Assembly (NCBI GenBank): GCA_004000515.1
Contig: CP034537.1
Span: forward strand, 124,001 to 188,000
Origin: Pseudomonas poae
GTDB lineage: Bacteria > Pseudomonadota > Gammaproteobacteria > Pseudomonadales > Pseudomonadaceae
Reading direction: 5' to 3'
Length of the DNA: 64,000 nucleotides
Below are positions 1-64,000 of the stretch, piece after piece; within the stretch, counting starts at the first letter, position 1; every line of letters begins with the position of its first letter. The translations under genes were made by a program, and so were the position numbers. The notes beneath the pieces were generated by a model, which saw nothing but the letters and a program-made list of their open reading frames with translations, did no database searches and was not told the DNA's origin.

Positions 1-1
1 C

Positions 2-1423
2 TCGGACGCGTTCAGCCTGAAGCTTGAGCACGACTTTAACGACGCCGTGTCCGTGCGCAACTTCACCCGCGTTGAACGCGTGCGCCAAGACTTGCGCGCC
101 TCCGGCCCCGAAGGCGCGCAAGCCGGCTGCCTGGCCAGCGGCACCCAGATTACCGGCGCGCCTTGCGCCGCAGGCCTGAAGCCGGGCTTCTTCCAGCCGA
201 GCGGCGGCTCGCTGGGCAACGAGCGCAACACCCAGAACAAGATGTTCACCAACCAGACGGACGTGACCAGCCACTTCAGCACGGGCTTTATCGACCATAC
301 GCTGGTGACCGGCATCGCCATCAGCCGCGAGGAATACGAAGCGGATACCGGAAAATGGCTGACCAACAGCAACGGCAGCACGATAGTGCCGCCGCCGGTC
401 AGTTTCAGTGACCCGAATTCCTATTGGTCAGGCCCCGTCAACTTCACCCGTGCAGCCCACGTCGATGGTGCGTTGAACAACCGCGCCGCCTACGCCTTCG
501 ACACGCTCAAACTGAACCCGCAATGGGAAATCAACGGTGGCTTGCGCTACGAGCACAACGCGGGCAGCTCAGTCAGCAATGCCTACTCCGCCACCGGCGT
601 GGAAACACCGGGCACCCGCTATGGCCAAGCGGATGACCTGACGTCCTATCGCCTGGCATTGGTTTACAAACCTGCGGAGAACGGCAGCTTCTACGTCGCC
701 TATGGCAACAGCAAGACCCCGTCTCAAGCCAGCGTCAACGGCGGTTGCTACACCCCGGCCAAAACCTCAAGTGTGGCCACCAATAACTGCAACGTCGCCC
801 CGGAAACCGCCGTCAGCTATGAAATGGGCACCAAGTGGGACTTCCTCGACAACGCCCTGTCGGTCACCGGCGCGATCTTCCGCAATGACCGCACCAACTA
901 CAAGGTTGCCGATAACGACCCAACCAACCTGAGCGGCACGCAAACCCTGGACGGTAAAGCGCGGGCCGATGGCGTGGCATTGGGCCTGAGCGGTGCATTG
1001 ACCGATCGCTGGAAGGTCTTCGCCAACTACACCTACCTCGACACCCGCGTACTGCGCAGTGCCAGCGACTACACCCTGGCGACGACCGGTATCGATACGC
1101 AGAAAGGTGAACCGCTGCCGTTCACGCCAAAACACGCGGCCAGCCTCTGGACGGTGTACGACCTGCCATACGACTTCCAGGTGGGCTACGGCATCACCGC
1201 GCAGTCCAAGCAGTATCTGGTGAGCGCCGCCGGAGCACCGACTGCGCCCGGCTACGCGGTGCAGCGCGCGATGCTGGGTTACAAGGTGAACAAACAGTTG
1301 AACCTGCAGTTGAACGTCAACAACCTGTTCGACAAGGAATACCTGACGCGCATCCGTAACAACGGTTGGGCCGTTCCGGGTGATGGTCGTGCGGCGGTGG
1401 TGTCGGCCGACTATACGTTCTGA
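2..1423 (+). CDS. TonB-dependent siderophore receptor, C-terminal part (5' end outside window)
   Basis: Outer-membrane receptor that imports a ferric siderophore using TonB energy. The reading frame is open from base 2 with no start, so the signal peptide, plug and first strands lie outside the window. What is visible is about 473 residues of alternating amphipathic beta strands. The C-terminal signature follows: NNLFDKEY, then a last strand ending in aromatic Phe (DYTF), as expected for BAM-dependent porin assembly. Motifs such as YRLALVYKP and YVAYGNSKTPSQ are typical of FpvA/FhuE-like siderophore receptors. A strong terminator follows 12 bases after the stop, so it is not co-transcribed with the amino acid transporter downstream. 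The siderophore cannot be told from this part. Confidence 0.88.
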   Translation, partial: SDAFSLKLEHDFNDAVSVRNFTRVERVRQDLRASGPEGAQAGCLASGTQITGAPCAAGLKPGFFQPSGGSLGNERNTQNKMFTNQTDVTSHFSTGFIDHTLVTGIAISREEYEADTGKWLTNSNGSTIVPPPVSFSDPNSYWSGPVNFTRAAHVDGALNNRAAYAFDTLKLNPQWEINGGLRYEHNAGSSVSNAYSATGVETPGTRYGQADDLTSYRLALVYKPAENGSFYVAYGNSKTPSQASVNGGCYTPAKTSSVATNNCNVAPETAVSYEMGTKWDFLDNALSVTGAIFRNDRTNYKVADNDPTNLSGTQTLDGKARADGVALGLSGALTDRWKVFANYTYLDTRVLRSASDYTLATTGIDTQKGEPLPFTPKHAASLWTVYDLPYDFQVGYGITAQSKQYLVSAAGAPTAPGYAVQRAMLGYKVNKQLNLQLNVNNLFDKEYLTRIRNNGWAVPGDGRAAVVSADYTF

Positions 1424-1434
1424 TCACTTCGTTG

Positions 1435-1471
1435 GAAAAAGCCCCGCAGCTAACCCTCGCGGGGCTTTTTC
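1435..1471 (+). terminator. Rho-independent terminator after the TonB receptor
   Basis: Perfect 13-base inverted repeat GAAAAAGCCCCGC / GCGGGGCTTTTTC with an 11-base loop. The GC-rich stem is followed by a T-tract. It starts 12 bases after the receptor stop codon. Confidence 0.9.
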
Positions 1472-1497
1472 ACGTCCGATGATCGCGCCGCCGGCCA

Positions 1498-1511
1498 TTC
1501 GGTTTTCCGAA
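1498..1511. promoter_or_regulatory. AauR-type enhancer box 1
   Basis: TTCGGTTTTCCGAA is a perfect match to TTCGG-N4-CCGAA, the motif I recall for the P. putida response regulator AauR. It lies about 120 bases upstream of the sigma-54 promoter of aatJ, a normal enhancer distance. AauR itself is encoded in the same gene group. Confidence 0.75.
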
Positions 1512-1528
1512 CACCACCCCCAACCCTA

Positions 1529-1542
1529 TTCGGTTTGCCGGA
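1529..1542. promoter_or_regulatory. AauR-type enhancer box 2
   Basis: TTCGGTTTGCCGGA matches TTCGG-N4-CCGAA at nine of ten fixed positions. It is centred 31 bases (about three helical turns) from box 1, so the two sites would face the same side of the DNA. This suits cooperative binding of an NtrC-type activator. Confidence 0.65.
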
Positions 1543-1617
1543 CTCCCGGGTTAAAAACTCCTCGTCACACAAATTTAATCTCGATACAAATCAAGTAGTT
1601 AACCTTTTATTCCTGGT

Positions 1618-1635
1618 CTGGCACGACTCATGCTC
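1618..1635 (+). promoter_or_regulatory. Sigma-54 (-24/-12) promoter of aatJQMP
   Basis: CTGGCACGACTCATGCTC contains GG (1620-1621), exactly ten bases, then GC (1632-1633). It matches the consensus TGGCACG-N4-TTGCW at nearly all positions. Transcription would begin near 1645, about 100 bases before aatJ. The region 1472-1746 holds no gene, only this promoter and the two AauR-type boxes. Confidence 0.85.
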
Positions 1636-1746
1636 TACACTCCCTGACGATTGCCTGAGACGCCTCAGGAGCCGTCACGGGCATTCGCTGTACAAGAGAG
1701 CCGTTTAGCCGGCTTCATAAAAAAAACAAATGTCGAGGAAGTATTG

Positions 1747-2673
1747 ATGCGCATCGTTCCCCATATCCTGGGCGCAGCTATCGCTGCTGCTCTGATCAGC
1801 ACTCCAGTTTTCGCCGCCGAACTCACCGGCACACTGAAGAAAATCAACGACTCCGGCACCATCACCCTCGCGCACCGCGACAGCTCCATTCCGTTTTCCT
1901 ACATCGCGGATGGTTCGGGCAAACCTGTGGGCTACTCCCACGACGTTCAGCTGGCTGTTGTCGAAGCCCTGAAAAAAGACCTGAACAAACCCGATCTCAA
2001 GGTCAAGTACAACCTCGTTACCTCGCAAACCCGTATCCCGTTGATCCAGAACGGCACCGCGGACCTCGAGTGCGGCTCCACCACCAACAACGCCGAGCGC
2101 GCCCAGCAAGTCGACTTCACCGTCAACATCTTCGAGATCGGCACCCGTCTGCTGGTCAAGAAAGACAAGGATGGCAAGCCGTCCTACGCTGATTTTGCCG
2201 ATCTCAAAGGCAAGAACGTCGTGACCACCGCTGGCACCACGTCCGAGCGCATCATCAAAGCGATGAACGCCGACAAGCAAATGGGCATGAACGTCATCTC
2301 CGCCAAAGACCACGGCGAATCCTTCCAGATGCTGGAAAGCGGCCGTGCCGTCGCCTTCATGATGGACGACGCGCTGCTGGCCGGTGAAGAAGCCAAGGCC
2401 AAGAAGCCGGATGACTGGGTTATCACCGGTACTCCGCAGTCCTTCGAAGCCTACGCATGCATGGTTCGTAAAGACGACCCTGCGTTCAAGAAAGCTGTCG
2501 ATGACGCCATCGTTGGCCTGTACAAATCCGGCGAGATCAACAAGATCTACAGCAAGTGGTTCGAGAGCCCGATTCCACCAAAAGGCCTGAACCTGAACTT
2601 CCCGATGAGCGAGAAGGTGAAGGAGCTGATCGCCAACCCAAGCGACAAGCCAGCGCCTGACGTAAAAATCTGA
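1747..2673 (+). CDS. aatJ: Glutamate/aspartate ABC transporter, periplasmic binding protein
   Basis: Captures acidic amino acids in the periplasm and delivers them to the AatQ/AatM permease. The protein has 308 residues, usual for the GltI/AatJ family. A signal peptide covers about residues 1-23 (two Ala-rich hydrophobic stretches, then VFAAE), followed by the SBP_bac_3 fold. Recognisable family stretches are LAHRDSSIPFSYI near the N-terminus, TADLECGSTTNN in the ligand pocket, and the KSGEINKIYSKWF region near the C-terminus. I chose the ATG at 1747 because it has a GAGGAAG ribosome site and yields a clean signal peptide; the open frame extends upstream without one. It heads the operon aatJQMP-aauSR, the order I recall from P. 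putida. Confidence 0.93.
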   Translation: MRIVPHILGAAIAAALISTPVFAAELTGTLKKINDSGTITLAHRDSSIPFSYIADGSGKPVGYSHDVQLAVVEALKKDLNKPDLKVKYNLVTSQTRIPLIQNGTADLECGSTTNNAERAQQVDFTVNIFEIGTRLLVKKDKDGKPSYADFADLKGKNVVTTAGTTSERIIKAMNADKQMGMNVISAKDHGESFQMLESGRAVAFMMDDALLAGEEAKAKKPDDWVITGTPQSFEAYACMVRKDDPAFKKAVDDAIVGLYKSGEINKIYSKWFESPIPPKGLNLNFPMSEKVKELIANPSDKPAPDVKI

Positions 2674-2866
2674 TACCTGACTAAGCTTATCTCCTGAGGG
2701 AGCCAACCCTCCCTCAGGCGTCTGTTACTACCTGCTGGTTTTATTTTGGAACACTCGACCTGGCGGTTTTCGAGCCGATCTTGTGTGCCTGGCGTTCGCC
2801 GCCGGGCGGGAATGGATTTTCCCCAAGCGGGTGCTTGTACATTGATCGATCTCGAGGGAGACCCTA

Positions 2867-3613
2867 ATGAATTACAACTGGGACTGGGGCGTGTTCTTCA
2901 AGTCCACCGGCGTTGGCAGCGAGACTTATCTCGACTGGTACATCGCTGGTTTGGGCTGGACCATCGCCATCGCTGTCGTGGCATGGATTATCGCCTTGCT
3001 GCTGGGCTCCATTCTGGGGGTCATGCGCACCGTGCCAAACCGCATCGTATCGGGCATCGCGACCTGCTACGTGGAACTGTTTCGTAACGTGCCGCTGCTG
3101 GTGCAGCTGTTCATCTGGTACTTCCTGATACCCGACCTGCTGCCGCAAAACCTGCAGGACTGGTACAAGCAAGACCTCAACCCGACCACGTCGGCCTACC
3201 TGAGCGTCGTAGTGTGCCTCGGCCTGTTCACCGCCGCTCGTGTGTGTGAGCAAGTGCGTACGGGTATCCAGGCGCTGCCACGTGGCCAGGAATCTGCCGC
3301 GCGCGCCATGGGCTTCAAGCTGCCGCAGATCTACTGGAACGTGCTGCTGCCCCAGGCGTACCGGATCATCATTCCGCCGCTTACCTCGGAATTCCTCAAC
3401 GTCTTCAAGAACTCCTCCGTGGCGTCCTTGATCGGCCTGATGGAGTTGCTGGCGCAAACCAAACAGACCGCCGAATTCTCGGCCAACCTGTTTGAAGCCT
3501 TCACCCTGGCCACGCTGATCTACTTCACCCTGAACATGAGCTTGATGTTGCTTATGCGCGTGATCGAGAAGAAAGTCGCAGTGCCCGGCCTGATCTCCGT
3601 GGGGGGTAAATAA
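2867..3613 (+). CDS. aatQ: Glutamate/aspartate ABC transporter permease
   Basis: One of two inner-membrane subunits forming the translocation path for acidic amino acids. The 248-residue length matches GltJ/AatQ. The N-terminus MNYNWDWGVFF precedes the first membrane helix (about residues 28-50). The central fold has about five helices and the cytoplasmic EAA loop (ARAMGFKLPQIYWNVLLPQAYR, given here only by its key region near 144-165) that docks on the ATPase. A GAGGGAGAC ribosome site precedes the start. The stop overlaps the next start (TAATG), so translation is coupled to aatM. The 193-base gap after aatJ holds no gene and may let the binding protein be made in excess. Confidence 0.92.
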   Translation: MNYNWDWGVFFKSTGVGSETYLDWYIAGLGWTIAIAVVAWIIALLLGSILGVMRTVPNRIVSGIATCYVELFRNVPLLVQLFIWYFLIPDLLPQNLQDWYKQDLNPTTSAYLSVVVCLGLFTAARVCEQVRTGIQALPRGQESAARAMGFKLPQIYWNVLLPQAYRIIIPPLTSEFLNVFKNSSVASLIGLMELLAQTKQTAEFSANLFEAFTLATLIYFTLNMSLMLLMRVIEKKVAVPGLISVGGK

Positions 3614-4284
3614 TGGACTTCGATTTCAGCGGCATCATCCCCGCAATCCCAGGCCTGTGGAACGGCATGGTCATGACCTTGCAGTTGATGGTCATGGGCG
3701 TGGTCGGCGGCATCGCGTTGGGCACCGTGCTTGCGCTGATGCGCCTGTCGTCCAGCAAACTGCTGTCACGCCTGGCCGGCGCCTACGTGAACTACTTCCG
3801 CTCGATCCCGCTACTGTTGGTGATCACCTGGTTCTACCTGGCGGTGCCATTCGTGCTGCGCTGGATCACTGGCGAAGACACCCCGATCGGTGCGTTCACT
3901 TCCTGCGTCGTGGCTTTCATGATGTTCGAAGCCGCGTACTTCTGTGAAATCGTGCGGGCCGGCGTGCAGTCGATCCCCAAGGGCCAGATGGGCGCAGCGC
4001 AAGCGATGGGCATGACCTATGGCCAGACCATGCGCCTGATCATCCTGCCCCAGGCGTTCCGCAAGATGACCCCGTTGCTGCTGCAACAGTCGATCATCCT
4101 GTTCCAGGACACCTCGCTGGTCTACACCGTGGGCCTGGTGGACTTCCTCAACTCCGCCCGCTCCAACGGCGACATCATCGGCCGCTCCAATGAGTTCCTG
4201 ATCTTTGCCGGTGTCGTCTACTTCATCATCAGCTTTTCCGCCTCGCTGCTGGTCAAGCGTCTGCAAAAAAGGTTTGCCGTATGA
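3613..4284 (+). CDS. aatM: Glutamate/aspartate ABC transporter permease
   Basis: Second permease subunit, 223 residues, GltK/AatM family. It has the same five-helix BPD_transp fold as AatQ, with the EAA loop near residues 130-150 ([14 protein letters not shown] region). The start codon overlaps the stop of aatQ by one base, and its own stop overlaps the start of aatP (ATGA). The three transporter genes are therefore translationally coupled. The family is known to pair with AatQ as a heterodimer in the inner membrane. Confidence 0.92.
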
Positions 4285-5015
4285 TCTCTATCAAGAACAT
4301 CAACAAGTGGTATGGCGACTTCCAAGTGCTGACCGATTGCAGCACTGATGTCAAAAAAGGCGAAGTGATCGTGGTGTGCGGGCCGTCCGGCTCGGGCAAA
4401 TCCACCCTGATCAAGTGCGTCAACGCGCTGGAACCGTTCCAGAAGGGCGACATCGTGGTCGACGGCACCTCCATCGCCGACCCGAAGACCAACCTGCCGA
4501 AACTCCGCTCGCGCGTGGGCATGGTGTTCCAGCACTTTGAGCTGTTCCCACACCTGACCATCACCGAAAACCTGACCATCGCACAGATCAAGGTACTCGG
4601 CCGCAGCAAGGAAGAGGCCACCAAGAAAGGCCTGCAACTGCTCGACCGCGTTGGCCTGTCGGCGCATGCCCACAAGCATCCGGGCCAGTTGTCTGGCGGC
4701 CAGCAACAACGTGTGGCTATCGCCCGCGCGCTGGCCATGGACCCGATCGTCATGCTGTTCGACGAACCGACCTCCGCCCTCGACCCGGAAATGGTCAACG
4801 AAGTGCTGGACGTGATGGTGCAACTGGCTCACGAAGGCATGACCATGATGTGCGTAACCCACGAAATGGGCTTTGCCCGCAAAGTGGCCGACCGCGTGAT
4901 CTTCATGGACGCCGGCAAGATCATCGAAGACTGCCCGAAAGAAGAGTTCTTCGGCGACATCAGCGCCCGCTCCGAACGCGCGCAGCACTTCCTTGAGAAA
5001 ATCCTGCAGCACTAA
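4281..5015 (+). CDS. aatP: Glutamate/aspartate ABC transporter ATP-binding protein
   Basis: ATPase that powers uptake through AatQ/AatM. The 244 residues contain a Walker A (GPSGSGKS, residues 34-41), a Q-loop ([10 protein letters not shown]), the ABC signature (LSGGQQQR, near 138), a Walker B ([11 protein letters not shown]) and the switch His (CVTHEMG). All expected catalytic residues are present. The start overlaps the aatM stop by four bases. A REPIN separates it from aauS, which could lower read-through into the regulators or stabilise the transporter mRNA. Confidence 0.94.
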
Positions 5016-5049
5016 AACCGGCCTTGTTCTCCTGTGGGAACCGGATTTG

Positions 5050-5136
5050 TGTGGGAGCTGGCTTGCCTGCGATGCAGACACCTCGGTCTATCAATAGAAC
5101 CGCGGCGATCCTATCGCAGGCAAGCCAGCTCCCACA
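5050..5136. repeat. REPIN (paired REP palindromes)
   Basis: Two inverted copies of TGTGGGAGCTGGCTTGCCTG flank a variable centre (5074-5112). It sits between aatP and aauS. The same family recurs six more times in this window, always outside genes. Such elements are mobilised by RAYT transposases, none of which is encoded here. Confidence 0.92.
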
Positions 5137-5188
5137 TAAGCAGGTTCGTGGCGGGGCCAACAGCTCTGGTTGACCCAAGGCATCTGTG

Positions 5189-7095
5189 ATGAAATGCGAC
5201 CCCAATCAATATCGCGCCGCGCCGCCATCACTTGCCGTGAAGCCTCGTCTGATTCGCCAGCTGTTCCTGCCGCCGTTGATCGTCGCCCTGATGATCGGCT
5301 TGGGTTTTATCGGCTTCTGGGTCAGTGAGTACTATGGCATCCGCACCCTCAGCGACACCGGCGAACGCCAGTTGGAGCTGCACGCCCGCACCGTCGAGAG
5401 CGAACTGAGCAAATACACCTACCTGCCCAGCCTCCTGGAACTGGAGTCCAGCGTTTCCAAGTTGCTGGCCGACCCGAGCCAGGAAACCCGCAAGACCGTC
5501 AACGATTACCTCGAAGGCCTGAACCGACGCAGTCGCAGCCGCGCCATCTACGTGATGGACACCACCGGCCGTGTGCTGGCCACCAGCAACTGGCGCGATG
5601 CCGACAGTTACCAGGGTGAAGACCTGTCCTTCCGTGCCTATTTCCAGAATGCCGTACGTGGCCAACCCGGGCGCTTCTACGGTATCGGCAGCACCAACGG
5701 TGAACCCGGTTATTACCTGGCCCATGGCCTGGAAGAACACGGCAAAATCATCGGCGTGGCCGTGGTCAAGGTGCGCCTAGAAGCGCTGGAAGAACGCTGG
5801 CAGCGCGCTCGCCTCGAAGCCTTTGTGAGCGACGAGAACGGCATCATCATCCTCTCCAGCGACCCGGCCCGCCGCCTCAAGGCCGTGCGGCCGCTGAGCG
5901 ATGATACTAAAGAGCGCCTGGCCCACAGCCTGCAATATTACTGGGCCACGCTCAACGAACTCGAACCCCTGGCCCGCGAACGCCTCAACGAAGGCACTGA
6001 GAAGCTCACGTTCCCGGCCAACAGCGAAGTGGTCAACGACGAGCACGAAGTCAGCTACCTGGCGCAGACGCGTCCGCTCAACGACACGCCGTGGAACTTC
6101 ACCCTGCTCACGCCGCTGAATGACCTGCGCCGCGCCGCGATCAACCAGGGCATCCTGGTGGCCGTCGCTTTTGGTTTGGTGGCGTTCTTGTTGATCGCCT
6201 GGAACGAGCGGCGCAAGGTCATCGCCACCCGCCTCGCTGCGCGAGAAGCCTTGCAGGAAGCCAACAGCCAACTGGAGCGTCGGATTGCCGAACGCACCGC
6301 CGACTTGCGCGCCAGCAACGAACGGCTCAAGGGCCAGATCCGCGAACGACGCCAGGCCGAAGAAACCCTGCGCCGCGCCCAGGATGAACTGGTGCAGGCC
6401 GGCAAATTGGCGGCCATCGGCCAGATGTCCACCAGCATCGCCCACGAACTCAACCAGCCCTTGGCCGCGCTGCGCACCTTGTCCGGCAACACCGTGCGTT
6501 TCCTCGAACGCGGCGCCTTGGACACCGCCAGCGCCAACCTCAAGACCATCAACGAACTGATCGACCGCATGGGCCGCATCACCGCCAGCCTGCGCTCCTT
6601 TGCCCGGCGCGGTGACGATCAAGGCGAGGCCAGCCTGACGAAAGCGGTGGATGCCGCGTTCCAGGTACTCGGCGCACGCCTGGACAGCCTGCCGCTAACC
6701 CTGCACAGCGACTTTTCCCCGCGCAATTGCAGATCGACCAGACGCGCCTGGAGCAGATCCTGGTCAACCTGATCGGCAATGCCCTCGACGCCATGCAAGC
6801 CCAGCCGGCCCCGCAACTGTGGCTGGAAGGCAGCACCTGCGAAGGTAAATACCGCCTGCTGGTGCGCGACAACGGCCACGGCATCGACCCCGAGGCGCGC
6901 AAGCATTTGTTCGAACCGTTCTTCACCACCAAACCCGGCGAACAAGGCCTGGGCCTGGGCCTGACCCTGTCCGCCAGCCTCGCGGCGGCCACCGGCGGCA
7001 ACCTCGCCGTGGAGCACCCCGCCGGTGGTGGTACTGCCTTTGTCTTGTGCCTGCCGTTGGTGGGCGCTCAAAAGCTGAGTCCACATGAATACTGA
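5189..7095 (+). CDS. aauS: Sensor histidine kinase for acidic amino acids (one frameshift near 6725)
   Basis: Inner-membrane kinase of the DctB type that signals to AauR. Membrane helix 1 spans about residues 25-48, a periplasmic double-PAS-like sensor about 50-310, and helix 2 about 315-338. A coiled coil follows, then HisKA with SIAHELNQPLAALR (phospho-His) and HATPase_c with NLIGNALDAM, DNGHGID and GLGLGL. The frame breaks near 6722-6728: restoring one base joins LHSDFSPR to LQIDQTRLEQ and gives 635 residues, the usual family length. A sequence error is likely. I start at ATG 5189; a GTG just before it is possible. The gene overlaps aauR by 11 bases. Confidence 0.88.
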
Positions 7096-8422
7096 CCCTA
7101 AAGACCTCACCGTCCTGATTGTCGAAGACGATCCCCATGTGCTGCTCGGCTGCCAGCAGGCCCTGACCCTGGAAGACATTCCCAGCGTCGGCGTGGGCAG
7201 TGCCGAAGAGGCGCTGAAGCGCATCGGCGAGAACTTCGCGGGCATTGTGATCAGCGATATCCGCCTGCCGGGCATCGACGGCCTGGAGTTGCTCACCCGC
7301 CTCAAGGCCCTGGATAAAAGCCTGCCGGTGGTGTTGATCACAGGCCATGGTGATATCTCCATGGCGGTCGGCGCGATGCGCAACGGCGCCTACGATTTCA
7401 TGGAGAAACCCTTCTCCCCGAACGCCTGGTGGACGTGGCCCGCCGAGCCCTGGAACAACGCGGGCTGGCCCGAGAAGTGTGGTCGCTGCGTCGCCAGTTG
7501 GCCGAGCGCGACTCCCTGGAAGGCCGCATCATCGGCCGCTCGCCGGCCATGCAGAACCTGCGCGAATTGATCGCCAACGTCGCCGACACCTCGGCCAACG
7601 TCTTGATCGAAGGCGAGACCGGTACCGGCAAGGAACTGGTCGCCCGTTGCCTGCATGATTTCAGCCGCCGCCACGATCACCAGTTCGTCGCCCTGAACTG
7701 CGGCGGCCTGCCGGAGAACCTGTTCGAAAGCGAGATATTCGGCCACGAAGCCAACGCCTTTACCGGCGCCGGCAAACGCCGTATCGGCAAGATCGAGCAC
7801 GCTCACGAAGGCACGTTGTTCCTCGATGAAGTGGAAAGCATGCCGATCAACCTGCAGATAAAACTGCTGCGCGTGTTGCAGGAACGCACCCTGGAACGCC
7901 TGGGTTCCAACCAGAGCGTAGCGGTGGATTGCCGGGTGATCGCGGCCACCAAGTCCGACCTCGACGAGCTGAGCCGCGCCAGCCAATTTCGCAGCGACCT
8001 GTATTACCGCCTCAACGTGGTCACCCTGGAACTGCCTCCCGCTGCGCGAGCGCCGTGAAGACATCCTGCAATTGTTCGAACACTTCCTGCAGCAGTCGTC
8101 GCTACGTTTTGACCGCAGTGTGCCGGAGCTGGACAACCAGACCCTGTCGACCCTGATGAGCCACGACTGGCCGGGCAACGTACGCGAACTGCGCAACGTC
8201 GCCGAACGTTTCGCCCTTGGCCTGCCCGCCTTCAAGAAAAGCGGCGCCGGCGGCGGCAGCGGTGGCTTGGCCTTTACCGAAGCGGTGGAAGCCTTCGAAC
8301 GCAACCTGCTCAGCGATGCCTTGCAACGCAGCGGCGGCAACTTGACCCAGGCGAGCCAGGAACTGGGGCTGGCCAAGACCACGCTGTTCGACAAGGTCAA
8401 GAAATACGGGTTGAGCCACTGA
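7085..8422 (+). CDS. aauR: Sigma-54-dependent response regulator for acidic amino acid use (two frameshifts)
   Basis: NtrC-family activator that would bind the boxes upstream of aatJ and drive sigma-54 transcription. The receiver domain (residues 1-120) has the phospho-Asp in ISDIRLPGIDG. The AAA+ domain has Walker A GETGTGKE and Walker B LFLDEV. The usual GAFTGA loop reads NAFTGAG, so the first Gly is Asn. A Fis-type helix-turn-helix ends the protein. Two shifts interrupt the frame: C4 at 7416-7419 (one C short, giving SPERLVDVARR) and CCC at 8038-8040 (one C too many, giving LELPPLRERRED). They compensate, giving 445 residues. The stop overlaps glpM by one base. Confidence 0.87.
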
Positions 8423-8760
8423 TGGATCTGCTATTGAAGGCCGCCCTTGGCGCAGCAATGGTGTTGGTCCTGGCGGCGCTGGCCAAGACCAAGAACTACT
8501 ACATCGCAGGTCTGGTGCCGCTGTTTCCGACCTTTGCGCTGATCGCCCATTACATCGTCGGCAAGGGCCGCTCGGTGGAGGATTTAAAGACCACCATCCT
8601 GTTCGGGATGTGGTCGATCATTCCGTACTTTGTGTACCTGGCGACGTTGTACGTGATGGTGGATCGGATGCGGTTGGAGGCGTCGCTGGCGGTAGCAGCA
8701 GTGGCGTGGTTGATCGCCGCTACCGTGCTGGTCAGCGTCTGGGTACGCCTGCACACCTGA
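8422..8760 (+). CDS. glpM: GlpM family inner-membrane protein
   Basis: Small membrane protein of 112 residues with four predicted helices (about residues 5-20, 26-46, 57-77, 84-108). The stretch TKNYYIAGLVPLFPTFALIAHYIVG is characteristic of GlpM and is reported here only by its core, residues 24-48. GlpM was described in P. aeruginosa as a membrane protein affecting alginate production; its biochemical role is not known. The start overlaps the aauR stop by one base, so it is co-translated with the regulator. Confidence 0.8.
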   Translation: MDLLLKAALGAAMVLVLAALAKTKNYYIAGLVPLFPTFALIAHYIVGKGRSVEDLKTTILFGMWSIIPYFVYLATLYVMVDRMRLEASLAVAAVAWLIAATVLVSVWVRLHT

Positions 8761-8778
8761 CCCAACTCGGTCAAAAAC

Positions 8779-8866
8779 TGTGGGAGCTGGCTTGCCTGCG
8801 ATGGCGGTATGTCTGTGCAAGATGGGTGGGCTGATACACCGCTATCGCAGGCAAGCCAGCTCCCAC
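8779..8866. repeat. REPIN between convergent genes
   Basis: Inverted copies of GTGGGAGCTGGCTTGCCTGCGAT surround a centre of about 42 bases. It lies between the ends of glpM and the convergent response regulator, where it could also act as a bidirectional transcript end. Confidence 0.92.
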
Positions 8867-8873
8867 CTTTAGA

Positions 8874-10271
8874 TCACCGTACGATCTTGTCGACTTGGAT
8901 GCCCAGCTTTTTCAGGCGATACCAGAAGCTTCTTTCTGATATCCCGATCTTCTGCGCCGCTGCGGCCTGCACGCCATTGCTCTCCTGCAAGGCGGCCAGG
9001 ATATAAGCCTTCTCCACCTCCGCCAACGCCGCATCCAGGTCCTGGGGAATGCCGGGCCCGTCGCTGAGAATCGCTGTCACATCACCCTCGCTCGGTTTGG
9101 AGGCAAACAGATACCCCGGCAGGTCGATGTCCTCGATCACCGGCGTGGCCGCGACGATCGTCGCCCGCTCCACGCAGTTTTGCAGTTCGCGAATGTTGCC
9201 CGGCCAGTGATACGCCGCCATGGCCTGCAACGCTTCCGGGCTAAAGCCGGTGATGCGTTTGCCGGCGGTAGCGCTCAAGGTCTGGGCAAAGTGCCGGGCC
9301 AACGGCGCGATGTCTTCCACGCGCTCGCGCAAGGCCGGCAGCGGGATTGGGAACACGTTGAGGCGGTAATACAGGTCTTCGCGAAACTCTTTGTTGGCCA
9401 CCGCATCCAGCAGGTTCTTGTTGGTGGCGGCGATCACTCGCACATCCACCTTGCGCTCACGCGGATCGCCCACCGGCTCGATCACCCGTTCCTGCAAAGC
9501 GCGCAAGATCTTGGCCTGCAACGCCAGCGGCATATCGCCCACTTCATCGAGAAACAGCGTGCCCTTGTCAGCCTGCTGGAAACGCCCTACCCGGTCCGAC
9601 ACAGCTCCGGTAAACGCGCCTTTGCGATGGCCGAACATTTCGCTTTCCAGCAAGCCTTCGGGGATGGCCGCGCAGTTGACCGCCACAAAGGGCTTGTCGG
9701 CACGGCTACCGTGCTTGTGGATAGCCCGCGCGACCATTTCCTTGCCGGTGCCGCTTTCGCCGGTGAGCAGGATGGTGGCGCTGCTGTCGCGCACCGAATC
9801 CACCGCTTGCAGCACTTTGCGAAACGCCGGGCTGTCGCCCACCAGGCTGTCGAATTGCGCATGCTCGTCCAGTTCGGCGCGCAGGCGGGCGTTGTCGCGC
9901 ATGATGTCGCGAAACTGCAGGGCCTTGGCCACGGTGATGTCCAGCTCGTCGATATCGAACGGTTTGGCGATGTAGTCGTAAGCGCCGTTGCGCATCGACT
10001 GCACCGCATTTTTCACCGTGCTGTACGCCGTCATCACGATCACTGGCAAGTGCGGGTAACGCACCTTGATCTCGGCCAACAATGCCGGCCCGTCCATGCC
10101 CGGCATGCGCCAGTCACTGATGACTAGGTCGATGTCTTCCTGTTCCAGTACCTTGAGCGCATGCAGGCCGTTACCGGCGGTGAACACCTGGATACCGCTC
10201 TGGCTCAGGGCTGACGACAGCAAGTCACAGAGTTTGGGCTCGTCATCGACTACCAATACGTTATGCGTCAT
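8874..10271 (-). CDS. Sigma-54-dependent response regulator, last gene of a six-gene operon
   Basis: NtrC-family activator of 465 residues. The receiver has D9/D10 and phospho-Asp D53 (ISDWRMPGMDG). The AAA+ domain has Walker A GESGTGKE, an intact GAFTGA sigma-54 contact loop and Walker B LFLDEVGDM. A Fis-type helix-turn-helix lies at the C-terminus (KIGISERSFWYRLKKLGI). I start at the ATG at 10271, just before HNVLVVDDEP; the open frame runs further upstream but lacks homology. It overlaps the kinase gene by 11 bases. Its likely targets are the -24/-12 promoter at 16183-16199 and the inverted repeat at 16258-16287, so the operon would be self-regulated. The signal is unknown. Confidence 0.92.
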   Translation of the reverse strand: MTHNVLVVDDEPKLCDLLSSALSQSGIQVFTAGNGLHALKVLEQEDIDLVISDWRMPGMDGPALLAEIKVRYPHLPVIVMTAYSTVKNAVQSMRNGAYDYIAKPFDIDELDITVAKALQFRDIMRDNARLRAELDEHAQFDSLVGDSPAFRKVLQAVDSVRDSSATILLTGESGTGKEMVARAIHKHGSRADKPFVAVNCAAIPEGLLESEMFGHRKGAFTGAVSDRVGRFQQADKGTLFLDEVGDMPLALQAKILRALQERVIEPVGDPRERKVDVRVIAATNKNLLDAVANKEFREDLYYRLNVFPIPLPALRERVEDIAPLARHFAQTLSATAGKRITGFSPEALQAMAAYHWPGNIRELQNCVERATIVAATPVIEDIDLPGYLFASKPSEGDVTAILSDGPGIPQDLDAALAEVEKAYILAALQESNGVQAAAAQKIGISERSFWYRLKKLGIQVDKIVR

Positions 10272-12039
10272 GACCTTCCTCGTCGTCTCCGTCATCGTCA
10301 CCCTGAGCCGGAATGTACAGGCTGAAGGTGGCGCCGGCATCTTTCTCACTGGCGCATTCAATGCTGCCGTCGTGACTTTCCATGATCGAATAGACTTTGG
10401 CCAGGCCCAAACCGGTGCCGGACGCCTTGGTGGTGACGAATGGCGTGAAGATGCGCTCGATCATATCCGCAGGGATGCCCTGGCCGGTGTCGGCGATGCT
10501 GATCAAGGTGTTGTCGCCCACGCTGCGAATGCCCAGGGTCAATCGCCCGCCTTCGGGCATTGCGTCGATGGCGTTGAGAATCAGGTTGAGGCAGGCCTGC
10601 TTGAGTTGCTTGGCGTCCGCGTAGATCTTCGCATCCGGCGCCTGGTCATCGACTTGTGCGTCGATGGTGTGGCTGGCGAGCTCCGGCGCGCAGAAGCCGA
10701 GGATTTCATCCACCAGCGGACGCGCCGCCTGCAACACCCGGATGGGCGGGTTGGGCTTGGCGAAGTCGAGGAACTCGGTAATCAGGTCGTTGATTCGGCT
10801 GACCTCGCTGATCACGTACTCCAGATGGCGCTTGTCGGTTTCCGCCAGGTCGGCACGCCGATGCAGCAGCTGCGTGGCGGTTTTGATGATGCCCAGCGGG
10901 TTGCGGATCTCGTGGGCCAGGCCCATGGCGACTTCACCCAGGGCGTGCAAGCGGTCGCGCCGGCGCAACTGGGCTTCAAGGTGATGCAGTTCACCCAGGC
11001 GTTCGGTCATGTGGTTGAAGGTGCTGCTCAATTGCGCCAACTCATCACCGCCGCTGACCAGCACACGGTGCTCATAATTGCCGGAAATCACCGCGTCCAC
11101 GCCTTGTGACAAGTCCCGCAGCGGCTTGGTCAGGCGCCGCGACACCAACACCCCGGCTGCCAGCGACAGCGCTGAGCTGAGCAAGAAAATCAGCACGAAC
11201 AGATTGCTCTGGTTCACCAGCCCCACCAGGCTGGTATGGCGCAGCAGCCCGCTGAAAATCACGCCTTGCAGCTCACCGGCGTCATTGAAGATCGGCCAGT
11301 ACAGGCCGCTGTACTTGCTGGTGAATTGCTCGCTGGGTTGCTTGGTGCTACGCATCTCGGTTTCAACACTCTTCGGGATGCGCGAGGGGTGATCCACGAA
11401 GCGTTGGGTCGAAAAAATCTCCGAGAACCCTTCAGGGTTAGCCAGGTATAGACGCAGGTCGAGGGAGTGCACATCGGCCACGCTGGTGAGGAAGCTGCTG
11501 TCCAGGTAGGTCGCCACCAGCAACAGGTAGTCCTCGCCGTCACGGTTGGTCTCGAAGGTCGAGACCACCAGCCCCGTGCTCACCCCCGCTACTTGTACGG
11601 TCTGCAACACGGCGTTGCTGGTCAGGTTGATCTGCTTGACGATGTCATCGGCAGCCGTGCTGAACACCACCTTGTGGTCGCTGACGCGAATCAGCGCCAC
11701 CACGTCGATGTCCGTGGCGTCGGCAATGTCGGCGGTCAGTCGATCATGCTTAGCGGCCTGTCTGGACGATGGCGGGCTGGTATAGCGCAGGAACAATTTG
11801 GCCATGCGCGCGTTGTCGTGAAGGATGTCGCCAATCTCGTCCTTGACGATCTTGGTCGACTCCTGCAGCCAGATGCGCACGTTGCTGTCGAAAATCTGCG
11901 ACAGCGTGGTCGCCGCCAACTCCGCCGCAATCATCGTGGGAATTACGCTGACCAACCAGAACGCCAGCACCAGCTTACGCTGGACGCTCCAGCGCGAAAT
12001 GGCAAAGGGGCGGGCTTTCTGGCGGGTCTTGGTAATCAT
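10261..12039 (-). CDS. Membrane sensor histidine kinase, partner of the adjacent sigma-54 activator
   Basis: Kinase of 592 residues. Helix 1 spans about residues 25-48 and a large periplasmic sensor domain about 50-275. Helix 2 follows at about 280-305, then a HAMP linker. HisKA carries ALGEVAMGLAHEIRNPLG (phospho-His). HATPase_c carries NLILNAIDAMP, DTGQGIP and GTGLGLAKV. All kinase motifs look intact. It is encoded 82 bases after the acyltransferase gene and overlaps the regulator gene. The periplasmic domain does not tell me the ligand; the upstream enzymes may make it or respond to it. Confidence 0.9.
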   Translation of the reverse strand: MITKTRQKARPFAISRWSVQRKLVLAFWLVSVIPTMIAAELAATTLSQIFDSNVRIWLQESTKIVKDEIGDILHDNARMAKLFLRYTSPPSSRQAAKHDRLTADIADATDIDVVALIRVSDHKVVFSTAADDIVKQINLTSNAVLQTVQVAGVSTGLVVSTFETNRDGEDYLLLVATYLDSSFLTSVADVHSLDLRLYLANPEGFSEIFSTQRFVDHPSRIPKSVETEMRSTKQPSEQFTSKYSGLYWPIFNDAGELQGVIFSGLLRHTSLVGLVNQSNLFVLIFLLSSALSLAAGVLVSRRLTKPLRDLSQGVDAVISGNYEHRVLVSGGDELAQLSSTFNHMTERLGELHHLEAQLRRRDRLHALGEVAMGLAHEIRNPLGIIKTATQLLHRRADLAETDKRHLEYVISEVSRINDLITEFLDFAKPNPPIRVLQAARPLVDEILGFCAPELASHTIDAQVDDQAPDAKIYADAKQLKQACLNLILNAIDAMPEGGRLTLGIRSVGDNTLISIADTGQGIPADMIERIFTPFVTTKASGTGLGLAKVYSIMESHDGSIECASEKDAGATFSLYIPAQGDDDGDDEEGHDA

Positions 12040-12121
12040 CAGGTTTCGCTTATCGCAGCAGCCATGGCAGGGTCGGAACGGTCCGGTCGAATAAACATTT
12101 TCACTACTTTGAGCAGGCCGT

Positions 12122-13162
12122 TCACCAGCCGGTTACGGTGCCGGAAAACAGGCTGTTGCCCTGGAACTCGCAGCCCAGGCGCAGCTTACTGGCATACCCG
12201 GCCTGCCCGCACTCGTACAACGCAATATTGTGTTGAATACAGTAGTCGACATTGGTCAGCCAACTGCGGAAGTACAGGTTGTATTCACGGGTGAACTCAA
12301 CGTCATGCCCGAAAAACTTGTCCACCAGCCGGTGCTCGTCCACCAGGATCAGGTTGAACGCCACCAGATGCTCGTCGACCCAGTAAAGAACACACACCGC
12401 ACGCTCTTCAAGGCGTTCAAGCACCCCGGTGAAGTAACCGGCAGGCAAGCGTTCGAATTGCAGGTCGGCACGGGTCAGCGTGGCTTCGTACAGGCGCATG
12501 ATCTCGGGCAACACATCGTCGATGTTGCGCCGCCACTCTACCCGCGGCCCCGGCGCTCGCAGTTTGCGGCGCAGGTCTTTGCGGGTGGATTTACCCAACG
12601 AACCGAGGTAGGCGTCCACCGAGCCATAAGGCAGCGGCAACAGCCCGGTAGGCAGGCTTGGCATGCTTTGGAAACCCGCGGCACGGCAGCTTTCTGCCCA
12701 GTGCGGGTCGTTGGTCGGCGCGTCCTTGACCGCCACCAGGCCGATACCGAACTCGTCGGCATCCTGGCGTGCAGCCGCGAGCACATGCTTGAGCAGCAGC
12801 GGGCGATGCGCCTCGGGCACGCTGCTGGCAAAACCTGCGTCGCAGCGCTCGGCCACCGGCGAGCCGATGGCATACAGGCCCAACTGCAAAACACCCGGCC
12901 ACAGTCGCTCCAGGCGTTCGGTCAAACGCTTGCCGGCGCCCGACACCGTGGTGTCGAGGCGATAATGCGTGATGAACGCGGCAGCCACCGCCACCAGCGT
13001 TCCATCTTCGTAAACAGCCAGGTAACGCCACCGGAAGTCATCGATAGCGGCGTTTTCCACGGCAACGTAATAGTCCCAGTCCTCCAGGGCACCGGGGAAA
13101 CAGTCGTTCCAGGCACTGCGCTGGATGGCCCGGATAGTCGAGAAGGCTTGGGCGGTTATCAC
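12122..13162 (-). CDS. FemAB/GNAT-like acyltransferase
   Basis: Cytoplasmic protein of 346 residues. The C-terminal half resembles the FemAB-like/BioF2 acetyltransferase fold (DUF482-type annotations): FNLILVDEHRLVDKFFGHD, where a substrate-bound strand is followed by YNLYFRSWLTNVDYCI (only core parts cited). A cluster of Lys/Arg at about residues 191-203 (STRKDLRRKLR) is typical of this group. These enzymes move an acyl or aminoacyl group onto an amine. Sixteen bases separate it from the esterase gene upstream, so they are co-transcribed. The substrate is not known; an aminotransferase product made by the same operon is a reasonable guess. Confidence 0.75.
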   Translation of the reverse strand: MITAQAFSTIRAIQRSAWNDCFPGALEDWDYYVAVENAAIDDFRWRYLAVYEDGTLVAVAAAFITHYRLDTTVSGAGKRLTERLERLWPGVLQLGLYAIGSPVAERCDAGFASSVPEAHRPLLLKHVLAAARQDADEFGIGLVAVKDAPTNDPHWAESCRAAGFQSMPSLPTGLLPLPYGSVDAYLGSLGKSTRKDLRRKLRAPGPRVEWRRNIDDVLPEIMRLYEATLTRADLQFERLPAGYFTGVLERLEERAVCVLYWVDEHLVAFNLILVDEHRLVDKFFGHDVEFTREYNLYFRSWLTNVDYCIQHNIALYECGQAGYASKLRLGCEFQGNSLFSGTVTGW

Positions 13163-13178
13163 GTCAGGTCCTTAAGGC

Positions 13179-14045
13179 TTACGCCCGCTGTCGATAGTCT
13201 TCGGGTGCCTCGATGGCGTGGGCATGTTGTTCGATGAACTCGGCACTCAACTCGATCACGCGGCGGTATTGCAGGTCGACGGTGATCATGTGATAGCAGT
13301 TGTCCAACAGGATCTTGGTCACCGGACCACCGAGGTGGCGCTCCACGTAATCGGCGTTCCAGCGGCTGGTAATGTCATCCTCGATGGAATGCAGCACCAA
13401 CGCTGGCACCTTGACCTGGGGCATGCGCTTCTTGACCACGGCGTTCATCCGGTGCAACTCGCGCACCGTGATTCCCTCCATCGTCAGCAAGCCCGCCTCG
13501 CTGCTGTGCCCTTCCTTCATCTGGCGCTCGACGATCGCCCGCAGGCGCTCGTTCTTGATGCCATACGGCGGCTTCTCTTCGAAGCGACAGATATGCACGC
13601 CGAACGGAATCTTCATCAACAACGGCGTCAGGAACGCCAGCTTGTGAATGCTCCAGCCGTCGTACTTCAAGGTGGTGGAATACATCAGCAACCCGGCCAC
13701 TTGGCCAGGGTGCTCGGACGCCACGTACATCGACATCACCGCGCCCATGGACAAGCCACCGACAAACACCTGTTCGTGCCGCTGCTTGACCTGGACGAAG
13801 GTCTTGCGCACCCCTTCGTACCAGTCCAGCCAGCCGGTGGCCTGCAGGTCGCTGTTACCACCGCAATGCCCGGCCAGGGTCGGCACGTACACCGTGCAGT
13901 TGCCGGCCTTGGCCAGGCCCTTGGCGACCTGGCGCAATTCCGTCGGGGTGCCGGTCAGGCCGTGGATCAGCAGGATCCCGACCGGACCTTCACCGAGAAC
14001 GAAGCCGGCATCACCTTCACCGAGGTCGATCTCGATGTTGCTCAC
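13179..14045 (-). CDS. Alpha/beta-hydrolase, carboxylesterase type
   Basis: Cytoplasmic esterase-like enzyme of 288 residues. It shows the oxyanion-side motif LLIHGLTGTP near residue 27, the nucleophile elbow GGLSMGAV and the late acid/His region (HSIEDDIT; NCYHMITVD). The layout resembles Est30-type carboxylesterases and monoacylglycerol lipases. The start is a GTG at 14045, overlapping the aminotransferase stop (GTGA), so translation is coupled. Its neighbours suggest it trims or hydrolyses an ester or lactone in a small-molecule pathway, but the substrate cannot be read from sequence. Confidence 0.85.
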   Translation of the reverse strand: MSNIEIDLGEGDAGFVLGEGPVGILLIHGLTGTPTELRQVAKGLAKAGNCTVYVPTLAGHCGGNSDLQATGWLDWYEGVRKTFVQVKQRHEQVFVGGLSMGAVMSMYVASEHPGQVAGLLMYSTTLKYDGWSIHKLAFLTPLLMKIPFGVHICRFEEKPPYGIKNERLRAIVERQMKEGHSSEAGLLTMEGITVRELHRMNAVVKKRMPQVKVPALVLHSIEDDITSRWNADYVERHLGGPVTKILLDNCYHMITVDLQYRRVIELSAEFIEQHAHAIEAPEDYRQRA

Positions 14046-15436
14046 CGTTTGGTTGCCCGCACCAGCAGTTGTTCCAGGAGTTTCAGGCCCAGGTCGATTT
14101 CCGGGTAGCTGATTTCCAGGGACGGTGCCAGGGTGATCACGTTTTTGTAGTAGCCGCCCACGTCGAGGATCAGGCCGAGTTTCTGGCCATCGACGATCAT
14201 GTCGCCTTTCATGCCTTCTTCGACCATGTAGTCCAGGGTCGCCTTGTCCGGGGTGAAACCGTCCGGGCCGCAGATTTCGCAGCGCAGGGCCAGGCCCAGG
14301 CCGTCGACGTCGCCGATGATCGGGAAGCGTTTTTGCAGGTCTTGCAGGCCTTCCAGGAAGTATTTGCCCTTGGCCATGACCATCGCGCCGTAGTCGACTT
14401 CGCTGGTCATCTTGAACATTTCCAGGCCTACCGCCGTCCCCAGTGGGTTGGAGGCGAAGGTGGAGTGGGTCGAACCTGGTGGGAAGATCTTCGGGTTGAT
14501 CAACTCTTCACGGGCCCAGATGCCGCCCAGTGGGTTGAGGCCGTTGGTCAGCGCCTTGCCGAAGACGATCACGTCCGGCTGCACGTCGAAGTGCTCGATC
14601 GACCACAGTTTGCCGGTGCGATAGAAGCCCATCTGGATTTCGTCGGACACCATCAGGATGCCGTGCTGATCCAGCACATGCTTCAACTCGCGGTAGAAGT
14701 TCATCGGTGGGATCACGTAGCCGCCGGTGCCTTGGATCGGCTCGACGTAGAACGCGGCGTATTCGCTGGAACCGACTTTCGGGTCCCACACACCGTTGTA
14801 TTCAGTCTCGAACAGACGCGCGAATTGCTGCACGCAGTGGCTGCCGTATTCTTCCTTGGTCATGCCTTTAGGGCCGCGGAAGTGGTACGGGAACGGGATG
14901 AACTGCGCGCGCTCGCCGAAGTGGCCGTAGCGACGACGGTAGCGGTAGCTGGAGGTGATCGACGATGCACCGAGGGTGCGGCCGTGGTAGCCGCCTTCGA
15001 AGGCGAACATCAGGCTCTTGCCGTTGGTGGCGTTACGCACGACCTTCAGGGAGTCTTCGATGGACTGCGAACCACCGACGTTGAAGTGCACGCGACCGTC
15101 GAGGCCGAACTTTTTCTTGGCGTCGACTGCGATCATTTCCGACAGCTCGATCTTGCCTTTGTGCAGGTACTGGCTGGCAATTTGCGGCAGGGTATCGATC
15201 TGTTGTTTCAGTGCATTGTTCAGGCGTGGGTTGGCGTAGCCGAAGTTGACAGCCGAGTACCACATTTGCAGGTCGAGGTAGGCCTGGTCTTCGGTGTCCC
15301 ACACGTAGGAGCCTTCGCAACGGCTGAAAATACGCGGTGGCTCGATGTAGTGAACGGTGTCGCCGTAGGAGCAATACTTGGCTTCTTTATCCAGAAGAAT
15401 CTGGTCTTCGGCGGTAGCGATACGGATATCAGACAT
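14042..15436 (-). CDS. Class III PLP-dependent aminotransferase
   Basis: Transaminase of 464 residues. PLP-site landmarks are the GGYHGRTLGA loop, the cofactor Asp in MVSDEIQMGF, and the Schiff-base Lys in VFGKALTNGLNPLGG. The substrate-side loop STHSTFASNPLGTAVG is also typical of the fold. Class III enzymes move the amino group of an omega-amino acid, diamine or amino-keto compound. I start at the ATG at 15436; the open frame upstream overlaps the HAD gene and has no homology. It overlaps the HAD gene by eight bases and the esterase by four. Similar proteins are often labelled aspartate aminotransferase family; true specificity is unknown. Confidence 0.9.
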   Translation of the reverse strand: MSDIRIATAEDQILLDKEAKYCSYGDTVHYIEPPRIFSRCEGSYVWDTEDQAYLDLQMWYSAVNFGYANPRLNNALKQQIDTLPQIASQYLHKGKIELSEMIAVDAKKKFGLDGRVHFNVGGSQSIEDSLKVVRNATNGKSLMFAFEGGYHGRTLGASSITSSYRYRRRYGHFGERAQFIPFPYHFRGPKGMTKEEYGSHCVQQFARLFETEYNGVWDPKVGSSEYAAFYVEPIQGTGGYVIPPMNFYRELKHVLDQHGILMVSDEIQMGFYRTGKLWSIEHFDVQPDVIVFGKALTNGLNPLGGIWAREELINPKIFPPGSTHSTFASNPLGTAVGLEMFKMTSEVDYGAMVMAKGKYFLEGLQDLQKRFPIIGDVDGLGLALRCEICGPDGFTPDKATLDYMVEEGMKGDMIVDGQKLGLILDVGGYYKNVITLAPSLEISYPEIDLGLKLLEQLLVRATKR

Positions 15437-16130
15437 GGTGGAAGAGTTCCTGATTGTCAGCAGCAGTAAAGGTGGTGGCGTTGGCAGCAATGCCTTGAGG
15501 CAGTTGGGCCAGCAATGCAGGCGCTTCGGCGAACGTGTCGAAGCGCGCATGGGGAATGTTGTGGGTCACGCAGTAGTCGGCGAGGCTGCCTTTGGCGAAG
15601 ACGAAGTCGGCGGTCGAGGCCACGCACATGTCGGACTTGCCGTCGCCGATCACCAGCACGCGCTTGTTGCGCGGCGTGGATTTGCACTTGCAGTTGCCGG
15701 AGGCCGCACGGCAGGCATCGCTGGAGTACGGAAAGTCGATGCGCCAGCTGTTCTGGTCGACTTGGCGCAGGCGGTTGGCGAGGATCGGCAGCAAGGTCAC
15801 GTAGTTGCGCGACAGGATCCGCGCGATGCCTTGCTCGATGCCGTCGCTGACCACTTCGATGGTCGCGCCCAAGCCCATGACGTGGTCGACGAAGTCCGGG
15901 AAGTCCGGGTCGATCTCGACGCTGTCGAAATACGTCAGCAGTTCGGTTGGGGTGGCCTTGATCAGCGCCAGTTGACGGCTCAGGCATTCGCGTGAACCGA
16001 TATGCCCATCCAGCCATTCCTGTTCGATGGTTTCCCACTCGGGGCCGGCGAAGCGTTGGAGGACGTTGTCGATGACATCGGTGGGGGTAATGGTCCCGTC
16101 GAAGTCACACACGATATGCCAGTGGATCAT
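15429..16130 (-). CDS. MtnX-like HAD-IB family phosphatase
   Basis: Phosphatase of 233 residues and first gene of the six-gene operon. HAD motif I is CDFDGTITPTD (nucleophile D9, acid D11), motif II VVSDG, and motif IV VIGDGKSDMC. The family includes MtnX of methionine salvage and phosphoserine phosphatase-like enzymes. A Cys-rich insert (residues about 158-172, CRAASGNCKCK) is unusual and could bind a metal. No other methionine-salvage gene is near, so a role in MTA recycling is unlikely. A dedicated small-molecule pathway with the aminotransferase fits better. Confidence 0.85.
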   Translation of the reverse strand: MIHWHIVCDFDGTITPTDVIDNVLQRFAGPEWETIEQEWLDGHIGSRECLSRQLALIKATPTELLTYFDSVEIDPDFPDFVDHVMGLGATIEVVSDGIEQGIARILSRNYVTLLPILANRLRQVDQNSWRIDFPYSSDACRAASGNCKCKSTPRNKRVLVIGDGKSDMCVASTADFVFAKGSLADYCVTHNIPHARFDTFAEAPALLAQLPQGIAANATTFTAADNQELFHHV

Positions 16131-16182
16131 CTGCGATTACCTTGGAGGAAGAGCGCGCTCTGTGCGCTTGCAGAGGGTGTAC

Positions 16183-16199
16183 AGCAGGGAGTGTGCCAA
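16183..16199 (-). promoter_or_regulatory. Sigma-54 (-24/-12) promoter of the HAD-aminotransferase-TCS operon
   Basis: On the minus strand TTGGCACACTCCCTGCT carries GG, exactly ten bases, then GC. It matches TGGCAC-N5-TGCT well. Transcription would start near 16172, about 40 bases before the HAD gene. The operon encodes its own sigma-54 activator, which supports the call. Confidence 0.75.
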
Positions 16200-16257
16200 C
16201 TGGCTATCGCCCAGCGGGGCTGGGGGTTTGGCAGGTAGCGATGATGATATGTGTCGA

Positions 16258-16287
16258 GCAAGCTACAATTTTTGTAGCTTGCTACAA
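16258..16287. promoter_or_regulatory. Perfect inverted repeat, probable activator (UAS) site
   Basis: GCAAGCTACAA-TTT-TTGTAGCTTGC (16258-16282) is a perfect 11-base dyad. An overlapping second dyad TTGTAGC-TT-GCTACAA (16272-16287) adds a third half-site. It lies about 75 bases upstream of the -24 element on the minus strand, where an NtrC-type activator would bind. It could also serve the divergent porin gene. Confidence 0.65.
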
Positions 16288-16359
16288 ACAAGATGAGTGC
16301 TTGCGCGAGGGGGCCCTTCGCGCGTTCATGCGCGCATGTCCACACAAGGAAACCGTTTC

Positions 16360-17130
16360 ATGCTCAAGGTCAGTTCTGCTGTATTCGTCGGTTTGCTGGG
16401 GCTGTGGGGCTTTTCCAGCACGGCCCTGGCCGATCCGATCACCGGTGAAGTGGGCGCGGGCCTCAGCTATCAACCCCACGACCCTACCGGCAGCCGCTAC
16501 GAAACACGTCCCGTGCCCTACCTGGACCTGGACTGGGGCAACGTCAGCCTGAGCACCGATGACGGCCTGACCTGGAGCGCGCTGAACACCAACGGTTTCA
16601 CGGCTGGCCCCTACATCAACTACCTGCAAGGGCGTACGTCAAATGGCTCGCTGCAGGGCCTGCGCAACGTCTCGGACATGGCCGAAGTCGGTGGTTTTGT
16701 GCAGTACGCACCGGCCGAGTTCTGGCGGGTGTACGCCCAGATGGGCCAAACCGTCGGCGGCGGGCGCGACCAAAGTGGCGTGGTCGGCAAACTCGGCGGC
16801 GAGCTGGGCTACCCGCTGGGTGGCGGAATTATCGGCAGCAGCGGCCTGATGGCGCACTTCGCCGACGCCCGCCAAACCCAGACCTATTTCGGCGTCGATG
16901 CCGACGAATCCGCGGCCTCCGGCATTCGCCCCTACAACGCCAGCGCGGGCTTCCAGAACCTCACGCTGACCCAGAGCTTTGAATTCCCACTGGCCTCCAA
17001 CTGGTCCCTGCTGACCAGCGCCAGCTGGGTCCACCTGGTGGGCTCGGCGGCCAACAGCACCATCGTCAAGGAGACCGGCGACGTGAACCAAGGCCAGGTG
17101 CAGACGGCGATCAGCTACAAGTTCGACTAA
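16360..17130 (+). CDS. MipA/OmpV family outer-membrane protein
   Basis: Outer-membrane barrel of 256 residues. A signal peptide covers about residues 1-24 (hydrophobic FVGLLGLWGF core, STALA cleavage site, mature DPITGEV). The mature part is a row of short amphipathic strands, ending in AISYKFD with an aromatic next to the C-terminus. MipA in E. coli is an MltA-interacting scaffold; many relatives act as porins or have unknown roles. I start at the ATG at 16360, preceded by AAGGA; an upstream in-frame extension would hide the signal peptide. It is divergent from the HAD operon. Confidence 0.85.
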   Translation: MLKVSSAVFVGLLGLWGFSSTALADPITGEVGAGLSYQPHDPTGSRYETRPVPYLDLDWGNVSLSTDDGLTWSALNTNGFTAGPYINYLQGRTSNGSLQGLRNVSDMAEVGGFVQYAPAEFWRVYAQMGQTVGGGRDQSGVVGKLGGELGYPLGGGIIGSSGLMAHFADARQTQTYFGVDADESAASGIRPYNASAGFQNLTLTQSFEFPLASNWSLLTSASWVHLVGSAANSTIVKETGDVNQGQVQTAISYKFD

Positions 17131-17205
17131 AATCACACACTTTTTTACAAACTGGTCTGAGCCTTGCAATAACGCCCCTGAATCCATTTTTCCAGGACGT
17201 TCTTC

Positions 17206-18068
17206 ATGGCTCGCCCCGCTACCGCCTGCTCCATCACTCGCTGTGGGACCTGATCCCCATTGCCATGGGCCTGGCGCATTTCGCCTTTGTGATCTGGTTG
17301 GTCACAGCCTTCCATAGCCTGAGCTGGTGGGCCTTGGTGCCGCTGGCGTTGGTGTACGCGGTGAGCCTGTCGTGGAGCATCAACAGCATCTCCCACAACC
17401 AGATCCACAATGCCTATTTCACCCATCGCGCAGTGAACCGTGCCTTCGACCTGCTGCTGTCGGTAACCATCGGTTTTTCCCAGACGCTGTACCGCGACAT
17501 CCACAACCGCCATCACCGTGGCAACGCCGACCTGCCGGGGCAGGATGGGCAAACCATCGACCCGCTGTCGATCTACCAGCGCGGCAAAAATGGCCAGCCG
17601 GAAAACCCGTGGGCGTATACGTTCCTGAGCTTTTTCCGTGACGATCCCAAGCCGTTCTACGACGAAATGAAGCGCAAACGCCCGGCGGATGCACGTTGGG
17701 TCAAGGTAGAAATCGTCGTGACAGTGGCGTTCTATATCGCCTTGGCGTTCTACAACTGGCAGGCGGTGCTGTGGCTGCTGCCGTTCTGGTACCTGGGCCA
17801 GTGCCTGTCATCGCTCAATGGCTACTACGAACACTTCGGCGGCAACCCGGACCTGCCGATTGCCTGGGGCGTGAGTTCCTACAGCGTGCTGTACAACCTG
17901 ATCTGGATGAACAACGGCTATCACGCCGAGCATCACTACCGGCCAAAGATGCACTGGACCAAAGTGAAGGCGTTTCACCGCGAGATCGCCGAGCAACAGC
18001 GTGAAGCCGGGGTCAAGACGCTGCCGGTGTCCCACGGCTTGGGTTTCCTGGTTGCACACCGTAAATAA
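17206..18068 (+). CDS. Membrane fatty acid desaturase (one frameshift near 17216)
   Basis: Di-iron acyl desaturase of 287 residues in the inner membrane. It has the histidine boxes HNQIHNAYFTH, HNRHHRG and NGYHAEHHYRPKMHW that hold the two irons, with two pairs of membrane helices between them. It would introduce a double bond in membrane lipid or acyl-CoA chains with oxygen. The natural start is the ATG at 17206 with an AGGA site. One C is missing from the run 17214-17217; restoring it joins MARPR to YRLLHHSLWDLIP. Without that correction the protein would appear to start at 17265 and lose its N-terminus. No DesT-type regulator gene is adjacent. Confidence 0.85.
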
Positions 18069-18079
18069 CCCTGACAGTA

Positions 18080-18130
18080 CGCGCGGCGGTGTGCCAGGTA
18101 AGCGTGATGTGCCTGGTACACCGCGGCGCG
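18080..18130. terminator. Imperfect long hairpin between convergent genes
   Basis: Arms GCGGTGTGCCAGGTA and TGCCTGGTACACCGC with CGCG flanks form an imperfect stem with a nine-base loop. It lies between the converging desaturase and EamA genes. No clear T-tract is present, so it may be a REP-like hairpin more than a classical terminator. Confidence 0.5.
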
Positions 18131-18163
18131 GGGCAAGCCCGCTCACTACAAACAGCGGTGGCC

Positions 18164-18579
18164 TCAGTTTTCTTCGCCTTCGGCCAACAGCGCAATGCCG
18201 CCGATAATCACCGCCACGCCCACCCAGTGCAGCGGGCTGATATGTTCCCCAGCCCCAGCCACGAGCCCAGCAACACCACCACAAACACCAGTGAACTCAG
18301 CGGGAACGCCAGGGACAGGCTGCTGCGTCGCAAAATCAGCATCCACACGAAGAAGGCGCCGATGTAGCTGCCGATCGCCGCCAGGATGCCTGGGTTACGC
18401 GCCACATCGGCCAACCATTGCCAAGTGAGGTCCATCTGGCCCAACTGGTCACCGGCCACTTTGGTAAACAACTGGCCGGCGCTTTCAAAGCCGATCAGCA
18501 ACGCCCACAGCACCACGGTGCCAAGGCGACCGTGCAGCCATCCGCTTGGACGTTCCACCACCATTTCCTGCGAATTCAT
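18164..18579 (-). CDS. EamA-type small transporter subunit 2 (one frameshift near 18248)
   Basis: Four-helix membrane protein of 138 residues, one half of a paired EamA/DMT transporter. Helices lie at about residues 21-41, 58-78, 82-102 and 115-133. The stretch LSLAFPLSSLVFV is typical of ArnE/ArnF- and EamA-like proteins. The frame breaks at C4, 18247-18250: restoring one base joins GSWLGLG to EHISPLHWVGVAV and supplies the fourth helix. Its start overlaps the stop of subunit 1 (ATGA), so both are made together, as expected for a heterodimer. The substrate is unknown; the upstream ureohydrolase may give a hint. Confidence 0.78.
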
Positions 18580-18956
18580 GCCTGACTCCCGGCAATTGCC
18601 ACCAACATCACACCCACGGTAATCACCAATGTGCCCGCCCATCGGCGGCGGCTGACGGTTTCCTTGAGCACCACCTTGCCCGCCAGCACCACGCCGCAAT
18701 AGGCCAGCGCGGCCGCCGGGAACAGCAGGCTCAGCGGCGCACGGGACAACGCTTCAAGCCACACGAAAAACTCGATGGCATAGGCGCCGATTCCGGCCCA
18801 CAGCAATGGCGCATTGAACACCTGGCCCCAGAACGCATTCAGGCGAAAACCACCTTCCAGCTCCGGCAGGCGGTCCAGGCCGATCTTGAAACACAACTGG
18901 CCGATCACATCGAGCACGATGGAAAAGGCCACCAGCAGCACCACGGTCAGGGTCAC
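18576..18956 (-). CDS. EamA-type small transporter subunit 1
   Basis: Four-helix protein of 126 residues (helices about 3-21, 45-64, 70-93, 103-122). Motifs include GQLCFKIGLDRLPE after helix 1 and APLSLLFPAAALAY in helix 3. It belongs to the small DMT proteins that work as pairs. The GTG start at 18956 overlaps the ureohydrolase stop (GTGA), and its stop overlaps subunit 2. Three genes are thus translationally linked. No specific substrate can be assigned. Confidence 0.8.
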   Translation of the reverse strand: MTLTVVLLVAFSIVLDVIGQLCFKIGLDRLPELEGGFRLNAFWGQVFNAPLLWAGIGAYAIEFFVWLEALSRAPLSLLFPAAALAYCGVVLAGKVVLKETVSRRRWAGTLVITVGVMLVAIAGSQA

Positions 18957-19873
18957 GGGAACAACTCCTCAAACAGGTCGATCAGGGCTTCATTGGTGGC
19001 GGCATTGCGCTGTATATCCTCGGCGCTCCAACGCTCGGGCGGAGGCTGGTCGGACTTGGCCTCCCAGCGCTTGAACGCGTTACTGAACGCAGGCGTGGCG
19101 AACTCACCGCACACGTCGATGCCAATGATGCGTTTACGCGCCGCCAACGCTCGCAGGGCTTGCAACAAGTGGGTCAAGCGCATGCCGCCCTGGTCCCAGT
19201 TGGTGGCGGCGTCTTCGCTGGCCAATACGTCTTTGTCGATGGTGATCCAGATGGCCTCAGTGGGCAGGCTGGTGATCATCTGTTCCAGAAACTGCGCCCA
19301 ATCCAACTCCGCGAGGTTGCGCCAGTGCAGGTGGTTTTCCTGCTGCTGGTGACCGGCGCCATCGCCCACCCGGCCCCAGACTTTCGACGGCGGATGCTGC
19401 CAGGGAAACAGCTGCAAGTGCCCACGCTTGAGGGCGCCCAGGTTGCCGCCGCGCAGTTGCGGGTTATGCAGGTCGTCGCTGCACGGGCCCAGTGTGACGA
19501 TGCGTTTGATCGCCGGCATCTTCAACGCGCGGTTGACCCACGAGCCGCAGTGGCGCTTGGGCGCAAAGCGCACCCAGTCAGGGTGGTTGTCGAAGTGGAT
19601 CAGGCTGATGGGTTCTTTAAGGTCGGCCAGAAAAGCCGGGGTGAGGTGGTGGTAGTCACCAGAGCCGACAAACAGGATTTCCGGTCGCGCATCCACGGGC
19701 CGGGGCCGCTTGGCCAGGCGCTCGGCGAAGGCCTTCCAGGTTTTTTCGGTGGACCACAGGCGCAGCTTCGGGCCCAGGTCCAGCAGGTCGAGGCGCGTGG
19801 CCTGACCGCTGGCCAACCGCCGGGCAATCGGAGCCTGGCTTGTTAGGCTGTGGTCGAGGTCAAGAATATTCAA
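18953..19873 (-). CDS. Arginase/ureohydrolase family protein
   Basis: Protein of 306 residues with the ureohydrolase fold. Metal-site motifs are recognisable but not canonical. Loop IHFDNHPDW corresponds to the DAHxD manganese motif with Asn in place of the small residue. Loop WITIDKDVLASEDAATNW corresponds to the SxDxDxxDP motif, with the terminal Asp-Pro missing. GIDVCGEF occupies the place of the last motif. Arginase, agmatinase and guanidine hydrolase are the known activities of the superfamily; this is a divergent branch and substrate prediction would be a guess. It heads a coupled operon with two EamA half-transporters, suggesting breakdown and transport of the same nitrogen compound. 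Confidence 0.8.
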   Translation of the reverse strand: MNILDLDHSLTSQAPIARRLASGQATRLDLLDLGPKLRLWSTEKTWKAFAERLAKRPRPVDARPEILFVGSGDYHHLTPAFLADLKEPISLIHFDNHPDWVRFAPKRHCGSWVNRALKMPAIKRIVTLGPCSDDLHNPQLRGGNLGALKRGHLQLFPWQHPPSKVWGRVGDGAGHQQQENHLHWRNLAELDWAQFLEQMITSLPTEAIWITIDKDVLASEDAATNWDQGGMRLTHLLQALRALAARKRIIGIDVCGEFATPAFSNAFKRWEAKSDQPPPERWSAEDIQRNAATNEALIDLFEELFP

Positions 19874-19951
19874 GGCAGTGTTCCCCTTAGGCTTTAAGGG
19901 GGCAATGCAAGGGCCGGGCCAGCACTTATTTCAAGAACAACAAGAAACACA

Positions 19952-20023
19952 TGTGGGAGCTGGCTTGCCTGCGATAGCGGTCGTGAATCTTGCATCGCTA
20001 TCGCAGGCAAGCCAGCTCCCACA
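19952..20023. repeat. REPIN
   Basis: Inverted copies of TGTGGGAGCTGGCTTGCCTG with a shorter centre (about 22 bases, itself a partial dyad). It lies between the ureohydrolase and DsbA-like genes, both transcribed on the minus strand. Confidence 0.92.
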
Positions 20024-20034
20024 TCAGCACGGTG

Positions 20035-20688
20035 TCAGGCTCGGGACTCGTTGATGATCTGCCGAATCGCGCCCACAAACGCCTCGGCCGGCTGGCCACC
20101 GCTCACCGCGTACTGGTCGTTGAACACGATGGTCGGCACCGAGCTCACACCACGCGACACCCACAGTTGCTCCTGCTCACGCACTTGGGCGGCGTATTCG
20201 TCGCTGGCAAGGATCTCGGCGGCGCGTTTCAAGTCCAGCCCGACGCTCTCGGCGATGATCGCCAGGGTGGCGTGGTCGGAAGGGTCCTGGCCGTCGCTGA
20301 AATAAGCCTTGAACAACGCTTCCTTGAGGTTGTACTGCAAGCCTTCCAGCCCGGCCCAATGCAACAGGCGGTGCGCATCGAACGTGTTGTAGATGCGGCT
20401 CTGGCCATCGGTACGAAAGGCAAAGCCCAGTGCGGCGCCCATGTCGCGGATACGCTCGCGGTTGGCCTGGGATTGTTCGGCGGTGGAGCCGTATTTTTCG
20501 GTGATGTGCTCGACGATGTTTTGCCCTTCGGCGGGCATGTTCGGGTTCAGTTCGAACGGCTGGAAATGGATCTCGGCCTGCACCTCGGCGCCAAGCTGGT
20601 CCAAGGCTTCGGTCAGGCCGCGCAGGCCGATGATGCACCAGGGGCAGGACACGTCGCTGACGAAATCGATTTTCAGGGGAGTACTCAT
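20035..20688 (-). CDS. DsbA-family oxidoreductase, FrnE type
   Basis: Thioredoxin-fold protein of 217 residues without a signal peptide, so cytoplasmic. The CxxC motif is in SDVSCPWCIIG near residue 15. The cis-Pro loop VSSVPTIVFND and the C-terminal GGQPAEAFVGAI region match FrnE/2-hydroxychromene-isomerase-like proteins. Deinococcus FrnE acts as a cytosolic disulfide isomerase linked to oxidative stress; the role here may be similar but is inferred. I start at the ATG at 20688 (GAGG site upstream); a TTG three codons earlier is less likely. Confidence 0.87.
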   Translation of the reverse strand: MSTPLKIDFVSDVSCPWCIIGLRGLTEALDQLGAEVQAEIHFQPFELNPNMPAEGQNIVEHITEKYGSTAEQSQANRERIRDMGAALGFAFRTDGQSRIYNTFDAHRLLHWAGLEGLQYNLKEALFKAYFSDGQDPSDHATLAIIAESVGLDLKRAAEILASDEYAAQVREQEQLWVSRGVSSVPTIVFNDQYAVSGGQPAEAFVGAIRQIINESRA

Positions 20689-20743
20689 GGTGGGCAACCT
20701 CGCAGGCAGAAACGTGCCGTAAAAGGCTCACGATACACCAATG

Positions 20744-21762
20744 TCACAGCACCTTCGAAGGCTCGCCCAGGTCAATCTGCGCCCAGTGCGCTGCGTCTTC
20801 GCGATGAGCTTGAAGGTAGGGCAACACGGCCGTCAGCAGCGGCGCCTTGAACGCTTCCTGGAAACGATGGGCCATGCCGGGAATCAGCTTCAACTGGCTG
20901 CCCTGGATATGCGCCGCCAGGTGCACGCCGTGCATCACCGGCAACAGCGGGTCGGCGGTGCCGTGCACCACCAGCGTCGGCACGCGCAGTTGGTTGAGCA
21001 ACGGCACGCGGCTCGGCTCGGCGAGGATCGCCATGATCTGACGCTTCACGCCGTCCGGGTTGAACGCCCGGTCATAGGACAGCGCAGCCTGGTGCAACAG
21101 CGCCTGACGATCATCCTTCACATTCGGGCTGCCCAACGCCGCCAGCAAATCGGCCTGTTGTTCCAGGGCCACTTCACGATTAGGCGCGCTGCGTCGCGAC
21201 AGCAGTTGCACCAACGCCGCACTCGGCGCAGGCAGGCCTTCGGCGCCGGAGCTGGTCATGATCAAGGTGAGGCTTTCCACCCGCTGCGGCGCCATCGCGG
21301 CCAAGTGCTGGGCGATCATGCCGCCCATGCTCGCGCCCAATACGTGGAATTGCTGGATCTGCAAGGCATCCATCAAGCCCAACGCGTCGTCGGCCATATC
21401 GCTCAAGGTATATGGCGCTGCCACGGGCAGGCCGAGCTTGTAGCGCAGCACTTCAAAGGTCAGGTTGGCGCTCGCGGGCGCCTGGCGCCAGGTCGACAGG
21501 CCGACATCGCGGTTGTCATAGCGGATGACCCGAAAGCCTTGCTGGCACAGCGCGACGACCACTTCATCTGGCCAGTGAATCAACTGCCCGCCCAAACCCA
21601 TCACCAGCAGCAAAGCCGGGTCGGACGCACGGCCGATACTCTGGTAAGCGATGCTGACCTTTTCCAGTTCGACCGTTTGGGTCGGGACATTGACATCACA
21701 TCGAGAAGCCGCAAAGACGGCAGGCCGAACAAGAGAGCGGCCAATAGAAAAAACACGCGCAT
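20744..21762 (-). CDS. Alpha/beta-hydrolase with signal peptide (one frameshift near 21720)
   Basis: Hydrolase of about 339 residues. The body shows [14 protein letters not shown] (oxyanion side), the nucleophile elbow [11 protein letters not shown], and the acid and His in [11 protein letters not shown] and PGMAHRFQ. Upstream in another frame lies a hydrophobic leader ([15 protein letters not shown]). Restoring one base near 21718-21722 joins it to [21 protein letters not shown], giving a typical secreted protein. The protein would thus act in the periplasm or outside the cell. The class resembles aclacinomycin methylesterase and proline iminopeptidase-like enzymes; the substrate is unknown. 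The start is less certain than the rest. Confidence 0.75.
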
Positions 21763-21956
21763 GAAAAACACCGAAACGCAGAACCCCAGTAGAGCGCGAG
21801 TCTGATGAAGTTTGTTCAAGCGCGCTGCCACAGTTGCGTGACAGTTTGATGAAGAGTGCTCAGCGGTCATGTTCAACCTGCTTATCGACAGACCTGGCAA
21901 CATGAGACAAACTCACGCCATTCTTAATCATCACAAATTATATTCATGGAGAGCCC

Positions 21957-22874
21957 GTGCTCGAGATCCGTCACCTCAAGACCCTGCACGCCCTGCGTGA
22001 AGCCGACAGCCTGGTGGAAGCCGCCGAGCGCCTGCACCTGACGCAGTCGGCACTGTCCCACCAGTTCAAAGAGCTGGAAGAGCGCCTGGGCATGCCGCTG
22101 TTCGTGCGCAAGACCAAGCCGCTGCGCTTCACCAGCGCCGGCCTGCGCCTGCTGCAATTGGCTGACGCGACCTTGCCGTTGCTGCGCGGTGCCGAGCGCG
22201 ATATTGCGCGGTTGGCCGGCGGCACCGCTGGGCGTTTGCACATGGCGATTGAATGCCACAGCTGCTTTCAGTGGTTGATGCCGACCATCGACCAATTCCG
22301 CGATGCCTGGCCGGAAGTCGAGCTGGACCTGGCCTCCGGCTTCGCCTTCGCCCCGCTGCCGGCCCTGGCCCGTGGTGACCTGGACCTGGTGGTGACCTCC
22401 GATCCGTTGGAGCTGCCGGGCATCACCTATGTGCCGCTGTTCACCTATGAGGCCATGTTGGCCGTGGCTAACCAGCATGCGCTGGCCAACAAGGCGTACG
22501 TCGTGCCGGAAGACCTGCTGACCGAAACCCTGATCACCTACCCCGTGGAACGCGACCGCCTGGACATCTTCACGCGCTTCCTGGAACCCGCCGACATCGA
22601 GCCGGCCCAGGTGCGGACCTCTGAATTGACGGTGATGATGATGCAATTGGTAGCCAGCGGCCGTGGTGTGTGCGGCATGCCGCACTGGGCGCTGCATGAA
22701 TACAGCTCGCGCGGGTACGTGAAGGGCAAGCGCCTGGGTGAAAAAGGTTTGTTCGCGACGCTGTATGCGGGGATCCGTGCAGACATGCTGGACGCGCCGT
22801 ACATGCGCGACTTCCTGCTGACGGCGAAGGACACATCCTTTTCCACACTGGATGGCGTCAGCGCGGTGCGCTGA
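21957..22874 (+). CDS. metR: LysR-family regulator of methionine genes
   Basis: LysR transcription factor of 305 residues. The N-terminal winged helix is at residues 1-60 (ALREADSLVEAAERLHLTQSALSHQFKELE), with only its core cited. The co-inducer domain follows at about 90-300. The N-terminus MLEIRHLKTLHAL and HLTQSALSHQFKELEERLG are characteristic of MetR, which responds to homocysteine and activates metE/metH and related genes. The start is GTG at 21957 with a GGAGAG site nine bases upstream. No metE is adjacent in this window. Confidence 0.88.
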   Translation: MLEIRHLKTLHALREADSLVEAAERLHLTQSALSHQFKELEERLGMPLFVRKTKPLRFTSAGLRLLQLADATLPLLRGAERDIARLAGGTAGRLHMAIECHSCFQWLMPTIDQFRDAWPEVELDLASGFAFAPLPALARGDLDLVVTSDPLELPGITYVPLFTYEAMLAVANQHALANKAYVVPEDLLTETLITYPVERDRLDIFTRFLEPADIEPAQVRTSELTVMMMQLVASGRGVCGMPHWALHEYSSRGYVKGKRLGEKGLFATLYAGIRADMLDAPYMRDFLLTAKDTSFSTLDGVSAVR

Positions 22875-22900
22875 AGTTGGTAACAATGAAGATCAAAATG

Positions 22901-22927
22901 TGGGAGCGGGCAAGCCCGCTCCCACAT
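22901..22927. repeat. Single REP-type palindrome / possible transcript end
   Basis: GTGGGAGCGGGCAAGCCCGCTCCCAC is a near-perfect palindrome sharing its ends with the REPIN family. It sits between the convergent metR and NUDIX genes and could act as a bidirectional transcript end. Confidence 0.75.
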
Positions 22928-22949
22928 TCGATAGGGTTTCGCCAGAGAA

Positions 22950-23357
22950 TTACGCCGTCAACGATTCGCGGTAGAACGGCAGGATCAAATCGCGCGTCAA
23001 CGGCGCCAACTGCAGGCCACCGTCGCCAGCCGGGTCGATCCAACGCACCTCTTCAATCTCGGCCGCCGGGGTGACATTTACGTCGATGTTCACCTGGAAC
23101 AACTCGGCTTCCACGGTGAAACCCGGCTCATTGACGGCCGGAGCAGAGAACGTGCCCAGGTAAACGGCGGCGCTGGGGTCGATGCGCAGGTTGAGTTCTT
23201 CGTGCAGCTCACGGGCCAGTGCTTCGGCGGGTTGCTCGCCGGCGTCGATCTTGCCGCCAGGCTGCATGAAGGCCTGGGTGCCGCGCTTGCGCACCAGCAG
23301 GGTCTGGCCGTCAGTGCCGATCAGGAGGGCGGCGGCGATGCGGATGGTGGAGGGCAT
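22950..23357 (-). CDS. NUDIX hydrolase
   Basis: Pyrophosphohydrolase of 135 residues. The NUDIX box GKIDAGEQPAEALAREL followed by HEELNLRI carries the metal-binding Glu residues (RExxxEE). The Gly that usually ends the box is Asn here, a tolerated change. The flanking QPGGKI and the late EIEEVRWID motif are typical of MutT/ADP-ribose-type enzymes. I start at the ATG at 23357 before PSTIRIAAALL; an upstream extension lacks homology. The nucleotide substrate is unknown. Confidence 0.87.
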   Translation of the reverse strand: MPSTIRIAAALLIGTDGQTLLVRKRGTQAFMQPGGKIDAGEQPAEALARELHEELNLRIDPSAAVYLGTFSAPAVNEPGFTVEAELFQVNIDVNVTPAAEIEEVRWIDPAGDGGLQLAPLTRDLILPFYRESLTA

Positions 23358-23421
23358 GAGTGGTCTTCCTTGGCGGCAAAGGGCGCAAGGATCACATGAC
23401 CGACAGGCTCGCCGCAATCAA

Positions 23422-23511
23422 TGTGGGAGCTGGCTTGCCTGCGATGGCGGAGTGTCAGCCTGCCTATTTGCTGGCATGGCTATCGTTATCGCAGGCAAGC
23501 CAGCTCCCACA
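23422..23511. repeat. REPIN
   Basis: Inverted copies of TGTGGGAGCTGGCTTGCCTG around a centre of about 45 bases, between the NUDIX gene and the end of the HD-domain protein gene. Confidence 0.92.
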
Positions 23512-23514
23512 TTT

Positions 23515-24854
23515 TCAGACCGTGTTCACGGCGGTATCTTTGATAAACACGCTGTATCGCGCGCCTTCCATGGTCTCGAAGGCAATCAACTTATCCACCA
23601 ACGGCAAGTTCAACACCTTGCCGGCATTGAGCAGCAACATGCCGTTATCGGCGTTCAGACTGCGCGCCAGCACCATGCCCTCCTCCAGTTCCCGAGTACC
23701 GAGCACCTTGACGTTGGGGTCGCCCAGGGTCACGTCATTGAGGTAGGTGGCGCACACCTGCACAAAGTCCTCGACCATGTTCGGGTCATACAGCCGCCCT
23801 GCGTATTTGCGGATGTACAGCAGCGCTTCGTCACTGTTCATCTGCCGCTCCAGGATCAGGCCTTTTGCAGCTCGATGAAATCCACCGCCAGTTTGAGCAG
23901 GCGTGAACCTGCGGGAATCGCCTCGCCCTTGAGGTGGTCGGGGAAACCGCTGCCGTCCCAGCGTTCCTGGTGATGGCGGATCAGCCGTGCGGCGTCTTTC
24001 ATCGGTTCCAGGGCCATCAACAGCGACTCGCTTTGCGTGGCGTAGGCGCGATAGCGTTCACGGTCGCTGCTGTGCAGCAGGTCCGAGGGCGAGGCCATCA
24101 TGCTGTCGCTCCAACTCAACTTGCCGATGTTGTAGAGCGCTGCGGCCATGGTCAGGTCGCGGTTGCTGGCAGAGTCCACGCCATGGGCGATGCACCAGGT
24201 GCGCACCAGTTCGATGATCTGCCGGTTGGTCTGCTTGGCACGCGGCAGGCGCAGGTTGGCCAGCAGCGAGAACACTTCGGCGCCGGTGGCGTAGCTGTGT
24301 TTGAGTTCTTCGTAGGCCAGGTCGAGCATGTCAGCGGTTTGCTGCAGTTCGCTGGTGCGTGCGGCCACGCGTTTTTCCAGCGTGGCGTTGAGCTGCTTGA
24401 GTGCTTCGTTCTGCTGCAAGATCAGCTGTTCCAGGCGCAGTTGCTCACGCTCGGAATGCTGATGGACCAGGGATTGGCGCAGCGCCGACAGCAGTTCTTC
24501 ATCGTTCCAGGGTTTGCTGAGGTAGCGGTAGATCTCGCCTTCGTTGATGGCCTTGATGATCAGCGTCAGGTCGGTCTCACCTGTGAGCAGGATGCGCACG
24601 GTGTGGGGATAGTGTTGGTGGACGTGCGCCAGCAGCGAAGCGCCGTCCATGTCTGGCAGGCGTGCGGCGCTCATCACCAGGTCGACCGGTTGGCTGGCGA
24701 GGATCGCCAAGGCATCAGCGGCGCAAGCAGCGCTGTACAGGTCGAAGGGCTCCAGCCGCAGCAAGTGGGTGAGGCTGCGGAGTACGTCCGGGTGGGCATC
24801 GATCAATAGCACCACGGCGCGGTCGGTATCGGTGAAAGTAACTGACTCTCCCAT
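23515..24854 (-). CDS. Receiver/HD-domain protein with degenerate active sites (one frameshift near 23861)
   Basis: Protein of 446 residues: receiver domain (about 13-130), coiled coil (about 135-190) and an HD/HD-GYP-like domain (about 195-390). Both domains look catalytically impaired. The phospho-acceptor position reads VMSAARLPDMDG, so Ala63 replaces Asp, and one of the paired acidic residues is Ala20. The HD dyad reads ALYNIGKL, so Tyr-Asn replaces His-Asp, and GYP reads GFP. The receiver Thr/Ser and Lys (LLTGE, SKPW) remain. One base is missing at the GGCC 23859-23862; restoring it joins VDFIELQK to GLILERQMNSDEALLYIRKY. It may work as a protein-binding switch instead of a c-di-GMP hydrolase. 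Confidence 0.82.
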
Positions 24855-24967
24855 GGGACACCTCGGATCGTCGGTATGCGCTCCTTACAGTCTGGGCCTG
24901 CCTCCTTGGCGATTACTGAGTAGTTTAGTCGGTTTTTGGCAAAATGATGGCCTTCCGATATCAACGC

Positions 24968-24998
24968 AAAAAAAGCCGCTCCATAAACGGGAGCGGCC
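24968..24998 (-). terminator. Rho-independent terminator of rpmE2
   Basis: On the minus strand GCCGCTCC-N7-GGAGCGGC is followed by seven T. It lies 23 bases after the rpmE2 stop codon. Confidence 0.9.
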
Positions 24999-25020
24999 TT
25001 CGAGGTGAAACCGTTGCGCC

Positions 25021-25293
25021 TCACGCGTCGGCTTTTTTCGGGCTTGAGCCGAACGACGCAAAACGCTTGTTGAACCCGGCAATCCGGCCTTCGGCCTGGG
25101 TCTTGCGTTGTTGGCCGGTGTAGATCGGGTGCGAGGCGCTGGACACGTCCAACGGGATATAAGGGTAAGTATTGCCGTCGCTGTGTTTATGGGTGCGATC
25201 GCTGTCGGCGGTGGAGCCGATCAGGAAGAACACGTCGGCGGCGGTGTCGTGGAACAACACGGTGCGGTAGTCGGGATGGATTCCAGCTTTCAT
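25021..25293 (-). CDS. rpmE2: Ribosomal protein L31, type B (zinc-free form)
   Basis: Ninety-residue L31 paralogue. It starts [16 protein letters not shown] and contains [12 protein letters not shown] and the RFASF tail typical of L31 type B. The Cys residues that bind zinc in the normal form are absent. In zinc starvation this form replaces the zinc-containing L31, freeing zinc. A perfect Zur-type operator lies 32 bases upstream of the start codon, so it should be made only when zinc is scarce. Confidence 0.93.
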
Positions 25294-25324
25294 AAGGCCT
25301 CCGGGGCGTCTGGGTGCAAATCAA

Positions 25325-25341
25325 GTGTTATACAATAACAC
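25325..25341. promoter_or_regulatory. Zur box upstream of rpmE2
   Basis: GTGTTATACAATAACAC is a perfect palindrome (seven-base arms, three-base centre) matching the GTTAT-N3-ATAAC Zur core. It sits just upstream of the minus-strand rpmE2 gene. Confidence 0.88.
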
Positions 25342-25393
25342 AAATCATGCACCCAAACGAGAACCGATTGCAATAAGAATAGGCCGAGAGAGT

Positions 25394-26719
25394 CTATGCA
25401 GCTTCCTGGAAATCCATCTCCGGTGGCTGTTGCGAGAAGCCACGGGTCAGTACGCCCAGGTACACCAAACCAATCGCCAACCACACCAGGCCCAGGTAAA
25501 TCGCCAAGTGGTCGAGGCTGACCATCAGCCATAAATCCGCGACCAGGCCAATGGTCGGGAACACCAGGAACAGGATCAACTCCCGCACGCCGCGCTGCTT
25601 GGCGCCGATCCAGTAGTGGAAGATCACCGACAGGTTCACCAGGCTGAACGCCAGGAACGCACCGAAGTTGATGAACGAGGTGGAGGTGGTCACGTCCAGC
25701 TTCAACGCCAGCAGCGCCACCACTGCACACAACAGGATGCTGTTGACCGGTGTGCCGAAGCGCGCATGCAAGGTGCCGAAGAACGACTTGGGCAACACAC
25801 CGTCACGGCCCATGGCAAACAACAACCGCGAACCACTGGCCTGGGCCGACAGCCCCGAGGCAAATTGACCGACGATCAGGCCGATCAGGAAGATCGACAC
25901 AAACAGGTCGCCGCCGATATTGCGCGCAATTTCGTACGCCGCCGAATCGACGTTGGCGAATTCGAACGACGGATGAGCGATCTGCACGAAGTAGGACACC
26001 GCCACAAAAATCAGCCCGCCGATCAGGGTGATCAACATGATGGCACGTGGAATGGTGCGCCGTGGGTCGCGGGTTTCTTCGGTCAGGGTGCTGACCGCGT
26101 CAAAGCCCAGGAAAGAATAGCAGGCAATGGCCGCCCCGCTCATGATCAACGGCATCTGCATCTGGCCGTTGAAGAACGGGGTGATGGTCCACAGCGGCTT
26201 GCTGGCGTCGCCACCGATGTAATGGATGCACAGCGCCACGAACGCGATCAGCACCAGGAACTGCACCAGCATCAGCAACGCATTGATGCCGTTGGCCAGC
26301 TTGAGGCCGACGATGTTGATGGCGCTGGTGATGCCGATAAACGCCAGCACCCAGATCCATTGCGGCACTGCCGGGAACGCCGAATTGAGGTACGCCGCAC
26401 CGATCAGCCAAATGGCCATGGGCAAGAACAGGTAGTCGAGCAACACCGCCCAACCCGCGATAAACCCCAGTTTCGGGCTGATGGCCTTGCGCACATAGCT
26501 GTAGGCGGAACCGGCGACCGGAAAGGCCGAGGCCATGCGCCCGTAGCTCATGGCGGTAAAGAACATCGCTACCAGCGCCGCCAGATACGCGGCGGGGACC
26601 ATGCCCGCAGTGGATTGCGCCAGGATGCCAAAGGTGCCGAGCACAATGATCGGCGTCATATAGGCGATGCCAAACAGCACCACCGACCCTAACGACAGGG
26701 TGCGTTGCAAACGAGCCAT
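25394..26719 (-). CDS. APC-family permease, putrescine importer (PuuP) type
   Basis: Inner-membrane transporter of 441 residues with about 12 helices. The N-terminal LSLGSVVLFGIAYMTP, the PVAGSAYSYV motif and the central SFLGFDAVSTLTEETRDP loop are typical of APC permeases close to PuuP-like putrescine importers. Substrate assignment rests on resemblance only. It is the minus-strand neighbour of a RamA-like amidase gene; a long inverted repeat lies between them. A terminator or REP-like hairpin was not seen directly after its stop, where the Zur promoter of rpmE2 begins. Confidence 0.85.
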   Translation of the reverse strand: MARLQRTLSLGSVVLFGIAYMTPIIVLGTFGILAQSTAGMVPAAYLAALVAMFFTAMSYGRMASAFPVAGSAYSYVRKAISPKLGFIAGWAVLLDYLFLPMAIWLIGAAYLNSAFPAVPQWIWVLAFIGITSAINIVGLKLANGINALLMLVQFLVLIAFVALCIHYIGGDASKPLWTITPFFNGQMQMPLIMSGAAIACYSFLGFDAVSTLTEETRDPRRTIPRAIMLITLIGGLIFVAVSYFVQIAHPSFEFANVDSAAYEIARNIGGDLFVSIFLIGLIVGQFASGLSAQASGSRLLFAMGRDGVLPKSFFGTLHARFGTPVNSILLCAVVALLALKLDVTTSTSFINFGAFLAFSLVNLSVIFHYWIGAKQRGVRELILFLVFPTIGLVADLWLMVSLDHLAIYLGLVWLAIGLVYLGVLTRGFSQQPPEMDFQEAA

Positions 26720-26809
26720 GAGCGATTCTCCGCTGATTTATTAGATTTATGGCAGAACTGAAATGGGTGTTGCAGGTGTCTTTTTTCTTATGGACTGCAC
26801 GGGTTTGTG

Positions 26810-26933
26810 GTGGGCGAGCTTGCCTCGCGCTGGTGGCGAAGCCGCCCCAAACCCAGGCACCTCGGTCTTACCGAAACACTACGGCGGCCTGGTTGGGGCG
26901 GCTTCGCCACCAGCGCGAGGCAAGCTCGCTCAC
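26810..26933. repeat. Long inverted repeat (41-base arms)
   Basis: Left arm 26810-26850 (GTGGGCGAGCTTGCCTCGCG...) and right arm 26893-26933 (...CGCGAGGCAAGCTCGCTCAC) are nearly perfect reverse complements. The centre of about 42 bases holds a smaller dyad (TCGGTCTTACCGA). It is a different family from the seven REPINs. The region 26720-26946 holds no gene. Confidence 0.88.
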
Positions 26934-26946
26934 TACAGGGTTCCCG

Positions 26947-27774
26947 TCAGCCGGGGAAATTGGGGATCAGAAGCTCCCGTGTGCCGTCTGCGCGCTCGAT
27001 CACCTCACCCGGCAATTTCAAGCGCTGGTCATCCAGGTAGCGGTAGTCCTTGCGCGCCGCTGCCAGTTGGTCAAGGTCCAGCTCGACCGTGAATTGCCCT
27101 TCCTCGCGCCCGGCCTCGAACAGCAAGGTGCCTATCGGGTCCACAAGAGCGCTGCCGCCGGCGAACAACAGGCCGCCATCGCCCTCGCCTACCCGGTTGA
27201 CCATCAGCGCAAACGCCTGGTTTTCCTGGGCACGAGCCATGATGGCGGTGCGATGGGTGGGACCGTACGGGTCCATGTTGCCGTTGGTGACGATCAACAG
27301 TTCGGCGCCCAATTGCGCATTGGCGCGGGCGGTTTCCGGAAATTCGATGTCGTAGCAGATCAACAGGCCGATGCGTACGCCGTTCCACACACAGGTGGCG
27401 TAGCGGTCGCCCGGGGTAAACACACCGCGATCCGAGGCCCAGAGGTGGGTCTTGCGATAACGCAGGGCGATGCCCTCGGGGGTAATCAGCAAGGTGGTGT
27501 TGTAGAACTGGCCGTTATCGTTCTCGGCCATGCCGATCACCACGGCGATGTTGCGCTCGCGGGCGGCCTGGATAACGGCCTGCACGGTCGCGCCGTCCAG
27601 CGGCTCGGCAATGTCGGCGACGGTCTCGGCCGACGGGAAGCCCATCAGGTGGGTTTCCGGGAAGACGATCAGCTGCGTATCGCCGGCACTGGCAGCAATC
27701 GCCGCCAAAGCGCGCTCAAGGTTGTAAGCTGTACCGTTATCACGGCCCGCCAACTGGGCAAATTCGACCTTCAT
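26947..27774 (-). CDS. Carbon-nitrogen hydrolase, R-stereoselective amidase (RamA) type
   Basis: Nitrilase-superfamily enzyme of 275 residues. The catalytic triad is clear: Glu in VFPETHLMG, Lys in YRKTHLW and Cys in LLICYDIEFPE. Stretches such as VTNGNMDPYGP and AIMARAQENQAFALMVNR closely resemble the Pseudomonas R-amidase RamA that cleaves cyclic amino acid amides, as I recall its sequence. Other options are N-carbamoyl or omega-amidases. It is divergent from a LuxR-type regulator (92-base gap), which probably controls it. Confidence 0.87.
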   Translation of the reverse strand: MKVEFAQLAGRDNGTAYNLERALAAIAASAGDTQLIVFPETHLMGFPSAETVADIAEPLDGATVQAVIQAARERNIAVVIGMAENDNGQFYNTTLLITPEGIALRYRKTHLWASDRGVFTPGDRYATCVWNGVRIGLLICYDIEFPETARANAQLGAELLIVTNGNMDPYGPTHRTAIMARAQENQAFALMVNRVGEGDGGLLFAGGSALVDPIGTLLFEAGREEGQFTVELDLDQLAAARKDYRYLDDQRLKLPGEVIERADGTRELLIPNFPG

Positions 27775-27866
27775 GGGTATTCCTTGTTCTCAATCTGTGC
27801 CGCAGTATGCGCAGCCACACCAGGCCAGGGAATTACGCGGCGGGGGTAACCCGATAGGGGTAGATA

Positions 27867-28631
27867 ATGACCATGTCGCTGCAAGACATCGCCTGGCACC
27901 GTTCGGTGGGGCAAATGATAGACGCCCTGGACCAGGCCAACTTCTGGACCCAACTGGTGCGGTTGCTGGACCAATACGTGCCGTTCGACAGTTGGGTAGT
28001 GCTGCTGTTCAGCAGTGAGCACCGGCCGTTGGTATTCGCCGAGTGCCCTGGCGCCGATGGCACGCCGGACCATCTGTTCCAGGACTACCTCAACGGCCTT
28101 TACCTGCTCGACCCCTTCTACATCGCCAGCCGCGAGCATTCGCGTACCGGTCTGTTGCGCCTGGCCGAAGTCGCGCCGGAGCACTTTGAACTCACCGAGT
28201 ATTATCAACGCTACTTCCGTCTGAACGTGGTGGCCGATGAGATCCAGTTCAATTGCCACCTGCCAGATGGCCGCACGCTGTGCCTGTCCCTCGGATCGAA
28301 ACAGCGCTTTGACCAAACCCAGATTGCCTTACTGTCGTTGATCCAGCCGTGGGTGCTGAGCCTGTTGCGCCAGCGCCTGCCCTACGAACTCAATCAGGTC
28401 AGCGCGCCGCAGCCGCCGATCCAGAATGATGAATGGGGCGCGCAGCTTACCGCCCGCGAACTGGATGTCGGCCGTTTGATGCTCAGCGGTTGCTCCAGCA
28501 AGGAAATCGCTCGTAAGCTGGAAATCTCTGTTGAAACCGTGAAAGTCCATAAGAAACACATGTACAGCAAGCTAGGGATCAAATCCCAGTCGGAGCTGTT
28601 CTCGATCTTTCTTCAGGCGCAAACCGCCTAG
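27867..28631 (+). CDS. LuxR-family regulator with N-terminal sensor domain
   Basis: Regulator of 254 residues. The N-terminal 170 residues have no quorum-sensing signature I recognise. The C-terminal LuxR helix-turn-helix is clear (QLTARELDVGRLMLSGCSS, then KEIARKLEISVETVKVHKKHMYSKLG; only cores cited). It lies 29 bases before the glutamate-synthase-like gene and is divergent from the amidase, so both are candidate targets. The ligand may be an amide, amine or amino acid; this is inference. Two in-frame ATG codons are possible starts (27867 and 27873). Confidence 0.85.
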   Translation: MTMSLQDIAWHRSVGQMIDALDQANFWTQLVRLLDQYVPFDSWVVLLFSSEHRPLVFAECPGADGTPDHLFQDYLNGLYLLDPFYIASREHSRTGLLRLAEVAPEHFELTEYYQRYFRLNVVADEIQFNCHLPDGRTLCLSLGSKQRFDQTQIALLSLIQPWVLSLLRQRLPYELNQVSAPQPPIQNDEWGAQLTARELDVGRLMLSGCSSKEIARKLEISVETVKVHKKHMYSKLGIKSQSELFSIFLQAQTA

Positions 28632-28660
28632 CCGATGAGTCCGAACCCAAGGAAAACCGT

Positions 28661-30280
28661 ATGAGCCTGTCGTTATTAAGCCGTTACGCCTTCTTTGCCG
28701 TGTGCGTCATTTTTACCCTCGCCAGCCTCCCGTTTATCGAACATGAATGGCTGTGGCCCATCACCGTGGTCACCGGCATCCTCAGCCTGATCGGCATTTT
28801 CGACCTGCTGCAAAGCCCCCACGCCGTGCGCCGCAACTATCCGATCCTGGGCAATATCCGTTACCTGGTGGAAGCCATCCGCCCGGAAATCCGCCAGTAC
28901 CTGCTCGAATCCGACAGCGACGCACTGCCCTTCTCCCGTGCCCAGCGCTCGCTGGTGTATTCGCGCGCCAAGAATGAAAGCGCGGACAAACCCTTCGGCA
29001 CCCTGATCGATGTGTACCAGTCGGGCTTCGAGTTTATCGGCCACTCCATGCGCCCAGCCCCCTTGAGCGACCCAAGCGGGTTTCGCGTGATGGTCGGCGG
29101 GCCGCAGTGCAAGCAACCGTATTCGGCATCGGTGTTCAATATCTCGGCAATGAGTTTTGGCTCGCTGAGCGCCAACGCAATCCGCGCCCTCAATCAAGGC
29201 GCCAAGCTCGGCAACTTTGCCCACGACACCGGCGAAGGCAGCATCAGCCCCTATCACCGCGAAAACGGCGGCGACCTAACCTGGGAACTGGGCAGCGGCT
29301 ACTTCGGCTGCCGTACCAGCGACGGCCGTTTCGACCCGGAACGCTTCGCCGTGCAGGCACAGGACCCGCAAGTGCGCATGATCGAAATCAAGATGAGCCA
29401 AGGTGCCAAGCCCGGCCATGGCGGGATTTTGCCCAAGCACAAGGTCACCCAGGAAATCGCCGAGACACGCGGCATCATGATGGGCGAAGACTGCATCTCG
29501 CCGTCGCGCCACAGCGCGTTTTCCACGCCTATCGAAATGATGCAGTTCATCCAACAACTGCGCGAGTTGTCCGGTGGCAAACCGGTCGGCTTCAAGTTTT
29601 GCCTGGGCCATCCGTGGGAGTTCATGGGCATCGCCAAGGCCATGCTGGAAACCGGCATCCTCCCGGACTTTATCGTGGTGGACGGCAAGGAAGGCGGCAC
29701 CGGTGCAGCGCCCGTGGAGTTCACCGACCACATCGGTGTGCCGTTGCGTGAAGGCCTGTTGTTCGTGCACAACACCCTGGTGGGCCTGAACCTGCGCGAC
29801 AAAATCAAGCTCGGCGCCAGCGGCAAGATCGTCAGCGCGTTCGATATCGCCAGCGTTTTGGCCATCGGTGCCGACTGGGCCAACTCGGCGCGGGGCTTCA
29901 TGTTTGCGATCGGCTGCATTCAGTCCCAGTCGTGTCACACCAACAAATGCCCGACCGGCGTTGCGACTCAAGACCCGTTACGCCAACGCGCGCTGGTGGT
30001 GCCGGACAAGGCCCAGCGTGTGTTCAACTTTCATCGCAGCACGCTCAAGGCGCTGGCAGAAATGCTCGCCGCTGCTGGCCTCGATCACCCTTCGCAACTG
30101 TCTGCCAAGCACTTGGTGCGCCGCATGTCGGCGACCGAGATCAAACTGTTTTCGCAGCTTCATGTGTTCCTCAAGCCAGGTGAATTGCTGACCGGTGAGG
30201 TAAATGGCGAGTTCTATTCGCGCATGTGGCAGATGGCGCGGGCCGATAGCTTTGAGCCCAATGACGTCGTGGCTGCATAA
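28661..30280 (+). CDS. FMN-binding glutamate synthase family protein
   Basis: Protein of 539 residues. Two membrane helices lie at the N-terminus (about 5-24 and 30-48), followed by the FMN/Fe-S domain of glutamate synthase (GltB C-terminal-like). Family features are SFGSLSANAIRALN, KPGHGGILP, the FMN-binding VDGKEGGTGAAP and a Cys cluster GCIQSQSCHTNKCPTG for a 3Fe-4S centre. It lacks the amidotransferase part, so it is not classical glutamate synthase; similar single-domain proteins have no firm biochemical role. A good ribosome site (AAGGAAAA) lies upstream and the LuxR gene is close, so they form one transcript. Confidence 0.88.
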   Translation: MSLSLLSRYAFFAVCVIFTLASLPFIEHEWLWPITVVTGILSLIGIFDLLQSPHAVRRNYPILGNIRYLVEAIRPEIRQYLLESDSDALPFSRAQRSLVYSRAKNESADKPFGTLIDVYQSGFEFIGHSMRPAPLSDPSGFRVMVGGPQCKQPYSASVFNISAMSFGSLSANAIRALNQGAKLGNFAHDTGEGSISPYHRENGGDLTWELGSGYFGCRTSDGRFDPERFAVQAQDPQVRMIEIKMSQGAKPGHGGILPKHKVTQEIAETRGIMMGEDCISPSRHSAFSTPIEMMQFIQQLRELSGGKPVGFKFCLGHPWEFMGIAKAMLETGILPDFIVVDGKEGGTGAAPVEFTDHIGVPLREGLLFVHNTLVGLNLRDKIKLGASGKIVSAFDIASVLAIGADWANSARGFMFAIGCIQSQSCHTNKCPTGVATQDPLRQRALVVPDKAQRVFNFHRSTLKALAEMLAAAGLDHPSQLSAKHLVRRMSATEIKLFSQLHVFLKPGELLTGEVNGEFYSRMWQMARADSFEPNDVVAA

Positions 30281-30344
30281 TCGTTAATCATCACTGACCG
30301 CTGAACCGGACCACCGACGGCATCGTTGAAACAAGGAGATTCAC

Positions 30345-30641
30345 ATGCCGTTGCTGGACTTTGCTGCTATCGCCAAACAATTGCCTGACAGCTGGAAATC
30401 CACACGCCTGGGCCAGGTTGGCCCGGCGCGGATCAAGGTGTTGCGCATGGATGAGCAGGCGTATGAGGAAGAAACCCACGACTACAACGAAGGACTGTTT
30501 GTGGTCAGTGGTCATTTGCAACTGAGCGTCGACAACCAGGAAGTCCGAGTGAATGCCGGCCAGATGTACCTCGTGCAAGCCGGTACGGCCCATAGCGTAC
30601 TCGCGGGCAGCCATGGCACTTTGGTAATCATTGATGTCTAG
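30345..30641 (+). CDS. Small cupin-domain protein
   Basis: Single cupin barrel of 98 residues. The first motif region is ETHDYNEGLFVVSGHLQLSVD and the second AGQMYLVQAGTAHSV (core parts). One typical metal-binding His is kept (TAHSV); others are replaced, so catalysis is doubtful. It lies 64 bases after the glutamate-synthase-like gene with a strong AAGGAG site. It may be a binding or stress accessory protein. No further role can be read. Confidence 0.8.
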   Translation: MPLLDFAAIAKQLPDSWKSTRLGQVGPARIKVLRMDEQAYEEETHDYNEGLFVVSGHLQLSVDNQEVRVNAGQMYLVQAGTAHSVLAGSHGTLVIIDV

Positions 30642-30773
30642 AGACATCCAGTAATACCCAACCTTTGCAATTGCTTACAAATACCGCCAACCTTCGCGCC
30701 CCCGACGCGTGGCGTGGGTCATTGCCTACGCCCGCCTGTCTTTAATAAACAATCCGTACAAGAGCCCGCTGCC

Positions 30774-31887
30774 ATGCTGAACGGACGCGACCCGCGCATC
30801 GATTTTTTTCGGGGCCTGGCGTTGATCTTCATTTTCTGGGATCACGTCCCCCACAATCCCCTCGGCCAGATCACCCTGCGTAACTTCGGTTTCAGTGACG
30901 CAGCGGAGATCTTTGTGTTCCTGCCGGCTTCGCCTCGGTGATGGCCTACGGCAAAGTCCTGCAACGCGAAGGCTACTGGATGGCCTGCCTGAAGATCCTG
31001 CGCCGCACCTGGGTGCTGTACGTGGTGCACATCTTTTTGCTGGCGATGCTGATGGGCATCGTGTTCTTTGCCAACAGCCATGTAGAGACCCGCGACCTGG
31101 TGCAAGAGATGGGCATGACCCACTTCATCACCCACCCGCAACAGGCGTTGATGGATGAGCTGCTGTTGCGCTTCAAACCCAACCTGATGGACCCGTTGCC
31201 GCTGTACATCGTGTTGCTGGCCAGCCTGGCGTTGGTATTACCGCTGATGATGCGCAGCCCCTCGTGGTCGTGGCGGTGTCGCTGACCGTGTACCTGCTGG
31301 CACCCTGGATGGGTTGGAACCTGCGGGCTATCGAGGACGGCGTATGGTATTTCAATCCGATTACCTGGCAGTTGCTGTTTGTACTGGGCGGCGCTGCGGC
31401 GATTCAAAGCCAGCGCAAAAAGCCCGTCGAGCCTCGCCCCTTGTCGCGCCAGCCGTTGTTTATCGCGGCGGCGGTATATGTGCTGATCACCGGCATTCTG
31501 ACCCTGTCGTGGCGTTGGCCTGAGCTCCACGACGCTGTCATGCCAGCCGTGATCAGCGAGCTGATCTACCCGATCAGCAAAACAGACCTTTCACCCGTGC
31601 GCCTGCTGCACTTCCTGGCCTTGGCCTACGTCACTGCCAAGCTGTTGCCGGGGGCAGGCTGGACGCAAAATCCACTCGCCGCACAGGTGTGCCGAATGGG
31701 CCGGTTCTCTCTGGAAGTGTTCTGCCTGGGCGTGTTGCTTGCTCCCTTGGCCGACATGCTCAATGCCATGGCCGGCGATGCACTGGCAATGCAACTGCTG
31801 ACCGCGGGGGTGGGCGTGGTGCTGATGGCCGCACTGGGCGCCTGGCTGGAGTTGAACAAGCGGCTGAGCCAGCGCCGCGCGAATTGA
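30774..31887 (+). CDS. OpgC family membrane acyltransferase (two frameshifts)
   Basis: Inner-membrane protein of 371 residues with about ten helices, OpgC domain family. These proteins add succinyl groups to periplasmic glucans or act on similar polysaccharides. The N-terminal DPRIDFFRGLALIFIFWDH motif is diagnostic. Two single-base losses break the frame: near 30921-30927 (restored: EIFVFL then GFASVMAYGKVL) and at C4 31258-31261 (restored: MMRSP then LVVVAVSLTVYLLAPW). The corrected length is normal. A short GC hairpin without T-tract (31897-31915) follows the stop. opgG/opgH are not in the window. Confidence 0.83.
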
Positions 31888-31983
31888 CTTAGGTAACGCC
31901 CGCATCGCGCGGGCGTGCGTATTCGTGCGTTCAATTTGTTGACCCGCGCGCCTCAAAGCTTGGCGCAACGGGCCAACCAAGGA

Positions 31984-33402
31984 TCACGCCGATGGCGAGG
32001 CAACATGCCCGGCGTTGGTCGGTTGCAATTTGAATACGTAGAACAGCACTGTCAGCAGTACCAGGAACGCTGGCCCGACGTACAGCGCCACACGGGTATC
32101 CGGGAAGTACGCCATCAGTCCCACCACCAGCACCAGGAACGCCAACGCCAGGTAGGAACTGACCGGGTAAAGCCACATGCGGTACTTGAGCCCCGCCTGC
32201 TCGGCCGGGCTCAAGCCTTTGCGGAATTTGAGCTGGGCCAGCAGGATCATCAGCCAGGTCCAGATCGCACCGAAGGTGGCGATGGAGGTCACCCACACAA
32301 ACACCTGATCCGGCACCAGGTAGTTGAGCAGCACGCCCAACAACAAGGCAAAGATCGACAACAACAGCGCCTTACGCGGCACACCATTGCTTGAAGTGGT
32401 GCCGAAGGTGGCCGGTGCCTGGCCGTTCTGCGCCAGGCTGTAGAGCATGCGTCCGGTGCTGAAGATGCCACCGTTGCACGACGACAGCGCAGCGGTGATC
32501 ACTACAAAGTTGATGATGCCAGCGGCGGTCTTGATGCCCAGGCGCTCGAAGGTCATCACGAACGGGCTGCCCTGGGTGCCGATTTCATTCCACGGGTAGA
32601 TCGACAAAATCACGAACAATGCACCGACGTAAAACAGCAGGATCCGCCAGAACACCGAGCCGATGGCACTGGGAATGGTCTTCTGTGGGTTGCGCGCTTC
32701 ACCGGCGGTGAGGCCGATCATCTCGACGCCCAGGTAGGCGAACATCACCATTTGCAGGGACATCAGCACGCCTTGCACGCCATTGGGCATGAAGCCGCCG
32801 TGGGTCCACAGGTTGGAAATACCCAGCGCCACGCCGTCGTTGCCAAAGCCGAAGGCGATGATGCCGACGCCGCCGATCACCATCGCAATGATCGTGACGA
32901 TCTTGATCAGCGCGAACCAGAATTCAAATTCACCAAAGGCTTTTACCGCGATCAGGTTGATCGTGCCCATGCTGATCAGCGCCGCCAGGGCCCAGATCCA
33001 ACGTGGTGTGTCGGGGAACCAAACGCCCATGTACACCGCCACGGCGGTGATCTCCGCAACGCAGGTCACCAGCCACAGGAACCAGTAATTCCAGCCAGTC
33101 AGAAAGCCCGCCAACGGGCCGAGATAGTCTTGGGCGTAACGGCTGAACGAGCCCGCGACGGGGTTGTGCACCGCCATCTCGCCGAGGGCGCGCATGATCA
33201 CCAGGATTGCCAGGCCGCCGATGATGTAAGACAACATGATCGCCGGGCCGGCCATTTCGATGGCCTTGGCCGAGCCGAGGAACAGGCCGACACCGATACA
33301 GGCGCCGAGGGCCATCAGGCGAATGTGCCGTTCACCGAGTTCGCGTTTGAGCGGGCCGCCATGAGCGGTCTCGCCATGGGGCAGTGGGTTGCCGACTGGC
33401 AT
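31984..33402 (-). CDS. Amino acid permease, ProY/AroP type
   Basis: Inner-membrane transporter of 472 residues with 12 helices. The N-terminal GPLKRELGERHIRLMALGACIGVGLFLG region and GWNYWFLW are typical of the AAT branch of APC transporters (ProY, AroP, CycA, GabP). Substrate is probably a neutral or aromatic amino acid or proline; which one cannot be read. The 364-base region upstream holds a perfect inverted repeat at 33563-33594 that could be its operator. Confidence 0.87.
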   Translation of the reverse strand: MPVGNPLPHGETAHGGPLKRELGERHIRLMALGACIGVGLFLGSAKAIEMAGPAIMLSYIIGGLAILVIMRALGEMAVHNPVAGSFSRYAQDYLGPLAGFLTGWNYWFLWLVTCVAEITAVAVYMGVWFPDTPRWIWALAALISMGTINLIAVKAFGEFEFWFALIKIVTIIAMVIGGVGIIAFGFGNDGVALGISNLWTHGGFMPNGVQGVLMSLQMVMFAYLGVEMIGLTAGEARNPQKTIPSAIGSVFWRILLFYVGALFVILSIYPWNEIGTQGSPFVMTFERLGIKTAAGIINFVVITAALSSCNGGIFSTGRMLYSLAQNGQAPATFGTTSSNGVPRKALLLSIFALLLGVLLNYLVPDQVFVWVTSIATFGAIWTWLMILLAQLKFRKGLSPAEQAGLKYRMWLYPVSSYLALAFLVLVVGLMAYFPDTRVALYVGPAFLVLLTVLFYVFKLQPTNAGHVASPSA

Positions 33403-33562
33403 AGGGGTACAACCTCATTTTGTTATTGGATTATCCGCAGAGTCTCCAGGGGCAGGCCGGTAAGCCAGCGCCCTTGCCGAAACCGGGGCCGCCTCATGGA
33501 CGAGCCCTTCTTGCCAGGCAAGATCAACGGGGCGTGCAGTATAAAAAGCCCTGCTCAGGGTC

Positions 33563-33594
33563 TTTCACTATAAAAGCAGATCAATTTAGTGAAA
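33563..33594. promoter_or_regulatory. Inverted repeat TTTCACTA-N16-TAGTGAAA, candidate operator
   Basis: Perfect eight-base arms lie 16 bases apart in an AT-rich stretch. The site is between the divergent permease and PBP genes, within the 364-base region 33403-33766. Apart from this repeat and the ribosome site of the PBP gene, I see nothing definite in that region. Confidence 0.5.
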
Positions 33595-33766
33595 CAACCC
33601 GCAATAATCCAATTTTACAGGAGCATATAACCTACACCGAGCGGCAAAACGTCGCAGTACACTCCAAGAAACATCCGACAAACAAAACACATTTCCCTCA
33701 CAAGCAGCCCCCAACGACTAAGCTTCCAGCAAGTCCGATCAATCTGCGTGAAGGGATCAATCGACT

Positions 33767-36700
33767 ATGGGCGCACTGTGGCAAACCGAATCGAGCAAGG
33801 CTGCGAAAGTACAAGGCAGTTCGGACCCAGCGCCTCTACCCAAAAATAAACCCCGGCCCCGCTACTGGCTCCGGTTGTTCTGGCTGATCGTACTGATCGC
33901 ATTGATTGCCCTGGGTTTTGCCGCCAGCAAAGAGATGCGCACCTCACGCCTGCAGGCCCAGGAACTCAGCCGCCTGGCCCGCGACCTTACCTACCAGGTA
34001 AAACCCGGGGCCAGTGATGCCATGGTCTATCCCGGTGCCGGCCCCTTCGACCGGCGCCTGGGCTACAGCGACCTCGGCACGTTCCTACCGCGCCTGCTCA
34101 AGCGCGGTTACGTGATCCAGGACCAGTCGCGCTTCTCACCGCAACTGATGGACTACAGCGCCAAAGGCCTGTTCGTGCCCTACACGGAAAAGATCCAGGC
34201 CGGCCTGTCCATCACCGATTGCCGCGCCGTCCCGTTGTACCAATACAACTACCCGCAACAGCTGTACGACAGCTTCGCGTCGATCCCGCCGCTGGTGATC
34301 AACAGCCTGCTGTTTATCGAAAACCGCGACCTGCTTGACCCCGCCCAACCCCAGGCCAACCCGGCCGTGGACTGGCCGCGTTTTGCCAAGGCCGCGTGGT
34401 CGCAAGTCGCCAAATTGCTGCACTTGCCCGGCCAGAGCGCTGGCGGGAGTACCTTGGCTACTCAACTGGAAAATACCGACACTCGCCGGATGGCCTGACC
34501 GTATCGGGCGGGGAAAAACTGCGGCAGATGTTTTCTGCCGCCGTGCGCGCCTATCACGATGGCCCCGACACCTTGCCCGCACGTAAAAATATCCTGCGCG
34601 ATTACCTCAACAGCGTGCCCCTGTCGGCAGTCCCCGGGCATGGCGAAGTGCATGGCATGGCCGAGGGGTTGCGGGTGTGGTACGGCGCCGATTTCAACAC
34701 GGTCAACCAGGCGTTGCGCGGCCCGGTAAACGCTGAGCAAGGCCTGGCCCTGAGGGAAGTGCTGTCGCTGATCATCGCCCAGCGCCGACCGTCGCATTAC
34801 CTGGCCAAAGGGCGTGATGAGCTGGCGCAACTCACCGACAGCCACCTACGCCTGCTGGCCCAGAACGGGGTGATCACACCTGCGCTGTTGAAGGTGGCAC
34901 TGGCAAGCAAGGTCACTTACCGCGACTGGGTGCAACAACCCACGGTGCAGCCGATCGAGACCAACAAGGGCATCAGCGTTGCACGCAGCCGCCTGGCCGC
35001 CCTGCTCGACCGACCACTGTACGACCTTGACCGCCTCGACCTCTCCGCCACGACCACCCTGCAAGCCCAATTGCAGGGGCAGGTCAGCGACTACCTCAAG
35101 CACCTCGCCGACCCCGACTACGCCCGCCAACTTGGCCTGCTCGGTGAGCGTCTGCTGACACCGGCCAGCACCGCACAAGTGCGTTACAGCTTCACCCTGT
35201 TCGAGCTGACCGCGGACGGCTCACGGGTGCGCGTGCAAACCGACAACACCGACCAGCCCTTCGACATCAACGAAGGCAGCAAGCTGGAACTGGGCTCCAC
35301 CGCCAAGTTGCGGGTGCTCACCACCTACCTGCAAATCATCACCGAGCTGCACGACAAATACGCCGCGCAGGCTCCGGCTGCGCTGAAAAAAATCGCGGTA
35401 GATGACCAGGACCGCTTGAGCCGCTGGGCCCTCGACTACCTGATCCAGGCACCGGACAAGTCTCTGACCAAAATGCTCGACGCCGCCCTCGACCGCACGT
35501 ATTCGGCCAGCCCCGCCGAGAGCTTTTTTCACCGGTGGCGGCCTGCACCACTTCCACAACTTCCGCAGCCAGGACAACGGCCGTAGCCCCAGCCTGCGCG
35601 ATGCGTTGCGTGAGTCGATCAACCTGCCGTTCATTCGCCTGATGCGCGACCTGGTGCGCTACGTCACCTACTCCGGCGAGAACAACAGCGCCGAGTTGCT
35701 CAAGGACGACAACGACCCGCGCCGCCAGGAATACCTCGCAGGTTTCGCTGACCGGGAAGGCACAACCTTCCTGCGCAAGTTCTGGAAGAAGTACCAGAAG
35801 AAAGACACCCAGGCGCGCCTCGAAACCTTCCTCGACAGCCTGCGCCCCACGCCGATTCGCCCGGCCGCGGTGCACCGCTATCTGCTGCCCAATGCCAGTC
35901 AGGAGAGCTTCAACTTGTTTGTGCGTTCACACCTGAACGGTGTCAAAACCACAGAAAAACTCACCGACGAACGCCTGCAAAAACTCTACAAGGACTATGG
36001 CCCCGGCACCTACGACCTGCCCGACCAAGGCTATATCGCCAAGGTGCACCCGCTGGATTTGTGGCTGTTGGGCTACTTGCTCAACCATCCCGAGGCGACC
36101 TTCACTGAAGTGGTCAAGGCCAGCCAGTTCGAACGCCAGGAGGTCTACAGCTGGCTGTTCAAGAGCCGCCATCAAAGCGCACGCGACAGCCGCATCCGCA
36201 CCATGCTGGAGATCGAAGCGTTCCTCGATATTCATCAACGCTGGCAGGCCGTGGGGTATCCGTTCGACCATCTGGTGCCGTCCCTGGCAACCGCAATCGG
36301 CAGCTCCGGTGACCGCCCTGCGGCACTGGCAGAACTGATGGGCATCATCCTCAATGACGGCGTACGGCCCCGCGTATTGCGCATCGACACCCTGCATTTT
36401 GCTGCCGATACGCCGTACGAAACCCGAGTGGTCAACGACCCTGCACCGGGCAAGCGAGTGATGCCGATCGAGGTTGCCCAGGCCTTGCGCGGCGCGCTGT
36501 CCCAGGTAGTGGATGCCGGCACCGCCAAACGCGTGGCTGGCAGTTTCAAACTGGCCGACGGCACCCCGCTGGCCATGGGTGGCAAGACCGGCACCGGGGA
36601 TAACCGTATCGAAGCGATTGGCGCAGGGGGCCGGATTCTCAGCTCAAAATCCATCAACCGTACGGCGACCTTTGTGTTTTACCTGGGCGAGCATCACTTC

Positions 36701-36874
36701 GGTACGTTGACCGCGTTTGTCCCCGGTCAATCCGCCGAACACTTCACTTTTACCTCGGCGTTGCCGGTGCAGGTGCTCAAGGGTATGGCGCCGATCCTGA
36801 TGCCCTACTTGCAGCCGGGTGACCGCACTCAGTGTCTGCCAGTACCGCTTACCAACGGTGCTACGACCCTCTGA
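33767..36874 (+). CDS. Large penicillin-binding-protein-like transglycosylase/transpeptidase (two frameshifts)
   Basis: Membrane-anchored periplasmic protein of about 1035 residues. A helix at about residues 37-53 anchors it. The glycosyltransferase region shows LLFIENRDLLD (catalytic Glu) and GGSTLATQLEK. A penicillin-binding domain follows, with SxxK as ELGSTAKL and KTG as GGKTGTGD. Two shifts break the frame: A4 at 34470-34473 (one A short, giving LEKYRHSPDGLTVSGG) and T6 at 35524-35529 (one T too many, giving ESFFTGGGLHHFHN). They compensate. It is longer than PBP1a/1b; similar unnamed proteins exist in Pseudomonas. Its role in wall synthesis is inferred. Confidence 0.82.
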
Positions 36875-36957
36875 CAATAAGCGCCGCCTTGGATGATAGT
36901 GGTGGTTTGCCCGGGCTTCTAAATTGGTCTCTCCGCAAACCGCATCAGAGACCCGTT

Positions 36958-37917
36958 ATGGATATCCGAATCAACCACCGCAACATGACCCGCGAACAGA
37001 AAAACACCTTGGTCGAAGCCATGCTGCGCTTGAAAAACGACACACCCAGCGTGCTGCGTCCCGGCCATCAAAGCCGCTATGACGATTTTGTACAGGTGCA
37101 TAAAGACGCCATGGGCGGCCCCGGCCAGTTCACGCCCATGCCCCACCGCAGCCCACTGTTTTTCCCTTGGCATCGGGTGTTCCTGCGCCAGTTCGAACGG
37201 GCACTGCAAATCACCGCGAATGACACCAGCATCACTTTGCCGTTCTGGGACTGGACACTGAACGGCCCCAACGATCCCTTCACCTCGAGCTTTCTTGGCG
37301 GCAATGGCGACCGCGCCCAAGATAATCGAGTGGTCACCGGCCCATTCGCCCAGCATGCCGGACGCTTCGACGTAAAGATCTGGGACCTGGACATCGGTGA
37401 CCCCGGCCTGCGCCGTGAGTTCGGCGATGAAGCCGGTGCCCATCTGCCGGATAACGACCAGGTGAGCGCCGCCTTGTCGAGGACGCCCTACGCTGGCGGC
37501 CCAGACAGTTGGGTGAATTTTTGCGAAGGCATGCTGCATGACCCCGTGCATCGATGGGTGGGAGGCAATATGTCGTTTCCCACCTCGCCGAATGACCCGG
37601 TGTTCTTCCTGCATCACTGCTACCTCGACCTATTGTGGGAACGTTGGAAGCGCCAGCACCCGACCAGTGCCCCCTACCTGCCACAAACCAGCGTCCCCGG
37701 TATGGATCTGGAAGCAACACTGGTGTTTCACGCCTCCGGCAACACGGCACCCTGGGAGCAGACCTGGACCGTGAGCGACGTGATCACCACCGAAGCCCTG
37801 GATTACACCTATGGAGTGTTCACCAGCCCGCCACCGACCTGCCTGCCTCAACCACCGGCCTGCTCGCCCACACCGGGCCCTGTGGTGGACTTTGTCACTC
37901 ACGAAGTAACTAACTAA
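36958..37917 (+). CDS. Tyrosinase-family copper oxidase
   Basis: Type 3 copper enzyme of 319 residues, oxidising phenols to quinones. Copper site A: HKDAMGG, then MPHRSPLFFPWHRVFLRQFE. Copper site B: GMLHDPVHRW and the HHCYLDLLWERW helix preceded by DPVFFLH. All six expected His residues appear present. There is no signal peptide and no caddie gene next to it. The Cys/Pro-rich tail (about 285-312) is unusual. I start at the ATG at 36958 because the open frame upstream overlaps the PBP end and has no homology. Melanin formation is possible but not shown. Confidence 0.88.
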   Translation: MDIRINHRNMTREQKNTLVEAMLRLKNDTPSVLRPGHQSRYDDFVQVHKDAMGGPGQFTPMPHRSPLFFPWHRVFLRQFERALQITANDTSITLPFWDWTLNGPNDPFTSSFLGGNGDRAQDNRVVTGPFAQHAGRFDVKIWDLDIGDPGLRREFGDEAGAHLPDNDQVSAALSRTPYAGGPDSWVNFCEGMLHDPVHRWVGGNMSFPTSPNDPVFFLHHCYLDLLWERWKRQHPTSAPYLPQTSVPGMDLEATLVFHASGNTAPWEQTWTVSDVITTEALDYTYGVFTSPPPTCLPQPPACSPTPGPVVDFVTHEVTN

Positions 37918-37980
37918 CCACAGGTGCCCGCCCCGCCTCCCTAGGCTGATGGCCTTGTCCACGACTCAAGGTCATCCGCC

Positions 37981-40900
37981 ATGCCTGCCACACCGGATAA
38001 AGGTCCGCACTATTCATTGATCCAAAACAACCTGCCCGACTGGTTAACGACCGCCGCCTGGCAACGGGCACAGGCGCTGAGCCAGGCCCACTTGGGGCTA
38101 CTGCCCGAACTATTGCACGCGCCCGCCGCGCTACACAGCCCGGCCAAGGTCGCCAATGCCAGAGCCTGGGCCTCACAAAACACCGTCGATCAACGCCTGA
38201 AGGCGCTGCAAGATGTGTACGCATTTGCCGAGCCCTTGCTGACCGCTGCCCTGCAGCACCGCTACGCGTTGACGCTGGATGTACGCGCCACCCATCTGTT
38301 TTTGGTCAGTGTCAGGGGCCGTTTCTCAAGGGCAGTACCAGCCGCACCGTGTCGTTGCTTAATGCGGCCCTGCGAAATTTTTCCAGCAGTGAACATTTCA
38401 GCCACAGCTCTCGCTACATCAGTCAACCGGACGCACTTGGGCACTTCGAGATCAAGGCGCACCATAGCCGAATGAGCATCGAGCAATTCATCGCCCTATG
38501 CCGCGAACTGGACCTAGGTGCGCAATACGCACGTCACCTGACACAACACCTGCTGCCACCGCTGGAAGCCGACCGGCATAGCCTGCAAGCCGAGGTCATC
38601 GCCAGCCAGCAGGCAGCCCTGAACAGTGCTGCGCACCTGGTCCAACTACGCGGCGACATCGAGCCGCAGGCTTTCCACCTGCTGCAACGCTGCGTGAAGG
38701 GTGAGCGCGGGGTAATGCAGTTTTATCGATTACGTATCATGAACACGCTGCTGACCGGCATCCTGTTGATCGCCGCCGATCTTGACCTGGCGAAGGACAT
38801 TATGCCGGTGGTGGTGTATATCCCCCATGATCCCCACGGTGCCATTCAGGCTTACCCCAGCACACTGGCGTTTCGTGATGCGCTGACAATGAAGCTGCAG
38901 GACCCTGCCTACCGGCAGTTCTTCAGTCAGTTTGTGGACCAGCAGCAGCGGGGCGTTTTTATCGACGGACTGCAACAACGCGCGCCCTACAGCGCAAGTC
39001 GCATCGACGGCGAGTTGTGGCCGCAGATGTACCAGGCAGCGCTGAATAAAATGCTCAACGACGGCCGCGAACTCGCAGTGTCTACGGCAGATGCCGACAG
39101 TCATGCACGCTGGGCCTGGTGGGACTCGTTCAGTCATACCCTTGAGGGTGTACTCAACGTGGCGCTGATGGTCATCACGCCGTTCGTGCCGTTACTGGGA
39201 GAGGTGATGCTGGCCTACACCGCCTACCAACTGCTGGACGAAGTGGTCGAAGGCGTGGTTGACCTGGCCGAGGGCCAAGCGCTGGACGCCGTGAGGCATC
39301 TAGTGGGCGTGGTGAGTGATGTGGTGCAGTTGGCGACGTTCGGTGTTGGCGGCAAACTGGCCCAGTCGGCGTTCGTCAACCAACTCAAGGCGGTCGAGGT
39401 CAACGGCAAGACGCGACTATGGAACCCTGATCCGACGCCGTATAAGCAGGCCGTGCAATTACCGGCTGACTCCCTGCCGGACGAGCTGGGCGTACATACG
39501 CACGCAGGGCAAAAAATCTTGCCCATGGACGGCGCACAGTACGCCCTCAAGCTCGACCCGGCCAGCAACCAGCATCGCATCCTGCATGCCACCCGCGCCG
39601 ACGCCTATGCGCCAACGATCCGCCGCAACGACAGCCCGCAAGCCTGGAATGACCGACGGCGCCTGCTCGAATTGGGGCCATACACTGACGCCCAACAGCA
39701 GCAGATTCTTGCCACCAGCGGCCTTGATCATGACGCGCTGCGCGCAGTACAGGCCGACCAGGTAGCCGCGCCGCTATTGGATGAAACACTCAAACGCATG
39801 CAACTGAACCAGCAGGCGGCGCAACTGCCCGAACGACTGCGCGCCGGCGAACCGGTTGATCAGGACACCTATTGGAGCCCCTACATCGCCCGCGAACTGC
39901 CGGGTTGGCCACAGGACCGGGCGATCCTTGTGTATGAAAACGCGGATCTCAGCGGCGACCACCTGCGCTTTGGCGAAGACGATGCGCCGCACACAGTGTC
40001 CATCAGCCGTGAAGACTTGAACCAAGGCAAATTACCCGAACGCCTGGTGGACAGCATGGACAGCACACAGCTCACACACCTGCTGGGCGAGCTGCCAGAA
40101 GGCCGCTCGGCACAAATCAATGTACTGCGCAATCGCCTCGCCGACCAACTCGCCCAACGCCAGGGTTCGTTGTTCGCTTACCTGTACCGCAACAGCGAAG
40201 ACCTCACCACCGAGCGTGGCCTACGGGTGCGGGAGGCCTGCCCCGGACTGCCGAAAACGCTGGTAAACAACGTACTCAGCCACGCACAACCGGATGAGCT
40301 GACCACCCTGGACACCGAACGGCATCTGCCCTTGCGCCTGAAAAACCTCGCCCGGGAGCTGCACGGACAAGCCCTGGCTGCCGAAGCGTTCCAGGGTTTT
40401 TATGACCCTCACCTGCTTGGCCCAGTCACCGAGCAAATGGTCCTCGATACGTTGCGCGTGTACAGCGACAGCCTGGAAGATTGCCGCATCGAAATCCGCC
40501 AGCACTCGCCCATCGCCAATGTGCGTGCCAGTGCCGGCCCGCAAAACGCTCGCTCTCAGCGGCTGCTGCTGAATAAAGACCGACACTACGAGGTTTACGA
40601 CAACGGTCAGGCCCGAGGCAAACCCGCCAGCGATTTGTTCGATGCCGTGCTTGACGCACTGCCCCCGCACAAAACCAAAGCCCTGGGTTTCGCACCGGGT
40701 GAAGGTGCGGCATTCAAACGCTGGATAATCGACACATTGCGCACACCGCAACAGCGTCGCGAGCTGTGGGCGGATTCGCCGCTCGGGGAAGCACAGTCCA
40801 CTGACACCCTGGTACTTCTGCAAAAACCCATGCACCGCGCGGCAGCCTGGCTGTGCGACCTGTTCCCCGATCCGTTGGAACAAAGGGTCAAGACGCTTTA

Positions 40901-42829
40901 TCCGTATGCCGAACAAACCATGATCGATACCTACCTGCAGACCCTCGCCGACCCGCTTCAACGCCAGCGCTTCGAAGCACGAAAGCTTGAGAAGGACGAG
41001 TTGCATCGCGAACTCACGCAGTGGATCACCCACGTGCCGGACGATGAACCGGCAGACATCGGCGAACAGCGCCTGTACCTGGCTAAATCGTTGCTACGGG
41101 CCTGGGAAGAAAACATCGACGCAGACGAAACCGGCATTCGCGTGAGCGTACGTAGCATACGGTTGCCCGGTTTGCTGGCGAACCTGCGGCTGAGCGCCAA
41201 CTTCGATCATGTGTTGCACCTGGATTTGATCGACGCCCAACTCTTGGATACCGATACGTCATTTCTCACGAACTTCCCGCGACTGATCAGCCTTAGCCTG
41301 CGCAACAACAGACTGACGCGATTGCCAACGCCCCTGCAGGGCATGACGTCGCTGACGCACTTGAGCCTGGAGAGCAACCCCATCACATGGGACACCGCCG
41401 GCTTGAGCCAACTCGCCGACATGTCCCAACTGCGGCAACTGAACCTGAGCCATAACCGTGGCTTGACCCGAGCACCAGACCTGGGAGGCCTGGCGCATCT
41501 AGAAGCCTTGTCGTTGAACAACACCGGCATCAGCGAATGGCCTGACGGTTTGTTTGAACAGTCCAGGCCTTGGGGCTTCTACCTGGACATGCAAAACACC
41601 GCCATCAACAGCGTGCCGCAATTCTTGCCGTGGGCGCCCGAAGCCGAAGTAGTGGCCTGGGCCCGCCTTGACCGCAACCGATTGAGCGCGAGCGCCGAAC
41701 AGCAATTGATCAGTTACCGACTGGCAGCCGGTTTGGACCCTTACCGTACGTATCCGCCCAAAGGCGACAGCCAATTCTGGCTGGCCAACCAACCAGTGGC
41801 GCTTCAAGAAAAATTGAAACAACAGTGGCTGGACCTTGAACAGGAGCACGGCGCCCAAGGTTTTTCGAGGTCCTGAAAAGCCTGGAACATTCGGATGTGT
41901 TTGAAGACGCGCGCGACGAAGCACGCTACGCACGCGGCCGCGCGCAACTGACCGACAAAGTCTGGCGCATGCTGCGGGCCATGCACGGCGACCACGCACT
42001 GCGTTCGCGCCTGTTCTTGATGGCTGGCAACCCAGTCACCTGCGCCGATGCCGGAGCACACATCTTTAATGCGATGGGGGTCGAGGTGCGCTTGGCAGAG
42101 ATCAGCCGGGAGCCATCCGCCGCCCTGCGCGAGCGCGAACTGGTCGGGCTGGCCCGGGGCAAGTCACGCCTGGACCGGCTCAACCGATTCGCCCAGGCCG
42201 ATATCCGCCAACGCATCGCACCGGTCTCGGACGGCGGACAAGGCCTGCGTTTCAGCACGCAGTTGGTTGACGGCGTGCCAGGCACGGTGGATGAAGTAGA
42301 GGTTTACATGGCCTATCACAGCGCCTTGCAAGGCCGCCTGAAACTGCCTTGGGTGTCGCCGCACATGCGCTATCGGGCCACGGCCGATGTCGGCCTGACA
42401 CAGCTGGAAAATGCGTTCGATCATGTGTCGGGGCAGGAAGCCGGCGACGGGCTGGTAATAGCCCTGTTGGAACAACCGTTCTGGGAGCAATACCTGCGCG
42501 AAACCCATGCGCCGCGTTTCCAGGCCAGCCTCGACCGCGCCCATGCGCTAAGCGATTCACTCGATGACCTGCTATTTGCCCAGAACCAATGGGCCGGTGC
42601 GACGCCTGCGGAACGCATCACCCTACGATCCGGCCTGCTGGCACTGGCCGATGCACTGGGCGTGCCTCACGCCGAAGTGCTCAGTGGCCAGCCGATGACG
42701 ACGCAGGCCTACGAACGCATTCTTGCCAGCGGTTTCAGCGAGGACATCCCCAGCGAATCGAACCTGGCTCGACATTTGACCCGCGAGGCGCTGCAGCGGC
42801 TGGATGCGCATGAGGCCGGCACCCTCTGA
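37981..42829 (+). CDS. NEL-type E3 ubiquitin ligase with DUF6543 and leucine-rich repeats (two frameshifts)
   Basis: Giant protein of about 1616 residues. The N-terminal two thirds match the DUF6543 (dermonecrotic-toxin-like) region. Leucine-rich repeats lie at about 1060-1220 (LISLSLRNNRLTRLP; LTHLSLESNPIT). A C-terminal NEL domain has its catalytic Cys in NPVTCADAG (codon 42041-42043, about residue 1355), like IpaH/SspH effectors that ubiquitinate host proteins. Two single-base losses break the frame: G4 at 38315-38318 (restored GPFLKGSTSRTV) and T5 at 41861-41865 (restored GFFEVLKSLEHSDVFED). No secretion genes are nearby, so the export route and target are open. Confidence 0.85.
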
Positions 42830-42891
42830 ACGGGTGATCCAAAACAGTTGTGGGAGCAGACCGTTTGTCGGAGCGCGTTGCGCAGCGATAA

Positions 42892-42913
42892 AGATATATC
42901 TTAAGTTATATCT
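42892..42913. promoter_or_regulatory. Operator of the PadR/SIP pair (YqjI/NfeR type)
   Basis: AGATATATCTTAAGTTATATCT is palindromic at 20 of 22 positions. It lies 24 bases before the padR start. E. coli YqjI (NfeR) binds AT-rich inverted repeats before its own gene and yqjH, whose homologue follows here. Confidence 0.7.
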
Positions 42914-42937
42914 AGACACACACAGAGGCTCCCACCT

Positions 42938-43456
42938 ATGCGAGACCATCCTCACCAGCGCGACGGCTTCGACCCGCGCGCAGGCCGGTCGCGGCCCCCG
43001 GGTGTTTGCACCCGGCGACCTGAAATTGCTGCTGCCGGCGCTGATCGCCGAGCAGCCCTGCCACGGCTATGACCTGATCCGCCAGATCGAAAGCCTGTTC
43101 GACGGCGCCTACACCCCAAGCCCCGGCGTGATCTACCCAACCCTGACCTTTCTGGAAGAAAGCGATTTGATCCAGGGCGACGCCGATGGCGGAAAAAACG
43201 CTACACAATTACCGACGCCGGTCGTCTCTTCTTAAGCGAGCAGCAGGTGGCGTTGGACGGCGTGCGCATGCGCATCGATGTGAGCAAACGCTCATTGCGC
43301 GGCCATGACCGCCCGCCCGAAATCCACGAGGCGGTGCATAACCTGCGCCACGCCCTGCACTCGCACCACGGGCGCTGGAGCCCGGAAGAAATCGTTCGTG
43401 TCGCGGCGCTGCTCAATCGCACCGCTCAAGCCATTGCCGACGGGAAAGACCAATGA
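42938..43456 (+). CDS. PadR-family regulator, YqjI/NfeR-like (two frameshifts)
   Basis: DNA-binding repressor of 172 residues. The winged helix spans about residues 28-100 (LLLPALIAEQPCHGYDLIRQIE; SPGVIYPTLTFLEESDLI, cores cited). The His-containing N-terminal extension (MRDHPHQRDG) resembles the metal-binding tail of E. coli YqjI, which senses nickel. Two shifts break the frame: an extra C at 42985-42986 (corrected GGRGPRVFAPGDL) and one A short in 43193-43198 (corrected GGKKRYTITDAGRLFL). They compensate. Its stop overlaps the start of the SIP gene (ATGA), so both are co-translated. Confidence 0.82.
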
Positions 43457-44220
43457 ATAGCCAAGTGATCCACCGCGTAAGCCACGAAATCAAACGCCGC
43501 CGTCTTGAAGTACTGCGAGTGGTCGACATCACCCCGCGCATGCGCCGCATCACCCTCGGCGGGCCTGAGCTGGCGGGGTTTGTCAGCCTGGGCAGTGACG
43601 ACCACATCAAGCTGCTGTTCCCGCAGAACGCCGCCGAACAGGCCGCGCTGGAAAGCCCCACCTTCAACATCAAGGGTGACGGCCCGCAACCGGCGATGCG
43701 CGACTACACGCCACGCCGTTTCGACCTGAGCATCGGCGAGTTGGACATCGATTTTGTCCTGCATGGCGATGGCCCTGCGTCCACCTGGGCCGATCAGGTG
43801 CAGGTCGGCCAGCACCTGTATATCGGCGGGCCACGCGGCTCGATGATCGTGCCGGACATCTTCGACAGCTACCTGCTGATCGGCGATGAAACCGCCCTGC
43901 CCGCCATCGCACGGCGCCTGGAAGAGTTGCCGGCCGGGCGCACCGTACTGGCCGTGATTGAAATCGCCAACGCGGCAGAAAAGCAGGCGCTGAACAGTGC
44001 CGCGAACGTCGACGTGATCTGGGTGATTCGTGGCGAGGACGACCTGCTGGAGACCGTGCAGAAACTGACGCTGCCAAGTGGCTCGCTGTACAGCTTTGTT
44101 GCCACTGAGACCAAGCTGTCACGCCAGGTTCGCCGGGTACTGCTGGATACGCACAAGGTCAATGAGGAGTTCCTCAAGGCCGTGGGTTACTGGCGTGCCG
44201 AAGGCAGCGAAGAAGAGTGA
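43453..44220 (+). CDS. Siderophore-interacting (SIP) ferric-chelate reductase, YqjH/NfeF-like
   Basis: Flavin enzyme of 255 residues that would reduce ferric siderophore using NAD(P)H to release iron. It has the FAD-binding RDYTPRRFD motif near residue 81, WADQVQVGQHLYIGGPRGS, and the pyridine-nucleotide region LLIGDETALPAIARRLEELPAG (core). The C-terminal GYWRAEGSEEE is typical of the family. Coupling to a PadR gene matches E. coli yqjI-yqjH, in which nickel excess raises expression to correct iron imbalance. A similar role is likely here by synteny. Confidence 0.9.
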   Translation: MNSQVIHRVSHEIKRRRLEVLRVVDITPRMRRITLGGPELAGFVSLGSDDHIKLLFPQNAAEQAALESPTFNIKGDGPQPAMRDYTPRRFDLSIGELDIDFVLHGDGPASTWADQVQVGQHLYIGGPRGSMIVPDIFDSYLLIGDETALPAIARRLEELPAGRTVLAVIEIANAAEKQALNSAANVDVIWVIRGEDDLLETVQKLTLPSGSLYSFVATETKLSRQVRRVLLDTHKVNEEFLKAVGYWRAEGSEEE

Positions 44221-44245
44221 TATCTCAAACACACTAGAGCTCCAA

Positions 44246-44335
44246 TGTGGGAGCTGGCTTGCCTGCGATGGCAGTGCATCAGCAGGCAATTCATTAGCTG
44301 ACACACCGTCATCGCGGGCAAGCCCGGCTCCCACA
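44246..44335. repeat. REPIN (diverged right arm)
   Basis: Left arm TGTGGGAGCTGGCTTGCCTG, right arm with CGCGGGCAAGCCCGGCTCCCACA (two changes from the common form), between convergent genes. Confidence 0.88.
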
Positions 44336-44962
44336 TTAGCTCGAAGGTGTTTTCAACAACCTGTCCAGCCCCAGCACCGTCAATGCAATCACGATGAACC
44401 CCGCCAATATCCCCCCGGCATTCACAAACACCTGTGGATAACCGAGCGCATCCACATCAATGAACGGGTACTGATACTGCCCAAGCAAATGCCCCCGCAA
44501 CAGCACATAGGCGAAGTACACCAACGGGTAGATCACCCAGGCGCCGATGTGTTTGAACCGCAGGCTGCCCTTGGGCACCCACCGCCACCAGTAGATAAAA
44601 AACAGCGTCGGCATCACGTCGTGCAGCAGTTCGTCGGCGACAAATTGGAAGCCTTCGGGCTGCCACAAATGCCGCAGCAGCAGGTTGTAAGCCAGGCTCA
44701 CCACCACGATGCTGATAGCGATACCGCTGCTGATTCCGGGTGCCAGAAAAAACCGCTTCGCGGCTGAATCACGCTGGACCAGGGCATAACTCAACACCAC
44801 GACGACCAGGGTGTTGGTCAGCACGGTGAAGAAGCTGAAGAAGTTGATCAAGCCGCCCAGCAGGCTGGCGCCGGTGGACCAGCGTGAATAGAAAATCAGG
44901 TACTGCTGAATCGCCAGCCCCACCCAACCGGCCAGCGCCGCCACTGCGACAAAGCGCTTCAC
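44336..44962 (-). CDS. Pr6Pr family membrane protein
   Basis: Membrane protein of 208 residues with about six helices (about 3-20, 36-60, 80-98, 112-127, 140-160, 183-200). The pattern FFSFFTVLTNTLV and DELLHDVMPTLFFIYWW is typical of the Pr6Pr family, whose function is unknown. The start is GTG at 44962, four bases after the end of the VF530 gene, so the two are one transcript. Confidence 0.82.
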   Translation of the reverse strand: MKRFVAVAALAGWVGLAIQQYLIFYSRWSTGASLLGGLINFFSFFTVLTNTLVVVVLSYALVQRDSAAKRFFLAPGISSGIAISIVVVSLAYNLLLRHLWQPEGFQFVADELLHDVMPTLFFIYWWRWVPKGSLRFKHIGAWVIYPLVYFAYVLLRGHLLGQYQYPFIDVDALGYPQVFVNAGGILAGFIVIALTVLGLDRLLKTPSS

Positions 44963-44966
44963 AGAC

Positions 44967-45200
44967 TCAATCCAGCGGACGTTTGGTGCGCATCAGCTTG
45001 ACGTACAACGCTTCGACTTTTTCCCGCGCCCAGGGGGTTTTGCGCAGGAACGTGAGGCTCGACTTGATGCTCGGGTCGCTCTTGAAGCAGCGGATATCAA
45101 TGCGTTCGGCCAGGCCGTCCCATTCGTAATGCTCCACTAGCGTGGTGAGGACGTGTTGCAGGGTCACGCCGTGAAGTGGGTCGTTGCTTGTCGCGGTCAT
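44967..45200 (-). CDS. VF530 family protein (DUF2132)
   Basis: Small protein of 77 residues, [20 protein letters not shown] at the start, then [31 protein letters not shown] (core region 36-66). This matches the VF530/DUF2132 family, a compact helical fold annotated as DNA-binding by structure only. Role unknown. It lies upstream of the Pr6Pr gene. Confidence 0.85.
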
Positions 45201-45323
45201 GCCGGGCCTTTTGCAAAAGAGGAAACACAGCCGCGCACCTTAGCCGACGGGGCGTACAGGTGGAAGCACCGCATTGAATATAGACCCTTGGGAAAAGTTC
45301 CCCTTTTCAGCGAAAAAAGAGAT

Positions 45324-45336
45324 GTTATATTGTAAC
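45324..45336. promoter_or_regulatory. Zur box upstream of znuD
   Basis: GTTATATTGTAAC matches the Zur core GTTA-N5-TAAC seen also before rpmE2. A second, looser dyad (GTTATGAAAAGTAAC, 45352-45366) follows and could be a second site. Both precede the zinc receptor gene at 45423. Confidence 0.78.
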
Positions 45337-45422
45337 GATACTTATCAGATTGTTATGAAAAGTAACGTGCTCGATACCGTCTTAAGCCTGCTCTTTTTTG
45401 CCGTTTTGCCAAGGAATGTCCG

Positions 45423-47441
45423 ATGTCCCTTTCTTCTCTGTGGCGCTTGACCCCGCTTGCCGCCGCCCTGCTGATCTGCTCCGAAGCCCACGCCCTGGAA
45501 CTGCAACCTCAAGTCATCACCGGCAACCCGCTGGGCAGCGAACAACTTGCCTCGCCCACCACGGTGCTGGAAGGCGACGACCTGACCCTGCAACAAAAAG
45601 GTAGCCTGGGTGAAACCCTCAACAAGCAGCCAGGCGTGTCCTCCTCGTACTTCGGCCCCGGCGCCAGTCGGCCGATTATCCGTGGCCAGGACGGCGACCG
45701 GATTCGCCTGCTGCGCAATGGCGTCGGCGCGCTGGATGCCTCGTCGCTGTCCTACGACCACGCCGTACCGCTGGATCCGGTCAACGTTGACCGCATTGAA
45801 ATCGTGCGCGGCCCGGCGGCGTTGCTGTACGGCGGCAGTGCCATCGGTGGCGTGGTCAACACCTTCGACAACCGCATCCCGACCGAAGCCATCGAAGGCA
45901 TCCACGGTGCCGGTGAATTGCGCTACGGCGGCGCCGACACCACCCGCAGCAGTGCGGGCAAGCTGGAAGCCGGCAACGGCACGTTTGCCTTGCACCTGGA
46001 CGCCAATGCGCGGGAATTCAACGACCTGAAAATCCCCGGCCAGGCCCGCAGCCGCCACGCGCCGGAGAGCGACGACGCGCCCGGTAAAAATGGTCGCCTG
46101 GGCAACAGCGACGGGCGCCAGGACGGCGGCGCAGTGGGCGGTTCCTACACCTGGGACGACGGTTATGCCGGCCTGTCCTACAGCAACTACGACGCCAACT
46201 ACGGCTCGCCCGCCGAGCAGGACGTGCGCATCCGCATGAAGCAGGACCACTACGCCTTCGCCTCCGAAGTGCGCAACCTGCAGGGTCCGTTCACCTCGGT
46301 AAAAGTCGATGCGGGCTACACCGACTACGAACACCGCGAAATCGAAGGCGGCGAGACCGGCACGATCTTCAAGAACAAAGGCTATGAAGCTCGCGTTGAA
46401 GCCCGTCACCAGCCTATCGGGCCGTTCAATGGCGTGGTCGGCGCGCAAGTTACCCGCAACGAATTCTCCGCCCTCGGCGAAGAAGCCTTCGTGCCGCAGA
46501 CCGACACCAACGCTGGCGCGCTGTTTATCCTCGAAGAAATGCAGGCCACCGAACGCCTGAAACTCAGCCTCGGCGGGCGCCTGGAACACACCAGCGTCGA
46601 CCCGAATGCCAAGGGCAACGAGCGCTTTGCCGGTGCCGACAAGAGCAATGATTTCACCGCCGGTAGCCTGTCGTCCGGCGCGGTGTACACCCTCACGCCC
46701 ATCTGGTCCCTGGCCGCGACCCTGGGCTACACCGAGCGCGCCCCGACCTTCTACGAGCTGTACGCCAACGGCGCCCACGTCGCCACCGGCACCTACGAGT
46801 TGGGCGACGCCAACCTGAAGAAAGAAAAAGCCGTGTCCAGCGACCTGGCCCTGCGCTTTGACAACGGCCCCCACAAGGGCAGCTTCGGCGTGTTCTACAG
46901 CCACTTCTCCAACTACATCGGCCTGCTAGGCAGCGGTCGCACGCTGAACGACGAGGGTGAAGAAGACGCCAGCGGCATCCCTGAGTACAAATACTCCGGT
47001 GTGCGTGCACGGTTCGCCGGCTTCGAAGCCCAGGATCACTGGAAGCTCGGCGAAAGCGCCTACGGCAAGTTCGCCCTTGAACTGTCGGGTGACTACACCC
47101 GCGCCACCAACCTCGACACGGGCGAAGCCTTGCCACGCATCGCACCGCTGCGCGTGAACAGTGGCTTGCTGTGGGAACTGGACCGCTGGCAGGCGCGGAT
47201 CGATGTGGAGCATGCCGCCGGACAAGGCCGCGTGCCGGATAACGAAAGCGGCACCGACGGCTACACCACCTTGGGTGCCAGCGCGGGTTATCACTTCAAC
47301 GTCGGTGGCAGCCAATGGCTGGCGTTTGTGAACGGTGAAAACCTGACCAACCAGACCGTGCGCTATGCCAGCTCGATCCTGCGCGATATTGCGCCGGCGC
47401 CGGGGCGCAGCGTGCAGTTTGGTGTGCGCACCACCTTCTAA
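45423..47441 (+). CDS. znuD: TonB-dependent zinc receptor
   Basis: Outer-membrane receptor of 672 residues. The signal peptide ends near residue 24 (SEAHALELQ). The plug domain has KGSLGETLNKQPGVSSSYFGPGASRP and GDRIRLLRNG, with EIVRGPAALLYGGSAIGGVVN (cores cited). The barrel ends in VQFGVRTTF. An early extracellular stretch (about residues 210-235) has His, Asp and Lys, plausible for metal capture. The plug sequence and Zur-type operator upstream match ZnuD, which imports zinc in starvation. The GC- and AT-balance of the region is normal. A REPIN follows. Confidence 0.88.
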   Translation: MSLSSLWRLTPLAAALLICSEAHALELQPQVITGNPLGSEQLASPTTVLEGDDLTLQQKGSLGETLNKQPGVSSSYFGPGASRPIIRGQDGDRIRLLRNGVGALDASSLSYDHAVPLDPVNVDRIEIVRGPAALLYGGSAIGGVVNTFDNRIPTEAIEGIHGAGELRYGGADTTRSSAGKLEAGNGTFALHLDANAREFNDLKIPGQARSRHAPESDDAPGKNGRLGNSDGRQDGGAVGGSYTWDDGYAGLSYSNYDANYGSPAEQDVRIRMKQDHYAFASEVRNLQGPFTSVKVDAGYTDYEHREIEGGETGTIFKNKGYEARVEARHQPIGPFNGVVGAQVTRNEFSALGEEAFVPQTDTNAGALFILEEMQATERLKLSLGGRLEHTSVDPNAKGNERFAGADKSNDFTAGSLSSGAVYTLTPIWSLAATLGYTERAPTFYELYANGAHVATGTYELGDANLKKEKAVSSDLALRFDNGPHKGSFGVFYSHFSNYIGLLGSGRTLNDEGEEDASGIPEYKYSGVRARFAGFEAQDHWKLGESAYGKFALELSGDYTRATNLDTGEALPRIAPLRVNSGLLWELDRWQARIDVEHAAGQGRVPDNESGTDGYTTLGASAGYHFNVGGSQWLAFVNGENLTNQTVRYASSILRDIAPAPGRSVQFGVRTTF

Positions 47442-47474
47442 CCAACACCGCAATATCCCTGCGGACAAGGCCTA

Positions 47475-47561
47475 TGTGGGAGCTGGCTTGCCTGCGATGC
47501 GGCCACCTCGGTATTTCAGTGATACCGAGGTGATGCCATCGCAGGCAAGCCAGCCTCCCAT
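47475..47561. repeat. REPIN with inner hairpin
   Basis: Arms GTGGGAGCTGGCTTGCCTGCGATG and CATCGCAGGCAAGCCAGCCTCCCA, with a central dyad ACCTCGGTATTTCAGTGATACCGAGGT. It occupies part of the 451-base gap 47442-47892. The rest (47562-47892) holds the promoter region of gcd; near 47775-47798 a dyad of two DnaA-box-like sequences is seen. Confidence 0.9.
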
Positions 47562-47892
47562 CGGCTTTTTGCAGCGACGATTCGTCACTGTTACCAAATC
47601 TGAAATGATGCATCTTGCGATTTACCCTTTCTCTGCGCGCCCACTCCCTTTATCCTTCCCGGCAACAAACTGAAACGTTTCACTTCCCCGGTCGACCCCA
47701 TCTTGCCGAATTTCCCTACCCGCAAAGACAGCGCTGTCTCACTCCGACCTGCGCCTGGGAATAAATCGCCCGCCTGTGGATAACCACACTTATCCCCAGA
47801 AAAACCAAATAACGCTGAACCAAGCCCGTGCCGAATCGTCATCTACAGTGAAGCATGGGGTTACATAATTCAACGTAACGGAGAAACACACT

Positions 47893-50310
47893 ATGAGCAC
47901 TGATGGTGCCTCAAGCCCAAGTCGCCTGCTGCCCAGGCTGCTAGGCGTCTTGTTGCTGATCATGGGCCTGGCCTTGCTGGCCGGCGGCGTCAAGCTGAGC
48001 ATGCTCGGCGGGTCGTTGTACTACCTGCTGGCCGGTATTGGCATCGCCCTGACCGGCCTGCTGCTGTTGGCTACCCATCGCGCCGCGCTGGGCCTGTACG
48101 CACTGGTGCTGTTCGCCAGCACCGTGTGGGCACTGTGGGAAGTCGGCCTGGACTGGTGGCAGTTGGTGCCGCGCCTGGCGCTGCTGTTCGCCTTGGGCAT
48201 CGTCATGCTGCTGCCGTGGTTCCGTCGTCCGTTGCTGCGCACCCAACCTGCGCCACTGGGCACCGGCGCGCTGAGCATTGCCGTGGTATTGGCGGGTGCC
48301 ACCGCGCTGGCCAGCCAATTCACCAACCCAGGTGAAATGGTCAAGACCGGCCAACTGGACCGCGACGCCGTACCGGGCATGGCCAGTGCTGCGCCGTCCC
48401 AGGCCGATGGCGACTGGAACTCCTATGGCCGTTCGGCCTTCGGTGATCGCTACTCGCCGCTGGCGCAGATCACCCCGGAAAACGCGCACAAACTGGTGCC
48501 AGCATGGACCTACCGCACGGGTGACATCCCTGGCCCGAACGATCCGGGTGAGACCACCGCGGAAAACACCCCGCTGAAAGTCAACGGCATGCTCTACGTG
48601 TGCACCCCGCACAGCCAGGTAATTGCCTTGGACCCGGACACCGGCAAGGAAATCTGGCGTTTCGATCCGAAGATCAGCAGCCAAGGCGCTGCGAACTTCA
48701 AGGGATGGGCGCACATGACCTGCCGTGGCGTGTCGTATCACGATGATGCGGTGTACGCCTCCGAGCAGAGCCCGACCGGTTCCGCCAGCCCGGCCCCCGT
48801 CAGCGCCGTGTGCCCGAAACGCATCTTCGTGCCGACTGCCGACACCCGTCTGATCGCCCTCAACGCCGATACCGGCAAGATGTGCGAAGACTTCGGTGAC
48901 AAAGGTCAGGTCGACCTGCGTGCCAACATCGGCAGCTTTGCCCCAGGCGGTTACTACTCCACCTCGCCTCCGGCCGTGACCAAGAACCTGGTCGTGATCG
49001 GCGGCCACGTGACCGACAACGTCTCCACCGACGAGCCTAGCGGCGTGATCCGTGCGTTCGACGTGCACACCGGCAAGCTGGTGTGGAACTGGGACAGCGG
49101 CAACCCGGACGACACCACCCCGTTGGCCGAGGGCAAGACCTACACCCGCAACTCGCCAAACATGTGGTCGATGTTCGCCGTGGATGAAAAACTCGGCACC
49201 CTGTACCTGCCAATGGGCAACCAGATGCCCGACCAGTACGGCGGCGACCGTACCCCGGACTCCGAGAAGTACAGCGCCGGCCTCACTGCCCTGGACATCG
49301 ACAGCGGCCACGTGAAATGGACCTTCCAGTTCACTCACCACGACCTGTGGGACATGGACGTAGGCGGCCAGCCAACCCTGATCGACATCAAGACCGCTGA
49401 CGGCGTGAAGCAAGCGGTGATGGCGTCGACCAAGCAAGGCAGCATCTACGTGCTCGACCGTACCAACGGCCAGCCGGTGGTACCGATCAACGAAATCCCT
49501 GTTCCGCAAGGCGCAGTGGCTGGCGATCACACCTCCCCTACCCAGCCCAAGTCCGACCTGAACTTCATGCCGCCGCCCCTCAAAGAGCGCGACATGTGGG
49601 GCGTGACGCCGTTCGACCAACTGATCTGCCGGATCGACTTCAAGTCGATGCGCTACGACGGCCCGTTCACCCCGCCATCGCTGCAAGGCTCGATCGTTTA
49701 CCCAGGTAACTTCGGCGTGTTCGACTGGGGCGGTATTTCCGTCGACCCGGTACGCCAGATCGCCTTCGTGAACCCGAGCTACATGGCGTTCAAATCCAAG
49801 TTGATCCCGGCTGCCGACATTGCCAAACAAGGCCCACGTGTCAGCGAAACCGAAGGCGTACAGCCGAACAAAGGCGCGCCCTACGGCGTGATCCTCGAAG
49901 CACTGCTGTCGCCAATGGGCCTGCCGTGCCAGGCACCGGCCTGGGGTTATGTAGCGGCGGTCGACCTGACCACCCACAAAACCATCTGGATGCACAAGAA
50001 CGGCACCGTGCGTGACAGCTCGCCGGTTCCAATCCCACTGACCATGGGCGTGCCTAGCCTGGGCGGTACGTTCACCACCGCCGGTGGCGTGTCGTTCCTC
50101 AGCGGTACCCTCGACCAGTACCTGCGTGCCTATGACGTGAAAAACGGCAAGCAACTGTGGGAAGGCCGCCTGCCAGCAGGCGCGCAAACCACCCCGATGA
50201 CCTACACCGGTAAAGACGGCAAGCAGTACGTGCTGGTCATGGCCGGCGGTCACGGTTCCCTGGGCACCAAGCAGGGTGACTATGTGATGGCGTTCAAACT
50301 GCCGGATTAA
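47893..50310 (+). CDS. gcd: Membrane-bound PQQ-dependent glucose dehydrogenase
   Basis: Oxidises glucose to gluconolactone in the periplasm and passes electrons to ubiquinone. The 805 residues begin with five membrane helices (about 14-150), followed by the periplasmic eight-bladed PQQ propeller. Catalytic landmarks by comparison with E. coli Gcd: His in GWAHMTCRGVSYH and Asp in WDMDVGGQPTL. Propeller W-motifs such as ALDPDTGKEIWRFDP and ALDIDSGHVKWTFQ recur. The GGAGAAAC ribosome site sits before the ATG. Gluconate made this way supports mineral phosphate release in pseudomonads. pqq genes are not in the window. Confidence 0.95.
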   Translation: MSTDGASSPSRLLPRLLGVLLLIMGLALLAGGVKLSMLGGSLYYLLAGIGIALTGLLLLATHRAALGLYALVLFASTVWALWEVGLDWWQLVPRLALLFALGIVMLLPWFRRPLLRTQPAPLGTGALSIAVVLAGATALASQFTNPGEMVKTGQLDRDAVPGMASAAPSQADGDWNSYGRSAFGDRYSPLAQITPENAHKLVPAWTYRTGDIPGPNDPGETTAENTPLKVNGMLYVCTPHSQVIALDPDTGKEIWRFDPKISSQGAANFKGWAHMTCRGVSYHDDAVYASEQSPTGSASPAPVSAVCPKRIFVPTADTRLIALNADTGKMCEDFGDKGQVDLRANIGSFAPGGYYSTSPPAVTKNLVVIGGHVTDNVSTDEPSGVIRAFDVHTGKLVWNWDSGNPDDTTPLAEGKTYTRNSPNMWSMFAVDEKLGTLYLPMGNQMPDQYGGDRTPDSEKYSAGLTALDIDSGHVKWTFQFTHHDLWDMDVGGQPTLIDIKTADGVKQAVMASTKQGSIYVLDRTNGQPVVPINEIPVPQGAVAGDHTSPTQPKSDLNFMPPPLKERDMWGVTPFDQLICRIDFKSMRYDGPFTPPSLQGSIVYPGNFGVFDWGGISVDPVRQIAFVNPSYMAFKSKLIPAADIAKQGPRVSETEGVQPNKGAPYGVILEALLSPMGLPCQAPAWGYVAAVDLTTHKTIWMHKNGTVRDSSPVPIPLTMGVPSLGGTFTTAGGVSFLSGTLDQYLRAYDVKNGKQLWEGRLPAGAQTTPMTYTGKDGKQYVLVMAGGHGSLGTKQGDYVMAFKLPD

Positions 50311-50327
50311 GCTCCACTGGCAGTAAT

Positions 50328-50362
50328 AAAAGGCGGCGACCTGTTGAGGGTCGCCGCCTTTT
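50328..50362 (+). terminator. Rho-independent terminator of gcd
   Basis: AAAAGGCGGCGACC / GGTCGCCGCCTTTT with a seven-base loop, 17 bases after the gcd stop. Confidence 0.9.
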
Positions 50363-50382
50363 CATGTGTGACAAAGATCAAA

Positions 50383-50434
50383 ATGTGGGAGCGCCGGTGT
50401 ACCCCTTAACCAAGCCTGACAGAACTCCCACAGT
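50383..50434. repeat. Degenerate REP-type element
   Basis: TGTGGGAGCGCC at the left and GAACTCCCACA at the right frame an eroded centre. It lies between convergent gcd and the GGDEF/EAL gene. Confidence 0.55.
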
Positions 50435-50449
50435 GAATTGCGCATGGCG

Positions 50450-52786
50450 TTACAGCGGCACGCGCTCGCGGCGCATCCACATTTCGAACGCCATGGCATT
50501 CAAGGGCCGGCTGATCAGGTAACCCTGGGCCGTGTCGCAGTTCCATTGCTTGAGCAATTTCAGGCTGGGGGCAAACTCCACGCCTTCCGCGACCACTTTG
50601 AGCCCCAGGTTGTGGCTCATCTCGATGGTGGAGCGCACGATCACCCCGTCACCGCTGGTGCTGTCGAGGTTGCGTACAAAGGACTGGTCGATCTTCAGCT
50701 CCTGCACCGGCAGACGCTGCAACTGCGCCAGCGACGAATAACCGGTGCCGAAGTCATCCACCGACAGGCTGATACCGCAGCCACGCAGTTGCTCCAGCAC
50801 ACTGAGCGCCTGCTGGGGGTTGTGCATGATCGCGCTTTCGGTGATCTCGAAAATCAATTGCTGGGCATCCACTTTGTATTGCATCAGCAAGGCCGTTACC
50901 CGAATCGCCAGGTCATCATCGGCCAGGTCAGCCACCGAGATATTCACCGACAACTGGATAAACAACCCGCGCAGCGACCACTCGCCGATCTGGCGGATCG
51001 CCTCTTCAATCACCCACAAAGTCAGGCTGCCCATGCTGCCGGTACGCTCGGCCAGGGGGATGAATTCTGCGGGCGACACTTGGCCCAATGTCGGATGCTG
51101 CCAGCGCAGCAGGGCTTCGGCTTGGCGCACATGGCCGTGCTTGAGGTCCAGCTTGGGTTGGTAGCACAGGAACAACTCCCCCTCGACGGCGGCCCGACGC
51201 AGGTCACGAATCAAGGTGATCTGGCGCTGATGGGCCAGGTCACGGTCCTGCTGATAAATCTGCAAATGCCCTGGCAGACTCGCCGCATCGTGGCGGGCGA
51301 TAGCGGCGCGGCTGATCAGTTCTTCAACCTGCTGGCCATCATCGGGGTAGGCCGCGATGCCAATGCTCACTTCATGGCGCAGCTCGTCGTTGCCGATGCG
51401 CTGCGGCTCGGTGAGCAACGCGTAGAGGCGGTCGGCGCGTGCCACGGCGCGGTCGATCTCGGTGTTTTCCAGCAACAACAGGAACTCACTGCCGGCGATC
51501 CGTGCCGCCGTGTCGCTGGCCAGCAGGCTCATGGACAAACAGCGGCTGGCCTCGCGCAGCATCTCCTCGACGCCTTCAGGACCAAAACCTTCATTGATCA
51601 CCCGGTAGTTCTCGATGCCCAGGTACAGCAACACCACCGGTCTTCGCGCGCTGATCGCGCTGCCCAGCCGCTCCATGGCCAGCGCACGGTTGGGCAGACC
51701 GGTCAGCGGGTCATGCAGTGCGTTGTGCGCCAACTGCCGCTCACGCACGGCGATGCCGCTTTGCATGGCATTGAACGCCCGGGCCAGCAGGCCGAATTCG
51801 TCGTGGCTGCGCACCCGCACCGGCGTGCGGTAGTCACCGGCACCAATGCGCTCGGCCGCCTGCACCAACGCGGTCAGTGGACGCGACACGCGCCGCGCCA
51901 AAAACAACGCACCGGCCAACGACACCAGCAGCACCGCCAAGGCAATCCCGAGGAATTGCCGATCCAGCGGGGCAAAGGACTCCAGCGCATGGTCCAGCGG
52001 GCTCTGCAGTAACACGCGTACTTCATCGCCGTCGCCGGTGTTTTCCAACGGCAGCACTTGGCTGAGCACTCGCTCGCCGTAAAACAGACCTATCTGCGCC
52101 TCGGGGTTAACTTGTGCATCGCGCATCTGGTGAATGATGGCGGCCTGATAAGCATCGGGGTGTGTGCTGAACAACGGCCCCGGCTTGCCGTTCTGCACGC
52201 TGAGGAACGACACATCCAGGTTGCTCATCGAGCGCAGCTCATTGGCGAACAGTGTGTCCATGGGGAAGCCCATGACGACGCGGGCGATGGGCAACGGGTC
52301 GAGCACTTCATCCTGCACCAGCAGGTACGGCTGCCCGTCCATGGCCACGATCAGCATCTGCAAACCCGTGCGCCGCGCACGGCGCAAGGCGTCGTCATAA
52401 GGGAACGACTGGCCTCGGGTAAACACCGGCAAGGTGCTGACCATGACCTTGCCGTCCATGCCCAGCACGAACACTTCGCTGGAACGAATGCCGGTGCCGT
52501 GGCGACGCAAGGCCGCCAGGATCGGCACCGTGCTGCCTTCGGCCACGGCTTGTTTGAAAGGGATATCCACGGTCAGCCAGTCGAGACCGTATTGCAGGCG
52601 CCGCCCACGTAAATCCAGCAGGCGTTCGAACACCTGGCTACCGGTTTTCAATTGGACTTGCGCCTGGTTTTCCACGGCGCGGGAAGTAGCGGCCTTGACC
52701 GCGAAGTAAGTGGCGGCCACCACCACCAGCAACAACAGCGCCAGCACCCCGGCAATACGGGTTTGGAACGTGTGGCGCCACCTCAT
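50450..52786 (-). CDS. Membrane GGDEF/EAL protein, likely c-di-GMP phosphodiesterase
   Basis: Protein of 778 residues. Helix 1 spans about residues 10-30, a periplasmic sensor 35-280, and helix 2 about 283-305, then HAMP (about 307-360). A GGDEF domain with the site changed to AGSEF cannot make c-di-GMP. An EAL domain has EALLRW, NISV, EITES, DDFGTGYSS and KIDQSFV intact, so it should hydrolyse c-di-GMP. The degenerate GGDEF may bind GTP as a switch. It is transcribed alone and convergent with gcd. It would favour motility over biofilm. Confidence 0.92.
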   Translation of the reverse strand: MRWRHTFQTRIAGVLALLLLVVVAATYFAVKAATSRAVENQAQVQLKTGSQVFERLLDLRGRRLQYGLDWLTVDIPFKQAVAEGSTVPILAALRRHGTGIRSSEVFVLGMDGKVMVSTLPVFTRGQSFPYDDALRRARRTGLQMLIVAMDGQPYLLVQDEVLDPLPIARVVMGFPMDTLFANELRSMSNLDVSFLSVQNGKPGPLFSTHPDAYQAAIIHQMRDAQVNPEAQIGLFYGERVLSQVLPLENTGDGDEVRVLLQSPLDHALESFAPLDRQFLGIALAVLLVSLAGALFLARRVSRPLTALVQAAERIGAGDYRTPVRVRSHDEFGLLARAFNAMQSGIAVRERQLAHNALHDPLTGLPNRALAMERLGSAISARRPVVLLYLGIENYRVINEGFGPEGVEEMLREASRCLSMSLLASDTAARIAGSEFLLLLENTEIDRAVARADRLYALLTEPQRIGNDELRHEVSIGIAAYPDDGQQVEELISRAAIARHDAASLPGHLQIYQQDRDLAHQRQITLIRDLRRAAVEGELFLCYQPKLDLKHGHVRQAEALLRWQHPTLGQVSPAEFIPLAERTGSMGSLTLWVIEEAIRQIGEWSLRGLFIQLSVNISVADLADDDLAIRVTALLMQYKVDAQQLIFEITESAIMHNPQQALSVLEQLRGCGISLSVDDFGTGYSSLAQLQRLPVQELKIDQSFVRNLDSTSGDGVIVRSTIEMSHNLGLKVVAEGVEFAPSLKLLKQWNCDTAQGYLISRPLNAMAFEMWMRRERVPL

Positions 52787-52982
52787 TGCAGTGCCCTCTG
52801 GCAGCGTGCGCCTCTCCCTGCCACTACGTTCCTTTTCATTGGCTTCCCTGGCAACTGCAGACCTGGCGTCAAAAAAATATCCATTTTTATGGAATATTTG
52901 GTTTTAGCAGATTAGCTGGGAGAAAGCAGAAGTGCACCCAATAAAACCAGGGATTTCACTGTCACTTTATTGGCGACAAGGA

Positions 52983-54155
52983 TCAGCCGCGAGCGCGCAT
53001 AAAGTCCCCCCACCGCCGCACCAGATAGTTGTGCTCATCCATGACCGAGTTCCACACGGCGATATGGCCCATGCGCTGCTCGTAGGAGCCACCGTCGCGC
53101 ACTTCGCCGATATCGATCAGTGGCAAGCCATCGCTGCCCAGCAGTTCTTCCCGCGCAGGTTTGCCCGCGTACCAATAATCCCATTCGGCGCTGCTGAGGT
53201 GATCGCGGCTGCGCGCCGGGTTGCCGATGTAGTAGCCCTGGCGCGCCATCACCGCGCCGGGCCAGCCGGACAGCCACCAGTTGAGGTAGGCATACGCCGC
53301 ATCAAGCACCGGGCCCTTTGCATGGCGCGACAGCGACAAGCCACCAAACCAGGCGCGATAACCTTCACGCGGTACTGCCAGGCGGTATTTCACGCCGGCG
53401 CGGTGCAGGCGCATCAGGGCTGGCGACCACAGGCTCTGGATATCGACGCTGGGGCTGAGCATCAACTGCGCAGCCTCTTCGTCATCCGACCAGAACGCCG
53501 CGAAGTGCCCTTCCTTCTGTTTGCGCACCAGGATGTCGGCAAGCACGTCGATCTCTTCGATGCTCATGTTGCCGATGTCGTCGAACTGCGCCAGCCCCGC
53601 ACCCTGCACGGCCAGCGCAGCGTCCAGGGCGCCGATGGCGGCGTCACTCTGCAATGCGGTGCGGGCACTCCAGGCGGGGTCCAGCAACCAGCCCCAGCTT
53701 TCATTGCCGTGGCAAAAACCGTCGGGCAAACGCTCGGGGCGATAGGCGAAGCTGTCGGCGTTGTGGGTCAGGGGCAGCATGCTGATGCGGTCGGTAACCG
53801 TGCTGCCCAGGCTGCCATCGTGCTGCACGAACAGGCGTTCGCTGGGCACGCTGCCGCTGCCGAGGCGGTCGTTGGGCGACAGGCGCCCGCGCTTGGGCAG
53901 GTCGTTGATCTCGTGCCACAGCGCGATGCGCCGGGTGTCGATAGGCTGGATCGCCCGCGCCGGCCACACAAAGTCGACGTTATGGAACCACTGGTCGTAC
54001 AGGTCGTAACTGTCAGGTTGCATCACCGCGATGCGCTGGGCCTGTTCGACGTCATGCACCTGGTACACCAGGCGAATACCCAACTCCTGCTCGGCGCGTA
54101 CACGCAAGCATTCCAGCAAGGTCACGGAAGTGCCAAGGACACGCAAGGTGATCAT
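52983..54155 (-). CDS. PotD/PotF-like solute-binding protein without signal peptide
   Basis: Protein of 390 residues with the spermidine/putrescine-type binding-protein fold (LRVLGTSVTLLECLRVRAEQ at the start; GYRAWFGGLSLSRHAKGP and AYAYLNWWLSGWPGAVMARQGYY later, cores cited). Unlike normal ABC binding proteins it begins directly at the first strand (MITLRVLG) with no hydrophobic leader and no in-frame start upstream. It would therefore stay in the cytoplasm. Its start overlaps the CobW stop (ATGA). No permease or ATPase gene is near. It could present a ligand to an enzyme or chaperone; this is inference. Confidence 0.78.
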   Translation of the reverse strand: MITLRVLGTSVTLLECLRVRAEQELGIRLVYQVHDVEQAQRIAVMQPDSYDLYDQWFHNVDFVWPARAIQPIDTRRIALWHEINDLPKRGRLSPNDRLGSGSVPSERLFVQHDGSLGSTVTDRISMLPLTHNADSFAYRPERLPDGFCHGNESWGWLLDPAWSARTALQSDAAIGALDAALAVQGAGLAQFDDIGNMSIEEIDVLADILVRKQKEGHFAAFWSDDEEAAQLMLSPSVDIQSLWSPALMRLHRAGVKYRLAVPREGYRAWFGGLSLSRHAKGPVLDAAYAYLNWWLSGWPGAVMARQGYYIGNPARSRDHLSSAEWDYWYAGKPAREELLGSDGLPLIDIGEVRDGGSYEQRMGHIAVWNSVMDEHNYLVRRWGDFMRARG

Positions 54156-55126
54156 GCGGCGAACCGCCGCGAGAACACTTCGAACGAGCGGCGCAATTGC
54201 GCCGGGTCGAGCCCGCGCAGGATAAACACCAGGCGCGATTGGCGGTCACCGCCCGGCCACGCAGGCAGGTGGACCGGGGCATGCAGGCAGTGCTGCACGC
54301 CATGAATGACGATGGGAGCGTTACTGGCGTTCACGTTGAGCAGTCCTTTGACACGAAGGATTCGTTCGCCATGGCATCTTAACAGCATCGACAACCACAC
54401 CCCGAAACCCACCCAGTCCAGCGGCTGGTGGAAGGTCAGGTAGCAGACTTGCGCGGCGCCATGGGTGGTCGCGGTGGGTTGATGCAGCTGCCAGCGGCTG
54501 ACTTCAACCGCCGGCTCGGCACTGCGCAGTCCCTCACCGAGCAGCAGTTGATCGCCGCTGTGGATGTCTTGGGTATCGAGGATCGGCGTACCGGCGTTGA
54601 GGGCCTGCAAGTGCGCGCGCAATGGCGTGCAGTCACCTGCCAGGTCGGTCTTGCTCAGCAGCAGGCGGTCTGCTGCCGCGACCTGCGCCAGCCATTCCGG
54701 GTGCAGGCGTTCTTGCAGCGCCGCGTGGCTGGCGTCCACCAGGGTGATCACCAGGCCGATATGAAAACGCCCGCGCAGCTGCACGTCGTTGTTCAAGGTC
54801 GCGAGAATCGGCGCCGGGTCGGCCAGGCCGGTGGTCTCCAGGATCACCCGCTTGAACGCAGGAATCTCACCACGTTCGCGGCGTTGCAGCAGACCGAGCA
54901 GCGCGTCTTTGAGCTCGCCACGGATCGAGCAACATACGCAGCCGCTGGGCAGCAGAACGGTGTCCGGCGCGACTTCTTCCACCAGCAGATGATCGATGCC
55001 GACATCGCCAAATTCATTGATCAGCAACGCCGTGTCACCCAGGCTTTCACCTTGCAGCAGGCGTTTGAGCAAGGTGGTTTTGCCGCTGCCGAGGAAGCCG
55101 GTGATGACGTTGAGGGCGATGCTCAT
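54152..55126 (-). CDS. CobW/COG0523 family GTPase, probable metallochaperone
   Basis: GTPase of 324 residues. Walker A is GFLGSGKTTLL (residues about 10-20), the metal-binding GCVCCSI motif (CxCC) lies near 63-69, and TGLADPAPI and the LSKTDL guanine-binding motif follow. The C-terminal CobW domain is present but short on His. Members deliver zinc, cobalt or other metals to client enzymes such as nitrile hydratase. It overlaps genes on both sides by four bases. The probable client is a metal enzyme of the same operon, such as the imidase-like deacetylase. No Zur box was found here. Confidence 0.88.
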   Translation of the reverse strand: MSIALNVITGFLGSGKTTLLKRLLQGESLGDTALLINEFGDVGIDHLLVEEVAPDTVLLPSGCVCCSIRGELKDALLGLLQRRERGEIPAFKRVILETTGLADPAPILATLNNDVQLRGRFHIGLVITLVDASHAALQERLHPEWLAQVAAADRLLLSKTDLAGDCTPLRAHLQALNAGTPILDTQDIHSGDQLLLGEGLRSAEPAVEVSRWQLHQPTATTHGAAQVCYLTFHQPLDWVGFGVWLSMLLRCHGERILRVKGLLNVNASNAPIVIHGVQHCLHAPVHLPAWPGGDRQSRLVFILRGLDPAQLRRSFEVFSRRFAA

Positions 55127-55422
55127 GGGGTTGACTCCAAGTGTTCCAGCAACTGCGGATCGAGCGGGTCCAACGGGCGGCCGAGCATGCTTTCGGCGGC
55201 CTGCCAGAGTTGATCCAGGCCGCTGGCCAGTGCCTGTTTGCCGGTGGCGCCCAATAGCAGGTAAGAGGCGCCCTGGAAGTCCTCGACCTTGAGCCGGAAC
55301 ACCGCCAGCACCTGGTTGATCGCCGCGATCCGGCGCAAACGCTCACGGCGCCGGGGCAACTCATCACCCAGGGGATCGCTCCAGTGCAGGTCTTCGCCGA
55401 GCAGCCCGCAGAGTCCGCACAT
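55123..55422 (-). CDS. Small protein with N-terminal CxxC, coupled to CobW
   Basis: Protein of 99 residues starting MCGLCGLLGEDLHWSDPLG, with Cys2 and Cys5 forming a CxxC and a following His. The rest is helical and rich in Arg (about 24-32, RRRERLRRI). I do not recognise a named family. The gene lies 13 bases after the SDR gene and overlaps cobW by four bases. The CxxC could bind a metal, making it a partner of the CobW GTPase; this is inference. Confidence 0.7.
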   Translation of the reverse strand: MCGLCGLLGEDLHWSDPLGDELPRRRERLRRIAAINQVLAVFRLKVEDFQGASYLLLGATGKQALASGLDQLWQAAESMLGRPLDPLDPQLLEHLESTP

Positions 55423-55435
55423 GGCTACACCTCAC

Positions 55436-56185
55436 TCATGGCATGACATCGCCGGAGTTCGGGCCCAGGGTCTGGCCAACGAACAGGTTGCCACCCGGCT
55501 CGCTTGCCAACAGCACAGCGGTGGGTGCCACTTCATCGGCCAAGCCGAAGCGGCCCAGGGGCAACTCCTTGGCCTTGGCGCGCTTCCAGTCGTCGCTGAT
55601 GCCGCCCACCAAGGGTGTTTCAATCGGGCCAGGGGCGATGGCGTTGACCAGTACGTTGTCCTTGGCGACTTCCAGGGCCAGGGATTTGGTAAAGCCGATC
55701 ACCCCAGCCTTGGCGGCGGCGTAATGGGTGAGTTCGGCGCCACCCTTGATACCAAGTTGCGAGGCCACGTTAATGATCCGCCCCCAGCGCTGCGCGAGCA
55801 TGTGCGGCAAGGCGCGCTGGCTGGCGATGAACACGCTGGTGAGGTCGACGCGCAGCATGTCGTTCCACATCTCGAGGGTGAGATCGATGCAGCGCGCCTG
55901 GGTCAGCATGCCGGCGTTGTTGACCAAAATGTCGATACCGCCGAACTGTTCGACGCATTTATCCACACTGGCCTGGGCGCCTTCGACAGTGCCCACATCG
56001 CCCAGGCACTCATGAACTTCGGCGCCGAGGTTGCGGCAGGTGATCGCGGTTTCGGCGAGGCTGGCGGCGTTGCGGTCGGCCAGCACCAGGCGTGCGCCCT
56101 CAGCGGCGTAGGCGCGGGCGATGGCGGCACCGATGCCGCTGCCAGCACCGGTGATCACAGCGCGGCGGTTAAACAGTTGGTTCAT
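55436..56185 (-). CDS. Short-chain dehydrogenase/reductase
   Basis: NAD(P)-dependent oxidoreductase of 249 residues. The Rossmann motif is TGAGSGIG (about residues 12-19), with NNAG later and the catalytic Ser and YxxxK as ASQ and HYAAAKAG. Asp in VLADRN suggests NAD preference. I start at the ATG at 56185; the longer frame reads into the REPIN. It is followed 13 bases later by the small CxxC gene. Substrate unknown; as part of a degradative operon it may oxidise a hydroxy acid. Confidence 0.9.
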   Translation of the reverse strand: MNQLFNRRAVITGAGSGIGAAIARAYAAEGARLVLADRNAASLAETAITCRNLGAEVHECLGDVGTVEGAQASVDKCVEQFGGIDILVNNAGMLTQARCIDLTLEMWNDMLRVDLTSVFIASQRALPHMLAQRWGRIINVASQLGIKGGAELTHYAAAKAGVIGFTKSLALEVAKDNVLVNAIAPGPIETPLVGGISDDWKRAKAKELPLGRFGLADEVAPTAVLLASEPGGNLFVGQTLGPNSGDVMP

Positions 56186-56216
56186 ATAAAAACTCCTCAG
56201 ACAAACATCATTCCAC

Positions 56217-56305
56217 TGTGGGAGCTGGCTTGCCTGCGATAGCGGCGTATCAGTAAACATGATTGGGGCGGACCCACCGCTATCGCAGGCAAGCCAGCTC
56301 CCACA
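56217..56305. repeat. REPIN inside the operon
   Basis: Inverted TGTGGGAGCTGGCTTGCCTG copies in the 138-base gap between two SDR genes. The hairpin may set unequal expression of the upstream and downstream halves of the operon. Confidence 0.92.
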
Positions 56306-56323
56306 TTTTCAGACCGAGTACAT

Positions 56324-57084
56324 TCAGTCCGGCCAGCGCACGGTCAGGCCGCCGTCGATGACGATGCTTTGTCCGGTGAGGTAACTTGACGCCTCACTGG
56401 TCAAGAACTGCACCAACGACGCTACTTCATCCGCCCGCCCTACCCGCCCCAGCGGGATCGCCCGTGCGGCCTTGACCAAGCCTTCCGGCCCCAGCGAATT
56501 CTTTGCATCCAGCGACTGCGGCGTCTCGATCAACCCTGGGATCACCGCATTGCAGCGAATGCCCAACGGTGCCAGTTCCACCGCCAACGACCGGCACAAC
56601 CCCGGCACACCGGCCTTGGCCGCCGCGTAATGGCTGTGCTCCTGCCAGCCATACACGCCGCCAGCAATCGAAGAGATCGCCACCAGCGCGCCGCCTTCAC
56701 TCATATGCCGGGTGGCCGCGCGGAAGGTGCGCATCACCCCGTCAGATCGACATTGAGCATCTCGTCCCACAGCGCATCGGTCATTTCCAGCAGCGGCGCA
56801 CGGCGCAGTAAACCGGCGTTGGCCACGGCGTAATCCAGGCGGCCGAAGTGCTGCACGGCTTGTTCGGCCAATGCGTCTACCGAAGCGGTATTGCCCACGT
56901 CCAGCGGCAACATGAGGCACTCGCCGCCGGCTTCTTCCACCAGGGCCACGGTGGTGTGCGGGTCATGAGGATCGGCCGGGTAATACCCGCCGACCACCGC
57001 CACACCATTGCGGGCATAGGCCACGGCGAGGGCTTGGCCGATGCCACTGGCGGCACCGGTAATCAAGGCAACTTTACGGCTCAT
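56324..57084 (-). CDS. Short-chain dehydrogenase/reductase (one frameshift near 56738)
   Basis: SDR of 253 residues. Rossmann motif TGAASGIG, catalytic Tyr-Lys in HYAAAKAG, and the C-terminal [13 protein letters not shown] typical of FabG-like enzymes. One base is missing from C4 at 56737-56740; restoring it joins LNVDLTG to [13 protein letters not shown] start at the ATG at 57084 ([10 protein letters not shown]), ten bases after the MFS stop. Substrate unknown. Confidence 0.87.
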
Positions 57085-57094
57085 CAAAGACTCC

Positions 57095-58434
57095 TTACTG
57101 AACGGTTTCCGGACGCACATGGCGGGCGGCAAACATCAACATGCCGGACAAGAAGCACGGCACCGCACCGAACCACAGCGCGGCGGTCTGCCAGTCACTG
57201 CCGGCCGACAACACTTGGGTCGCGCCGAAGCCTGCAACCACGGCGCCAATCGGGCCCATCGCGTGGATGATTGCGCCGCCGGTGGCGCGGATGCTGGTGG
57301 GGAAACTTTCACTGATAAAGAACAACGCCGCCGAGTACGGGCCGATCAGGAAGAACAGGCCCAGGCTGTACAACCCGACCACCATCGCCATATTGCTCGG
57401 GCCAAACAGCATGCCGGCGAACGACAACCCGCCGAGCATCCAACCCAGGCCAATCACGTTGCGACGGCCGATCTTGTCGCCCATCCAGCCGTGGCTGAGG
57501 TAACCGCAGTAACCCACCAGGTTCGACAGTACGAGGATGATCAGCGAGTTTTCGAACGAGATGTGGTGCACGCTGACGATCACCGATGTGCCCAACACGC
57601 TGAACACCTGGATCGCTGCCCAATTGAGCAGCAACGCAGCGCCGATCACCAAGGTGGCGCGACGGGCCGGGCCACGGAACGCAGCCTTGAGGCCAGCCTT
57701 GCTGTGTTCGTCGTAGTCCACGCCGTAGGTGACGGCGACGTTTTGCGCTTCTTTCACCGCGCCGCTTTTACGCAGCTCGCTGATGCGCTGGTGGATCTGG
57801 AACTGCGGGCTCTCCTTGAGCTTGCGCGCCATGATCGCGATCACAATCGCCGGGATGGCGGCGAAAATGAAGCAGCCCTGCCAACCAATGATCGGCAATA
57901 ACAGTGCAGTCAAACCCGCAGCGATCAACGCGCCAACCGGCCAGCCGCCCTGCACCAGGCTGTAGATGAAGCCACGGCGTTTGGTCAGGCGCGGGTCTTG
58001 CGAGGCACCGTACAGCTCACTCAAATACGTGGCGTTGACGGTTTCCTCGGCATACCCCAGGCCGCCCAACGAACGGATCAGAATCAGCGGCGACTTGCCC
58101 CACGCCCCGCCAATCGCCGTCAGCGCCGAACACAGCGCGGAACCGGCCACGGTGAAGATGATGCCTTTGCGTCGACCCAATTTATCGACCACAGGGCCAA
58201 TGGCGAAGGCAACCACGGCAGTGCCCACCGCCACCAGGTCGCGATCTCGGCTTGCTCCACTTCACCCCAGCCAAAGTGCCGGCCGATCTCCGGCAACAAC
58301 GTGCCGAACAGGATGAAGTCATACACCGCAAACACCCAGGCGAAAAACGCGATCCAGGTGGCGAAGCGCACTTCCTGGGACGTCAGTTGCCGGGGTTTCC
58401 AGCCAGTCAGGTCAAGCTTGTTGTAGATGGACAT
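57095..58434 (-). CDS. MFS transporter (one frameshift near 58237)
   Basis: Inner-membrane transporter of 446 residues with 12 helices. It resembles the metabolite/proton symporter branch: MFS loop 2-3 motif GPVVDKLGRRKG and a second GDKIGRRNV in the C half. One base is missing near 58237 (restored: EIATLVAVGTAVVAFA). It lies between the imidase-like and SDR genes, so it probably imports the operon's substrate, perhaps an imide, half-amide or carboxylate. The transport direction cannot be read from sequence. Confidence 0.85.
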
Positions 58435-58471
58435 GGGTCGCGCCTCAGGGATGGGGGGCTGTTTTCAGGGG

Positions 58472-59350
58472 TCAGGTACGCGGTTGCCGGCGGATGAAGT
58501 CATCGGCGATTTCGTCAAAGGTGACGAAGCGCACACCGGCATGGCTTTGGATGTGTTCGATCAACCGCTCAAGCATCAACAGCACTTGCGGGCGGCCGGA
58601 AACGTCGGGGTGGATGGTCATGGTGAACACTGCGTGTTCGTGCTCGCGGTAGACCCAGTCGAACTGGTCGCGCCACATTTCTTCGAGGTGACGCGGGTTG
58701 ACGAACCCGTGGCTGTTGGGGGCTTTCTTGATGAACATCATCGGCGGCAGGTCGTCCAGGTACCAGTTGGCCGGGATCTCCACCAGGTCGGTTTCTTCGC
58801 CGCGCACCAGGGGTTTCATCCAGGTGTCGGGGTGCTGGCTGTAGTCGATCTTGGTCCAGGTGTCGCCCTTGCGAACGTAGTAGGGGTGGAAGTCGTTGTG
58901 CATCAGGCTGTGGTCGTACTTGATGCCTTTTTTCAGCAGCAGTTCGTTGGTGACCTTGCTGAATTCCCACCACGGTGCAACGTAGCCGGTCGGTCGTTTG
59001 CCGGTGACTTGGGTGATCAGCTCGATGGATTTATCGAGGACGATCTCTTCCTGCTCGGCAGTCATCGCAATCGGGTTTTCATGGCTGTAGCCGTGCACAC
59101 CGATTTCATGGCCGGCGTCGGCCACGGCCTTCATTTGTTCGGGGAAGGTTTCCATCGAATGGCCGGGGATAAACCAGGTGGTCCGCAGGCCGTAGCGCTC
59201 GAACAATTTGAGCAGGCGCGGTGCGCCAATCTCACCGGCGAACAAGCCACGGGAGATGTCGTCCGGCGAGTCTTCGCCGCCGTAGGAACCGAGCCAGCCG
59301 GCGACAGCGTCAACGTCGACGCCAAATGCACAAAGGATGTCTTTAGCCAT
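58472..59350 (-). CDS. Polysaccharide deacetylase-fold hydrolase, PgdA/cyclic imidase type
   Basis: Metal-dependent hydrolase of 292 residues. The NodB-type motifs read [11 protein letters not shown] (first Asp pair), [14 protein letters not shown] (metal His residues) and [10 protein letters not shown]. It strongly resembles Helicobacter PgdA (HP0310) as I recall it, and the related 293-residue cyclic imide hydrolase of P. putida. There is no signal peptide, so a cytoplasmic imidase is more likely than a wall deacetylase. The neighbouring amidase could take the half-amide product further. A strong AAGGAGAC site lies upstream. Confidence 0.85.
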
Positions 59351-59361
59351 GATGTGTCTCC

Positions 59362-60683
59362 TTAAACGTTAAGTACGGATTCGACGGACAACGCCGCGCG
59401 CAACAGGCGAGCGTCCTCCCCGTCGGGGCGCTGAGCAGCAGCCCGGTGGGCAGGCCCTGGGCATCGCGGCCGCTGGGCAAGGTCACGCCGGGCATGTCGA
59501 GCAAACTGCCGGGCATGGTCAGGCGCAGGGTGGCGAGGTTGGTTTTTACGAAGAGGTCGTCGTCGACTTCCAGCGGCGCCAAGGCGGGCGCAACGTGGGC
59601 GACGGTCGGGGTGATCAGGATTGCACCGTCGAGGTCATCGACCAGTTGCTGTTGCAGGCGACGGCGGGCATCGACCAGGTGCAGCAGTTGGCTCGCTGGC
59701 AGCGCACGCGCCGCTTCGAGGCGACGCCGCACACGCGGGTCGAGTTGCTCAGCGTCGGGGCTGTCGAGCAGCGCCTCATGCAGGGCAAAGGCTTCGAAAG
59801 TGCCGAGCCAGCCATGGTCCTTGATCAATGCCAGGGTGGCTTCGAAGGTCGGGCACTCGCGCTCTTCGATCAGCGCGCCTTGGGCCTTTAGCTGTTCCAC
59901 TGCGCGCAGCAGGTTATTGCGCACGGCCGGTTCGACCTCTTGTTGCGCCAGCACGAAGCGCTGGCCCTTGAGGCTGCGGGCGCTGTGGGTTTGGCGACGA
60001 CCATTGAGCACGTCGTCGATGGCCAAGGCGTCGCGCACGCTGCGGGTCAGCGGGCCGAGGCTGTCGAGGGTGTGGGCCAAGGGAAATACACCGTCGCGGC
60101 TGTAGCGTCGACTGCTGCTGCGATAGCCCACCACACCATTGAGCGCCGCAGGAATGCGGATTGAACCGGCGGTGTCGGTGCCCATGGCAATCGGTACGAT
60201 GCCAGCGGCCACGGCAACCGCCGATCCCGATGATGACCCGCCTGGAATACGCGCCTCATCGCCGCTGCTAGGGTTGAACGGGGTGCCGAAATGCGGGTTC
60301 AGGCCCAGGCCGGAATAGGCCAGTTCGCTGAGGTTGGTCTTGCCCACGCTGACCATTCCGGCACGGCATAACAGGCCGACGCTGGGCGCATCCAGCAACG
60401 CGGCGGGCGCATTGCGGCGATAGGCCGCGCCAGCCGTGGTGATGCTGCCGGCCACATCGAACAGGTCCTTCCAGGCCAGCGGCACTCCATCGAACACGCT
60501 CAAGGGTTGGCCGGCGCGCCAGCGGGCGGCAGCGGCTTCGGCCTCACGGCGAGCGCGCTCGGCGGTCAGGGAGATAAACACGCTGGGGGCCATGCTCGCA
60601 TGGACGAGCGCCTGTTCGAGTGCTTGCACCGGGTCACTGCGACCGCTGGCGAAATCCTCGGCCATGGAAGTGGCGTCTGACAT
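59362..60683 (-). CDS. Amidase signature family enzyme (one frameshift near 59419)
   Basis: Ser-Ser-Lys amidase of 440 residues. Catalytic Lys in [10 protein letters not shown], the Gly/Ser-rich [15 protein letters not shown] with cis-Ser, and nucleophile Ser in [12 protein letters not shown]. One base is missing from C4 at 59418-59421; restoring it gives [22 protein letters not shown] and a stop at 59362, 11 bases before the next gene. Without correction the frame runs into the next gene. I start at the ATG at 60683. As first gene of the operon it may cleave a half-amide to a dicarboxylate plus ammonia. Confidence 0.87.
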
Positions 60684-60702
60684 CGGAATGAACCTCAAAA
60701 AC

Positions 60703-60728
60703 GTACATATTAATAAAATGTACATTTT
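60703..60728. promoter_or_regulatory. Candidate GntR operator next to the amidase
   Basis: GTACAT-N9-ATGTAC dyad (60703-60723) continuing to GTACATTTT at 60720-60728. It overlaps the likely promoter of the minus-strand amidase operon. Confidence 0.6.
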
Positions 60729-60866
60729 ACAAAGGCAGGTTTCGTGCCAGTCTCAATAGCGGCGTTTCTGCGTGCAACGGGTTTTTAACCCAGAGCTACG
60801 GGATAGATGGTTTTGATCGAGGGAAAATATCTTGCCCAGAAGCCGACAAGGTCCTTCAATGAAATA

Positions 60867-60894
60867 ATGTATCTTTTATTAATAAGTACATTTT
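60867..60894. promoter_or_regulatory. Second candidate GntR operator
   Basis: ATGTAT-N13-GTACAT with the shared core TTAATAA and GTACATTTT also seen at the first site. It lies 80 bases before the GntR gene. The gap 60684-60973 holds no gene, only these two AT-rich sites. Confidence 0.55.
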
Positions 60895-60973
60895 GGTGCA
60901 GAAAAGTAACATTCCTACATTCAGAGCCCCAAATAAGTGCCACCGATGTGGCGCAGGGTGACAGGCGCAACTT

Positions 60974-62007
60974 ATGAGAGAATCCCCGGCCACCGTCCTA
61001 CAAGCCCCTGAGAAAGTGATGAAAGCAGTGTCCGCCTCGGCCTCCCGTTACGCGATGATTCACCAAGTGTTGCGTGACGCGATCGTCAACGGCACCGCCC
61101 GCCATGGCCTGGTGTTGCTGGAAGCCCCCTGGCCGAATTGTTCGGCACCAGCCGCGTGCCGGTGCGCAAGGCGCTGGACCTGCTGCATGCCGAAGGCTTG
61201 ATCTGCCGCTTCAATGGCCGGGGTTACTTGATCAACCCTGAAGGCCTGGCGATGGAACCGTTGCGCCTGCCCTTAAGCCACGCCCATCTGGGCTTGAATG
61301 GTGAAGATGAGTTGGTGGACACGCGACCACTGGGCGAACGCATCGTCGAGGAGATCGGCGCAGCGCTGTCCACCTGCATTGCCTTCGGCCATTACCGCCT
61401 GGATGAACAAGCTGCCGCCGACCACTATGGCGTCAGCCGTGCGGTAGTACGTGAAGCGCTGATGCGTTTGCGTGACCGCGGCTTGGTGGAAAAAGAGCCC
61501 TATTCCCAATGGCTGGCCGGGCCTTTGACTGCGCGGGAAGTGACCGAAGACTACGAGTTGCGCGCCTGCCTGGAACCCGAAGCCCTGCGCCAAAGCGCAC
61601 CGAACCTTGACCGCGAACTGCTCGAAGCCATGTTGCAACGGGTGCTCGACGCCCAGGACAGCCCTCACTGCAGCCTGGAGGCTATCGAGCAGATCGAGGA
61701 GGACTTGCACCAGCGCTGCCTGGCAGGCCTGCAGAACCGCAAGATCGCCGCGCTGATCCGCCAGGGCCAGAGCCCGATGATCATCAGCCGGATTTTCTAT
61801 CGTTTGCTGGGGATCGGTGCTGATCCGGCGATGTTGGCCGAACATCGGTTGATTCTGGAGCTGTTGCTGCATGGCGCGTTTGACGCGGCGGCGTTGAATT
61901 TGCGCGAGCATTTGCAACGAGCCCGGCAGCGCATGTTGCAGCGTTTGAAGGTGTTGTCGGTGCTTCCAGAACAACCCCTTCCCAGCTATCTGCATAAAAT
62001 CAGCTGA
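60974..62007 (+). CDS. GntR regulator with two winged-helix domains and FCD domain (one frameshift near 61127)
   Basis: Regulator of about 344 residues. Two GntR-type winged helices occur in tandem: about 25-88 (LAELFGTSRVPVRKALDLLHAEG) and about 116-185 (AAADHYGVSRAVVREALMRLRDRG), cores cited. A C-terminal helical FCD ligand domain follows (about 190-330). Ordinary FadR-type regulators have one DNA-binding domain. One base is missing from C5 at 61125-61129; restoring it joins LVLLEAP to LAELFGTSR. It is divergent from the amidase operon and probably represses it until a ligand binds. Confidence 0.85.
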
Positions 62008-62099
62008 ATTCATGCAATTTGTTACTAACAACCCCAGACCATTGAAACCACCACTGCCCCGCCCCATCTAACCAGCATACTTCCTTATGCAGGTGCCCC

Positions 62100-64000
62100 A
62101 TGAGCGACCAGCAAGCCTTCCCTGATTACGACCTGAACGACTACGCCGACCCCGAAAACGCCGAATCCACTTCCTCGAATACCGGCCTGGCGTTACCTGG
62201 GCAGAACCTGCCGGACAAGGTCTACATCATCCCGATCCACAATCGGCCGTTCTTCCCGGCGCAAGTGCTGCCGGTGATCGTCAATGAAGAGCCGTGGGCC
62301 GAAACGCTTGAGCTGGTGAGCAAGTCCGACCACCACTCCCTCGCGCTGTTTTTTCATGGAGACGCCGCCCGAAGACCCGCGCCACTTCGACACCTCCGCG
62401 TTGCCGCTGTACGGCACCCTGGTGAAGGTGCATCACGCCAGCCGCGAGAACGGCAAGCTGCAATTTGTGGCCCAGGGCCTGACCCGCGTACGCATCAAGA
62501 CCTGGCTCAAGCACCACCGCCCACCGTACCTGGTGGAGGTCGAATACCCGCACCAGCCTTCCGAGCCGACCGACGAGGTCAAGGCCTACGGCATGGCGCT
62601 GATCAATGCAATCAAGGAACTGCTGCCGCTCAACCCGCTGTACAGCGAAGAGTTGAAAAACTACCTCAACCGCTTCAGCCCCAATGACCCGTCGCCACTT
62701 ACCGACTTCGCCGCCGCGTTGACTTCGGCGACAGGCAACGAGTTGCAGGAAGTGCTGGACTGCGTGCCCATGCTCAAGCGCATGGAAAAAGTGCTGCCGA
62801 TGCTGCGCAAGGAGGTTGAAGTCGCGCGCCTGCAAAAGAAATCTCCGCCGAAGTGAACCGCAAGATCGGCGAGCATCAGCGCGAGTTCTTCCTCAAGGAA
62901 CAACTCAAGGTCATCCAGCAGGAACTGGGGCTTACCAAGGACGACCGCAGCGCCGACGTCGAACAGTTCGAGCAACGCCTGCAAGGCAAAGTGCTGCCCA
63001 CCCAGGCGCAAAAACGCATCGATGAAGAACTGAACAAACTCTCGATCCTGGAAACCGGATCGCCGGAATACGCGGTCACGCGCAATTACCTGGACTGGGC
63101 CACCTCGGTGCCATGGGGCGTGTATGGCGAAGACAAACTCGACCTGAAACACGCACGCAAGGTGCTGGATAAACACCACGCGGGCCTGGACGACATCAAG
63201 AGCCGCATCCTCGAATTCCTGGCGGTGGGTGCCTATAAAGGCGAGGTCGCCGGCTCCATCGTATTGCTGGTGGGCCCGCCGGGCGTGGGCAAGACCAGCG
63301 TAGGTAAATCCATTGCCGAATCCCTGGGACGGCCGTTCTATCGGTTCAGCGTCGGCGGCATGCGTGACGAGGCTGAGATCAAGGGCCACCGCCGCACCTA
63401 CATCGGCGCCCTGCCCGGCAAGCTGGTGCAGGCGCTCAAGGATGTGGAGGTGATGAACCCGGTGATCATGCTCGACGAGATCGACAAGATGGGCCAAAGC
63501 TTCCAGGGCGACCCAGCGTCGGCCTTGCTGGAAACCCTGGACCCGGAACAGAACGTCGAATTCCTCGATCACTACCTGGACCTGCGCCTGGACCTGTCCA
63601 AAGTCCTGTTCGTGTGCACCGCCAACACCCTGGATTCAATCCCCGGCCCGTTGCTGGACCGTATGGAAGTGATTCGCCTGTCGGGCTATATCACCGAAGA
63701 AAAAGTCGCGATCGCCAAGCGTCACCTGTGGCCAAAACAGCTGGAAAAAGCCGGTGTGGCAAAAACCAGCCTGACCATCAGCGACAGCGCGTTGCGTGCA
63801 TTGATCGACGGTTATGCGCGCGAAGCCGGCGTACGCCAGTTGGAGAAACAACTGGGCAAACTGGTGCGCAAGGCGGTGGTCAAGTTGCTGGATGAGCCGG
63901 ACTCGGTGATCAAGATCGGCAACAAAGACCTGGAAAGCTCCCTGGGGATGCCGGTGTTCCGCAATGAACAAGTGCTGTCCGGCACCGGTGTGATCACCGG
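62100..64000 (+). CDS. lon: Second Lon-type ATP-dependent protease, 3' end outside window (two frameshifts)
   Basis: The visible part covers about 634 of some 805 residues. It has the N-terminal substrate domain (about 45-250), a coiled coil, and AAA+ motifs: Walker A GPPGVGKTSVGKS, Walker B VIMLDEIDKMG, and a sensor region CTANTLDSIP. The catalytic Ser-Lys domain lies beyond the edge. The N-terminal DLNDYADPENAES matches the second Lon of pseudomonads (AsrA in P. aeruginosa as I recall). Two shifts compensate: T6 at 62349-62354 (one T too many, giving LALFFMETPPED) and one base missing at 62834-62840 (giving RLQKEISAEVNRKIGE). It would act in heat-shock protein turnover. Confidence 0.9.

Follow-up and report, generated by a model that had tools for sequence, protein, structure and literature searches.

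The six minus-strand open reading frames at 8874-16130 of the window (the whole stretch of 64,000 nucleotides that was analysed) form one operon, with a HAD phosphatase gene first and two-component genes last, and as judged from the sequence this operon appears to be the centre of a larger cassette, with some 11 genes, that extends to 19873. It is likewise strongly supported by sequence comparison that the cassette has a dedicated regulator, the gene of which overlaps the operon whose expression it would serve. Our best explanation, tentative and given close to an even chance, is that the cassette produces an N-acylated amino-lipid and exports it, to the envelope or out of the cell, and that the two-component system it encodes turns it on. 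This reading draws on enzymes of lipid type and on exporters, found in the cassette and among its relatives. Beyond the operon lie a divergent mipA gene, a fatty-acid desaturase, and then an arginase-fold enzyme with two SMR-like membrane proteins, and two additional sigma-54-type promoters are placed upstream of the desaturase and of the arginase operon:

8874-10271, minus strand: sigma-54-dependent response regulator (receiver, AAA+, Fis-type HTH; Pfam)
10261-12039, minus strand: sensor histidine kinase (HAMP, HisKA, HATPase_c), its periplasmic domain about 220 residues long
12122-13162, minus strand: FemAB-like/GNAT N-acyltransferase (above cut-off for both FemAB_like and Acetyltransf_6), with a frame break towards the 3' end
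13179-14045, minus strand: alpha/beta hydrolase (Hydrolase_4)
14042-15436, minus strand: class III PLP aminotransferase (Aminotran_3) of a distinct, highly conserved subfamily
15429-16130, minus strand: HAD-IB (MtnX-like subfamily) phosphatase, first operon gene (Pfam HAD above cut-off)
16183-16199, minus strand: -24/-12 (sigma-54) promoter element of the HAD operon, TTGGCACACTCCCTGCT, starting 69 bases before the HAD start
16262-16288, no strand: enhancer dyad of two overlapping palindromes, core CTACAAAAATTGTAG at 16263-16277
16360-17130, plus strand: MipA/OmpV-family protein, divergent (MipA Pfam)
17152-17168, plus strand: -24/-12-type element upstream of the desaturase, CTGGTCTGAGCCTTGCA
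17206-18068, plus strand: membrane di-iron enzyme of the fatty-acid desaturase family (FA_desaturase), start and nearby frame uncertain
18208-18579, minus strand: SMR-like small membrane protein b (SMRb), no Pfam match, C-terminus out of frame relative to its relatives
18576-18956, minus strand: SMR-like small membrane protein a (SMRa), EamA match sub-threshold at 23.9 of 28.2 bits
18953-19873, minus strand: arginase-fold metallohydrolase (Arginase Pfam above cut-off)
19906-19922, minus strand: -24/-12-type element upstream of the arginase-SMR operon, CTGGCCCGGCCCTTGCA

The sequence-only reading had described six minus-strand genes, from HAD to sigma-54 activator, and these are indeed present with exactly the overlaps it gave: 8 bases between HAD and aminotransferase genes, recurring in 64 of the 69 named Pseudomonas loci with both genes on the contig, 4 bases between aminotransferase and hydrolase genes (67 of 69 such loci), and 11 bases by ORF coordinates in the window between kinase and activator. 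The 16-base gap that it noted is present too, between the hydrolase and FemAB genes. Its proposal of a single operon with a sigma-54-type promoter and its own two-component genes at the end is borne out by the conservation of promoter and enhancer in relatives, where the gene order, which it had suggested searching for across genomes, is retained as well. As a biosynthetic set the operon stands, but the limit of six genes does not, since mipA, the desaturase, the arginase-fold enzyme and the two SMR-like proteins belong to it too; mipA adjoins the HAD gene divergently in 69 of 71 named Pseudomonas loci.

The -24/-12 promoter that had been claimed was found at 16183-16199, and a scored search places such a site in all 69 named Pseudomonas loci with HAD, loci that are related and not independent, against 66 of 69 by a strict pattern, the differing loci being L087-L089. 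When a cognate regulator is defined as a response regulator with an AAA domain at least 60% identical, 78 loci qualify (69 of them Pseudomonas), and the site precedes the HAD gene in 78/78, compared to 1/29 loci lacking a cognate regulator, the single exception being a contig that ends before the regulator position; this pairing of regulator and promoter holds across bacterial classes, loci L166-L185 lying outside both counts and the shuffle test. Compared with 200 shuffles of its own upstream region, TTGGCACACTCCCTGCT gives a p of about 0.005. The promoter consensus is weak in the window, where by consensus alone the element is not prominent in the 64 kb (20 near-matches vs 16.4 expected), and the weight is therefore carried by position and conservation.

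The dyad claimed at enhancer distance proved real and conserved, being exact in 68 of 69 Pseudomonas loci, and its consensus CTMCAA-N3-TTGKAG is common to Pseudomonas (CTACAA) and alphaproteobacteria, with CTCCAA in Aureimonas. It occurs with at most one mismatch in 9 of 10 non-Pseudomonas loci, among which L149, on a contig ending before any regulator, is counted, and with at most two mismatches in none of 24 control loci (the 28 promoter-negative loci minus L156, L159, L160 and L161). These enhancer counts are partly circular, because the consensus was written after viewing the same loci, and the shuffles and the 24 controls serve as safeguards; a chance origin of dyad and promoter was rejected on their conservation across loci. 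The exact core has a single occurrence in the 7.52-Mb genome, and a regulon beyond the cassette finds no support, the core with one mismatch occurring in 3 places as opposed to 10 for the reversed control pattern. The core begins 97 bases upstream of the mipA start, and no convincing sigma-54 element was found for mipA. The desaturase element CTGGTCTGAGCCTTGCA is conserved in 11/11 named Pseudomonas loci with the gene, its single-locus score being weak (p about 0.13), and the arginase-operon element CTGGCCCGGCCCTTGCA in 55/55. Since no enhancer-like site was found near either element, their control by the regulator is only putative.

Response_reg, Sigma54_activat, HTH_8, HisKA and HATPase_c all score above their Pfam cut-offs, which makes the pair an NtrC-family two-component system, and the -24/-12 element with its upstream dyad has the build of a target promoter of that family. 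The regulator carries the HTH signature ERS[FL]W[YH]R in 13/15 of the rows listed. Its best-scoring curated families are AtoC and NtrC, that of the kinase being AtoS, but identity with AtoC (487.5 of 714 bits) or AtoS (225.5 of 646 bits) was rejected as below the curated equivalog cut-offs. AtoS/AtoC, ZraS/ZraR and NtrB/NtrC share with the cassette the domain order of kinase and regulator, the -24/-12 element and a dyad at enhancer distance, and the kinase core resembles ZraS; the cassette differs from all three, however, in its neighbours and in having its own enhancer. In a dCache sensor a long helix is followed by two stacked alpha/beta modules, and the secondary structure of the kinase sensor model fits this pattern; the fold comparison mainly covered residues 347-581 and the kinase core filled the fold list, so that the missing sensor match is uninformative.

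Among the enzymes, the phosphatase belongs to the MtnX-like subfamily (TIGR01489, 83.8 of 81.55 bits) and has the HAD motif DFDGTI in 133/137 orthologs, and it was rejected as MtnX of methionine salvage itself, scoring 107 of 292 and 90.5 of 303.2 bits, below the equivalog cut-offs. The aminotransferase is 66-78% identical to non-Pseudomonas cassette members, with one at 55%, and keeps Lys294, Arg153 and likewise Thr435 in 137/137 aligned rows (110 distinct). In GabT/OAT/ArgD-type class III aminotransferases a C-terminal Arg holds the acceptor carboxylate, and an Arg is indeed found opposite Thr435 in all 4, of 5 solved relatives listed, whose alignment reaches the position. The enzyme thus has Thr in place of the C-terminal Arg of 2-oxoglutarate-dependent class III omega-aminotransferases, and assignment as GabT, OAT or ArgD was rejected, the best 25 curated models all falling below cut-off. 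The hydrolase has bacterial monoacylglycerol lipases as its best solved matches (E about 1e-31) and the motif GLSMG in 115/132 orthologs. The FemAB-like acyltransferase matches PF04339/PF13480 and gave no solved relative by profile search. The desaturase keeps three histidine boxes in 21/21 orthologs, and in the arginase-fold enzyme all six of His75, Asp95, His97, Asp99, Asp213 and Asp215, which we take to be the metal ligands of the binuclear site of the arginase/ureohydrolase fold, are invariant in 17/17; a sequence search at E 0.1 gave no solved relative for this enzyme. A further search for solved relatives returned a single match at E = 1, which is not meaningful, and no close characterised homologue of any cassette enzyme was found in the searches made. 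SMRb aligns with EamA-annotated genes of rhizobial cassettes and SMRa with EamA-annotated genes of relatives, the Rhizobium SMRb ortholog scoring 33.0 of 28.2 bits for EamA and 21 of 23.7 for Multi_Drug_Res.

In the amino-lipid reading the kinase would detect a periplasmic signal and phosphorylate the AAA+ regulator, which would bind the dyad some 96-105 bp upstream of the predicted start site and activate RNA polymerase-sigma-54, amplifying its own expression. The HAD enzyme and the aminotransferase would then yield an amine, the precursor possibly being a keto compound that is phosphorylated or bound to an acyl carrier, and the FemAB-like enzyme would N-acylate this amine. The desaturase, and in relatives KAS/ACP or cyclopropane synthase, may shape the chain, and the lipase-like hydrolase may trim or release the product, which the SMR pair would carry across the inner membrane, while MipA, or HlyD-ABC-TolC in relatives, would serve the outer membrane.

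Clusters related to this one are found in Pseudomonas, Rhizobiales, Roseomonas and xanthomonads, and the gene set recurs as a unit across classes. Content is nested, as among 119 same-genus genomes a close arginase ortholog is present in 23, all within the 28 with a close FemAB ortholog, which all fall within the 34 with the aminotransferase. Of the 5 genomes with FemAB and no close arginase ortholog, 3 carry FemAB-arginase-SMR-SMR at a second locus, and the other two, G006 and G070, gave no arginase match whatsoever. A penicillin-acylase gene stands beside the second-locus FemAB-arginase pair in 3/3 such loci; being absent from all other loci searched, it was not used as a hint of an N-acyl amide. 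At L165 (55% identity), one of the 20 non-Pseudomonas aminotransferase loci, the partner genes are all absent. Minimal versions (L166, L167, L169 and L171) consist of mipA and HAD-aminotransferase-hydrolase-two-component genes without acyltransferase, arginase or SMR genes, which means that the core product may lack an N-acyl group. Some relatives' cassettes contain cyclopropane synthase or KAS and ACP, the Xanthomonas version having a dedicated ACP together with a DevA/LolD-type ABC transporter and HlyD. Of the 71 named Pseudomonas loci 11 have the desaturase, and a scan of 20 same-genus regions for KAS/ACP gave none, which suggests that the lipid genes are accessory in that genus; the named loci were searched with window proteins only, KAS, ACP and DegT being outside that search. 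Lineages furthermore appear to differ in regulator type, having either sigma-54 or OmpR two-component systems.

A possible but on balance unlikely alternative is that the cassette makes a diffusible small molecule, such as an amino-alcohol, an N-acyl amine signal or an antibiotic-like compound, exported by SMR and HlyD-ABC-TolC. Aminotransferase, phosphatase and exporter are typical of such pathways, the distribution of the aminotransferase is patchy (34/119 same-genus and 25/398 phylum genomes), TolC adjoins the ABC genes in relatives, and a Nostoc plasmid has distant FemAB-like and aminotransferase homologues in a natural-product-like cluster. However, the desaturase, the monoacylglycerol-lipase-like enzyme, cyclopropane synthase, and EptA and DgkA near relatives all point to a membrane lipid. 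The amino-acyl or amino-alcohol metabolite suggested earlier is likewise possible, but the wider gene set points to an amino-lipid. It is quite improbable that the genes are a catabolic or detoxifying module in which esterase, aminotransferase, phosphatase and arginase-fold enzyme degrade an external nitrogen compound sensed by the kinase. Sigma-54 often controls nitrogen use, and AtoC and NtrC are the nearest curated regulator families, but the 11 cassette proteins include no uptake transporter, HlyD, ABC and TolC of relatives are of export type, N-acyltransferase, KAS and ACP are biosynthetic, and the aminotransferase is without the Arg that its solved relatives keep. Remodelling of peptidoglycan or lipid A, in which a wall precursor would receive an amino acid or amine through the FemAB-like enzyme and MipA would be the link to wall enzymes, is just as improbable, for although PF04339 is described as peptidoglycan biosynthesis/recognition, MipA is named for its MltA interaction, EptA lies beside one relative and UppP beside Roseomonas versions, no wall-precursor enzyme is found among the 11 cassette proteins, and desaturase, KAS and ACP would be left unexplained.

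The sequence-only reading named no described pathway with this set, and the analysis likewise matched it to no characterised one. The ornithine-lipid pathway (OlsA/OlsB, OlsE) yields an amino-lipid by N-acyl transfer and has a di-iron desaturase-like enzyme, both of which the proposed cassette pathway would share, but aminotransferase and phosphatase are extra in the cassette, and neither an OlsB-type N-acyltransferase nor a PlsC-type O-acyltransferase, nor any glycerolipid acyltransferase family, is found among the Pfam matches of its 11 window proteins. In the L-Ara4N (Arn) pathway the ArnE/ArnF flippase is likewise a pair of small SMR/EamA-like proteins, and DegT aminotransferase, EptA or UppP occur near some relatives; contrary to the Arn pathway, no glycosyltransferase or sugar-nucleotide enzyme was found among the 11 cassette proteins scanned. 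In Caulobacter-type ceramide synthesis a PLP enzyme makes a long-chain amine, a GNAT-type enzyme N-acylates it and the ACP is dedicated, a logic similar to that of the Xanthomonas version, but the PLP enzyme of the cassette is a class III aminotransferase and not an alpha-oxoamine synthase such as serine palmitoyltransferase, and the acyltransferases are likened by type only. A bolder version of the amino-lipid reading, which we consider unlikely as a whole, would see an undescribed amino-lipid class, in which a class III PLP enzyme without the acceptor-binding Arg aminates an acyl-derived precursor and a FemAB-like enzyme N-acylates it, as an independent ceramide-like route in Proteobacteria, with interchangeable sigma-54- and OmpR-type two-component systems exchanged together with their promoters. 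Prodigiosin PigE is reportedly a class III transaminase forming amines from fatty aldehydes or acyl-ACP. The same activity is described for tambjamine TamA/TamH (TamH: PMC9594044). Compared to these enzymes, the cassette has no fused reductase, Thr replaces the C-terminal Arg, and a phosphatase is extra. A literature search, in which coverage of subscription papers was slight, gave no description of the cassette, and the papers that it returned, PMC7688217 among them, were judged unrelated.

Versions of the cassette are located in fluorescent-type Pseudomonas, rhizobial and agrobacterial plasmids, human-associated Roseomonas and xanthomonads, a spread suggesting that an undescribed lipid of the cell surface, or an exported metabolite, may be widespread among Proteobacteria that live with hosts. 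The regulator and its single exact enhancer offer a simple handle, since over-expressed activator should turn the product on, and across lineages regulator type and promoter type change together, in what looks like a clean natural case of a single pathway whose regulation has been rewired.

The FemAB and kinase genes are separated by a gap in this sequence, which stems from a break in the FemAB frame close to the 3' end of the gene; of the named Pseudomonas loci, 70 of 71 have an intact FemAB that runs over the kinase start by 1 or 4 bases. A similar split between frames affects SMRb and two genes that lie outside the cassette, so the FemAB break is probably a sequence error, and a true truncation was set aside as the cause. 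The two split genes outside the cassette lie at 5186-7095 and 7085-8422 and are, by reading of the sequence, putatively DctB-/DctD-like, and two more genes, near 2.8 kb and 21.75 kb, show weaker signs of a frame split.

The best supported part of the whole picture is the regulation of the six-gene operon, which comparative evidence suggests to be driven by its own sigma-54 response regulator (RR), since promoter type and regulator type change in step. The loci compared include a named set, 80 kept from 171 relatives found, which gave 79 distinct loci (71 from Pseudomonas and 8 alphaproteobacterial). The genome studied closely matches the named Pseudomonas loci of this set and is assigned to Pseudomonas on that ground. 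A scored search for a -24/-12 element upstream of the phosphatase gene HAD, with an RR counted as cognate if its AAA domain was at least 60% identical, found one 45-85 bases before the HAD start at every one of the 78 loci that have a cognate RR: in 69/69 named Pseudomonas loci, which are related to each other and so not independent, and in 9/9 others (Aureimonas, Roseomonas, Ancylobacter, L146, L148 and L162). The promoter proposed by the sequence-only reading is borne out. Among the 29 loci without a cognate RR the element occurs only in L149, whose contig ends ahead of the expected RR position. At many of the others a different two-component pair is annotated beside the cassette, of OmpR type according to Pfam in Agrobacterium fabrum 2788 and Xanthomonas sacchari only. 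Two loci, L161 and L159, carry sigma-54-like sites (TTGGCCAAGTTTTTGCT and TTGGCTAGATTCTTGCT) about 200 bases before HAD, farther upstream than usual, and L161 has a different sigma-54 regulator nearby.

The dyad claimed at enhancer distance likewise recurs, reading CTACAA-N3-TTGTAG in 68 of 69 Pseudomonas loci. In 9 of 10 non-Pseudomonas loci (the exception being L146) it fits CTMCAA-N3-TTGKAG with no more than one mismatch, and none of 24 control loci contained it with two or fewer mismatches. Its exact core occurs a single time in the whole genome, at the HAD operon. The RR recognition helix reads ERS[FL]W[YH]R in 13 of 15 aligned rows, the exceptions being L100, which has undetermined residues, and the unrelated, differing RR of L161. 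On the mipA side the enhancer is adjoined by a block at 16290-16310, CAAGCACTCAT or CAAGCACTGAT, common to 11 Pseudomonas upstream sequences compared, which perhaps belongs to the mipA promoter.

All six genes stand at the coordinates claimed, with the overlaps and the gap as described, and Pfam and NCBIfam identify them as a HAD-IB phosphatase of the broad MtnX-like subfamily (HAD), a class III aminotransferase (AT), an alpha/beta hydrolase (ABH), a FemAB-like/GNAT acyltransferase (FEM), a HAMP-HisKA-HATPase kinase (HK) and a sigma-54 response regulator (RR). As a set they are incomplete, as annotated relatives show further members, which in the window lie just past the reported operon end:

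16360-17130, plus strand, mipA
about 17206-18068, plus strand, the desaturase gene FAD
18208-19873, minus strand, SMRb, SMRa and the arginase-fold enzyme gene ARG

A tblastn search with FEM matched 49 plasmid records, including Rhizobium, Agrobacterium, Sinorhizobium, Phyllobacterium, Aureimonas and Roseomonas, and the annotated neighbourhoods inspected hold varying mixes of HAD, AT, arginase-family ARG, EamA/SMR, FAD, ABH, GNAT, a second EamA/SMR and MipA, in some cases with a cyclopropane-fatty-acid synthase. Among the 71 named Pseudomonas loci, some of them cut by contig ends, FEM, HK and RR were seen in all, ABH in 70, HAD, AT and mipA in 69, ARG and both SMR genes in 55 and FAD in 11. A -24/-12 element precedes ARG in 55/55 and FAD in 11/11 named loci, and one of the ARG type also precedes SMRa in three genomes (L168, L170, L175). 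Upstream of ARG it is almost the sole conserved block and, since no dyad was found near the ARG or FAD elements, these promoters may be served by a different activator, or the single enhancer may reach them by looping.

The gene couplings are old and recur in these Pseudomonas loci: HAD and AT overlap by 8 bases in 64/69, AT and ABH by 4 bases in 67/69, and FEM overlaps HK in 70/71. In the window a frame break near the end of FEM keeps it from reaching HK. We read this as a probable sequence error, since relatives have intact copies and since a split between frames also affects SMRb as well as two genes that lie outside the cassette (5186-7095 and 7085-8422). The latter, on the plus strand, form a two-component pair, DctB/DctD-like from reading of the sequence, and their splitting relative to homologs suggests indel errors at 5186-8422.

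Gene content is modular. Among 119 same-genus genomes AT occurs in 34, a close FEM ortholog in 28 (a 29th has distant paralogs only) and a close ARG ortholog in 23, ARG being nested within FEM and FEM within AT. Genomes with AT and no FEM have a minimal form of mipA and HAD-AT-ABH-HK-RR only (L166, L167, L169, L171), or this form with the SMR pair (L168, L170). Five genomes have FEM and no close ARG ortholog. In three of these (G031, G048, G095) a FEM-ARG pair occurs at a second locus along with two SMR genes of Xanthomonas type, and a DegT aminotransferase was also detected at two of the three; the main locus of G031 has neither ARG nor SMR. In the other two (G006, G070) the genome gave no ARG match and the SMR pair lies within the main cluster. 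In three genomes of the genus (L172, L173, L174) the FemAB-arginase-SMR set at the second locus adjoins a penicillin-acylase-family gene, which was absent from every other locus searched.

Across 398 genomes (212 genera) sampled from the phylum, AT was found at E 1e-150 or better in 25 genomes and 12 genera. The 20 non-Pseudomonas AT loci, some of them short contigs, contain HAD (18), ABH (18), ARG (10), DegT (8), KAS (6), HlyD (5) and FEM (nearly whole in 9, partial in 2). L163 and L164 have ACP-KAS-HAD-AT-ABH only, L165, with the most distant AT, showed none of these seven genes, and in Xanthomonas sacchari R1 a rich version lies close to TolC and OmpR-type two-component genes.

Conservation of AT far exceeds that of its neighbours: compared with rhizobial cassettes, the window's AT is 71-76% identical, while the remaining shared enzymes and membrane proteins are at 24-54%. 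Neither Lys294 nor Arg153 varies, and residue 435 is Thr in 137/137 aligned rows (110 distinct). Four of five solved relatives compared have Arg at this position, the fifth alignment ending earlier, and since this Arg is the acceptor-carboxylate site of GabT-type enzymes, AT is unlikely to be a standard 2-oxoglutarate transaminase. Aureimonas, Ancylobacter and Roseomonas have in its place a class III enzyme resembling glutamate-1-semialdehyde aminomutase; beta-transaminases and the aminotransferase domain of mycosubtilin synthase are among the weaker matches of that enzyme to solved structures. The six metal ligands of arginases are all retained in ARG (17/17) and the histidine boxes in FAD (21/21), and ABH is closest to monoacylglycerol lipases. 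In the predicted HK model (mean pLDDT 72) the periplasmic part looks like a long helix followed by two alpha/beta modules; the fold comparison mainly covered the kinase core.

An exported N-acylated amino-lipid is the most likely product, with about an even chance of being correct, given the lipid-type enzymes, the N-acyltransferase and the SMR pair, and in some relatives EptA, DgkA, cyclopropane synthase and KAS/ACP as lipid-type neighbours together with HlyD-ABC and TolC; the main rival is that the product is instead a diffusible small molecule. The earlier reading knew of no pathway with this gene set, and a literature search likewise found no description. All parts are members of known superfamilies; in the literature searched, neither their combination nor the AT subfamily nor the regulator-enhancer pair appears to have been described. 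We rate the cassette as an arrangement of a known kind, in which a biosynthesis-export cluster has a two-component system dedicated to it.

Outside Pseudomonas, an OmpR-type two-component pair precedes the cassette of A. fabrum 2788 and EptA and diacylglycerol kinase genes follow it (L032 746-2769 and 11946-13981). A bat Bartonella plasmid (L116 4367-10416) has AT, FEM-like and weakly arginase-like genes, then an MBOAT acyltransferase and an AlgX-like protein, with no HAD or SMR gene annotated in this interval. A Nostoc plasmid (L118 3097-9689) has a class III aminotransferase, a distant FemAB-like GNAT and a desaturase in a single run, with a nitric-oxide-synthase oxygenase close by; this may be a distant relative of natural-product type.
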